Source of the DNA: Niabella sp.
Lineage (GTDB): Bacteria; Bacteroidota; Bacteroidia; Chitinophagales; Chitinophagaceae
Assembly (NCBI GenBank): GCA_027493055.1
Contig: JAPUDO010000126.1
Coordinates: forward strand, 101,958-141,320
Reading direction: 5' to 3'
DNA: 39,363 nucleotides
Shown here: one piece after another, positions 1 to 39,363 of the stretch
Layout of the letters: the number at the start of each line of letters is the position of its first letter
Numbering within the stretch: the first letter of the stretch is position 1
The notes under the pieces: generated by a model
What the model was told of the DNA's origin: nothing
Seen by the model: the letters and a program-made list of their open reading frames with translations, nothing else
Databases searched by the model: none
Translations under genes and position numbers: made by a program

Positions 1-1
1 T

Positions 2-142
2 TGGAACGTAATTTCAGAAGCAGTAGCCATCATGGGCGAAGTAAAGGATAAACGTGTAATGCAAACCCTTCCCGACATCAATAAAACCCTGCTCATAAAA
101 GGTACTGTTATTTTCGGAGGCATTGATGTAAAGAGTTTTTAA
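2..142 (+). CDS. C-terminal end of a LiaF-like / DUF5668-type membrane protein (partial)
   Basis: An open frame enters from the left edge and ends at the TAA at 140-142, giving the last 46 residues. The visible tail contains AVAIMGEVKD and ends in TVIFGGIDVKSF. A closing beta-strand segment with FGGIDVKS resembles the C-terminal cell-wall-active-antibiotics-response domain of LiaF-like and DUF5668 membrane proteins, often encoded next to LytS/LytTR pairs in Bacteroidota. The next genes here are such a pair in the same orientation, 148 bases downstream, so a sensory or accessory role for that system is plausible but inferred. The N-terminal membrane segments lie outside the window, so the family call rests on a short tail and on context. 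Confidence 0.5.
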   Translation, partial: WNVISEAVAIMGEVKDKRVMQTLPDINKTLLIKGTVIFGGIDVKSF

Positions 143-290
143 ATTGCAGCCGGAAAAGTCAGAAAGTCGGTAAGTCAGAAAAGACCGTAAGACCAGGAAC
201 TGGAAAGATTGTTATCTTCTATCTTTCTGACTCCTGACTAACGGGCTTCCTGGCTTATTCATTATTTATTACTCATTACTCATTAAATCA
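143..290. other. Intergenic spacer with short AAGTC-type imperfect repeats
   Basis: No gene is seen. The stretch holds imperfect repeats of the type GTCAGAAAGTCGGTAAGTC and, near its end, ATTACTCATTACTCATTAA. Similar low-complexity spacers occur elsewhere in the window (11519-11579 and 23385-23449). No convincing TAnnTTTG box lies before the kinase start. Confidence 0.4.
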
Positions 291-1325
291 ATGCCTTCGC
301 CCCTTTCAACAAAGCGATTCCTGTTTTACCTTATACTTGGCTGGATAGTATTGGTTATTGCACAGGTGCTGATCTTTAACCGGTTGTTTACGTTCCCGCT
401 TAAGATCACTATAACCGATAGTTTGATAAGCATAACCATGCTGCTGTTAGCAAGCCTGCTGGTATTAAACATTACCAAATATTATCTGCCTACATCTTAT
501 CAGTATGCAGGCATTATTGCCTCATCACTGGTACTATCACTATTGTGGCTGCTCATCACCAACAGCTTTCTTAAAATAATTTTTGACAGCCAGGTGGCTT
601 ACCTGGGATTTTTACATAACTCGCTGGTGATAAGATTTACGTTTGCCTTTCTCTTATTAACTATTGTTACTACTGCATCCATTTTATGGTATAACTGGCA
701 GGAGCGCCAGAAAGAATCACAACGAAAGTCCGATGTAGAAGCACTTTCGCGGGAAGCAGAATTATTTAAACTGCGCCAGCAGCTGCAACCGCATTTTTTG
801 TTCAACAGCCTCAACTCCATTAATGCGCTTATTGGTCTTGATCCGCAACAGGCCCGAAAAATGGTACAACAGCTTTCTGATTTCTTACGTGGTACGCTTA
901 AAAAAGAAGAGTCGCAAATGGTGACATTGGAAGAAGAGATCAGTTATCTAAACCTCTATCTCGAAATTGAGAAAGTACGGTTTGGCAACAGGTTGCAAAC
1001 CCGGATAGATATCAGGGAGGGTTGCAAATTGGCTCTGTTACCTACGTTGCTGCTGCAGCCTATTGTTGAAAACGCTATCAAATTCGGGCTTTATGATACA
1101 ACCGGGCAAACACTCATCACCATCTCCTGCCATTTGGACCAGCATGAACTGGTTATTATCGTGTCCAACCCTTATGATCCGGAAACATCGGTACCTAAAA
1201 AAGGAACAGGCTTTGGGCTTTCATCTATCAAAAGGCGGTTATATTTGTTATTTGCCCGGAACGACCTGTTAATAACAAACGCAAAGGATACTATTTTTGA
1301 AACAATCGTAAAAATACCTCAATAA
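291..1325 (+). CDS. LytS/YehU-type sensor histidine kinase
   Basis: A 344-residue membrane histidine kinase of the His_kinase (PF06580) type. Four hydrophobic segments lie at about residues 10-30, 45-60, 73-95 and 112-133, followed by a short coiled linker. The phospho-acceptor box LQPHFLFNSLNSI puts the active histidine at H168. The N-box PIVENAIKFG is at 257-266, and the G-box GTGFGLSSIKRRL at 305-317 completes the HATPase_c domain. It should autophosphorylate and pass phosphate to the LytTR regulator whose ATG begins one base after this stop, so the two are almost certainly translated from one mRNA. There is no recognisable extracellular sensor domain, so the signal is probably sensed in or near the membrane. 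The stimulus cannot be read from the sequence. Confidence 0.93.
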   Translation: MPSPLSTKRFLFYLILGWIVLVIAQVLIFNRLFTFPLKITITDSLISITMLLLASLLVLNITKYYLPTSYQYAGIIASSLVLSLLWLLITNSFLKIIFDSQVAYLGFLHNSLVIRFTFAFLLLTIVTTASILWYNWQERQKESQRKSDVEALSREAELFKLRQQLQPHFLFNSLNSINALIGLDPQQARKMVQQLSDFLRGTLKKEESQMVTLEEEISYLNLYLEIEKVRFGNRLQTRIDIREGCKLALLPTLLLQPIVENAIKFGLYDTTGQTLITISCHLDQHELVIIVSNPYDPETSVPKKGTGFGLSSIKRRLYLLFARNDLLITNAKDTIFETIVKIPQ

Positions 1326-1326
1326 T

Positions 1327-2064
1327 ATGGCCAAAGTTATAATTATAGATGACGAATTTTTAGCCAGGAGCATGGTTAAAGAATATCTCAAAAAGCACCC
1401 GCAGCTGGAGATTATGGCAGAGTGCAGCGATGGTTTTGAAGGATTAAAAGCCATACAGGAACATGAGCCCGACCTCATCTTCTTAGATATCCAGATGCCT
1501 AAGATCAGCGGCTTTGAAATGCTGGAGCTGGTAGAAAATCCCCCTGCGGTGATCTTTGCCACGGCGTTTGACGAATATGCCATTAAAGCCTTTGAGGCAC
1601 ATGCTATTGACTACCTGCTCAAACCTTTTGACCAGGAACGCTTTGATAAAGCCATAACCAAATTCATGGCGCAAAACAGGCCTGCAGCTACAGAAAGCAC
1701 TAAAGCGCTTTTAAACGATGCCCAACTGCCCGGCAGTAACAGCCGCATTGTGGTAAAGAACGGAAGCAAAATAAAGATCATACCGGTACAGGAAGTTTTA
1801 TACCTGGAAGCAGCCGATGACTTTGTAAAGATATTTACCAAAGAAGGTTATTATCTTAAAAACAAAACCATGTCCTTCTTTGAATCGTTCCTGCCTGCAG
1901 ATATGTTTGTACGCAGCCACCGCTCCTTCATTGTAAATATCCAGGAAATTACCCGCATTGACCCTTACGAAAAAGACGGGCATGTAGCTATACTCAAGAA
2001 TGGCGCTAAGATAAATGTGAGCCGTAACGGGTATGGGAAGCTGAAGGGGGTGCTGGGGCTGTAA
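1327..2064 (+). CDS. LytTR-family response regulator
   Basis: A 245-residue two-domain regulator. The N-terminal receiver domain (about 1-120) has the acidic pair D8/D9, the phosphorylated aspartate D54 in FLDIQMP and the conserved lysine K99 in YLLKPFD. A linker leads to a C-terminal LytTR DNA-binding domain (about 138-240) with the typical LYLEAADDFVKI and VRSHRSFIVN motifs. The gene starts one base after the kinase stop codon, and a strong hairpin terminator follows, so kinase and regulator close the operon. LytTR domains bind direct-repeat sites; no target can be named here. Length and motifs are complete, with no sign of truncation. Confidence 0.95.
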   Translation: MAKVIIIDDEFLARSMVKEYLKKHPQLEIMAECSDGFEGLKAIQEHEPDLIFLDIQMPKISGFEMLELVENPPAVIFATAFDEYAIKAFEAHAIDYLLKPFDQERFDKAITKFMAQNRPAATESTKALLNDAQLPGSNSRIVVKNGSKIKIIPVQEVLYLEAADDFVKIFTKEGYYLKNKTMSFFESFLPADMFVRSHRSFIVNIQEITRIDPYEKDGHVAILKNGAKINVSRNGYGKLKGVLGL

Positions 2065-2091
2065 ACGTAAAACACTTGCTTAAAAAAGCGG

Positions 2092-2121
2092 AGCTGTCTA
2101 AGAATCAAAGACAGCTTTTTT
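2092..2121 (+). terminator. Rho-independent terminator after the LytS/LytTR genes
   Basis: An 8-bp perfect stem (AGCTGTCT paired with AGACAGCT) encloses a 9-base loop and is followed by a run of T. It lies 27 bases after the regulator stop codon and has the right orientation for the plus strand. Confidence 0.85.
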
Positions 2122-2216
2122 CATTTGAGGAGCTGATGAAGAAAAAATTCAAGTAGACCTTTCTCCTTTTAAACAGCTTCTTTAAACTCCAGACAAGTAA
2201 AATTTCTAAAAATAAC

Positions 2217-2257
2217 AACCATGAAAATTGTAAATGATATTTACAATTTTCATGGTT
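2217..2257. repeat. 41-bp perfect palindrome upstream of the ATPase gene
   Basis: Two 19-bp arms are exact reverse complements: AACCATGAAAATTGTAAAT at 2217-2235 and its complement at 2239-2257. The 3-base centre is GAT. The right arm reaches the region where the -33 element of the ATPase promoter should lie, so a protein bound here could block transcription. The same two arms, with a different centre, occur again at the end of the gene (3441-3481). The symmetry is that of an operator, a recombination site or a nuclease target. A transcript hairpin is less likely, because the expected transcription start is downstream. Confidence 0.9.
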
Positions 2258-2271
2258 AATGTATATCTTTG
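2240..2271 (+). promoter_or_regulatory. Promoter of the ATPase gene overlapping the palindrome
   Basis: The -7 box TATCTTTG at 2264-2271 matches the Bacteroidota consensus TAnnTTTG. A TTTAC at 2240-2244, within the right palindrome arm, lies at about the usual -33 distance but is a poor match. Only four bases separate the -7 box from the ATG at 2276, so the transcript probably starts at or very near the start codon and is leaderless. Confidence 0.6.
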
Positions 2272-2275
2272 CGGT

Positions 2276-3442
2276 ATGATTAAACGGCGTCTTGAAGATG
2301 AAATAACCAGGCTTACCAAGCAGTTTCCTGCTGTTGCGGTTTTAGGACCCAGGCAGGTAGGTAAAACCACACTTGCAAAAAAAATCGCAAAGCAACAGAA
2401 GAAGGGGGCAGTTTATTTAGATGTAGAAAAACCTACGGACCAGCTAAAGCTGTCTGATGCAGAGGCATACCTTCAATCAAAGAAAGACAAATGTGTAGTG
2501 CTTGATGAAGTGCAATACATGCCCGGGCTGTTTAGCATATTACGCCCGCTGATAGATGAAAAGAAAAAGCCCGGAAGATTTATACTTACGGGCTCCGCAT
2601 CCCCGGCCCTGGTAAAAGGAGTATCCGAATCCTTAGCAGGCCGTATTGCATACACAGAATTGCCCCCGATAGGATTTACGGAACTTCCCAAAAGCATTTC
2701 AATGCAAAGGCACTGGTTCAGAGGAGGGTTTCCTGATGCGCTCACAGCTAAAACCGATGCATTAAGCCGTAATTGGCTGGACAACTTCATTAAAAGCTAC
2801 GTAGAGCGGGATTTAAACCAGCTGTTTCATATTACATTTTCTACGCCTTTGGTACGTAATTTCTGGCAAATGCTGGCATATAACAATGGGGCCGTACTTA
2901 ATGCAGAAAACTATGCGCGCGCTTTGGCTGTTACCAACCCTACCGTACATAAATACCTTGATTATTTAGAAGGGGCCTACCTTATAAGAAGGCTGCACCC
3001 ATGGTTCGCTAATGTAAATAAGCGATTGGTAAAATCTCCTAAAATTTATATACGGGATAGCGGGCTGCTGCACCGCCTTGCCGGCATTACAGATATGGAT
3101 GAACTAAAAGGGAATGTTCTTATTGGCGCATCGTGGGAAGGATATGTTATAGAGCAAATTGCGCAAGCTAAGCCGGAAACGCTTTCTATGTTTTTTTACA
3201 GAACCCACAACGGCGCAGAAGTAGACCTTGTATTGATCAAAAAAAATAAACCCTGTGCTGTAATAGAAATAAAAACAAGCGCAGCGGCCACTCCTTCCCG
3301 GGGATTTTATGAATGCCAGGGAGATTTAAAACCAGCAAAAAGCTTTATTATATCCCCGGCAGGAGAAACCTATCCTGATAATAAAGGGAGCATTCATTGC
3401 AGCCTGAAATACTTTATACTGACAGAACTTTCAAAAATATAA
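2276..3442 (+). CDS. AAA-family ATPase with DUF4143 / PD-(D/E)XK-like C-terminus
   Basis: A 388-residue protein of the AAA_14 plus DUF4143 type. The Walker A loop GPRQVGKTT is at 24-32, Walker B VVLDE at 74-78 and a sensor-like LTGSAS at about 104-109. A winged-helix-like middle (about 190-245) follows. The C-terminal domain shows WEGYVIEQ (E288), GAEVDLVL (D317) and VIEIKTS (E331, K333), the spacing of a PD-(D/E)XK nuclease fold. The start at 2276 is preferred over an in-frame ATG at 2234, because the -7 box and the upstream palindrome lie between them. Family members are common in Bacteroidota, often in several copies, and their role is not established. The gene stands alone and is tightly bracketed by two palindromes with identical arms. 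Nuclease activity is inferred from motifs only. Confidence 0.9.
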   Translation: MIKRRLEDEITRLTKQFPAVAVLGPRQVGKTTLAKKIAKQQKKGAVYLDVEKPTDQLKLSDAEAYLQSKKDKCVVLDEVQYMPGLFSILRPLIDEKKKPGRFILTGSASPALVKGVSESLAGRIAYTELPPIGFTELPKSISMQRHWFRGGFPDALTAKTDALSRNWLDNFIKSYVERDLNQLFHITFSTPLVRNFWQMLAYNNGAVLNAENYARALAVTNPTVHKYLDYLEGAYLIRRLHPWFANVNKRLVKSPKIYIRDSGLLHRLAGITDMDELKGNVLIGASWEGYVIEQIAQAKPETLSMFFYRTHNGAEVDLVLIKKNKPCAVIEIKTSAAATPSRGFYECQGDLKPAKSFIISPAGETYPDNKGSIHCSLKYFILTELSKI

Positions 3443-3481
3443 CCATGAAAATTGTAAATTTCATTTACAATTTTCATGGTT
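3441..3481. repeat. 41-bp perfect palindrome at the end of the ATPase gene
   Basis: The same two 19-bp arms as at 2217-2257 appear here (3441-3459 and 3463-3481), with centre TTC instead of GAT. The last two bases of the ATPase stop codon are the first two bases of the palindrome. It could fold as a transcript hairpin, but no T-run follows, so a standard terminator role is doubtful. The intact arms suggest that the symmetry itself is under selection or was recently copied. Confidence 0.9.
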
Positions 3482-3529
3482 TGTGATAGAGAGTATTAGC
3501 TATTTCAGATACGAGTTTTATAAAGCACA

Positions 3530-4816
3530 TTATTTCTTCATGCTTACCTTCCAGATAATACCTGCCGTATCATCATTTACCAGTAATGATCCATCGGGAG
3601 TAATGGCTACACCAACAGGTCTCCCATGAACCTCGCTTTTTTCTTCATCAGCAATGAAACCAGTTAAAAAGTCTTCCGGCGGCTGCGGTTTGCCATTTTT
3701 AAAAGGAATAAAAACAACTTTATAGCCTGACAGTACCGAACGGTTCCAGGAGCCATGTTGCCCTATAAAAGCGCCGTTCCTGTATTTAGCAGAGAATTGC
3801 TGACCTGTATAAAATACCAGGCCCAGAGATGCCGTATGAGGGCCCAAAGGTACATCAGGAATAATAGCTTTATCAACCAGCTTCTGGTGGGGATCATTAG
3901 CCCAGCGTGGGTCTTTGATCTTTCCAAAGTAGCTAAACGGCCAGCCATACCAGCCACCACGTTTAACGCTGGTAGCATAGTCAGGAACAAGGTTATCTCC
4001 CAGTTCATCGCGTTCATTTACTGCGGTCCAAAGTTCTCCTGTTACAGGATTCCAGTCCAGGCCAACCGGGTTGCGAAGTCCGCTTGCATATATTTTCAGA
4101 TCGCTGCCATCGGGGTTCGCTTCAAAGATCAGCGCACGCTTTCCTTCTTCAATTTCCATACCTCGCTCCCCTGCATTACTGGCCGAGCCTACTGTTATGT
4201 AAATCTTAGTTCCTTCTTTATTGGCAATAATGTTTCTCGTCCAGTGATTGTTGTACCCGCCTTCCCACAGGCTTATAATCTTGTCGCCGTCAGCTTTGAT
4301 TTCAGTATCGCCGGCTTTATAAGGATAGCGGTAAACGCCGTCTGTATTTCCTACATAAAAATAGTTACCCAATACCAGCATACCCAGAGGGCGGTTCAGG
4401 TTAGTGAGGAAAATATATTTATCATCTGCGATACCGTCTTTATTTACATCTTTGAAAAGTAAGATCCTGTTTGCTGATTCCCTTGTGCCTGCTTCTGAAA
4501 CAAAAATATCACCGTTAGGTGCAATGTAGGTCCAGCGCGGGTTTTGCAGCCCCTCCACAAAGCGGGTTACAACAAACCCTTTAGGCGCAACAGGGGTTTT
4601 GCCCTCGGGCCATCCGACCGTTCTGCTGTTTTTTCTTGCAGATTCAGTTTTGTACGGAGGTGGTAAGGTAAGCGGTCCCACTGCCGTTTGAACAGTTACG
4701 GGTGGCTGCGCTGCCAGTACTTTCTTTGTGTCATCACCAACTTTATTTTGAGCATAACCCATAGTGGAAGCCGTTGCGGCAATGAGAACGAAAACTGCTG
4801 TTTTAATTTGCATCAC
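3530..4816 (-). CDS. Secreted sorbosone-dehydrogenase-like (PQQ-type beta-propeller) protein
   Basis: A 428-residue protein with an N-terminal signal peptide (hydrophobic core about 5-20, ending GYAQ), so it is periplasmic or outer-membrane associated. The body resembles the glucose/sorbosone dehydrogenase beta-propeller family: FVEGLQNPRW, NRPLGML, ASGLRNPVGLDWNP, WYGWPFSYFG and PVGVAITPDGSLLV are typical strand and loop motifs. Family members oxidise sugars or sugar alcohols with PQQ and usually hand electrons to a cytochrome. No haem-binding CXXCH is seen here, so an external acceptor would be needed. The gene is 121 bases downstream of purD on the same strand, but the functions are unrelated. 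The substrate cannot be assigned. Confidence 0.82.
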   Translation of the reverse strand: MMQIKTAVFVLIAATASTMGYAQNKVGDDTKKVLAAQPPVTVQTAVGPLTLPPPYKTESARKNSRTVGWPEGKTPVAPKGFVVTRFVEGLQNPRWTYIAPNGDIFVSEAGTRESANRILLFKDVNKDGIADDKYIFLTNLNRPLGMLVLGNYFYVGNTDGVYRYPYKAGDTEIKADGDKIISLWEGGYNNHWTRNIIANKEGTKIYITVGSASNAGERGMEIEEGKRALIFEANPDGSDLKIYASGLRNPVGLDWNPVTGELWTAVNERDELGDNLVPDYATSVKRGGWYGWPFSYFGKIKDPRWANDPHQKLVDKAIIPDVPLGPHTASLGLVFYTGQQFSAKYRNGAFIGQHGSWNRSVLSGYKVVFIPFKNGKPQPPEDFLTGFIADEEKSEVHGRPVGVAITPDGSLLVNDDTAGIIWKVSMKK

Positions 4817-4937
4817 GATTCATTTTATCTGAATTAAAATATGCCGGCTACTGCCAAACCATGTATCACAAGACAAGTGTATTCCGATTTTCGGGACAAG
4901 ATTGATGCCAGATATGCATCAGCTGGCACTATCAAAA

Positions 4938-6215
4938 TTATGCTTGAAACTCGTAACCAATATCTTTACGATAGTACATATCATCGAATTTTATTTTAGA
5001 CAATGCCTCTCTTGACTTAGCCGCAGCCGCAGTAATACTGTCGGCAAACGAAGTAGCACAAAGCACACGGCCACCATTAGTTACTATTTGCCCATCTTTT
5101 TCTTTAGTACCTGCCTGGAATATAAGGGCATCCCCGGCTTCTTCAATGCCTCCTATCTTATACCCTTTCTCAAAACTTCCCGGATAGCCGCCGCTTACGG
5201 CAACCACAGTAACGGCACATCTTCCATCAGTTTCGATCTCCACTCCGCTTAGTTTGTTTTGAGCTGCTGCCAGACAAATATCTGCCAGGTCATTCTTTAA
5301 ACGCGGCATTACCACTTCTGTTTCGGGATCACCCATGCGGCAGTTGTATTCAATTACATAAGGTTCGTTGTGCACTTTTATCAAACCAATAAATATAAAC
5401 CCGGTATAGTGAATGCTTTCTTTGCTCAGTCCATCTACAGTAGGCTTAATAATTTTATCTGTTACCTTCTGCATGAAATCGTCCGATGCAAAAGGCACCG
5501 GGCTTACGGCGCCCATGCCACCGGTGTTTAAGCCGGTATCCTTTTCTCCAATACGTTTATAGTCTTTGGCTTCGGGCAACAGTACATATTCTTTCCCATC
5601 TGTGAGTATAAAAACGCTCATTTCAATTCCGTCCAGGAACTGCTCTACCACCACGGTTTTGCTGGCATCGCCAAATTTGGACTGCATCAGCATGGCTTCA
5701 AATTCAATAATAGCATCCGTATGATTATCGCAAATAACCACACCTTTGCCGGCAGCCAGCCCGTCTGCTTTTAAAACGATGGGCAAAGAATGATCTTTTA
5801 AATAATTCACACCATCTTCAAACTGCTCAACAGAAAACTCCCGGTAAGCGGCTGTAGGAATATGATGCCTTTGCATAAAAGCTTTGGCAAAGGCCTTACT
5901 GCCTTCCAGTTGAGCACCAAACTGTGAAGGGCCTATAAAATGGATATGCTTTAGCTCCTCTTTCTGAAAATGATCCCAGGCGCCTTTTACCAAAGGTTCT
6001 TCGGGACCCGCTATTACCATTTCAATGTTATGATCCAGGCAAAACTTCCCTATTGCGTTAAAGTCCGTAACCCCGATAGCTACATTGGTTCCGCATTGCG
6101 CCGTGCCAGGATTGCCGGGTGCAATAAACAGTTCATGTTTACCCTGTCCTCTTTCTTTAATATTCCAGGCAAGTGCATGTTCCCTGCCACCGCCGCCAAG
6201 TATCAGTATTTTCAT
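4938..6215 (-). CDS. purD: Phosphoribosylamine-glycine ligase
   Basis: A 425-residue enzyme of the normal length for PurD (GARS), catalysing ATP-dependent joining of glycine to 5-phosphoribosylamine, the second step of de novo purine synthesis. The N-terminal domain opens with KILILGGGGREHALAW. The ATP-grasp core has VVVEQFLDGIEMSV, LPEAKDYKRIGEKDTGLNTGGMG and EYNCRMGDPETEVVMPRL, all diagnostic. The C-terminal domain with VVAVSGGYPGSFEKG is complete. It is cytoplasmic. It is divergent from the first peptide transporter with a 148-base spacer. No PurR-like or riboswitch structure is evident upstream. Confidence 0.97.
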   Translation of the reverse strand: MKILILGGGGREHALAWNIKERGQGKHELFIAPGNPGTAQCGTNVAIGVTDFNAIGKFCLDHNIEMVIAGPEEPLVKGAWDHFQKEELKHIHFIGPSQFGAQLEGSKAFAKAFMQRHHIPTAAYREFSVEQFEDGVNYLKDHSLPIVLKADGLAAGKGVVICDNHTDAIIEFEAMLMQSKFGDASKTVVVEQFLDGIEMSVFILTDGKEYVLLPEAKDYKRIGEKDTGLNTGGMGAVSPVPFASDDFMQKVTDKIIKPTVDGLSKESIHYTGFIFIGLIKVHNEPYVIEYNCRMGDPETEVVMPRLKNDLADICLAAAQNKLSGVEIETDGRCAVTVVAVSGGYPGSFEKGYKIGGIEEAGDALIFQAGTKEKDGQIVTNGGRVLCATSFADSITAAAAKSREALSKIKFDDMYYRKDIGYEFQA

Positions 6216-6330
6216 TTTTTGCTACTGTTTTTAAAGGTGGTGAAGGTAATAAATCTGCAAGGAAGGTATAGTATTGAGCCAGGTAATTTTTTAACAGGAA
6301 GAAGATGCTACTCACTTTCGGGTAAATTAC

Positions 6331-6338
6331 TATATTTA
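6331..6338 (+). promoter_or_regulatory. Possible -7 box of the first peptide transporter
   Basis: TATATTTA matches TAnnTTTG except at the last base and ends 25 bases before the ATG. The second transporter has the identical octamer at the identical distance (8163-8170), which strengthens both calls. No clear -33 TTTG is present. Confidence 0.4.
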
Positions 6339-6363
6339 CCCATCTTGTTTTAAAATATAAAAT

Positions 6364-8121
6364 ATGCCGGAAACCCAAAATGACTTTTTTAAGAGCCGCG
6401 TATTAGGACACCCTTCAGGATTGTTTGTATTATTTTTCACAGAAATGTGGGAGCGGTTTTCCTTTTACGGAATGCGTGCTTTGCTGGTGATGTTTTTAAC
6501 TGCTGCTTTATTTGACGGGGGCTGGAACTGGACCCGCGAGCAGGCTATGGCTTTGTTTGGTTCTTATGTAGGGTTGGTATATCTGTCCACCATGCTTGGA
6601 GGTTATTTTGCCGATAAGAAAATTGGCTACCGGTTAGCTGTGGTGGTAGGCGCCCTGTTAATGACAATGGGACACGCTTCAATGGCAATAGAAACACAGT
6701 TCTCCATTTACCTGGGATTGATATTGCTGGTTTTTGGCAATGGTTTTTTTAAACCTAATATGACTTCTATCATTTCCGAGATGTATAAAGACCACCCGGA
6801 TAAGAAGGACGGAGCCTACACTATATTTTATATGGGCGTGAACTCCGGCGCTTTTTTCGGCATTTTGCTGTGCGGGTATTTAGGCGAAAAAGTAGGCTGG
6901 AGCTGGGGCTTTGGCCTTGCGGGCGTATTTATGCTTTTTGGACTGATCCAGTTTTGGCTGGCACAGAATATATTTGGAAATATAGGTTTAAAACCCGTGA
7001 AGAAAAGTGCCGCTGCTGTAGCAAGCGCTGCACCGGGAACAGATAATGACAAGCTGAATCCCTTTTCGGGCGGACAACTGGCGCTTATTGGGCTTATGGT
7101 TGCTTTGGGCTTGTTGTGGATCATTTTTGAGCCGGCTAAGCTGATCTCGAACGGTAAAATCGATATTTTCAATTTCAGTGTTGCGGGGATATCCGGAAAT
7201 AATTTTACCATTTTGCTGGCCGTGGTATTATTTATTGGTCTGCTGATTTACAGGCTTTCGCGTTATTCGCCCATTACAAGAGACAAAATGATCGCTGTAT
7301 CGTTCTTTGCATTTCTTACCATGTTCTTCTGGGCTATTTTTGAACAGTCTCCAGGCACCCTTACCATTTTTGCCAGGGATTATACCAACCGCGTGCTGGA
7401 AGGAGGCGCCGGAACGGCCTTTAAAGTGATAAATGCTTTAATAACTATTGTTCCGCTTACTATAATTACCTGGGTGCTACTGAAATTATTTGGCCAGACT
7501 TTTAAAAAGTATGCGGTTGCAAATCTCATCCTGGCTACCAGCTTTGTGATTGTATGGGGCATTGCATTGTGGATGCTTTACAACCAGGTGTCGGAAAAAA
7601 CACTCGAAGTGCCTGCCTCCTGGTTCTCTACTTTAAATTCATTATTTATCATCAGCCTGGCACCCTTGTTCTCAAAATGGTGGAGCAGCAGGTACAATCC
7701 TTCAGCTAATGTGAAATATGCCGTTGGCATGAGCCTGCTGGCGCTGGGAATGGTATGCGTGGCTGTGGGGGCAGGCTCTATAGCCCCAGGAGCCAAAACG
7801 GCATCGGTAAGTATGATATGGCTGATACTAGTATACCTGTTCCATACCATGGGAGAGCTGTGCATATCGCCTGTAGGCTTATCTTATGTAAGCAAGCTGG
7901 TGCCGCCGCGTATGATAGCCGTGATGTTTGGGATCTGGTACCTTGCTGTGGCCATTGGTATGAAAGGGGCGGCAAAATTCGGAGAGAATGTTGATAAGAT
8001 TGCGGATGAAAAAGGGATGAGCTATTTCTTCTGGCTGCTGGCAGGTATTTCGTTTACAGTAGCTGTCATATCTGTTTTATTTCGCCCCGTTATTAAGAAA
8101 CTGATGCATGGAGTACGGTAA
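6364..8121 (+). CDS. POT/PTR-family peptide:H+ symporter (first of three)
   Basis: A 585-residue inner-membrane protein of the proton-dependent oligopeptide transporter family (MFS fold, about 14 helices). The TM1 proton-coupling motif ExxERF is present as E27-MW-E30-R31-F, followed by FYGMRALL. The TM4 lysine sits in GNGFFKPNMTS, and the TM10 glutamate in MGELCISPVGLS. All are residues tied to proton and peptide binding in characterised members such as PepT(So). It should import di- and tripeptides. It is followed on the same strand by two paralogues, with spacers of 74 and 109 bases. A loop rich in alanine and serine at about 217-228 separates the two halves. Confidence 0.93.
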   Translation: MPETQNDFFKSRVLGHPSGLFVLFFTEMWERFSFYGMRALLVMFLTAALFDGGWNWTREQAMALFGSYVGLVYLSTMLGGYFADKKIGYRLAVVVGALLMTMGHASMAIETQFSIYLGLILLVFGNGFFKPNMTSIISEMYKDHPDKKDGAYTIFYMGVNSGAFFGILLCGYLGEKVGWSWGFGLAGVFMLFGLIQFWLAQNIFGNIGLKPVKKSAAAVASAAPGTDNDKLNPFSGGQLALIGLMVALGLLWIIFEPAKLISNGKIDIFNFSVAGISGNNFTILLAVVLFIGLLIYRLSRYSPITRDKMIAVSFFAFLTMFFWAIFEQSPGTLTIFARDYTNRVLEGGAGTAFKVINALITIVPLTIITWVLLKLFGQTFKKYAVANLILATSFVIVWGIALWMLYNQVSEKTLEVPASWFSTLNSLFIISLAPLFSKWWSSRYNPSANVKYAVGMSLLALGMVCVAVGAGSIAPGAKTASVSMIWLILVYLFHTMGELCISPVGLSYVSKLVPPRMIAVMFGIWYLAVAIGMKGAAKFGENVDKIADEKGMSYFFWLLAGISFTVAVISVLFRPVIKKLMHGVR

Positions 8122-8162
8122 TACGTTCTTCTTATTTTGCTTTTTCCGTACTTTGGATGCGC

Positions 8163-8170
8163 TATATTTA
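8163..8170 (+). promoter_or_regulatory. Possible -7 box of the second peptide transporter
   Basis: TATATTTA ends 25 bases before the ATG at 8196, exactly as for the first transporter. A TTTG at 8136-8139 is a candidate -33 element with a rather long spacer of 23 bases. Confidence 0.4.
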
Positions 8171-8195
8171 ATTTAGTAATGAAAATATAAATACA

Positions 8196-9872
8196 ATGGA
8201 GACGGCATCAACCAAAACTGAGCACCCTAAAGGTTTATGGGTCTTGTTCGGCACAGAAATGTGGGAGCGCTTTAACTTCTACGGAATGCGTGCGCTACTT
8301 ACATTGTTTATGATCAATTCGCTGGGGATCATTGAATCTGAAACCTCAATTATTTATGGCGGGTTCTTAGCGTTATGCTACCTGACTCCTATGTTAGGCG
8401 GTTTTATTGCTGATAAATATTTCGGCAACCGGAATTGTATCCTTTTGGGTGGATCATTGATGGCTATCGGGCAGATGGTGTTGTTCGTCAGTGCTTCTTC
8501 TTTTCCTCAAAACCTGGATCTTGCCAAAACGCTTCTCTGGATAGCGCTGGGGATTATCATCCTGGGCAATGGCTTTTTTAAACCCAACATTTCCTCCATG
8601 GTAGGCAGTCTGTACCCCAAACAGGAGAAAAATAAACTGGATTCTGCTTTTACTATTTTTTATATGGGTATCAACCTGGGAGCCTTCTTAGGCCAGCTGA
8701 TCTGTCCTTTGTTAGGGGATGTAAAGGATATAGATGGCGCAAGGGACATTCATGCTTTCAGATGGGGGTTCCTGGCAGCTTCTATGGCTATGATGATAGG
8801 CACCCTTCTATTCTTTCTTCTCAAAAACAAATACGTTGTAACACCCGAAGGAAGACCCATAGGCGGACTTCCTAAAAACAACACTGCCGAAGACTTTGAA
8901 GAAGGTGAAGCCCAGTCGGCCAGCTTTTCCAGAAAGTCCATCGTTGTTGCTGTTATAGCTTTTATTGGGCTTTGCCTTTTATTTCATTTTATGGCTGGGC
9001 AGAATATTGTGTACGCCCTGGTTTATGCCGCAGGCCTGACTTTAGCAGGGCTGATCATATCTGATACGTCTATTACAAAAATTGAAAGGGACAGGATACT
9101 GGTGATATATGTAGTTTCGTTCTTTGTTATCTTTTTCTGGGCAGCTTTTGAGCAGGCAGGTTCCTCTCTTACATTTATAGCAGATAACCAAACAGACAGG
9201 AGTTTTTTTGGCTGGAACATGCCGCCATCCATGGTACAGATCTTTAATGGTTTGTTTATTGTAATACTGGCAGTGCCTTTTAGCATATTGTGGGATAAAC
9301 TGAGATCCAGAAGTAAAGAGCCTGTATCTCCATTAAAACAGGCCTTTGGTTTATTGATCATTGCTTTAAGTTATTTTATCATTGCCCATAATGTTAAAGA
9401 TTTGGGCAATACCGGGTTGTTAGCTATCAAATGGCTAATCCTGCTTTACCTGTTACAGACCTGTGGCGAACTCTGCCTTTCACCTATAGGCCTTTCACTG
9501 GTAGGGAAACTGGCACCTAAAAGATTCGCCTCACTTCTGTATGGTGTATTCTTTATTTCCAACGCTGCAGGTTATGCCCTGGCTGGAACACTGGGGTCAA
9601 TAATGCCTGCTACCGGCGACAAATTTAAAAAAGCAAGCGAACTGGGCTTTAACCTCAGGGATATTTTAGACAAGAAAGTAACGCTTACCACCGAACAGGC
9701 CGAGATTTTTGCCAAGAACCAGATACCTGCATCAAACCACTCCTTTGCAGGTTTTGAAATACATAATTTGTATGAGTTTTTTATGGTTTTTGTAGTTCTC
9801 TGTGGCATTGCAGGCATCATTTTAGCATTGGTATCACCCCTTTTAAAGAAAATGATGCATGGTATAAAATAA
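8196..9872 (+). CDS. POT/PTR-family peptide:H+ symporter (second of three)
   Basis: A 558-residue paralogue of the preceding transporter. It keeps E21-MW-E24-R25-F and FYGMRALL in TM1, GNGFFKPNISSM in TM4 and CGELCLSPIGLSLV in TM10, so the proton and peptide machinery looks intact. Unlike the other two, it carries a longer soluble stretch of about 50 residues before the last helix (around residues 470-520, including ATGDKFKKASE and LTTEQAEIF). This may be a periplasmic or cytoplasmic loop with its own contact role. It ends in KKMMHGIK, like the KKLMHGVR of the first copy, which supports tandem duplication. A hairpin terminator follows 24 bases after the stop. Confidence 0.93.
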   Translation: METASTKTEHPKGLWVLFGTEMWERFNFYGMRALLTLFMINSLGIIESETSIIYGGFLALCYLTPMLGGFIADKYFGNRNCILLGGSLMAIGQMVLFVSASSFPQNLDLAKTLLWIALGIIILGNGFFKPNISSMVGSLYPKQEKNKLDSAFTIFYMGINLGAFLGQLICPLLGDVKDIDGARDIHAFRWGFLAASMAMMIGTLLFFLLKNKYVVTPEGRPIGGLPKNNTAEDFEEGEAQSASFSRKSIVVAVIAFIGLCLLFHFMAGQNIVYALVYAAGLTLAGLIISDTSITKIERDRILVIYVVSFFVIFFWAAFEQAGSSLTFIADNQTDRSFFGWNMPPSMVQIFNGLFIVILAVPFSILWDKLRSRSKEPVSPLKQAFGLLIIALSYFIIAHNVKDLGNTGLLAIKWLILLYLLQTCGELCLSPIGLSLVGKLAPKRFASLLYGVFFISNAAGYALAGTLGSIMPATGDKFKKASELGFNLRDILDKKVTLTTEQAEIFAKNQIPASNHSFAGFEIHNLYEFFMVFVVLCGIAGIILALVSPLLKKMMHGIK

Positions 9873-9896
9873 ACCGGTCCATCACATAATATAGAG

Positions 9897-9927
9897 AACA
9901 GCTTCTCATTAGGAGCTGTTTTTTTAT
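9897..9927 (+). terminator. Rho-independent terminator between second and third transporter
   Basis: A 7-bp stem, AACAGCT with AGCTGTT, and a 10-base loop are followed by a T-run. It separates the third transporter from the first two, so that gene likely has its own promoter. Candidate -7 boxes at 9955-9962 (TATCTTTC) and 9968-9975 (TACTTTTA) are imperfect. Confidence 0.8.
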
Positions 9928-9981
9928 TTTACCGGCAAGTATTTAAGTTTTCATTATCTTTCCTTTTTACTTTTACGCCTC

Positions 9982-11487
9982 ATGCAAACTTTAGAACAAA
10001 TCCAGGACTTTAAGGGTAAATACCCCAGGCAGCTATGGTCACTATTCTTTTCTGAAATGTGGGAACGCTTTTGTTTTTACGGAATGCGCGGTATGCTTAC
10101 TTTTTTTATGGTGCACCAGCTGTTCTTTGACGAAAAGAGCGCACAGCTTCAGTATGGCGCTACCCAGGCTTTTGTATATGCCTTCACTTTTATAGGGGGC
10201 TTGTTTGCTGATAAGATCCTGGGGTTTAAAAAATCCCTGTTTTGGGGAGGTATATTAATGATTGTGGGAAGCCTGATACTTGCTACGGACCCTAAACAGT
10301 TCTTCTTTCTTGGCATCAGCTTTACCGTAATCGGAACCGGCTTCTTTAAACCTAATATTTCTACTATGGTGGGCGCCCTTTATAAACCCGGCGATGTACG
10401 GAGAGATGCCGGCTTCTCCCTCTTTTATTCAGGCATCAACCTTGGTGCTTTATTAGGCGGCTATATCTGTATTGCAGTGGGAAAGGGCACCATGCTATCT
10501 TCAGTAATTCCGGAAAACCTGAGATGGAACGTAGCATTTGGGTTTGCAGCGATCGTCATGTCGATCAGCTTAATTACATTTTTACTTACCAAGAAGCATT
10601 TAGGCCCTATTGGGGATTCGCCATTTGCAGCAAAAGGATTAAAAGGGAAAAACTGGTACGATTACCTGGTTTATGCCGGTGCCCTGGCTATGGTTCCGGT
10701 TATTATGGCAATGGTATCTAAAACTGAATATACTGACTGGTTCATGTATATTATAGGGCCGGCTACACTGCTCTACCTGTTCTTTGAGATGAGGAAATAT
10801 TCAAAAGCGGAAAATAAAAAACTGTTTGCTGCTTTAGTTTTTATTGTTTTCTCCATCCTGTTCTGGGCTTTCTTTGAGCAAAGCGGTGGCTCGTTAAGCA
10901 TTTTTGCGGCATCTAACCTCGACAATAAGCTATTAGGTGTATTTACACTCGATCCCAACTCTGTAAACAATGCGGCTAATGCATTTTTTGTAATTGCGCT
11001 GGCATGGTTAGCCGGGCTGATATGGATAGGACTGGCTAAAAAGAAAATAGAACCTAATACCGTAGTTAAGTTCGGACTTGGATTTATCTTTTTAGGACTC
11101 TCATTTTATATTTTGTACTATACCCGGTATTTCGCAAATGATTTAGGTATTACTTCTTTAAATGTGTTCACCTTTGCTTACCTGGTAATGACATTAGGGG
11201 AGCTTTGCTTATCGCCGATTGGCTTATCTATTATGACAAAATTATCACCCCACAGATTACAGGGAATGATGATGGGTATGTGGTTCCTGGCTTCTGCATA
11301 CGGACAATATGTTGCCGGTATTTTAGGCGCCGGCATGAGCACAGCCGACAATAATGCTCCGCCAATGGAGAAACTGATGGCCTTTACCGCAGGTTACCAG
11401 CAACTGGCCATTTATGCACTCATTGCAGGGGCTGTGCTGATTGTTATCTCCCCTGTAGTAAGAAAACTGATGGGGGAAGTGAAATAA
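9982..11487 (+). CDS. POT/PTR-family peptide:H+ symporter (third of three)
   Basis: A 501-residue symporter, the most compact of the three and near the usual length of bacterial POT proteins. TM1 has E25-MW-E28-R29-F then FYGMRGML. TM4 has GTGFFKPNISTM, and TM10 has LGELCLSPIGLSIM. The hinge between halves is short and basic (KGLKGKNWYDY). It differs in sequence from copies one and two more than they differ from each other by eye, so it is probably the older branch. Its own terminator-separated unit suggests separate regulation. It should import short peptides; the differing specificities cannot be read from sequence. Confidence 0.92.
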   Translation: MQTLEQIQDFKGKYPRQLWSLFFSEMWERFCFYGMRGMLTFFMVHQLFFDEKSAQLQYGATQAFVYAFTFIGGLFADKILGFKKSLFWGGILMIVGSLILATDPKQFFFLGISFTVIGTGFFKPNISTMVGALYKPGDVRRDAGFSLFYSGINLGALLGGYICIAVGKGTMLSSVIPENLRWNVAFGFAAIVMSISLITFLLTKKHLGPIGDSPFAAKGLKGKNWYDYLVYAGALAMVPVIMAMVSKTEYTDWFMYIIGPATLLYLFFEMRKYSKAENKKLFAALVFIVFSILFWAFFEQSGGSLSIFAASNLDNKLLGVFTLDPNSVNNAANAFFVIALAWLAGLIWIGLAKKKIEPNTVVKFGLGFIFLGLSFYILYYTRYFANDLGITSLNVFTFAYLVMTLGELCLSPIGLSIMTKLSPHRLQGMMMGMWFLASAYGQYVAGILGAGMSTADNNAPPMEKLMAFTAGYQQLAIYALIAGAVLIVISPVVRKLMGEVK

Positions 11488-11518
11488 AACTATGGCTTAT
11501 AGTTCATGGTTTTTAACA

Positions 11519-11579
11519 GGAAGTGGGAAGTAGTAAGTAGGGAATAATAAACACTACCTACTTACTATTTACTACTTCC
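11519..11579. repeat. Imperfect dyad between convergent genes, possible two-way terminator
   Basis: A 23-base arm at 11519-11541 pairs with 11557-11579 at 20 of 23 positions around a 15-base loop. The arms are made of AAGTAGTAAGTAG-type repeats. It sits exactly between two genes that point toward each other and could end both transcripts, though there is no clean T-run. Confidence 0.55.
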
Positions 11580-11589
11580 TTCTATAGAT

Positions 11590-12501
11590 CTAAACAAAGC
11601 TGTCCACTTCCCGGTAAGCCTGTACCAGTCTTTCTTCCCCTTCTTTGCCTGGTTTAGAGATGCCATGCTCCATGCCTACAATGCCTTTATAGCCTTTATA
11701 GTATAAAAATTTAAATACGTTTTTATAATTGACCTCTCCCGTTGTTGGTTCTTTGCGCCCCGGGTTATCCCCTACCTGTATATAAGGAATTTCATCCCAG
11801 CACATTTCAAGATTTTTTATAAGATTCCCTTCGTTCTTTTGCATATGATAGGCATCATACAGTATTTTACAGCTCGGACTATCTACGGCTTTGCATATTT
11901 CATAGGTTTGAGTTGAGTAACGGAGGAACAGATCGGGTGTATCACTTAATGGTTCCAGTACCATTACAATACCGTGGGGTTCGAAAATCTCTGCACCACG
12001 GCGCAATGCTTCAATTACATTGGCGGTTTGTATAGCCAAAGGCAATGACTTTTCAAAGTCGCCCGGTACCACTGTTACCCATTTGGCATTACAGCGTTTA
12101 GCTACTTCAACTGATTTCCGGCAGCCATCCAGGAAGATATCAACATGCTCTTTCTTTTTAGCAGCAAGCGTATTAGCGCCGTTGCCGCCTTTGGGTACAA
12201 CAAATACTCCCATACGCATGCCCAGTTTGGCCAGTGTATCACCGATCCGTGCCTGCATGTCAGGTGTGCGGCCTGTCATGCCATTATCTTCAATAGACCT
12301 GAAGCCAAGATCGTGCATGTATTTGATCTGATCAATAAAATCCTTCCCGGAAGAGTGGGTAAACATACCTTCATGCGGAGCATAATCAAGATGAAAGACC
12401 TTACCTTCAGAAAAACTATTTCCGGCACTGCTTCCCCCGGATGCCAGTGTTAATGCACCTGCGGTAAACAGGCCGCTTTTTAGAAAAGACCTTCTTTGCA
12501 T
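11590..12501 (-). CDS. Tat-exported sugar phosphate isomerase/epimerase-like TIM-barrel protein
   Basis: A 303-residue protein with a twin-arginine signal (QRRSFLKSGLF followed by a hydrophobic stretch), then an AP_endonuc_2 / xylose-isomerase-like TIM barrel. Features supporting the barrel are RSIEDNGMTGRTPDMQ, MRMGVFVVP, AKWVTVVPGDF, VMVLEPLSDTPD, CKILYDAYHMQKNEGNL and YIQVGDNPGRKEPTTGEVNY. E of LEPL, D of YDAYH and H of DAYH are likely metal or substrate ligands, as in hydroxypyruvate isomerase relatives. The Tat signal places it outside the cytoplasm. It is divergent from an FGE-fold protein and a Tat-exported oxidoreductase, so the three may act together on an exported sugar derivative. 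The substrate is unknown. Confidence 0.85.
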   Translation of the reverse strand: MQRRSFLKSGLFTAGALTLASGGSSAGNSFSEGKVFHLDYAPHEGMFTHSSGKDFIDQIKYMHDLGFRSIEDNGMTGRTPDMQARIGDTLAKLGMRMGVFVVPKGGNGANTLAAKKKEHVDIFLDGCRKSVEVAKRCNAKWVTVVPGDFEKSLPLAIQTANVIEALRRGAEIFEPHGIVMVLEPLSDTPDLFLRYSTQTYEICKAVDSPSCKILYDAYHMQKNEGNLIKNLEMCWDEIPYIQVGDNPGRKEPTTGEVNYKNVFKFLYYKGYKGIVGMEHGISKPGKEGEERLVQAYREVDSFV

Positions 12502-12607
12502 CGTTATTTTTTTGCCAAGATAACTTTAAAAAAATTATTATCCCTTGCAAAAATCTGCAAAACCCTGGTTAAAAATATTTTGCACGATTATTTCAGATTT
12601 TGTTTTA

Positions 12608-12615
12608 TACCTTTA
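12608..12615 (+). promoter_or_regulatory. -7 box before the FGE-fold gene
   Basis: TACCTTTA differs from TAnnTTTG at one base and ends five bases before the ATG at 12621. The spacing predicts a leaderless or nearly leaderless transcript. A TTTG at 12579-12582 is a possible but distant -33 element. Confidence 0.45.
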
Positions 12616-12620
12616 GCGTT

Positions 12621-13577
12621 ATGCGAAACATAGTATTAGCTGTTTGTGGTGCGATTGCATTTTTCAACACTCAGGCTCAGGACAATTCATTTAAAAAGTA
12701 CGAACAATCTATTCCCGGTTCAAGCGTAAAATTCGCGATGGTGCCCGTACCTGCAGGCACTTTCTTATTAGGCAGCCCGGATTCCGACCCCAACAAAGAG
12801 GGAGATGAGACGCCACAGAAAGAGGTGAAAATTGAAGCTTTCTGGATGGGTGCAAAAGAAGTGACATTTGAAGAGTACCTTACGTTTTTTGCCGATGAGC
12901 ATTTTTCCAGGAACTCCAAGGTAGACGCTGTTACACGCCCAAGCGTGCCTTATGTTGATCCCTCTGCCGCTGTAGGAGGTGATGACCAGACCTATCCGGC
13001 TATTAATATAAAACAGTTTTCGGCTTTAATGTACTGTCGCTGGCTGTATAAAAAGACAGGTATTTTTTACAGGCTTCCGTCTGAAGCAGAATGGGAGTAT
13101 GCAGCCAGAGCAGGCTCCAAAGCTATTTACCCTTTTGGGGATGATGCTTCTTTATTGAATGAGTATGCCTGGTACAGCGCAAACAGCAACGACTCTTTAA
13201 AACATGGCGGACTAAAAAAACCTAACGCCTGGGGACTTTATGATATGCTGGGCAATGCACAGGAATGGGTATTGGACCAATACCAGGAAGATTATTATGC
13301 TACGATCAGGGACAAGGCTGTTAATCCCATCCGGATCCCCGAAGTGAAGCATCCCGGGGTGGTTCGGGGAGGCTCTTATAAAAGCAGGGCACAAGACTTG
13401 CGACCGGCCAACCGAATTGCTTCCAGCCTCGATTGGAGCAAAAGCGACCCGCAAATACCTAAAAGCCAGTGGTGGAATACTGATGCACCTTTTGTTGGAT
13501 TCAGGATCATACGTCCGCTTAAACAACCTACTGCCGAAGAAGCCGACAAATTTTTTAAGCAATTCACAGGGCGCTAA
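12621..13577 (+). CDS. Secreted SUMF1/FGE-fold protein without the catalytic cysteines
   Basis: A 318-residue protein with a signal peptide ending NTQAQ. The start at 12621 is chosen because it opens directly with the signal peptide, while the in-frame ATG at 12600 lies upstream of the -7 box. The FGE-sulfatase domain is clear: MVPVPAGTFLLGS, WMGAKEVTFEEY, YRLPSEAEWEYAARAG, WGLYDMLGNAQEWV and VVRGGSYKSRAQDLRPANR. In true formylglycine-generating enzymes the segment after RGGS carries the copper-binding cysteines; here it has none, so sulfatase activation is unlikely. Related non-catalytic members serve as binding or structural proteins. It lies 26 bases before the Tat-exported oxidoreductase and probably shares its transcript. 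Confidence 0.85.
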   Translation: MRNIVLAVCGAIAFFNTQAQDNSFKKYEQSIPGSSVKFAMVPVPAGTFLLGSPDSDPNKEGDETPQKEVKIEAFWMGAKEVTFEEYLTFFADEHFSRNSKVDAVTRPSVPYVDPSAAVGGDDQTYPAINIKQFSALMYCRWLYKKTGIFYRLPSEAEWEYAARAGSKAIYPFGDDASLLNEYAWYSANSNDSLKHGGLKKPNAWGLYDMLGNAQEWVLDQYQEDYYATIRDKAVNPIRIPEVKHPGVVRGGSYKSRAQDLRPANRIASSLDWSKSDPQIPKSQWWNTDAPFVGFRIIRPLKQPTAEEADKFFKQFTGR

Positions 13578-13603
13578 GCATACAATAATAAAAAATATAT
13601 AAA

Positions 13604-14938
13604 ATGAGTTACAGTAAGTCAAGAAGAAATTTTGTAAAGCAGGGCTCACTGATTGCCGGCGGTCTTATGGCGGCGCCCATCCTCAGCCGGGCTAATTACT
13701 TTTCGGGTTCAGCAGGCGAGATCAAAGTTGCAGTTGTAGGTTGCGGCGGGCGTGGCACAGGCGCTGCGCTGCAGGCACTTAATTCAAAGCAAAATGTAAA
13801 GATCGTTGCTCTTGCCGATGCTTTCCGGGACAGGCTGGATGGATGCTATGCGGCCTTAACAGCTAAAGACCTTTCTGATCAGGGATACAGCGGTAACTTC
13901 CTGAATAAAGTAGATGTGCCCGAAGAAAGGAAGTTTACAGGCTTTGACGCTTTTCAAAAAGCCATTCCCTATGCAGATGTAGTAATATTGGCTACTCCCC
14001 CCGGTTTCAGGCCTATTCATTTTGAAGAATGCGTAAAAAAAGGGAAACACGTTTTCATGGAAAAACCTGTTGCAGTAGATCCGGCGGGGATAAAAAAAGT
14101 TCTGGATGCAGCAGTTGTAGCCAAACAAAAGAAGCTGAATGTAGTGGTAGGGTTACAAAGAAGATACCAGAACTCTTACCGTGAATTGTTTAAAAGAAAA
14201 AATCTGATTGGGGATGTAACTTCTGCACAGGCATGGTGGGTAGGATCGGGGGTATGGGTTAAAGAAAGACAGCCCGATCAAACAGAAATGGAATACCAGA
14301 TGCGCAACTGGTACTATTTTAACTGGCTTTGCGGGGATCATATTGTAGAACAGCACGTACACAATATTGATGTAGTGAACTGGTTTAAGGACGCCTACCC
14401 GGTTAAGGCCCAGGGCATGGGGGGCCGGCAGGTACGTACGGATAAGAAGTATGGCGAAATATACGACCACCATTATGTAGAGTTCCATTACGCTGATGGC
14501 AGCATTATGAACAGCCAGTGCAGACATATAAGCGGTACAATGGGTAAAGTAGACGAACTATTGGTAGGAACAAAAGGAAGAATTTATTGCGGCGCCGGCA
14601 CCATTACAGATCTTAAGGGCAATACAGTGTACGGATTTGATAAAAAAGGGGAAAACAATCCTTACCAGGGCGAGCATGATGAACTGTTTGCCGCTATAGC
14701 CAAAGGTGAATATAAGTTTGCAGATGCAGAGTTCGGTGCTAAAAGTACATTAACAGGCATTATCGGACGTATGGCTACTTACAGCGGACAGGTAATTGAC
14801 TTTGAGAAGGCATTAAACAGTGGTATAGATATCATGCCTAAAGAATACAGCTTTAGCGCCACACCACCAGTGGTTCCTAATGCGGACGGGACTTACCCTA
14901 TTGCCGTTCCCGGTAAAACAAATTATAAAGTTTCTTAG
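13604..14938 (+). CDS. Tat-exported Gfo/Idh/MocA-family oxidoreductase
   Basis: A 444-residue protein with a Tat signal (SRRNFVKQG plus hydrophobic region to about 30). The Rossmann start VAVVGCGGRGTGAAL (about 44-58) and the EKPVAVDP motif are diagnostic for this NAD(P)-binding family. The C-terminal half with DHIVEQHVHNIDVVNW and DHHYVEFHYADGS is the substrate domain. Exported members often act on sugars or glycosides, and some (GH109) are NAD-dependent glycosidases; this cannot be decided here. It follows the FGE-fold gene by 26 bases and ends before a strong terminator. Its last 130 codons include a segment (14810-14866) that is echoed in a fossil copy at 17521-17576. Confidence 0.9.
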   Translation: MSYSKSRRNFVKQGSLIAGGLMAAPILSRANYFSGSAGEIKVAVVGCGGRGTGAALQALNSKQNVKIVALADAFRDRLDGCYAALTAKDLSDQGYSGNFLNKVDVPEERKFTGFDAFQKAIPYADVVILATPPGFRPIHFEECVKKGKHVFMEKPVAVDPAGIKKVLDAAVVAKQKKLNVVVGLQRRYQNSYRELFKRKNLIGDVTSAQAWWVGSGVWVKERQPDQTEMEYQMRNWYYFNWLCGDHIVEQHVHNIDVVNWFKDAYPVKAQGMGGRQVRTDKKYGEIYDHHYVEFHYADGSIMNSQCRHISGTMGKVDELLVGTKGRIYCGAGTITDLKGNTVYGFDKKGENNPYQGEHDELFAAIAKGEYKFADAEFGAKSTLTGIIGRMATYSGQVIDFEKALNSGIDIMPKEYSFSATPPVVPNADGTYPIAVPGKTNYKVS

Positions 14939-14958
14939 TTGCCATAGGATGGTATCAA

Positions 14959-15000
14959 CAAAGCCTGGCAGGTTCCGGAACTTGCCAGGCTTTGTTTTTC
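14959..15000 (+). terminator. Rho-independent terminator after the Gfo/Idh/MocA gene
   Basis: A 12-bp perfect stem, CAAAGCCTGGCA with TGCCAGGCTTTG (14959-14970 and 14983-14994), is followed by TTTTTC. Strong and well placed, 20 bases after the stop. Confidence 0.9.
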
Positions 15001-15049
15001 AAAGTCAAGCTAAAAAATTCTCTTTATTTTTAACATCATTCCGGTTTTA

Positions 15050-15427
15050 TTATTGCCTTAAGATCTTTTCCATCTTTTTGCCTTTCGCTAATTCATCCAC
15101 CAGCTTATCTAAATATCTTGCTTTCCTTGTTAATGGATTTTCAATTTCTTCTATCCTATAGCCACAGATTACTCCTGTTACCAGGTGTGCGTTAGGGTTC
15201 AGGTCAGCCCTCTTAAAAAATGTTTCAAAAGTCACTTTTTCATCTATTAGTTCCCGGAGCTTTTTGTCATTAAATCCTGTCAGCCATTCTATCACCTGGT
15301 GTAATTCCTCTTTTGTCCTGCCTTTGCTCTCAACCTTGGTAACATAATGTGGATACACCGATGCAAATATCATTTTTGCGATTCGCTCATTGTGTTCAGG
15401 AGTTGTTTTCATATTATTTGATTTCAT
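15050..15427 (-). CDS. DUF2200 family protein
   Basis: A 125-residue soluble protein recognised as DUF2200 by [27 protein letters not shown], split here as FASVYPHYV and [17 protein letters not shown], and by [14 protein letters not shown]. No signal peptide or membrane segment. A second in-frame ATG at 15412 is an equally possible start, since many homologues begin just before the HNE motif. The function of the family is unknown. It is the first gene of a low-GC accessory block between the Gfo gene and mfd, convergent with Gfo, 106 bases downstream of the DinB-like gene on the same strand. Confidence 0.85.
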
Positions 15428-15533
15428 GTTTGCAAGAAATGTTACCAGTAAAGTGGCGATTGCACAATATTCCGCCTACCTACCACAACCGCGTAAATCT
15501 AAGGGTGAGACTCAGCAAGCAAGAATGCTATAG

Positions 15534-16106
15534 TTATTCTTTTTTGTCATTTAAAAATTCGTCTGTAAAGTGCGCTCTTTGTTTTGGCTTTGAAAACCTG
15601 TCTTTGTTATACGCTTGCGAATTCCCTTTCGGAATTGATAATGAAGCCCAGCCATTTTCTGCAAGCATTTTTCCTAAAAATACGATTTGCCCGATATGAT
15701 ATGGATAATGGGCAAGCTGCCTGTTAATAGCTTCTGTTACAGTATGTCCCTGATTTCGTATATAGACAATTTTGTCCAGGTCATCTGTCGTCAGGGAATT
15801 GATTGCGTTAAAAAGACAAGTCCAGCCTTCATTCCATTTCTCCAAGAGTTCTTCTCTGCTTTTTATGTCATTTTCAAATTCGGCATCTCTATTACGAAAA
15901 TCCTTTTCACCGTCTGAAGTCAGAAAATCAGTCCAGCGTGAAAGCATATTGCCCCAAAGATGTTTTACAATTGCCGCAATGCTGTTACTGTCATCATTAT
16001 ATTGCCAAAACAGCTTGTCGTCCTGCACTTGTAAAAATGTTTTGTCTCCAAGCAGTTTGTAATACTCAAATTGCTTTCTGATACTTTCTAAATAGTCGTT
16101 CGCCAT
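15534..16106 (-). CDS. DUF1572 / DinB-like four-helix protein
   Basis: A 190-residue protein of the DinB/YfiT superfamily, DUF1572 branch. It begins NDYLESIRKQFEYYK, continues with IVKHLWGNMLSRW, in which H49 is a likely metal ligand, and has AHYPYHIGQIVFLGKM, where the two histidines complete the usual metal triad. The C-terminal SLSIPKGNS stretch is typical for the DUF1572 branch. Such proteins often act as thiol-dependent metalloenzymes, but no substrate can be given. It is 194 bases from the broken protease gene and on the same strand as its two neighbours in the block. Confidence 0.85.
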   Translation of the reverse strand: MANDYLESIRKQFEYYKLLGDKTFLQVQDDKLFWQYNDDSNSIAAIVKHLWGNMLSRWTDFLTSDGEKDFRNRDAEFENDIKSREELLEKWNEGWTCLFNAINSLTTDDLDKIVYIRNQGHTVTEAINRQLAHYPYHIGQIVFLGKMLAENGWASLSIPKGNSQAYNKDRFSKPKQRAHFTDEFLNDKKE

Positions 16107-16125
16107 AATTGTGTGGTTTGTTTAT

Positions 16126-16143
16126 CCCATAAAGCTTTATGGG
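16126..16143. repeat. 18-bp perfect palindrome upstream of the DinB-like gene
   Basis: CCCATAAAGCTTTATGGG is fully self-complementary and lies 20 bases before the DinB-like start on its 5' side. It could be an operator or a relic of the accessory block. No second copy is seen in the window. Confidence 0.6.
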
Positions 16144-16300
16144 TTCGCAATGGCAGCGCATTTTAAAACCATCAGCCTAAATTTTATATAAAAGTTGATA
16201 GAAGTACGCCAGCTCAATTTTGTATGCCAGTCTCACTATTAGCAAACCGATGCCAGCCGTTTGCTCTTTTTCTGACACTAATTTAAGTTTTCTTTATTAC

Positions 16301-17007
16301 TTATTTCGTTTTCCAGATCTTTCCTATGATTAACCAGATCACTACAGAAACACATAATCCTGTAATTTTAACCCTGCTCATTTCTCCATCTGATGGTGTT
16401 ATAATGATCAGCGAATGTAGCCCTGCCGCCGTTAAATAAGATTTTGTTTCGTTAGCAAACCCGCATAATAAAAAGAAACTAATAAGGCAAATGAGTAAAA
16501 ACCTTGTAAAGTCAAACCGGGAGTTAAACCTGAAATGCCAGGCCCACCATAATATACCAATTACCAGGCTATAAGCGATTTTGTTCAGCGGTCGCAAAGC
16601 GTCAAGCAAATAACCTCTCCAAAATATTTCCTCTGTAACAGCGTATAGTAAAGCAATAATTGAAAAAACAAATCCGTAAAAATGTTCATTAATGCTGCTG
16701 CTTTTATAAATACCGATTATAGTAAAAACTACTGCCGGCACTAACACAATCAAAATACTTTTCAGATGGTTTTTTCCTGATAACGAAATTGTTCTCTTAC
16801 ATTTTTTATCGAACTTATATGCAAGTAAAGCCGCAGTTAAAGTACCAATACCAGCAGGTAAAAATGCCCAATCATTAATTAAAAAACCGGTTGTTAATTT
16901 TTGATAATAAGGTGTAAGAAAACCCGAATTAAAAGCGCCGATATGCTAAACGCTATCACATAAAAAATGAATATTTTGTTTCAGGCTATTTTTGCATTAC
17001 CAGTCAT
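16301..17007 (-). pseudogene. Broken CPBP-family (CAAX-like) intramembrane metalloprotease gene
   Basis: The frame ending at 16301 encodes a membrane protein with the CPBP motif EEIFWRGYLLD (EExxxR) and a second motif WWAWHFRF (histidine), the metal site of Abi/CAAX proteases. Read upstream, this frame stays open through FLTPYYQKL and GTLTAALLAYKF to a TAG at 16946-16948. A neighbouring frame then carries the expected first membrane segment (IFIFYVIAFSISAL), after an ATG at 17007, but it is cut by a TGA at 16981-16983 where tryptophan would fit. One missing T in the run near 16932 would join the frames. Two lesions therefore disable the gene. A shorter protein from an internal start, lacking TM1, cannot be fully excluded. 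Confidence 0.8.
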
Positions 17008-17249
17008 AAAGTCTTGCTCATTTCAGTTCGTTTATCATTTGTTCTGTTGGCGGTTGGGTTTGACATTACCGTCAATGGTTTTCGGCTTTGCGTTCGGATG
17101 CTTTTTAATGTTGCTGTTCAATTGAAGCCGATTAGTTCGAATTTACGAAAAACTACGAAACAGGGAATATCCGCCCTTCTTGGGGTGTAGTACAAAAGTC
17201 CCTTTTTATGCTGCTATGGCCACACGCACTATCGGGCAATAATATTTCG
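17008..17249. other. Non-coding spacer of the accessory block
   Basis: No gene or RNA is recognised. A small hairpin TTGAC-ATTACC-GTCAA lies near 17070, and an AT-rich stretch with TTCGAATTTACG follows. The base composition is lower in GC than in the flanking housekeeping genes. Confidence 0.4.
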
Positions 17250-17416
17250 CTGCGCTGCGGCTTGAACAAGTACGGGACTGAATTATTACAAAGATTTCGG
17301 TGCGCTGCACCTTTTAACATAAGTAGTAAACGCTGCAGAGCAGCGCTAATCTTTGTAGCCGCAGAGCGGCATAAAATAGTAACGGAATAAACAGTAACCC
17401 AAAGGTGCAGCGCACC
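17250..17416. repeat. REP-like cluster of GC-rich mini-hairpins
   Basis: A series of short stems with 3-base loops: GGTGC-GCT-GCACC (17299-17311), CGCTGC-AGA-GCAGCG (17331-17345), GCCGC-AGA-GCGGC (17358-17370) and GGTGC-AGC-GCACC (17404-17416), plus a related CGCTGCGCTGCGG near 17250. The first and last are mutual inverted copies extended to 17 bp (CGGTGCGCTGCACCTTT and its complement). An outer pair ACAAAGATT / AATCTTTGT (17288-17296, 17348-17356) encloses the first two. This is the layout of REP/BIME elements mobilised by RAYT-type transposases; no transposase gene is present in this window. Confidence 0.7.
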
Positions 17417-17520
17417 GTAATATTCTATTTCAAAGAGATTTGTTATACACCCTTTTCGAGAGGACATAAATATTTTTTCTAATTTTAGCCCTTGGTTAAA
17501 AGGCCAACGGCGGCAGCAAA

Positions 17521-17576
17521 GCGCTAAACAGTGGTTAGATATCATGCCGAAAGCATACAGCTTTGACGCTACACCG
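17521..17576 (+). pseudogene. Fossil fragment of a second Gfo/Idh/MocA oxidoreductase gene
   Basis: These 56 bases align to 14810-14866 near the 3' end of the intact Gfo gene, with one base deleted and about 8 substitutions. With the missing base restored, it reads ALNSGIDIMPKAYSFDATP, against ALNSGIDIMPKEYSFSATP in the intact protein. Most codon differences are synonymous (GCA/GCG, TTA/CTA, CCT/CCG, GCC/GCT, CCA/CCG). The fragment therefore diverged while still under protein-level selection, and it comes from a homologue, not from a recent copy. It ends 16 bases from the mfd stop codon. Confidence 0.75.
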
Positions 17577-17592
17577 CTTGTTATAGCTTTCT

Positions 17593-20500
17593 TTATTCCC
17601 TCACAACAAATCCATGCATTTCTTTTAAAAACTCATGCAGCTCTTTCATGGAAGTAACGGGTTCAGCAATCAATAAAAACAGCTTTCCGGTTTGTTTCAG
17701 CCTGGCTTTGTTAGTGCGGGTTTGCAGATATTCAATAATCTTTTGGAAAATATCAGACTCAAAATATGGTGAGTCGGGCCTGTTGATAAAGTGACAGCGA
17801 AGGGCTTCATTCTTTAAGCTCATCTTTTCAAAACCCAGGTCAATTGCCAGCTTACGGCATTTCACGGTTTCAAACAGATCATCTACCTGTGGAGGAACTG
17901 TACCAAAGCGGTCTGTCAGCTCCTTGTGCATTTCGTTCAGCTCCTCATCATTTTCACAGTTATCCAGGCGTTGGTATAACGATAAGCGCTCGGTAATATT
18001 TGCTACATACTCGTCAGGTATCAATATTTCAAGATCAGTATCGATGGTGCAGTCCTGCACAAAATCATCCTGTTTGCTGATCTCTTCTTTAAACAGGTCT
18101 TTAAACTCGGTACGCTTTAATTCGCGGATGGATTCATCCAATATTTTTTGATACATCTCAAAACCGATCTCCGCCATAAATCCACTCTGCTCTCCACCTA
18201 ATAGGTTACCTGCTCCACGAATATCCAGATCGCGCATGGCTATCTGGAAGCCGCTTCCCAGCTCGCTATGCTGTTCCAGTGTTTGTAAGCGTTTGCGTGA
18301 ATCACTAGGCAGCGTGCTCATTGGCGGGGCCAGCAAATAACAAAAAGCTTTTTTATTGCTGCGTCCTACCCGGCCACGCAGCTGGTGCAGATCGCTTAAA
18401 CCAAAATGATGGGCATTATTAACAATGATCGTATTAACGTTCGGAATATCCACCCCACTTTCTACTATATTGGTGCATACCAGCACATCATATTTACGGT
18501 CTATAAAATCCAGTATTTTTTCTTCCAGCTGATGGCCTTCCATTTGCCCATGAGCAAAGCCAATTGACAGATCAGGACAAAGCCCCTGTATCAATGCCGC
18601 CATTTCAGCAAGTCCGGCCACACGGTTATGAATAAAGAATATCTGTCCCCCACGTTCTGTTTCAAAATAAATAGCTTCACGAATAACATCTTCATTATAC
18701 ACCTGCACTTCCGTTTGTATTGGCTGGCGGTTGGGTGGCGGGGTATTGATAATGCTCAGATCCCTTGCACCCATCAGTGAGAACTGTAATGTACGCGGAA
18801 TAGGCGTTGCCGTAAGCGTCAGGCAATCAACAGTAGTACGGATGGTCTTTATTTTCTCTTTATGGGCCACACCAAATTTTTGCTCTTCATCTACAATTAA
18901 AACGCCCAGGTCTTTAAATTTCACATCTTTTCCAATAATACCATGCGTACCAATCAATATATCAATCTTTCCTGTTTTTAATTTTTCAAGCGTTTCTTTT
19001 TTCTCTTTGGCAGATTTAAAACGGTTAATGAAATCAACAGTTACCGGAAATTCTTTTAAACGCTCACTGAAAGTTTTGTAATGCTGAAATGCCAAAATGG
19101 TAGTAGGCACTAAAACGGCGGCCTGCTTACCATCCACACAGGTTTTAAAGGCTGCACGAATAGCTACTTCTGTTTTGCCAAAACCCACATCACCGCAAAT
19201 CAGCCTGTCCATGGGTGATGAAGATTCCATATCCTTTTTTACATCGGCTGTGGCTTTGCTTTGATCCGGTGTATCTTCATAAATAAAAGAAGCCTCCAGC
19301 TCTGTTTGCAGATAAGTATCCGGTGTATGCGCAAAACCCTGCTGGGCCTTACGTTTGGCATACAGCTTAATCAGGTCAAAAGCAATTTCCTTAACCCTGG
19401 CTTTGGTCTTTTCTTTTAACCGGTTCCACACATCGCTGCCCAGCTTGTTCACTTTGGGCACACTGCCATCCTTACCCGTGTATTTGGCAATTTTATGCAG
19501 GGAGTTGATGTTTACATACAACACATCTTTATCCTTATAAATGAGGCGTACGGCTTCCTGCATCCTGCCGTTTACTTCCATTTTCTGCAAACCGCTGTAC
19601 ACACCCACCCCATGATCTATATGCGTTACATAATCTCCCGGCTGCAGCTCACGCAAGGTGCGCAGCGTAATAGCTTTATTTTTATTATAAGCCTGTTTAA
19701 CCCTGTATTTATGGTAACGCTGAAAAATCTCATGATCCGTGTAACAAACTACTTTCAGGTCATCATCTATAAATCCCGAATGTATCGAAAGCGGCACCGG
19801 GTTGAAAACCAGCGCTGCCTTCAGGTCATCAAAAATGGTTTGCAGTCTTTGCAGCTGCTTAGGGTTTTCCGAAAAAATATAGTTGCTGTAATTTTTCTTT
19901 TCTTTTTCTTTCAGGTCTTTTATGAGCAGCTCGAACTGGCGGTTAAAAGCCGGCTGCGACCTGGTATTAAACTCAAACTCTTCTTTAGCCCCAAAGCTGT
20001 TTCCGCCAAAATGGAATACGGCCTTGCTTTGTATAGATTGTAAAAAGCTATCGGCTGATATGAAATCACCGGCAGACAAATCTTTCTTAAATAATTTATC
20101 TGCATCATCACTGCCGGATGAAGACTGAACAGAACTACTGAATTCTAAAAAATAACGGAACTCTTCTTCATTATCTTTCAATCTTTCCACGCATAGCTCC
20201 TGGTCCTGCAGCCAGACAGCGGTATTAGAGGGCAAAAAATCAAAGAGCGATATCCTTTGTTCTGAGGTGAACTGGGTATCTACATTGGGGATGATGGAAA
20301 CAGAAAGCAGTTTCCGTTCGCTTAGCTGGGTTTCGGGATCAATGATACGGATAGAGTCCACTTCATTTCCAAACAGCTCAAACCTGTAAGGTTTTTCATT
20401 GCCAAAAGAATAGATATCAAAAATACCTCCACGAAGCGCGTATTGTCCCGGCTCATACACAAAGTCGCTTCTTTCAAAACCGAACCCATCCAGCTTTAGC

Positions 20501-21021
20501 AATAATTGGCCAACATCAATAGTGTCAGCCGTTTTGATATGGATCATATTTTCGGAAAGTGTTTCAGAAATAACCACTTTCTCAAATAAGGCTTCGGGAT
20601 AAGTAACCAGTATTTTTCGCCGGGGGCCCTCACCCTCCTTCCGGGTTGGGGGGTGGGCTAACTTCGTCAACGCTTCTGTCCTCAGCATTACATGCGATGC
20701 GTTGAGCAGCCTGTAATTCTTTTTAGTCTTAAAAGAAGAGGGGAAATAGAAAATATCCAGCGCTCCTGTAATATTTTCCAGTGTATTATGGAAATAGGCC
20801 GCATCCTCCGCCTCATTTAAAACGATGATATGATTAAAGTCTGGAGATTGGCCCGCGATTGCAGCAAATACAAATGGCGCCGCACTGCCAAAAAGCCCTG
20901 TAAGGGCCACTTCTTCTCTTTGAGGGGTGTTTGTAAGGAGGCCGGGCAAAGAAAGCCTGTCCGCTATCTGTAAACAGCGGGTATCATCAGCATAAAAATT
21001 CTTCAGCACCTCCTGGCTCAT
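17593..21021 (-). CDS. mfd: Transcription-repair coupling factor
   Basis: A 1142-residue Mfd, normal length. The N-terminal UvrB-like region binds UvrA. The RNA-polymerase-interacting CarD-like domain shows GDYVTHIDHGVGVYSGL. The RecG-like helicase has Walker A GDVGFGKT (610-617), DEEQ (711-714), TATPIPRTLQFSL and QLRGRVGRSNKK. The C-terminal D7 autoinhibitory domain is present. It removes stalled RNA polymerase at DNA lesions and recruits UvrAB. An unusual stretch at residues about 121-135 (LAHPPTRKEGEGPRR) is encoded by a very GC-rich segment (about 20617-20661) unlike the rest of the gene and looks like an inserted extragenic repeat. The promoter is right before the ATG. Confidence 0.97.
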   Translation of the reverse strand: MSQEVLKNFYADDTRCLQIADRLSLPGLLTNTPQREEVALTGLFGSAAPFVFAAIAGQSPDFNHIIVLNEAEDAAYFHNTLENITGALDIFYFPSSFKTKKNYRLLNASHVMLRTEALTKLAHPPTRKEGEGPRRKILVTYPEALFEKVVISETLSENMIHIKTADTIDVGQLLLKLDGFGFERSDFVYEPGQYALRGGIFDIYSFGNEKPYRFELFGNEVDSIRIIDPETQLSERKLLSVSIIPNVDTQFTSEQRISLFDFLPSNTAVWLQDQELCVERLKDNEEEFRYFLEFSSSVQSSSGSDDADKLFKKDLSAGDFISADSFLQSIQSKAVFHFGGNSFGAKEEFEFNTRSQPAFNRQFELLIKDLKEKEKKNYSNYIFSENPKQLQRLQTIFDDLKAALVFNPVPLSIHSGFIDDDLKVVCYTDHEIFQRYHKYRVKQAYNKNKAITLRTLRELQPGDYVTHIDHGVGVYSGLQKMEVNGRMQEAVRLIYKDKDVLYVNINSLHKIAKYTGKDGSVPKVNKLGSDVWNRLKEKTKARVKEIAFDLIKLYAKRKAQQGFAHTPDTYLQTELEASFIYEDTPDQSKATADVKKDMESSSPMDRLICGDVGFGKTEVAIRAAFKTCVDGKQAAVLVPTTILAFQHYKTFSERLKEFPVTVDFINRFKSAKEKKETLEKLKTGKIDILIGTHGIIGKDVKFKDLGVLIVDEEQKFGVAHKEKIKTIRTTVDCLTLTATPIPRTLQFSLMGARDLSIINTPPPNRQPIQTEVQVYNEDVIREAIYFETERGGQIFFIHNRVAGLAEMAALIQGLCPDLSIGFAHGQMEGHQLEEKILDFIDRKYDVLVCTNIVESGVDIPNVNTIIVNNAHHFGLSDLHQLRGRVGRSNKKAFCYLLAPPMSTLPSDSRKRLQTLEQHSELGSGFQIAMRDLDIRGAGNLLGGEQSGFMAEIGFEMYQKILDESIRELKRTEFKDLFKEEISKQDDFVQDCTIDTDLEILIPDEYVANITERLSLYQRLDNCENDEELNEMHKELTDRFGTVPPQVDDLFETVKCRKLAIDLGFEKMSLKNEALRCHFINRPDSPYFESDIFQKIIEYLQTRTNKARLKQTGKLFLLIAEPVTSMKELHEFLKEMHGFVVRE

Positions 21022-21028
21022 CAGGGCG

Positions 21029-21059
21029 CAAAGTTACGGGTAAGTTGAAAAGTTTACAA
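21029..21059 (-). promoter_or_regulatory. mfd promoter with inverted repeat over the -33 region
   Basis: On the minus strand, TTG (21059-21057) is followed after 20 bases by TAACTTTG (21036-21029), a full match to the Bacteroidota consensus. Only seven bases separate the box from the mfd ATG. An inverted repeat, GTAAGTTG and CAACTTAC with a 9-base centre (21040-21064), covers the -33 element and could be an operator. Confidence 0.7.
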
Positions 21060-21315
21060 CTTACCCTAAGCGTTACTTAGGTAAAATTCTAAAAAAGACT
21101 GGCCAGAAAACAGCCGGCTGCAGTATCTGCAGGGAGCGTAAGATTCATTTTCTTCCATTTCCCACTCTATAAAATATGATCAATGCTCATTCTTTCTGAG
21201 CTATATACCAGCGGTAGCAGCGTAAATAATAATAATATCCTTTTCATTTTTTTTGGTATTTATGGAGAAGACGTACAAAAACTGTATTTCGTAACAGAAA
21301 TAAAAAAAATTTCTG

Positions 21316-21323
21316 TACGTTTG
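21316..21323 (+). promoter_or_regulatory. -7 box of the fucosidase gene
   Basis: TACGTTTG is a perfect TAnnTTTG match, 26 bases before the ATG. Upstream, CAGAAAT and ATTTCTG form an inverted repeat around seven A residues, ending just before the box. No good -33 TTG is seen at the usual distance, so activation by a regulator is possible. Confidence 0.6.
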
Positions 21324-21349
21324 AAAGGCTTCCTCCTAAAACTTATTCT

Positions 21350-22699
21350 ATGCGTAAAATAGCAGCGCTACTTTTTTTAATGGCATGTTTTCAACAAATA
21401 CGTGCTCAATCTTACCAGCCTACCTGGCAGTCGCTCGAATCCAGGCCTATTCCCGGGTGGTTTACCGATGCTAAATTCGGCATTTTTATACACTGGGGCC
21501 TGTATAGTGTGCCCGCATGGGCAACCAATTCTAATGCTGACGGGTTTGGCAGCAATTACTCCGAATGGTATTGGGAGCGGCTGAACAACACAAAGCTGAA
21601 GATCCATAAAGAATTTGTGGATTTTCACAAGAAAAATTACGGCCCTAATTTCCAGTACCAGGATTTTGTAACGCAGTTTAAAGCCGAAATGTTTGAGCCT
21701 GATCAATGGGCAAAGGTTTTTAAAGATGCCGGCGCCAAATATATAGTGCTTACCAGCAAACATCACGATGGGTTTGCGCTCTGGCCCAGCAGGGAGGCCT
21801 GGAACTGGAACGCTTATGATGCAGGGCCTCACAGGGATCTGGCAGGCGATCTCAGCGCCGCAGTAAAAAAAGCAGGGCTACACATGGGATTTTATTATTC
21901 TTTATATGAATGGTACAATCCCCTGTTCAACCAGGATGTACATAAATATGTGGAAGAGCATATGCTGCCCCAACTAAAAGACCTGGTAAACCGCTATCAG
22001 CCTGAAATTATTTGGCCTGACGGGGAATGGAACCATAATGATACAGTCTGGCGCAGCCGGGAGTTCTTAGCCTGGCTTTACAATGAATCACCTGTAAAAA
22101 ATACAGTGGTAACCAACGACCGCTGGGGAGGCGGCAGGGATCATGGAGGATTTACTACCACTGAATACGGACAGGGAAACTCAAGTATGACAAGGCCCTG
22201 GGAAGAATGCCGTGGCATAGGAGAATCTTTCGGGTACAACCGGAATGAGAACCTGGAGCAATATCAAACCAGTAAAGCATTGATCCACATGTTAATAGAT
22301 ATTGTTTCCAGAGGAGGAAATCTATTATTAAATATTGGGCCCACGGCCGATGGGCGCATACCTGTAATTATGCAGCAGCGCTTAAAAGATATGGGTGACT
22401 GGCTAAAGATCAATGGCAATGCTATTTACGGAACTACCGCATGGGCAGAAGCCCCTAAATCGGCTGATAAAAATGTTTTTTATACTAAAAAAGGACGGGA
22501 TCTGTATGTATTGCTGACCGAGTGGAAGCCGATAACGGAAGTGCCTGTAACGGGTAAGCAGGTTGAAATGCTGGGATATAACGGGAAAATAGCTTTTAGC
22601 AAAAAAGGAAATAAAACAGTGATACAGGCGCCTGCTGTTACACCCGTCAATAACCCCAGCCCTTACGCATGGGTATATAAGGTGTCAGGAGTATTTTAG
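21350..22699 (+). CDS. Secreted GH29 alpha-L-fucosidase
   Basis: A 449-residue enzyme with a signal peptide (about 1-19, ending RAQ) and a GH29 catalytic barrel: WFTDAKFGIFIHWGLYSVPAW, given here as FGIFIHWG at 43-50, then YIVLTSKHHDGFALWPS (131-147), FYYSLYEWYNP (181-191) and EIIWPDGEW (219-227). D224 in WPDGEW is the expected nucleophile. The acid/base residue of GH29 is poorly conserved and not assigned. A C-terminal beta domain follows from about 360. It should release alpha-linked L-fucose from glycans in the periplasm. It is monocistronic here, with no SusC/SusD pair nearby, so it is not part of a classical polysaccharide utilisation locus in this window. Confidence 0.93.
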   Translation: MRKIAALLFLMACFQQIRAQSYQPTWQSLESRPIPGWFTDAKFGIFIHWGLYSVPAWATNSNADGFGSNYSEWYWERLNNTKLKIHKEFVDFHKKNYGPNFQYQDFVTQFKAEMFEPDQWAKVFKDAGAKYIVLTSKHHDGFALWPSREAWNWNAYDAGPHRDLAGDLSAAVKKAGLHMGFYYSLYEWYNPLFNQDVHKYVEEHMLPQLKDLVNRYQPEIIWPDGEWNHNDTVWRSREFLAWLYNESPVKNTVVTNDRWGGGRDHGGFTTTEYGQGNSSMTRPWEECRGIGESFGYNRNENLEQYQTSKALIHMLIDIVSRGGNLLLNIGPTADGRIPVIMQQRLKDMGDWLKINGNAIYGTTAWAEAPKSADKNVFYTKKGRDLYVLLTEWKPITEVPVTGKQVEMLGYNGKIAFSKKGNKTVIQAPAVTPVNNPSPYAWVYKVSGVF

Positions 22700-22819
22700 T
22701 GAGTATTTGAGTTGACAGATGACTGTTGACAGAGTTGACAAGTTAACAAGGAGGGAGACCGATGAACTATGGACCATCGTCTGTCCGATGCTTTGCGAAA
22801 CATTTTGAGGACTATTATA

Positions 22820-22888
22820 TAGCCTTTGGCTATTTTTAAAAGGTAGCCAAAGGCTACAACATAGAACTTCGGGACTATAAGTCCCGAA
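22820..22888. repeat. REP-like double hairpin upstream of rbfA
   Basis: Two hairpins in a row: TAGCCTTTGGCTA (22820-22832) pairs over 13 bases with TAGCCAAAGGCTA (22844-22856), and TTCGGGACT pairs with AGTCCCGAA around ATA (22868-22888). Each first-hairpin arm is itself nearly self-complementary (AGCC-TTT-GGCT). This layout is that of a dispersed REP-type element and is not a terminator, as no T-run follows. It lies between the fucosidase and the rbfA promoter. Confidence 0.7.
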
Positions 22889-22913
22889 AAGCTGACTTCG
22901 GAGCAATGTTATA

Positions 22914-22947
22914 TTGATTAAAACAGAAGTAAGTACTTTTACATTTG
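22914..22947 (+). promoter_or_regulatory. rbfA promoter
   Basis: TACATTTG at 22940-22947 matches the consensus fully. TTG at 22914-22916 lies 23 bases upstream, slightly long for a -33 element. The box lies 14 bases before the ATG at 22962. This decides the rbfA start, since an in-frame TTG at 22914 would lie inside the promoter. Confidence 0.65.
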
Positions 22948-22961
22948 AAAATGGAAAGATT

Positions 22962-23333
22962 ATGCAGGAAGGTAAAAGACAAAAACAGGTTGCAGGTTTA
23001 TTAAACGAGGAAATGAACAAAATATTCCAGAAGCTGGGATTGAATATGATTGGCGGGGGCATGGTTTCCATCTCTTCGGTGAAAGTTACCCCCGATCTGC
23101 TGGAAGCAAGGTTCTACCTGAGCTTTTTCCAGGTGGAAGATAAAGATACCGCTTTAAAAAAAGTAGCAGAAAGGCATCATGAAATAAAGAAAGAACTGGC
23201 AGCCTCCGTCAGGCACCAACTGCGCAGTATCCCGGTGCTTAAATTTTTTGCAGATGATACGCTCGATCATGTATTTAAAATGGAAGAGCTTTTCAAAAAA
23301 ATAGAAGAAGAAAGAAAAAGCAATAATCAGTAA
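22962..23333 (+). CDS. rbfA: Ribosome-binding factor A
   Basis: A 123-residue RbfA, the KH-fold protein that helps mature the 30S subunit and 16S rRNA 5' end. It starts MQEGKRQKQVAGLLNEEM and keeps the core SISSVKVTPDLLEARFYLSF, shown here as VKVTPDLLEAR, together with HQLRSIPVLKFFADDTLDH. The ATG at 22962 is preferred, because upstream in-frame codons fall in the promoter and homologues begin at this point. The permease gene downstream is separated by 171 bases that include a dyad. The rbfA/FtsX-type permease order is common in Bacteroidota. Confidence 0.93.
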   Translation: MQEGKRQKQVAGLLNEEMNKIFQKLGLNMIGGGMVSISSVKVTPDLLEARFYLSFFQVEDKDTALKKVAERHHEIKKELAASVRHQLRSIPVLKFFADDTLDHVFKMEELFKKIEEERKSNNQ

Positions 23334-23384
23334 CACTTTGTTACTCATGTTCTGTTAATGAAGAATTGTCGTATTTAAAGCGAA

Positions 23385-23449
23385 TAGTGAATGGTCAGTA
23401 GTGAGTAGGTACCCACAATTACTCACCACTCATCGCTCATTATTCACTA
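23385..23449. repeat. Imperfect dyad of AGTGAGTAG-type repeats
   Basis: Outer arms TAGTGAAT (23385-23392) and ATTCACTA (23442-23449) enclose imperfectly paired AGTAGTGAGTAG and ACTCACCACT stretches. The style is close to the dyad at 11519-11579. It may be a transcription end for rbfA or a dispersed intergenic repeat. Confidence 0.5.
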
Positions 23450-23504
23450 CAGACAACTCACACTTAACACTAATTATTAATTACTAATTCTTAATCATTC
23501 ATTC

Positions 23505-24728
23505 TTGCATTCCCTATTTGCCTGGCGCTATTTTAAAGCAAAAAAATCTACCAATGCCATCAACATTATTTCGTGGATATGTATGATTGCCATTATGGTA
23601 GGCACGGCTGCTTTGATCCTGGTACTGAGTGTTTTTAATGGCTTTGAAGGACTGGTAAAATCATTATACGCCTCATTTTATACCGATCTGAAAATTAGCC
23701 CTGAAACCGGCAAAACAATAACTATAACCCGCGCGCAGCTGCAAAAACTACGGTCAGTACAGGGCATTAAGAACTTTTCCCTGGTAATTGAAGAGAAGGC
23801 CATTCTTCAAAACGGCAACAACCAGTCCATAGTGCATCTCAAAGGGGTTGACCCTGATTATGAGCAAACCACCACTGTCAGCAATCATATATATTCCGGC
23901 CATTTTGATATAGGAACCGCACAACAGCCTTTATTGGTGTTAGGTGTAGGAATTGAAGGAGCGCTTGGTATAAGAGCCGGTAGTGATGTAACACCTTTAA
24001 TGATCTACGTTCCCCGCAAGAACGACTCTGAAACACTGAATGAAATGGAAGATATCAGCAGTGATACGATCCACACAGCGGGCTCCTTTATGATACAACA
24101 GGAGTTTGATAATAAGTATGTAATTACCAACCTTACATTTCTGCAAAAGGCCATGAAGCTGAATCCTGATGATTACAGCGGTGTGGAAATTGCAGTAAAC
24201 AACCCTTCAGAAACAGACAGAATAGGAAAACAACTGGCGGATATTTTTGGAAGCGGGTACAAGATACAAAACAGGTACCAGCAAAACCAAAGCCTCTACG
24301 CAATCATGAACCTGGAAAGATGGGTTTTTTATGCTGTGCTATGTATTATACTGGTTGTGGCCGCCTTTAATATGGTGGGTGCCCTCACCATGCTGGTTTT
24401 AGAAAAACGCAAAGACATCAGCGTGCTGCATGCTTTGGGCGCCAACAACCGTTTTATATTAAAGATATTTTTAAGTGAAGGTTTTTTGCTGGCCGCCATT
24501 GGCGGGGGCATAGGTATGCTGATTGCTTTAATACTTATTATCCTTCAGCAAAAATACCATCTTGTTCCTTTAGAAGGGGGATCTTTTTTAATTAATTATT
24601 TCCCTGCTGAATTAAAAATAACCGATTTTATCCTGGTGGGTGCCACTGTTCTGATCGTATCCTTTCTTGCCTCCTGGTTCCCTGCCTTGCAGGCATCTAA
24701 ACAGGAGTTTTCCCTGAGAAGCGAGTAG
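23505..24728 (+). CDS. FtsX-like / LolC-LolE-type ABC transporter permease
   Basis: A 407-residue inner-membrane protein of the MacB/FtsX permease type. It has one N-terminal helix (about 20-45, ISWICMIAIMVGTAALI), a large periplasmic MacB-like domain (about 46-270) and three C-terminal helices (about 275-305, 325-350 and 370-392). The motif SVFNGFEGLV after TM1 and LEKRKDISVLHALGA before the third helix are typical of LolC/E proteins, which extract lipoproteins from the inner membrane. The start is a TTG at 23505: no ATG lies between the upstream in-frame stop and the conserved FAWRYFKAKKS start. The ATPase partner is not in this window. Confidence 0.88.
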   Translation: MHSLFAWRYFKAKKSTNAINIISWICMIAIMVGTAALILVLSVFNGFEGLVKSLYASFYTDLKISPETGKTITITRAQLQKLRSVQGIKNFSLVIEEKAILQNGNNQSIVHLKGVDPDYEQTTTVSNHIYSGHFDIGTAQQPLLVLGVGIEGALGIRAGSDVTPLMIYVPRKNDSETLNEMEDISSDTIHTAGSFMIQQEFDNKYVITNLTFLQKAMKLNPDDYSGVEIAVNNPSETDRIGKQLADIFGSGYKIQNRYQQNQSLYAIMNLERWVFYAVLCIILVVAAFNMVGALTMLVLEKRKDISVLHALGANNRFILKIFLSEGFLLAAIGGGIGMLIALILIILQQKYHLVPLEGGSFLINYFPAELKITDFILVGATVLIVSFLASWFPALQASKQEFSLRSE

Positions 24729-24879
24729 TATGCTGATATGATTCCGGTTCCAGGTTTCAAGCTTCTGGTTACTGATCGCTGGATACTGGTAAAGGCCGAA
24801 GGCATAAGGCTTGAAGCATGAGGCTTTTAGTATTCAGCGTTTCGCTTTCATATCCTACATCGTACACCTAACATCGTAC

Positions 24880-26169
24880 TTAACATTTTACCTCCCCTAC
24901 CAGGAACACGCTGCCACAAACCAGTATCAGATCATCTTTATGCGCATGAGCTTTAGCCGCTGCTATGGCCACATTCACATCCTCAAAAACATGCCCTCTT
25001 AAACCACATAATGCCGCTTTGTTTTTTAAAATTGCGGCATCCAAAGCACGGGGGATATGTGCGCTGGTAAAATAATAAACAGCATTGTGGGGCAGCATAT
25101 GCAGAACCGTATCCACATCCTTATCCTTTACCATTCCCAGGATAATATGCAGCTGGTGATAAGTAGATATCTCAAGTTGGTTAAGCAACTCCTGCATGCC
25201 ACTTTCGTTATGGGCCACATCCAGCACTATCCTGGGATTATGCTGAATAGTTTCCCAACGGCCATGTAAACCGGTTTGCTTTCTAACATGCTTAAGCCCC
25301 TGCACTATGGCCTCTTCCGCCAAATGATAACCAGCAGCCCTCAGCTGGCGACAGCTTTCCAGCACTGTAACCAGGTTTTTGATCTGATACTGCACGTTAA
25401 GATCCAACCCGTATTTTCTATGATCCGTTTTGCCTGGTTCGCTCACTTCAACTAAAAGCATTTCATCTTCGTACATCCAGTTCTCCACATGGTAATGATC
25501 GCCGGCAAAAAACAGTGCGCTCCCGGTTGCTGCCGCTTTGTCCCTGAAAACATCTTCCGTTTCAGCCTTTTTTTCGCCCACCACAACAGGAATATTGGGT
25601 TTGATGATCCCGGCCTTTTCCATAGCAATTTTTTCAAGAGTATCGCCTAATATCTGAACATGATCCCAGCCAATATTGGTTATTACAGACAAAACAGGTT
25701 CAATGATATTGGTGCTGTCCAAACGGCCGCCCAGGCCGGTTTCTATGATCGCTATATCAGCGCCTTCTGCTGCAAAATGGTCAAAAGCCATAGCAACGGT
25801 AATTTCAAAAAAGCTGGGCTGTATGCTTTCTATAAAAGGCTTTATTCTTTCTATAAAATCAACAACCCTGCTTTCATCTATCATTTGGCCATTGACCTTT
25901 ACCCGCTCCCTGAAATCTTTCAGGTGAGGAGAAGTATAAAGCCCGGTCCTATATCCTGCCGATTGAAGTACAGCAGCCAGCATGTGGCTTACAGAGCCTT
26001 TACCATTAGTACCGGCTACATGCATAAATTTTGTTTTTTGATGCGGGTTACCCAATATTTCACAAAGTGCTATAATATTAGCAAAGCCGCTTTTGACAGC
26101 ATCACTGCCCACGCGGCTAAACATGGGCAGGCGGGCATACATATAATCCAGGGTTTGCTGATAGTTCAT
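24880..26169 (-). CDS. folC: Folylpolyglutamate synthase / dihydrofolate synthase
   Basis: A 429-residue Mur-ligase-family enzyme. The P-loop is HVAGTNGKGSVSH, followed by TGLYTSPHLKDFRERVKVNG (the folate Omega-loop region, given in parts as TSPHLKDFRERV), then IIETGLGGRLDSTN and SVITNIGWDH. The C-terminal domain has RKQTGLHGRWE, VLDVAHNESGM and HIILGMVKDKD. It adds glutamate to dihydropteroate and to tetrahydrofolates. The ATG at 26169 is used; the frame is open further upstream, but that would overlap the ispD promoter, and homologues begin with NYQQTLDYMYARLPMF. It is divergent from ispD with only 40 bases between start codons. Confidence 0.95.
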   Translation of the reverse strand: MNYQQTLDYMYARLPMFSRVGSDAVKSGFANIIALCEILGNPHQKTKFMHVAGTNGKGSVSHMLAAVLQSAGYRTGLYTSPHLKDFRERVKVNGQMIDESRVVDFIERIKPFIESIQPSFFEITVAMAFDHFAAEGADIAIIETGLGGRLDSTNIIEPVLSVITNIGWDHVQILGDTLEKIAMEKAGIIKPNIPVVVGEKKAETEDVFRDKAAATGSALFFAGDHYHVENWMYEDEMLLVEVSEPGKTDHRKYGLDLNVQYQIKNLVTVLESCRQLRAAGYHLAEEAIVQGLKHVRKQTGLHGRWETIQHNPRIVLDVAHNESGMQELLNQLEISTYHQLHIILGMVKDKDVDTVLHMLPHNAVYYFTSAHIPRALDAAILKNKAALCGLRGHVFEDVNVAIAAAKAHAHKDDLILVCGSVFLVGEVKC

Positions 26170-26172
26170 AAG

Positions 26173-26180
26173 CAAATATA
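26173..26180 (-). promoter_or_regulatory. -7 box of folC
   Basis: TATATTTG on the minus strand matches the consensus exactly and ends three bases before the folC ATG, so the mRNA is predicted to be leaderless. No good -33 TTG is found at 19-21 bases. Confidence 0.6.
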
Positions 26181-26197
26181 GAATAGTTAAAAATTGA

Positions 26198-26205
26198 TAC
26201 ATTTG
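26198..26205 (+). promoter_or_regulatory. -7 box of ispD
   Basis: TACATTTG matches exactly and ends four bases before the ispD ATG, again predicting a leaderless mRNA. The folC and ispD boxes are back to back in a 40-base gap, so polymerase can probably occupy only one at a time. Confidence 0.6.
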
Positions 26206-26209
26206 GCAA

Positions 26210-26905
26210 ATGAATAAAGTTGCAATTATTGTGGCCGGCGGTTCCGGCAAAAGAATGGGAAGCGATCTGCCCAAACAGTTCTTAATGCTCCATAATAAAC
26301 CTGTACTATACTATACTTTACATACATTTCTGTCTGCTTATGAGGATATGCAGATCGTGCTGGTACTTGCAGAAGAGTATGTAGATATGGGCCGTGAAGT
26401 GATTGATGCTTATTTTGAAAAAGACAGGATAAAAATAGCGCTGGGTGGCGCTACCAGGTTTGAATCGGTTAAAAACGGCTTATCGCTGGTGGAAGAGGAA
26501 GCTATTGTATTTGTACACGATGCGGTAAGATGCACCCTTACTACCGATCTTATCCATCGCTGTTATGAGGCCGCTTTGGAAACCGGCAGCGCCATACCTG
26601 CCATCAAATGCAGTGATAGTGTGCGTATCATTAAAGAAGACGGCAGCAACGAGGCCGTTGACCGGGAAAAAATAGTACTGATCCAGACACCGCAGGTTTT
26701 TCACAGTAAAATCTTACTGCCGGCTTTCAATATAGATTATAAAGACTGGTTCACGGATGAGGCAAGCGTGGTGGAAGCTTTCGGCCTCATGGTATCATTA
26801 GTAGAAGGTGAAAAACAGAATATTAAAATCACCCATCTACTGGATCTGAAAATTGCGGAGCAAATCCTGCTGGAAGCGCCTGTGTACAGCCAGCCCGGTT
26901 CATAG
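26210..26905 (+). CDS. ispD: 2-C-methyl-D-erythritol 4-phosphate cytidylyltransferase
   Basis: A 231-residue enzyme of the MEP isoprenoid pathway that joins CTP and MEP to give CDP-ME. The nucleotide-binding start AIIVAGGSGKRMGSDLPKQF contains the catalytic arginine and lysine. FVHDAVRC replaces the usual VHDAARP, with the aspartate and arginine kept. QTPQVF and the later DEASVVEAFG match the family. Cytoplasmic. The length is normal. The next gene is convergent, nine bases beyond the stop, so the transcripts must overlap or end within the neighbour. Confidence 0.95.
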   Translation: MNKVAIIVAGGSGKRMGSDLPKQFLMLHNKPVLYYTLHTFLSAYEDMQIVLVLAEEYVDMGREVIDAYFEKDRIKIALGGATRFESVKNGLSLVEEEAIVFVHDAVRCTLTTDLIHRCYEAALETGSAIPAIKCSDSVRIIKEDGSNEAVDREKIVLIQTPQVFHSKILLPAFNIDYKDWFTDEASVVEAFGLMVSLVEGEKQNIKITHLLDLKIAEQILLEAPVYSQPGS

Positions 26906-26914
26906 CAAAGCGCT

Positions 26915-27889
26915 TTACCCGGCAATGCTGACATTACCAATCTTTGCCAGTATCTGGTGTGCTACATCCATAGCTTTAAGGCCATCAATCTCCGAAACTA
27001 CGGTTTGCGTATTATTATTGATCGCATCTTTAAACTCCTCCAGTTCCTGCCTGATAGCATTTACCTGGGGAACAGCAGGATTAGCAATAGCAATAGTTTT
27101 GTTACCATTAGGCGTGGCTATGTCAAAAGCAAATACATCTTTATCCTGTGGCTCTTTGAGCTTGATAATTTCTGTTTTTTTATCCAGGAAATCTATTCCT
27201 ATATAAGCATCTTTCTGGAATATCCTCATTTTCCGCATCTTTTTCATAGATATACGGCTTGAAGTAAGATTAGCCACACAGCCGTTGTCAAACTCAATGC
27301 GCACATTGGCTATATCCGGCGTATCCGTCATTACCGCTACACCGCTTGCAGATATTTTTTTCACATCACTTTTTACCAGGCTCAGGATAATATCAATATC
27401 ATGTATCATCAGGTCTAATATCACACTTACTTCCGTACCTCTCGGATTAAACTGGGCCAGGCGATGCACCTCAATAAACACAGGCTTCAAATCAAACCCT
27501 TTTAACGCAAGAAAAGCAGGATTAAACCGCTCCACATGGCCTACCTGCAATTTGATATTGGATTCCCTGGCCAGCTTTACCAGCTGGCGGGCTTCATCCA
27601 TAGTATGGGCAAAAGGCTTTTCCACAAACACGTGCTTGCCCAGTTTGATGGCTTTTTCGCACCACTCATAATGATAATTGGTAGGGGTAACAATATCTAT
27701 TGCATCGCAACGGCTTAAAAAATCTTCCGTATCAAAAAACCTTTTGATACCGTGCTTCTCCATAACCTCATTAGCCACTTCATCATTGGGATCAACAAAC
27801 CCCACAACTTCCACATCATTAATTTCCAGCCAGTTATTAAGATGGAATTTTCCTAAATGTCCAACGCCTACAATTCCTATTTTAAGCAT
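26915..27889 (-). CDS. Cytoplasmic Gfo/Idh/MocA-family oxidoreductase
   Basis: A 324-residue NAD(P)-dependent oxidoreductase with no export signal. The Rossmann start is KIGIVGVGHLGKFHLNNW. EKPFAHTMDEA holds the conserved lysine, GHVERFNPAF is typical of the MviM-like branch, and LMIHDIDIIL carries the likely catalytic histidine. The ATG at 27889 is chosen; an in-frame TTG two codons upstream would lie inside the -7 box. The closely related UDP-sugar branch is found near isoprenoid and lipid genes in Bacteroidota, but the substrate here is not known. It is convergent with ispD. Confidence 0.88.
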   Translation of the reverse strand: MLKIGIVGVGHLGKFHLNNWLEINDVEVVGFVDPNDEVANEVMEKHGIKRFFDTEDFLSRCDAIDIVTPTNYHYEWCEKAIKLGKHVFVEKPFAHTMDEARQLVKLARESNIKLQVGHVERFNPAFLALKGFDLKPVFIEVHRLAQFNPRGTEVSVILDLMIHDIDIILSLVKSDVKKISASGVAVMTDTPDIANVRIEFDNGCVANLTSSRISMKKMRKMRIFQKDAYIGIDFLDKKTEIIKLKEPQDKDVFAFDIATPNGNKTIAIANPAVPQVNAIRQELEEFKDAINNNTQTVVSEIDGLKAMDVAHQILAKIGNVSIAG

Positions 27890-27892
27890 CGC

Positions 27893-27926
27893 CAAAAATA
27901 TTCATTTTTAAAGTTATAAACTTCAA
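27893..27926 (-). promoter_or_regulatory. Promoter of the cytoplasmic Gfo/Idh/MocA gene
   Basis: TATTTTTG (27900-27893) on the minus strand matches TAnnTTTG, with TTG (27926-27924) 23 bases upstream. The box ends three bases before the ATG, so the mRNA should be leaderless. Confidence 0.6.
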
Positions 27927-27951
27927 CGGTGCATAAGATTTTATAAAAGAA

Positions 27952-27981
27952 AAAGAGCAAGTCTTTTCAGACTTGCTCTTT
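27952..27981 (-). terminator. Rho-independent terminator after the tRNA gene
   Basis: A 12-bp perfect stem (AAAGAGCAAGTC with GACTTGCTCTTT, loop of six) lies just beyond the tRNA 3' end. On the minus strand it is followed by TTTTCTTTTAT. Confidence 0.85.
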
Positions 27982-27982
27982 G

Positions 27983-28053
27983 TTGACCCATAAGGATTCG
28001 AACCTTAACTGACTGAACCAAAATCAGTAGTGCTACCGTTACACCATGGGTCA
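27983..28053 (-). tRNA. tRNA-Gln (anticodon TTG)
   Basis: On the minus strand a full cloverleaf is visible: acceptor arms TGACCCA and TGGGTCA, a D arm with AACGGTAGC, an anticodon arm ACTGA-TTTTGGT-TCAGT giving anticodon TTG, a 4-base variable region, a T arm TAAGG-TTCGAAT-CCTTA and discriminator A. CCA is not encoded. The U1-A72 acceptor pair is typical of bacterial tRNA-Gln. Confidence 0.96.
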
Positions 28054-28241
28054 ATCCTGTTCCCGATTTCACAATCGGGTCGCAAAAATAAGCAATTCGT
28101 TTATTTTGAGCAAACGCTTTTGAAAAAATATTTACAAAAAGCTTTTCCTGATGAATATCACCTGTTTTATATGCAGGGTTTGAGATCTAACAGTTAATTT
28201 AGCAGCTACTAATTTTTAACGATTTAAAAATCTATAACAAC

Positions 28242-29171
28242 ATGAAAGTAACCGTAGTAGGAGCCGGCGCAGTTGGAGCTACCTGTGCCGACAATATTGC
28301 CCGTAAAGAACTGGCTTCAGAACTGATCTTATTGGATATTAAAGAAGGTGTAGCTGAAGGTAAAGCTATTGATATGATGCAAACAGCCGCTCTTCTCGGC
28401 TTCGACACTAAAATAAAAGGTGTTACCAATGATTATGCCGCTACTGAAAATTCTGATGTGGTAGTGATTACTTCCGGCCTGCCGCGTAAACCCGGGATGA
28501 CCCGCGAAGAGCTGATTGGCGTAAATGCCGGCATTGTAAAAAGCGTGACCGAGAATATCCTGAAGTACTCACCTGATACTATTATTATTGTTGTATCCAA
28601 CCCTATGGATACGATGAACTATCTTACTTTGAAAACCTCCGGATTACCTAAAAACAGGATCCTGGGAATGGGTGGGGCTTTGGATTCCTCACGCTTCCGC
28701 TATTATCTCAGCCAGGAGCTGAAATGTTCTCCGGCCGATCTGAATGCTGTTGTAATTGGTGGTCATGGAGACACTACTATGATCCCTTTGATCAAACATG
28801 CCACCTGGGGCAGCACACCGGTTACTAACTTCCTGAGCGAAGAGCAGCAGCAAAAAATTGTTGCCGATACTATGGTTGGTGGAGCTACACTTACCAAGCT
28901 CATTGGCACTTCGGCATGGTATGCACCAGGTGCGGGTACTGCAGCTATGGTAGAAAGCATCCTTCGCGATGAGAAAAAACTGATATCCTGCGGAGTTTAC
29001 CTTGAAGGAGAATATGGCCAAAATGATATTTCGCTGGTGGTACCTGTAACTATCGGCCGCAATGGCTGGGAGCAGATCATAGACTTCAAGCTAAGCGATG
29101 AAGAGCAGGCAGCCTTCAACAAAAGTGCTGACGCTGTAAGAACAATGAATGACGTTTTAAAAACCTTATAG
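28242..29171 (+). CDS. mdh: Malate dehydrogenase
   Basis: A 309-residue NAD-dependent malate dehydrogenase of the LDH-like bacterial group. VVGAGAVGAT opens the Rossmann fold; the second strand ends in an aspartate (LLDIKEG), favouring NAD. R82 and R88 in GLPRKPGMTREEL are the substrate-binding arginines that specify malate over lactate. N120 is in VVSNPMDTM, R151 in LDSSRFR, and the catalytic H175 is in GGHGDTTM. It interconverts malate and oxaloacetate in the TCA cycle. It is a single gene followed by a strong terminator, 188 bases after the divergent tRNA-Gln. No obvious promoter consensus is seen. Confidence 0.97.
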   Translation: MKVTVVGAGAVGATCADNIARKELASELILLDIKEGVAEGKAIDMMQTAALLGFDTKIKGVTNDYAATENSDVVVITSGLPRKPGMTREELIGVNAGIVKSVTENILKYSPDTIIIVVSNPMDTMNYLTLKTSGLPKNRILGMGGALDSSRFRYYLSQELKCSPADLNAVVIGGHGDTTMIPLIKHATWGSTPVTNFLSEEQQQKIVADTMVGGATLTKLIGTSAWYAPGAGTAAMVESILRDEKKLISCGVYLEGEYGQNDISLVVPVTIGRNGWEQIIDFKLSDEEQAAFNKSADAVRTMNDVLKTL

Positions 29172-29189
29172 TAAAACCAATTACCTGTT

Positions 29190-29231
29190 AAAGGCTGCCC
29201 AAAAGCTTTATTTATAAGCGGGGCAGCCTTT
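29190..29231 (+). terminator. Rho-independent terminator after mdh
   Basis: An 11-bp stem (AAAGGCTGCCC at 29190-29200 with GGGCAGCCTTT at 29221-29231) and a loop of 20 bases lie 18 bases after the mdh stop. The downstream T-run is weak (AATATTTTAT). Confidence 0.8.
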
Positions 29232-29294
29232 AATATTTTATGTAAATTGCATACGGCTTTTAGTCAATAATTTCTAACTACTAAATTATAAACC

Positions 29295-30404
29295 TTGAAA
29301 TACTCGCTCCTGGCAATTGTATTCCTGCTGCTTTCCGGCCATACACGGCTGTTTGCCCAAAACAAAATACAACCCGGTTTTGATGCTGGAGAATATGTAT
29401 CTCTTTTATCTCTTGCTTTCTATGGCCGCAGCATTCCTGACTCAGCAGAGAGAACGACCGAAAAAGAGATTTATTCCAAACTCTATGTTTCCCCTGAGGT
29501 TGGCTTAAAAAACCAGTGGTCGCTTTTCCTGCGTAATGATAATGTTGCGGTTGTATGTATAAGAGGCACTGTGCCCGACAAATTAAGCTGGGCTGCTAAT
29601 TTTTACGCGGCCATGATACCTGCCACCGGAACTATTTTTTTAAATGATTCCACCAGCTTTAAGTATCAGCTTGCCGCTGACGACCAGGCGGCCGTACATG
29701 TTGGCTGGACCGTAGCATTGGCTTCAATGGCGCCGGATATAGTGTCGAAAATTAAAGAGCTGTATGCTAAGGGTGTAAGGAATATTTACATTACGGGACA
29801 TAGCCAGGGCGGCGCTATTGCTTTTCTTGTCCGCTCTTACCTGTATTACCTGCAGCAGGATGGGACACTGCCAAAAGATATACTGTTTAAGACTTATTGC
29901 AGCGCCGCGCCCAAACCGGGTAATTTATACTATGCTTATGACTTTGAAAATATTACCCGCAACGGCTGGGCCTACACCATCGTTAACCGGCTGGACTGGG
30001 TGCCGGAAACGCCATACACCATCCAGCGCATGCAGGACATGAATGAGTTAAACCCGCTTATTCATACAAAAGACCTGCTTAAAAATCAAAAGCTTCCGCT
30101 AAAGCTGGCAGGAGGCTTTTTATATGGAAAACTCAACCGCAAGCCCAGGAAAGCCCAGAAGGTTTTAACCAGGTACCTGGGAAGCAAAATGTATAAGATA
30201 GCTATAAAAAAAGCTTTACCTCAATTTAAAGAGCCGCAATACGTTCCGTCTGACAATTACATGCGCGCAGGCAACCCTGTTGTTTTAATACCCGATGATG
30301 AATACAGGCAACAATTCAAGGGTACAGACGATTATTTTATACACCATGGCTTCAAGGCTTATTATTTTCTCACGAAAAAACATTACCCCGGCACAGGCAA
30401 ATAA
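29295..30404 (+). CDS. Secreted lipase_3-like alpha/beta hydrolase
   Basis: A 369-residue protein with a signal peptide (hydrophobic 5-18, ending LFAQ). The nucleophile elbow GHSQGG puts the catalytic serine at S170. The preceding VVCIRGTV is the oxyanion strand, and VNRLDWVPETP contains a candidate catalytic aspartate. The closing IHHGFKAYY gives a histidine candidate. This is the class 3 lipase (PF01764) arrangement, likely for extracellular lipids or esters, but the substrate is not shown. The start must be the TTG at 29295, because an in-frame stop lies only two codons upstream and there is no ATG before the signal peptide. Convergent with the YqeY gene. Confidence 0.82.
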   Translation: MKYSLLAIVFLLLSGHTRLFAQNKIQPGFDAGEYVSLLSLAFYGRSIPDSAERTTEKEIYSKLYVSPEVGLKNQWSLFLRNDNVAVVCIRGTVPDKLSWAANFYAAMIPATGTIFLNDSTSFKYQLAADDQAAVHVGWTVALASMAPDIVSKIKELYAKGVRNIYITGHSQGGAIAFLVRSYLYYLQQDGTLPKDILFKTYCSAAPKPGNLYYAYDFENITRNGWAYTIVNRLDWVPETPYTIQRMQDMNELNPLIHTKDLLKNQKLPLKLAGGFLYGKLNRKPRKAQKVLTRYLGSKMYKIAIKKALPQFKEPQYVPSDNYMRAGNPVVLIPDDEYRQQFKGTDDYFIHHGFKAYYFLTKKHYPGTGK

Positions 30405-30406
30405 AA

Positions 30407-30430
30407 AGCGCACATAAACACATGCGCGCT
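30407..30430 (-). terminator. Terminator of the YqeY-domain gene
   Basis: On the minus strand AGCGCGCAT pairs with ATGTGCGCT (one non-standard pair), and TTTTTATTT follows. It lies between convergent genes and best serves the minus-strand gene. Confidence 0.65.
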
Positions 30431-30454
30431 ATAAGTAAAAAAGTTCAGAAGCTA

Positions 30455-30907
30455 TTAAGAGGCTAATAGCTCTTTAACAATTGCTGAAATAGCTTTTCCA
30501 TCAGCTTTACCGGCAAGGGCCTTAGTGGCCATACCCATTACTTTACCCATATCAGCCGGGGATGCAGCCCCAGTTTGTGCTATAATTTTTTGCAGCGCTG
30601 CCTTCAGTTCTTCTGGCGAAAGCTGGGCCGGTAAATACTTTTCTATAACAACTATTTCTGCACGCTCTTTTTCCGCCAGATCAGGGCGATTCTGCTGTTC
30701 AAAGATCTCCAGGGAGTCCTTACGTTGCTTCACCAGCTTTTGCACAATTTTTATCTCATCATCTGTGCTTAATTCTCCTTTAGCCCCTTCAGCTGTTTTT
30801 GCTAAAAGAATAGCGGCTTTTACAGCACGCAAACTGGTAAGGGCATTTGAATCTTTGGCCAGCATAGCCGTTTTAATATCCGCATTAATAGTTTGTTCTA
30901 AAGACAT
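30455..30907 (-). CDS. GatB/YqeY domain-containing protein
   Basis: A 150-residue soluble protein of the YqeY family. It begins SLEQTINADIKTAM, continues LTSLRAVKAAI and KLVKQRKDSLEIF, and has IEKYLPAQLSPEEL, KIIAQTG and MGKVMGMATKALAGKADGKAIS, shown in part as MGKVMGMATKA. The helical C-terminal module resembles the tRNA-binding tail domain of GatB and Asn/Gln amidotransferases. A role with tRNA-dependent amidation is suspected for the family but unproven. The nearby tRNA-Gln is probably coincidence. Upstream, a terminator hairpin separates it from the pseudouridine synthase gene. Confidence 0.93.
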   Translation of the reverse strand: MSLEQTINADIKTAMLAKDSNALTSLRAVKAAILLAKTAEGAKGELSTDDEIKIVQKLVKQRKDSLEIFEQQNRPDLAEKERAEIVVIEKYLPAQLSPEELKAALQKIIAQTGAASPADMGKVMGMATKALAGKADGKAISAIVKELLAS

Positions 30908-30949
30908 ATCCTGATTAGTTTATAAGTTGAAAAGTTAACAAGTTTGAAA

Positions 30950-30976
30950 GGGCAAAAAAGTACTTATTTTTTGCCC
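30950..30976 (-). terminator. Terminator overlapping the end of the pseudouridine synthase gene
   Basis: GGGCAAAAAA and TTTTTTGCCC form a 10-bp stem with a 7-base loop; TTTC follows on the minus strand. The stop codon of the gene (30964-30966) lies in the hairpin loop, so the last codons of the reading frame are part of the hairpin. Confidence 0.75.
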
Positions 30977-32109
30977 GGACTTTTGAAATTCGCACGCGAC
31001 TTTAAGTTATCCGTTTTCTGTCTTTTACCTCCCGTATTCAACATTTTGCTTCCGGCCATATACTTTTTGTTTTCCGGCTTCGGCTTTCTGCTTCCGGCTT
31101 GTGGCCTTTCGTTTTCTGCCTTTGGCTTTCCAATTTTGGCTTGCAGCCTTTCACCTTCTACCTTCGGCTTTCCGGCTTCTGCTTCAGGCTTTTTTCTTTT
31201 CGCATCTTTACCAAAATATTTCAGGTTGCGCACCTCTTTTTCAGTAAGAAACCTGAACTTGCCGCGTTCCACATTCTTTTTGGTTAACCCTGCAAACATT
31301 ACACGATCCAGGTTTTTCACTTCATAACCCAGACTCTCAAAAATACGCCTTACAATACGGTTACGGCCACTGTGAATTTCCACGCCTATCTGCTTTTTAT
31401 CTTTCATGTCGCTATAAGCCAATACATCTACGTGCGCCGGGCCATCCTCAAGTGTTACGCCTTTAAGGATCTTATCAAAATCAGCTTTATCAAGCTGCTT
31501 ATCCAGTGTAACGGCATATATCTTTTTCACCTCATTACTCGGGTGCGTCAGTTGCTGTGCCAGTTCGCCATCATTGGTGATAAGTAAAACTCCTGATGTG
31601 TTCCGGTCAAGCCTTCCCACCGGATACACTCTTTCCGTTGTAGCGCTTTTTATAATATCAAGCACCGTTTTCCTTTTTTGAGGATCATCCGTTGTTGTGA
31701 TATAGTCTTTAGGTTTATTCAGCAGGATATACACCAGGTTCTTTGTAATAAAAACTTTTTTTCCGTTTGCTGTAACCTCATCACCATCGGCCATTTTATA
31801 TCCGGGTTCCATCACCACTTTTCCGTTCACTTTTACCAGTCCGTCTTTGATAAGCGTTGCTGCGTCCCTGCGGCTGCAAATACCTCCGTGAGCCAGGTAC
31901 TTATTCAGCGGCATCTGCTCCGTCGTAATTTTTTCGCGTACTATTGTGGGACCTTCTACCTGCTTTTGCAGGGTTTCTTTTTTCTTTTGTTCAAAATACT
32001 CGGCACGCTTCTTTTTATACTGTCTTTTTTCCTGCTTAAAGCCTTCTTTTATAGCAGCATTGCTTTTCTTTTTAGTAAATTTTTCAAAGCGTGGATCTAT
32101 TTTTTTCAT
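30964..32109 (-). CDS. RsuA/RluB-family pseudouridine synthase with basic repetitive tail
   Basis: A 381-residue protein. A lysine-rich N-terminal extension (1-60) precedes an S4 RNA-binding domain (about 66-125, MPLNKYLAHGGICSRRDAA). The synthase domain follows with the catalytic aspartate D168 in GRLDRNTSGVLL, then VYPVGRL, KKIYAVTLDK and GRNRIVRRIFESLGYEV. It modifies uridines in rRNA, probably 23S (RluB-like), but the site is not determined. From about residue 310 the tail becomes a low-complexity basic stretch with recurring GKPK and ERPQAGSRKPKPE blocks and no resemblance to the enzyme family. Its DNA is an imperfect repeat of GAAAGCCGAAGCC type. The tail ends in a terminator hairpin. 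Confidence 0.9.
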   Translation of the reverse strand: MKKIDPRFEKFTKKKSNAAIKEGFKQEKRQYKKKRAEYFEQKKKETLQKQVEGPTIVREKITTEQMPLNKYLAHGGICSRRDAATLIKDGLVKVNGKVVMEPGYKMADGDEVTANGKKVFITKNLVYILLNKPKDYITTTDDPQKRKTVLDIIKSATTERVYPVGRLDRNTSGVLLITNDGELAQQLTHPSNEVKKIYAVTLDKQLDKADFDKILKGVTLEDGPAHVDVLAYSDMKDKKQIGVEIHSGRNRIVRRIFESLGYEVKNLDRVMFAGLTKKNVERGKFRFLTEKEVRNLKYFGKDAKRKKPEAEAGKPKVEGERLQAKIGKPKAENERPQAGSRKPKPENKKYMAGSKMLNTGGKRQKTDNLKSRANFKSPGKK

Positions 32110-32150
32110 TGTATAATATTTTGCTGTTTTCCAACAGTAGTTAAGACCTG

Positions 32151-32158
32151 CAAAGATA
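32151..32158 (-). promoter_or_regulatory. -7 box of the pseudouridine synthase gene
   Basis: TATCTTTG on the minus strand is a perfect consensus match, 41 bases before the ATG. A TTG 14 bases upstream is closer than usual. The box lies next to the terminator of the preceding Spy-like gene, so this gene starts its own transcript. Confidence 0.55.
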
Positions 32159-32172
32159 CTTTATATAATAAA

Positions 32173-32205
32173 CAAAAAGCCACCTCATTTACGAGGTGAC
32201 TTTTG
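32173..32205 (-). terminator. Terminator after the short Spy-like gene
   Basis: On the minus strand CAAAAGTCACCTC pairs with GAGGTGGCTTTTTG with one mismatch, and TTTATT follows. It separates the Spy-like gene from the pseudouridine synthase. Confidence 0.75.
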
Positions 32206-32225
32206 CTAAGATCAAGCCTGAATAT

Positions 32226-32636
32226 TTATTTCTTATCATTGTTCCTTGCACCTGGACCCCTATCCCCTCTCTCTTTCATTTTAGCTGCCAGCTTCTCCTG
32301 CTGGTCTTTGGTAAGAACAGCATTTACCTTTTCAGTCCTTTCTTTCATCATTTCCATTCTTTTTTCCCTTCTTGCCTCATCACTTAAAGAATTATTGCTC
32401 CTGAGTTCTTCAAATTTGGTCCTTTGCTCTTCATTAATTTTTTTTATTTTCTCCTCCTGGTCTTTTGTAAGGTTCAGGTCTTTATACATATCCATCATAC
32501 CCATACCACCGGGTCCGCGCCTTTCTCCACCTCTTGCCTCTTTTTTATCTTTTGCGGGGGGAGGGGTATCCTGCGCGTAAGTAGCTGTAATGCTGAAAGC
32601 GCTGATAATTGCTGCAAGGAAAATTGTTTTTTTCAT
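32226..32636 (-). CDS. Short periplasmic Spy/CpxP-like protein, one module
   Basis: A 136-residue protein with a signal peptide ending TYAQ. A glycine- and arginine-rich spacer (GGERRGPGGMGMM) leads to one helical module: LNLTKDQEEKIKKINEEQ, then NNSLSDEARREKRMEMMKE, then NAVLTKDQQEKLAAKM. The LTxxQ-type pattern (LTKDQ twice) is that of the Spy/CpxP family of periplasmic chaperones and stress sensors. It ends in a charged tail (GARNNDKK). The same module occurs twice in the next gene upstream, 40 bases away on the same strand, so the two are probably co-transcribed. The function is inferred from the family only. Confidence 0.75.
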   Translation of the reverse strand: MKKTIFLAAIISAFSITATYAQDTPPPAKDKKEARGGERRGPGGMGMMDMYKDLNLTKDQEEKIKKINEEQRTKFEELRSNNSLSDEARREKRMEMMKERTEKVNAVLTKDQQEKLAAKMKERGDRGPGARNNDKK

Positions 32637-32676
32637 TTTTGTAAATTTTAAAAGTTGATCGGATATTAAGTCGTTC

Positions 32677-33441
32677 TTATTTCAGGTAATATAATCTAGG
32701 GTTGTTCCTAATCTCCTGTGGCGTTGATCTCATTTTTTGCTGGCGCAGTCTTTCATCCCATATCAATTTCTGCTCAGGCGTAAGAATACTCCTTAATTGC
32801 AGGTCCTGTTCTCTTACCAGCTGCTCTATCTGGCTCTGCTTCTGCTCACCCTTCAATGACAGATCATACTTGATGATCTTCAGGCGTGATGTATAATCAT
32901 CATTCCATAATTTCATCTGCTCCTTTTGCTCACTACTCAAATTCAGGTTATTCCAGCTGGCACTATTCTTTTTAGATGTCTTTTTCCCGTGATCCCTGCT
33001 CAGCCCGTTCGCATCTTTTTCTTTATCTTTTATAATATTGTTCACCACATTTTTGTCAGTAGCCGCTTCACTGCTGTTTTTCCGAAATTCCCTTATATTT
33101 TCCTCATAGCGGGCATTTTGCGCACGTGTAAGAATCCCCTTTCTTTTTTCAACCTGCTGCTGCCTTACCGCACGAAGCTGGTCTTTTTTCTCCGCAGCCG
33201 TCAAACTGTTATCAGCCTGAATATCTTTTAGCGCCTGCCTGTTATCTTTTTCCAGTTCCCGTAACTGCTTTTGCTGCTCTTTGGTAAGATCAAGACCGTT
33301 GTACGCATCCCGCTTTATATTGGTGGGGCCAGCCTGTTTCACCCCCTCATTTTTTCTTCCGGGAATCTCCTGTGCTGTTAAAATACCGGTTATTAACAGA
33401 CAGCCGATGAGGAACAGTGTTCTTATATATTTTTGTCTCAT
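32677..33441 (-). CDS. Periplasmic Spy/CpxP-like protein with two modules
   Basis: A 254-residue protein; the ATG at 33441 is used because it opens directly with a signal peptide (RQKYIRTLFLIGCLLITG, ending TAQ). A longer in-frame version would add a basic stretch with no typical features. Two tandem modules follow: LDLTKEQQKQLRELEKDN, ADNSLTAAEKKDQLR, GILTRAQNARYEENI, and then LNLSSEQKEQMKLWNDDY, YDLSLKGEQKQSQIEQ, SILTPEQKLIWDERL. Each contains the LT/LSxEQ pattern of Spy/CpxP proteins; helices dominate. This appears to be an internal duplication of the unit seen once in the downstream gene. It likely acts in the periplasm as an envelope-stress chaperone or sensor. Confidence 0.72.
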   Translation of the reverse strand: MRQKYIRTLFLIGCLLITGILTAQEIPGRKNEGVKQAGPTNIKRDAYNGLDLTKEQQKQLRELEKDNRQALKDIQADNSLTAAEKKDQLRAVRQQQVEKRKGILTRAQNARYEENIREFRKNSSEAATDKNVVNNIIKDKEKDANGLSRDHGKKTSKKNSASWNNLNLSSEQKEQMKLWNDDYTSRLKIIKYDLSLKGEQKQSQIEQLVREQDLQLRSILTPEQKLIWDERLRQQKMRSTPQEIRNNPRLYYLK

Positions 33442-33642
33442 GACCTTAACTCTTTGCTTAGATGATATTTCTAAATCAAACTTTCTGCTAATAACTGTTA
33501 AACATTTTACAAACACCGTTGTGACCGCCGGCGGCTTCACAGGTTTAATCCGGGTGCTTATTTTAACATATTTACAGGCCCTTTTACTAAAATTTATCCT
33601 CAATACTTTTTAAGAAATGTTCCCCTTCGTACCTTGCACCCC

Positions 33643-35988
33643 ATGCAGGACTATTTAAAAGGGTTGAACGAGCGGCAAAAAGAAGCAGTTTTACATATTA
33701 ACGGACCAATCATGATCATTGCCGGTGCAGGCAGTGGCAAAACCAAAGTATTGACCACCCGTATTGCGCACCTTATGGCCAGCGGAGTGGATTCCTTTAA
33801 CATACTGGCACTTACTTTTACCAATAAGGCCGCCCGGGAAATGAAAGAAAGGGTAGAGCATATTTTGGGAAACAATGAAGCACGTAATCTGTATATAGGT
33901 ACTTTCCACAGTGTGTTTGCAAGAATATTAAGAGCAGAAGCACATCGCATTGGCTATCCCAATAATTTCACCATTTACGATACTGATGACGCCAAAAGCG
34001 TGGTAAAAACGGTGATCAACGAAATGCACCTGGATGATAAACTGTATAAACCGGCAGCCGTTTATAACCGTATTTCCGCAGCAAAAAACGCTTTGGTAAC
34101 CCCGGTAGATTATGCCAACGATTATTACGTGCAGCAGGAAGACATCCGGGCTAACCGGCCTGCCATAGCAAAAATTTACGATGCTTATTGTACCCGCTGT
34201 TTTAAAAACGGCGCTATGGACTTTGATGATCTGTTGCTGAAATTTTACCAGGTGCTGAAAACCCAGCCCGATGCGCTGAGCAAATACCAGCATAAGTTTA
34301 AATATATACTGATAGATGAGTACCAGGATACCAACCCTGCACAATACGAAATTATAAAGCTACTGGGCGCCATGAACGAAAATGTTTGTGTAGTGGGTGA
34401 TGATGCACAAAGTATTTACAGTTTCCGCGGCGCTACCATCCAGAATATTTTGCAGTTTCAGAAAGATTATGACGAAGTAAAAGTGGTGAAGCTGGAGCAA
34501 AATTACCGCAGCACACAAAATATTATTAATATAGCCAACGAGGTAATCAGTAACAATAAAGGCCAGATACCCAAAGTGCTTTTTACTGAAAATGCCGAAG
34601 GCGAAAAAATAAAGATCGTAAAAACCATGTCGGACAACGAAGAGGGAAAATTTGTTGCCGACAGCATACAGGAACAAAAATTGCGCAATCATTTTGCCAA
34701 TAAAGAGTTTGCCATTCTTTACCGCACCAACGCGCAAAGCCGTGCCTTTGAAGAAGCGCTAAGGCGCATGGCCATTCCTTATACTATTTACGGGGGCATC
34801 AGCTTTTACCAGCGCAAGGAAATTAAGGACCTGGTAGCGTACCTGCGCCTTATTATTAACTCCAGGGATGAGGAAGCGCTGAAACGCATCATCAATTATC
34901 CCGTGCGCGGCATTGGTAAAACCACTATTGACAAAATTATCCTCCTGGCTAATACCCATAATATTACCATGTGGCAGGTGCTGGAACAGGCTCCGCAATT
35001 TGGTTTCCGGGCCGGCACACTTGATGCCATTAACCAGTTTGTAACCATGATCCAAAGCTTTTCCAGCATGTTGGTAAAACATAATGCTTATGAAGTGGCT
35101 TTCCATGTGGGGAAACAAACCAACCTGGTTAAAGAACTATTTAATGATAAAAGCACCGAAGGATTACAACGCTACGAGAATATACAGGAATTGCTGAACT
35201 CTATTAAAGAATGGATAGAAAGTCCCGACAATGAGGAAGGCGAAGTAGTAGATAAAAGCCTGGGGGCTTACCTGCAGCAAATTACGCTGCTTACCGATGC
35301 TGATGAGAAGGACCCCAATGCCGATACGGTAAAGCTGATGACCATACACGCCGCTAAAGGGCTGGAGTTTTCCTGTGTATTTGCCGCGGGGCTGGAAGAA
35401 ATGCTTTTTCCCAATGCCATGAGCATCAATACCCGTGAAGAGCTGGAAGAAGAACGGCGCCTGTTTTATGTGGTGGTAACCCGCGCAAAAAAGAAGCTCT
35501 GGATCACCTACGCCAATACCCGTTACAAATTTGGCCAGCTGGTACAAAACGAGCCCAGCCGGTTTATTGATGAGCTGCCGGAGCAATATTTAGATCGCAG
35601 CTATGCGGGTGGCGGTACTAAAATGTCAGGAGGATTTGGCTTTGGCGGTAATGCGTTTGACCGTATGAATGGCGGCTGGGGCGCCAAAACGGCCATTGAT
35701 GCAGAGAAAAAATATGGACCTCCGCCTGCCAAAAAAACAAGCACGCCAGGTTACCTGGCTCCCAAAGCAGAAAAAAAAGTAACAGAACACACCCCAAGCA
35801 CGGGTTTTACACCCAGCGATGTTTCTGAACTCGCTGTTGGCCAAAAAATAGAACATCAGAAATTTGGCTTTGGCGAAATTATTAAAATGGAGGGCGCCAG
35901 CCACAATCCTATGGCCGTGATAAAATTTGATACCAACGGTGAGAAAAAAATTTTGCTGAATTACGCAAAGTTGAGGATTATTGAGTGA
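33643..35988 (+). CDS. pcrA: PcrA/UvrD-type superfamily 1 DNA helicase
   Basis: A 781-residue 3'-5' helicase. Walker A GAGSGKT is at 28-34, then LTFTNKAAREMKER (motif Ia), LIDEYQDTN (motif II), VVGDDAQSIYSFRGA (motif III), LEQNYRST (IV), MTIHAAKGLEF (V) and VVVTRAKKKL (VI). The tail holds a glycine-rich linker and a Tudor-like RNA-polymerase-binding domain (VGQKIEHQKFGFGEIIKME, then KILLNYAKLR), which is characteristic of PcrA/UvrD. It unwinds DNA in repair and clears stalled polymerase. The ATG at 33643 is chosen over an in-frame TTG at 33634, which would leave no room for a -7-like TACCTTGC at 33630. The following ClC frame overlaps its end by eight bases if read from the TTG at 35981. Confidence 0.94.
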   Translation: MQDYLKGLNERQKEAVLHINGPIMIIAGAGSGKTKVLTTRIAHLMASGVDSFNILALTFTNKAAREMKERVEHILGNNEARNLYIGTFHSVFARILRAEAHRIGYPNNFTIYDTDDAKSVVKTVINEMHLDDKLYKPAAVYNRISAAKNALVTPVDYANDYYVQQEDIRANRPAIAKIYDAYCTRCFKNGAMDFDDLLLKFYQVLKTQPDALSKYQHKFKYILIDEYQDTNPAQYEIIKLLGAMNENVCVVGDDAQSIYSFRGATIQNILQFQKDYDEVKVVKLEQNYRSTQNIINIANEVISNNKGQIPKVLFTENAEGEKIKIVKTMSDNEEGKFVADSIQEQKLRNHFANKEFAILYRTNAQSRAFEEALRRMAIPYTIYGGISFYQRKEIKDLVAYLRLIINSRDEEALKRIINYPVRGIGKTTIDKIILLANTHNITMWQVLEQAPQFGFRAGTLDAINQFVTMIQSFSSMLVKHNAYEVAFHVGKQTNLVKELFNDKSTEGLQRYENIQELLNSIKEWIESPDNEEGEVVDKSLGAYLQQITLLTDADEKDPNADTVKLMTIHAAKGLEFSCVFAAGLEEMLFPNAMSINTREELEEERRLFYVVVTRAKKKLWITYANTRYKFGQLVQNEPSRFIDELPEQYLDRSYAGGGTKMSGGFGFGGNAFDRMNGGWGAKTAIDAEKKYGPPPAKKTSTPGYLAPKAEKKVTEHTPSTGFTPSDVSELAVGQKIEHQKFGFGEIIKMEGASHNPMAVIKFDTNGEKKILLNYAKLRIIE

Positions 35989-37288
35989 GGGTCTGACAAA
36001 TTTCAAAGTATATAGCGTGGAAAGAAAAAAAATAATCACCCATCATTATTACAAACTCGTTTTTATATCTGTTTTAATCAGTGTGCTGAGCTGTGCGCTG
36101 GCTTTCTCATTAAAACATATTACAGAACATTTCCAGCATGAGATATTCAATACAGCCAACGCAACCAGCAAGGCTTTATTCGTGTTGTTGCCCACCATCG
36201 GCATTACATCCATATACTTCCTGCGTAAATACCTTTTCCTGAATAGAAAGAACAAAGGCATTACAGAGATCTATAAAACACTGGACCTGCGAAAAGAGCA
36301 TCTGCCTTTTTTCAAGATCCCGTCTCATTATCTGAATGGTTTTCTCACTGTTATCTTTGGTGGATCAACCGGAGTTGAGGTATCTACTGTTGTAGCCTCA
36401 GCTACTGTGGGCAATATGGGCTATAAAAGAGAATTTTCAGCAAAAATGTACAAGCGTGAACTGATTTGTGCAGGAGTTACAGCAGGTGTGGCTGTTCTTT
36501 TTGCAAGCCCGTTGGCAGGCTGGCTTTTTGCAATGGAAGTGATTGCCCGGAAGGTCAGCCGTTCACTGATCATGAGCTGTACTGCTGCTGCCCTTATAGC
36601 AGGCCTGTTTGTTTTCTTTTTCGACAACACCCCGCTGCTTCATTTTTCTATTGAAGAATGGAACTGGTATGCGATCCCATTTTTCATTTTGCTGGGTTTG
36701 CTGAGCGGAACACTTTCAACGTATTTCACATTCCTGGTTACACGTATGAAGACGCTCTTCGGACAGATACATAATAATTTTCTCAGGGTTAACACAGGCG
36801 CGCTGGTGGTAGGTACAATGATCCTGTTTTTCCCCACGTTATATGGCGACAGCTATCATGGCCTGAACAAGATACTGGAAGCTGTTATCAGCAAAGGCCA
36901 GTTTTCCCTGTTGCTATTGGCAATATTGGTGCTGTTAAAACCTCTAGCCGCATCGCTGACCTTAGGCGCAGGTGGTGATGGCGGTGTATTTGCGCCCAGC
37001 ATTGTGGCAGGAGCCTTTTTAGGCTTATTTGTTGCAATTTTCTGCAACACCTATCTGAATACGCACCTGGTGCCACTTAATTTCGCATTGGTAGGAGCGG
37101 CGGCTACTTTGTCCGCAGCTATTTTTGCGCCCTTTACTGCATTGATACTGGCGTGTAACTTAATGCCTAACGGATACAACTTATTCATCCCTGTTTTGAT
37201 AGGCTGCTTTACCGCCAGGCATTTTTCACAGCTGCTGCTGCCATATAATGTTTATACTTATGATCTTTATAAAGTACCAAGGACCTGA
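35981..37288 (+). CDS. ClC-family chloride channel or antiporter
   Basis: A membrane protein of up to 435 residues with about ten to twelve hydrophobic segments and the ClC pattern. The gating glutamate is E133 in GGSTGVEVSTV, where the usual GxEGP is altered to GVEVS but the glutamate is kept. GGVFAPSIVAGAFLG is the canonical GxFxP segment. The first selectivity motif GSGIP is replaced by NKGITE, so the chloride-coordinating serine is absent and ion selectivity may differ. No CBS domains follow. No ATG is available: TTG at 35981 overlaps the helicase end, and GTG at 36017 would start 12 codons later. The start is therefore uncertain. It is probably co-transcribed with the helicase. Confidence 0.85.
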   Translation: MSEGLTNFKVYSVERKKIITHHYYKLVFISVLISVLSCALAFSLKHITEHFQHEIFNTANATSKALFVLLPTIGITSIYFLRKYLFLNRKNKGITEIYKTLDLRKEHLPFFKIPSHYLNGFLTVIFGGSTGVEVSTVVASATVGNMGYKREFSAKMYKRELICAGVTAGVAVLFASPLAGWLFAMEVIARKVSRSLIMSCTAAALIAGLFVFFFDNTPLLHFSIEEWNWYAIPFFILLGLLSGTLSTYFTFLVTRMKTLFGQIHNNFLRVNTGALVVGTMILFFPTLYGDSYHGLNKILEAVISKGQFSLLLLAILVLLKPLAASLTLGAGGDGGVFAPSIVAGAFLGLFVAIFCNTYLNTHLVPLNFALVGAAATLSAAIFAPFTALILACNLMPNGYNLFIPVLIGCFTARHFSQLLLPYNVYTYDLYKVPRT

Positions 37289-37361
37289 TTCCTGTTGCGA
37301 AACGTCTCAGGGCACGCCGTTTCAAAAGAAAAAAAGATATTTGTGCCTGTATTAATAAAGT

Positions 37362-37793
37362 ATGTCTGCCAGTAAAGAATATATATTATCCGATATCAGG
37401 GAAACTGTAAAGTGGTTATTGAATGAACTGCAGGGCCGGAAGGTAATGGCATTGCACGGCAATATGGGTGCGGGGAAAACCACGCTTATCAGCGCGCTTT
37501 GCGAATATTTAGGCGTGACGGAAGGAGTAAGCAGCCCTACTTTTTCTATTATAAACGAGTACCCGTTTACCCTGAATGGGGCAAACGATGCAATTTACCA
37601 TATAGATCTTTACCGTTTAAAGGATGAAGAAGAAGCCATAAGAGCCGGTGTGGAAGACTGTATTTACAGCGGCAGCTATTGTTTTGTAGAATGGCCTGAA
37701 AGAGCGCCTGGCATTTTTCCACCGGAAACAGCACATATTTACCTGCACCATGAGGATGAGCACAAACGGACCATTAAAGTGGAGCGGAAATGA
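37362..37793 (+). CDS. tsaE: tRNA threonylcarbamoyladenosine biosynthesis ATPase
   Basis: A 143-residue TsaE. Walker A GNMGAGKT (33-40), the switch SSPTF (58-62), HIDLYRL (80-86) and VEWPERAP (109-116) are all typical. It works with TsaB and TsaD to make t6A37 on ANN-decoding tRNAs and acts as the ATP-dependent cycling factor. Length normal. The alanine dehydrogenase gene follows on the same strand after a 284-base spacer; this order is common in Bacteroidota, though the spacer makes co-transcription uncertain. Confidence 0.95.
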   Translation: MSASKEYILSDIRETVKWLLNELQGRKVMALHGNMGAGKTTLISALCEYLGVTEGVSSPTFSIINEYPFTLNGANDAIYHIDLYRLKDEEEAIRAGVEDCIYSGSYCFVEWPERAPGIFPPETAHIYLHHEDEHKRTIKVERK

Positions 37794-37955
37794 TTAAATT
37801 TGTAATCATCGAACTTGTTTAAACTTTTTTTGAAATGGAACCATATAAGAACATAAGCTTAAGATATTCGGATAAAAAGGAAAGCATAGATTCACAAAAA
37901 CTTTGGAGCTGACCAAAAAGTATGTTTCTCTTAATAATATGCACCCTTTTTAACC

Positions 37956-37985
37956 TGATCCTATGTAATTACCATGATCCTATGT
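37956..37985. repeat. Pair of 11-bp direct repeats in the tsaE-ald spacer
   Basis: TGATCCTATGT occurs at 37956-37966 and again at 37975-37985, a 19-base period. The rest of the 284-base spacer is AT-rich, with AACATAAG and CATATAAG stretches; no gene or terminator is clear. A regulatory role as a repeated binding site is possible but unsupported. Confidence 0.5.
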
Positions 37986-38077
37986 GGTTAAAGAATAAGT
38001 TTAAACAACTTCATCATAAATAAAAGATGGTTCAGCCGTAATTAATATTTTAAACCGGGACACTTCTGTTATAAAGT

Positions 38078-39292
38078 ATGAGCAAAAAACAACCTGTTAT
38101 CAGTACCTCGTTCAGCTATGAAACACTGGAAGAAACACTGGATGTAAAAGTGAGAGGGGAAGGTATGACGATTGGTATTCCAAAAGAAATTGCCTTCCAG
38201 GAAAATCGTGTGGCGCTTACGCCGGATGCGGTGAGTGTGCTGGTAAGCAACGGGCACAGTGTAATGCTGGAGCATAATGCCGGTGATGCCTCACATTTCC
38301 GGGATAAGGAATACAGTGATGCCGGAGCAAAGATTGTGTACAGCCGTGAAGAGGTTTTTAAAGCACCTGTACTTGTAAAAAGCGCCCCGGTTATTGAGGA
38401 AGACCTGCCACTGCTGCAAATGAACCAATCTATTATTTCACCCTTGCATTTATCGGTTTTAAGGCCGGAAGTGCTGTCCGCAATGATGGAGAAAAAAATT
38501 ACAGCTATTTCGTTTGAGAACTTAAAAGACGACACAGACTCCTACCCTATTGTACGCAGTATGAGTGAAATAGCAGGCAGCGCAGTTATGCTGATTGCTG
38601 CGCAATACCTGAGCTCTGCCAATCATGGGAAAGGCGTTTTGCTGGGTGGTATTTCAGGCATTGCCCCTACTAAAGTTATCATTATAGGAGCCGGCATTGT
38701 AGGTGAATATGCCGCACGTGCGGCCCTGGCAATGGGCGCATCGGTAAAACTGTTTGACAATAATGTAAGCCGGTTAAAAAACCTTCAAAACACCATCGGG
38801 CAACGCTTATGGACCTCGGTAATTGAGCCTAAACTACTGGCCAAACAATTACGTACCTGCGAAGTGGCCGTGGGCTGCCTGGCCAACCAGAGTGGCCGGA
38901 CACCTATGGTAGTTACTGAGGAAATGGTAAGCGGTATGAGGCCCGGATCAATAATTATTGACGCCAGCATTGATCGCGGCGGCTGCTTTGAAACTTCGGA
39001 AGTAACCTCGCACGAGTCGCCGGTTTTTATGAAATACGGCGTGATCCATTATTGTGTGCCTAATATTCCTTCGGGGTTTGCACGTACCGCATCACAGGCT
39101 ATCAGTAATGTGCTGATGCCTTTGCTGATTGAAGCCGGTGAAGAAGGAAGCCTTGAAGATCTTGCCTGGCACCAAATATACCTGCGTAACGGGATTTACC
39201 TGTTTAAGGGCTACCTTACTAATTTTTACCTCAGCCAGCGCTTTGATTTAAAATATACCGACCTGAATTTACTGATCGCCAGCCAGCGGTGA
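38078..39292 (+). CDS. ald: Alanine dehydrogenase
   Basis: A 404-residue member of the alanine dehydrogenase/transhydrogenase family, which converts L-alanine to pyruvate and ammonia with NAD. The core starts at about residue 30 (MTIGIPKEI, then ENRVALTPDAV). The pyruvate-site lysine and histidine are K101 in VLVKSAP and H124 in SPLHLSV. The NAD motif is GAGIVGEYAAR at 204-214, and DASIDRGGCFETS holds the catalytic aspartate. A 29-residue N-terminal extension is longer than in Bacillus or mycobacterial enzymes but is usual in Bacteroidota; a start at M30 would give 375 residues. No terminator is visible in the remaining 71 bases of the window. Confidence 0.93.
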   Translation: MSKKQPVISTSFSYETLEETLDVKVRGEGMTIGIPKEIAFQENRVALTPDAVSVLVSNGHSVMLEHNAGDASHFRDKEYSDAGAKIVYSREEVFKAPVLVKSAPVIEEDLPLLQMNQSIISPLHLSVLRPEVLSAMMEKKITAISFENLKDDTDSYPIVRSMSEIAGSAVMLIAAQYLSSANHGKGVLLGGISGIAPTKVIIIGAGIVGEYAARAALAMGASVKLFDNNVSRLKNLQNTIGQRLWTSVIEPKLLAKQLRTCEVAVGCLANQSGRTPMVVTEEMVSGMRPGSIIIDASIDRGGCFETSEVTSHESPVFMKYGVIHYCVPNIPSGFARTASQAISNVLMPLLIEAGEEGSLEDLAWHQIYLRNGIYLFKGYLTNFYLSQRFDLKYTDLNLLIASQR

Positions 39293-39363
39293 TTGTATTT
39301 GGCATGCAGGGAGGGGCCGACTAAAAAGGTTCCTTGATTGTCATATTGTCCAAGGGACTCCTT
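39293..39363. other. Right edge of window, no gene seen
   Basis: The 71 bases after alanine dehydrogenase hold no recognised gene, hairpin with T-run or promoter box. Confidence 0.5.

Follow-up and report, generated by a model that had tools for sequence, protein, structure and literature searches.

Two copies of one palindrome enclose a DUF4143 ATPase gene of Niabella and probably represent the recognition site of its product

The window considered here is a stretch of 39,363 nucleotides from the 5.75-Mb draft genome of a Niabella species (G000). Close to its beginning a single gene is enclosed by two 41-bp palindromes (2217-2257 and 3441-3481), each of which consists of two perfect 19-nt arms around a 3-nt centre (19+3+19). 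The arms of both copies are the same at 19/19 positions and the centres read GAT (left) and TTC (right), which confirms what an earlier note on this DNA had reported. The spacing described there is likewise borne out: the ATG at 2276 lies 18 nt after the end of the left palindrome, and the right palindrome starts at the second base of the TAA stop codon (3440-3442). A mechanical call lets an alternative open reading frame begin at ATG 2234, inside the left palindrome; we set the start at 2276 because it is common to relatives. Downstream of the 5′ palindrome and adjoining it, a promoter-like box TATCTTTG (2264-2271, plus strand) is found, which matches TAnnTTTG, the consensus of the Bacteroidota -7 promoter box. 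Since this box begins 12 nt before the ATG, the mRNA of the window ATPase is probably leaderless. The neighbours, named by similarity, are presumably a response regulator before the unit and a PQQ-type dehydrogenase and purD behind it. In agreement with the earlier note, the flanking genes that we looked at included no recognisable transposase ORF, and inspection by eye gave no sign of a target duplication around the unit. The Pfam matches of the enclosed gene (AAA_14, AAA_22 and DUF4143 only) include no transposase family either.

When the complete window was dinucleotide-shuffled 20 times, the longest perfect arm (loops of up to 12 nt) measured 8-12 nt as compared to the 19 nt observed, and the folding of each palindrome beats all 200 shuffles of its own stretch, which rules out a chance origin of the pair. 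The pair is unique in the draft genome, where two copies and none more are found at up to 3 mismatches. Two more long inverted repeats occur in the window, at 11518-11580 (26-nt arms, 4 mismatches) and at 14957-14996 (20-nt arms, 1 mismatch).

The enclosed gene (2276-3442, plus strand) encodes an AAA_14-DUF4143 ATPase of 388 aa, a PADLOC candidate of type PDC-S01. DUF4143 is matched with 144.2 bits (cut-off 28.1) and AAA_14 with 103.7 (cut-off 27), and seven PDC-S01 models match the protein (best E 1.3e-91). The AAA domain (Pfam AAA_14; 2327-2686, plus strand) carries the Walker A motif GPRQVGKTT and the Walker B motif VVLDE. An AlphaFold2 model derived from 16 sequences (mean pLDDT 89.2) comprises an AAA+ part, a three-helix segment followed by strands (residues ~190-260) and a C-terminal alpha/beta part. 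As judged from the model, the three helices and the strands appear winged-helix-like (2843-2995, plus strand; residues ~190-240, extending to ~260). The alpha/beta part contains an E/D-x-D ... E-x-K motif (E315-x-D317 ... E331-x-K333; 3218-3274, plus strand), whose residues E315, D317, E331 and K333 are invariant in both protein alignments (17 and 16 sequences). We read this part as PD-(D/E)XK-like and hence as a predicted nuclease, the assignment being a reading of the motif and not a fold match. A search for a solved relative by sequence returned two chance-level matches and none beyond these. The nearest solved folds according to Foldseek are the archaeal AAA+/winged-helix ATPases 2qen and 2fna (SSO1545), which resemble the window protein in the AAA+ and the following part (TM about 0.5) at 14-19% identity. 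The same genome holds ten DUF4143 matches (L003-L012), nine of them above the cut-off; the upstream palindromes found at such genes differ from one another.

The 5′ palindrome is a feature of the family, occurring upstream of at least about half of the tested DUF4143 genes. Among 30 loci of the same family, collected by protein similarity, 28 offered enough upstream DNA; measured against dinucleotide shuffles, an upstream palindrome was present in 19/28 at p<=0.01 and in 24/28 at p<=0.05. In the phylum, where 45/99 genomes have a DUF4143 match, we sampled 69 loci, i.e. the returned ones and 40 more regions taken mostly in E-value order, with the weakest listed places left out. These loci gave 70 frames, 65 of them testable. 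Hereby, a 5′ palindrome was detected at 33/65 DUF4143 genes at p<=0.01 and at 41/65 at p<=0.05, as compared to 5/121 and 8/121 for other genes of the same loci, at least two of the 5 control palindromes being also counted with a DUF4143 gene. The distance to the first residue is within 60 nt for 29 of the 33 significant palindromes, and the other 32 of the 65 genes have none (p above 0.01). The TAnnTTTG box is found at -11 to -13 from the first aligned codon in 17/35 homologues and at -15 in one more, a count that includes one gene without upstream DNA and two aligned from inside the gene. Upstream palindromes are also present, by score, at 9/12 plasmid loci, and in 5/8 alphaproteobacterial plasmid relatives (not in L115, L118 and L123) the palindrome abuts or overlaps the ATG. 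At one locus of the phylum (L223, G621) two DUF4143 genes stand in tandem with short gaps between them.

To evaluate how the palindrome varies with the gene, we compared 93 distinct genes with an upstream palindrome score of 9 or more, obtained from 141 frames. Palindrome similarity increases with ATPase identity (Mantel rho 0.48), and 0/500 permutations reached as high a value. In four bands of ATPase identity, palindrome similarity within and between genomes amounted to 0.45/0.44, 0.43/0.48, 0.46/0.57 and 0.46/0.60, based on 45, 10, 5 and 1 within-genome pairs, genome labels being set for some of the loci and pairs without a label taken as different genomes. Paralogues of one genome hence do not have palindromes noticeably more alike than those compared across genomes. 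The palindrome follows the ATPase and not the host, which is the main reason to propose that the encoded protein probably recognises its own palindrome.

The 3′ copy (3441-3481) is mainly a clade feature with a few cases elsewhere. A protein tree with 35 members, of which 19 were included for close kinship or for a palindrome match, shows it in 10/12 members of one clade (support 98/95). Its distribution corresponds to three changes on the tree, which may be one gain and two losses. In these 10 clade loci and in G393, a later find by protein search, the 3′ copy starts inside the stop codon or at most 7 nt after it. It is degraded in G053 and partly in G292 and G172, and in G014 it is the 5′ copy that is degraded. 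In G036, a clade member without the 3′ copy, a decayed stretch was seen by eye. Elsewhere a significant 3′ palindrome (p<=0.01) is rare, with 3/30 downstream stretches in the family sample and 6/65 in the phylum. The comparison of flanks across Bacteroidota that the earlier note had suggested thus recovers the 5′ palindrome at 33/65 genes and a match between both ends at 2/65 (p<=0.01), namely L182 (40/43 letters) and L229 (22/30). Homologues lacking one palindrome, named there as counter-evidence, are common as far as the 3′ copy is concerned, which is absent in most homologues outside the clade; it should thus be dispensable for the basic function. A further match between both ends, at L168, was seen by eye. 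The DUF4143 gene enclosed by the near-identical palindromes of L182 does not belong to the clade of the window, and its genome (G621) contains 15 matches.

At nine two-ended loci, the arms agree to 91.5% within a locus and to 79.4% between loci, a difference reached in 56/362,880 permutations, or in 56/4,320 if shuffling is confined to the same palindrome type; the kinship of the nine loci is only partly controlled hereby. The 3-nt centres show no such agreement within loci. Across the 18 sites, 17 of the 19 pair positions can pair in 17 or all of the sites, and 9 of the 19 show more than one type of complementary pair. About 12 kb before the window, the same contig contains a disrupted DUF4143 gene of this clade type (G000:C126:89376-89922; L010, L072, L108), behind which a perfect ATCCTTGAAAATC 3′ palindrome is retained.

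Scans with three patterns, which overlap in the genomes searched, describe the specificity of the sites. The strict pattern ACCATGAAAN{10,30}TTTCATGGT gave 10 sites in 7/149 genomes (reversed control: 1 genome). The three cassettes of G000, G014 and G016 account for six of them as flanking sites, solo palindromes for three (G007, G008 and G147), and the tenth is located near an unrelated gene (G038). Given the two copies in the genome itself and these 7/149 relatives, a REP-like scatter was rejected. CCTTGAAAATCN{8,24}GATTTTCAAGG was found at 6 sites in 5/294 genomes (control: none), all of which adjoin a DUF4143 gene or, once, a pseudogene. With the looser CCNTGAAAATN{9,27}ATTTTCANGG, 28 sites in 22/396 genomes were obtained (control: 2 genomes); 16 of the 25 sites examined lie within about 200 bp of a DUF4143 gene and 9 do not. 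A scan of IMG/VR for the pattern was empty, and a virus-borne palindrome was therefore discarded. In two species of one genus (L157 in G393; L081/L158 in G147) a solo CCATGAAAATC palindrome stands beside the same gene, and by eye a DNA cytosine methyltransferase-like gene follows in G147.

Full, solo and empty alleles of the unit coexist in the genus. At the end of purD, compared in 17 genomes, the full unit is present in G014, whose cassette (C28) is the same as in NZ_FMZO01000010.1 (Niabella drilacis), and in G016. A solo palindrome is found in G007, G010 and G011, with no ATPase remnant (best E 0.4), and 12/17 genomes have no palindrome within 900 nt. The latter include G000, where the unit sits behind the gene next to purD. 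Behind the response regulator, which was found in 16/17 genomes, G000 carries the full unit of the window and G008 a solo palindrome; in the remaining genomes none was seen in 350 nt. The search for empty sites in relatives, proposed in the earlier note, led to G001, which has the same two neighbours with nothing between them; the intergenic DNA of G001 could not be aligned by eye. Palindromes away from any ATPase, which the note had regarded as counter-evidence, do exist in the form of solo copies, and those of the genus lie at the cassette place of other genomes or behind the same response regulator. Solo palindromes also occur where the genome gives no ATPase match at E<=1e-20 (G008, G010 and G147), so that the site can outlast the gene.

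The two palindromes are at the same time direct repeats, and recombination between them can thus delete the gene and leave a solo copy. On the PurD tree, which has several open forks, repeated loss appears to be the simpler history. On either side, the surroundings of the unit in G016 match those of the solo in G007 (63% and 71% aligned identity). G016 and G011 share the gene beyond (70%), with 52% on the purD side, hardly above chance, so that the place is fixed by purD alone. Loss by recombination between the palindromes predicts a solo copy composed of the outer halves of the two sites, which is the best fit in two of three comparisons, each of them hinging on one or two positions. The solo of G007 agrees with the outer halves of G016 at 38/38 positions (whole copies: 37 and 37) and that of G010 with those of G014 at 36 (whole copies: 35 and 34). 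The solo of G011 agrees with the outer halves of G016 at 36 and with the whole 5′ copy at 37. Within a genus, at least one flank is common to the species compared (G014/G016 on the purD side, G036/G347 on the 5′ side), and the other flanks differ between genera, except for one gene that recurs in G172, G292 and G584 in different arrangements. Homologues are present in 291 plasmid records, all under 60% identity. Carriage by phages was dismissed, the 7 phage records being all distant (best 30.5% identity). Two Runella plasmids share the palindrome exactly, the gene to about 95% (by eye) and part of the upstream flank, and their similarity stops 3 nt past the stop codon; because of the shared upstream flank this is not a clean unit, and the pair was set aside as a test of mobility. 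By eye, a CRISPR-like repeat array follows directly behind the ATPase stop codon on a Runella rosea plasmid (L113, after 2673).

The best explanation, to which we assign a probability of roughly 0.6, is an ATPase-nuclease that recognises its own site and regulates its own gene, behind which the site is repeated. We infer binding by the encoded protein, repression, bridging and a route of recombination, which would act as follows. The protein would have the palindromes on either side of its gene as cognate DNA sites. The AAA+ ATPase with its winged-helix-like and PD-(D/E)XK-like parts would bind the 5′ palindrome, probably as a symmetric oligomer, and would then occupy the DNA directly before the -7 box and limit its own expression. 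An operator would be expected to lie where the palindrome is found in much of the family, just before the start and beside a promoter-like box. In the clade of the window, a duplicate of the site would have been placed at the 3′ end of the gene, probably in a single event, and its sequence would have changed together with that of the 5′ copy thereafter. There it would most likely serve as a second docking site of the same protein, which might bridge the gene or stop convergent transcription, and recombination between the two sites would delete the gene and leave one solo palindrome. The earlier note had offered three readings, of which a gene controlled by its own product is best supported: the 5′ palindrome precedes about half or more of the genes and follows the ATPase, and binding itself is part of the model proposed here. 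Dedicated recognition sites bracketing their own gene find support as putative cognate sites, but the bracketing belongs mostly to one clade with few cases elsewhere.

The third of these readings, a minimal mobile cassette, has partial support only and is rather unlikely in our view. Here, palindrome, gene and palindrome would form a mobile or homing element, the predicted ATPase-nuclease moving the gene out of or into a solo palindrome. Such an element would account for the three kinds of alleles within one genus and for solo copies that best equal the outer halves in G007/G016 and G010/G014, and a nuclease-like motif and the plasmid-borne homologues are in line with it. However, the genome holds a single cassette, species of one genus keep at least one flank in common, the solo of G011 misfits, the signal comes from one or two positions, and ordinary recombination or slippage between 41-bp repeats also yields solos. 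With similarly low probability, PDC-S01 may not, or not only, act in defence and may be a self-recognising single-gene element acting on its own palindromes, the unit of the clade shifting between full and solo forms by recombination. We consider it improbable that the palindromes are sites of cleavage or sensing by the nuclease domain rather than operators, e.g. a self-target for restraint or for coupling to DNA damage or phage. The invariance of the PD-(D/E)XK-like motif in two alignments and the listing of the family as candidate defence in the accessible text of PMC12988326 would suit such a role, but a position before the start together with a promoter-like box fits an operator.

A role as RNA hairpins or terminators, insulating the gene or stabilising its mRNA, has to be weighed since the 3′ copy would fold into a strong RNA hairpin (-28 kcal/mol, z -8.3), the downstream neighbour is oriented convergently, and both copies pass a loose terminator scan on the minus strand, where their tails are T-rich. 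The scan lists both palindromes on that strand only, with no intrinsic terminator on the coding strand; the stem has 4 G-C pairs and the coding strand no T-tract. Moreover, the 5′ copy precedes the promoter-like box and is hence probably not part of the mRNA, the two copies of a locus share the base identity of their arms and not pairing alone, and Rfam gives no family at its gathering score for the palindromes. An RNA role is thus quite improbable, if conceivable for the 3′ copy. That a host transcription regulator binds the palindromes in place of the ATPase would agree with the dyad form and the promoter position, which fit any dimeric regulator, and with solo palindromes in genomes without a close ATPase; it is very improbable given that the palindromes of paralogues within a genome are unlike and related ATPases in different hosts have similar ones.

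Autoregulation through a cognate site, as preferred here, would add to what has been reported on the family. PDC-S01 is described as an ATPase fused to PD-(D/E)-X-K, and its ATPases as the fourth most common defence in all prokaryotes, validation being still pending for most such candidate defences (PMC12988326, accessible text); in rumen genomes PDC-S01 is the most frequent individual locus (PMC13356809, accessible text). The window protein matches the models of this family, including both Pfam domains and the architecture of ATPase and PD-(D/E)XK, whereas cognate palindromes and a two-ended form go unmentioned in the accessible text of PMC12988326, in which 'palindrom' is absent. A literature search, with most subscription papers and bioRxiv outside its reach, returned no recognised account of such palindromes; the locus thus appears to belong to a known candidate family with a putative cognate-site architecture that we did not find described. 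A readable cognate site beside about half of the sampled DUF4143 genes would provide a concrete substrate for the family and predict specificity gene by gene. It would also allow tests of whether the members of the family regulate themselves, act as nucleases at sites of their own or are selfish elements.

Dyad operators are found at many autoregulated genes, among them those of toxin-antitoxin systems and repressors. Like these, the unit described here has at its promoter a palindrome that is specific to the gene and varies with the encoded protein; in contrast to them, it has a second copy behind the stop codon and one large predicted ATPase-nuclease instead of a small repressor. IS200/IS605 and REP/RAYT are single-gene transposable elements with palindromic ends, and share with the unit of the window the single gene, hairpin-forming DNA at both ends and the occurrence of solo copies. 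Compared to these elements, the unit is without a transposase family and present here as one cassette per genome, and its ends are formed by a complete dyad in two copies, one of them at the promoter.
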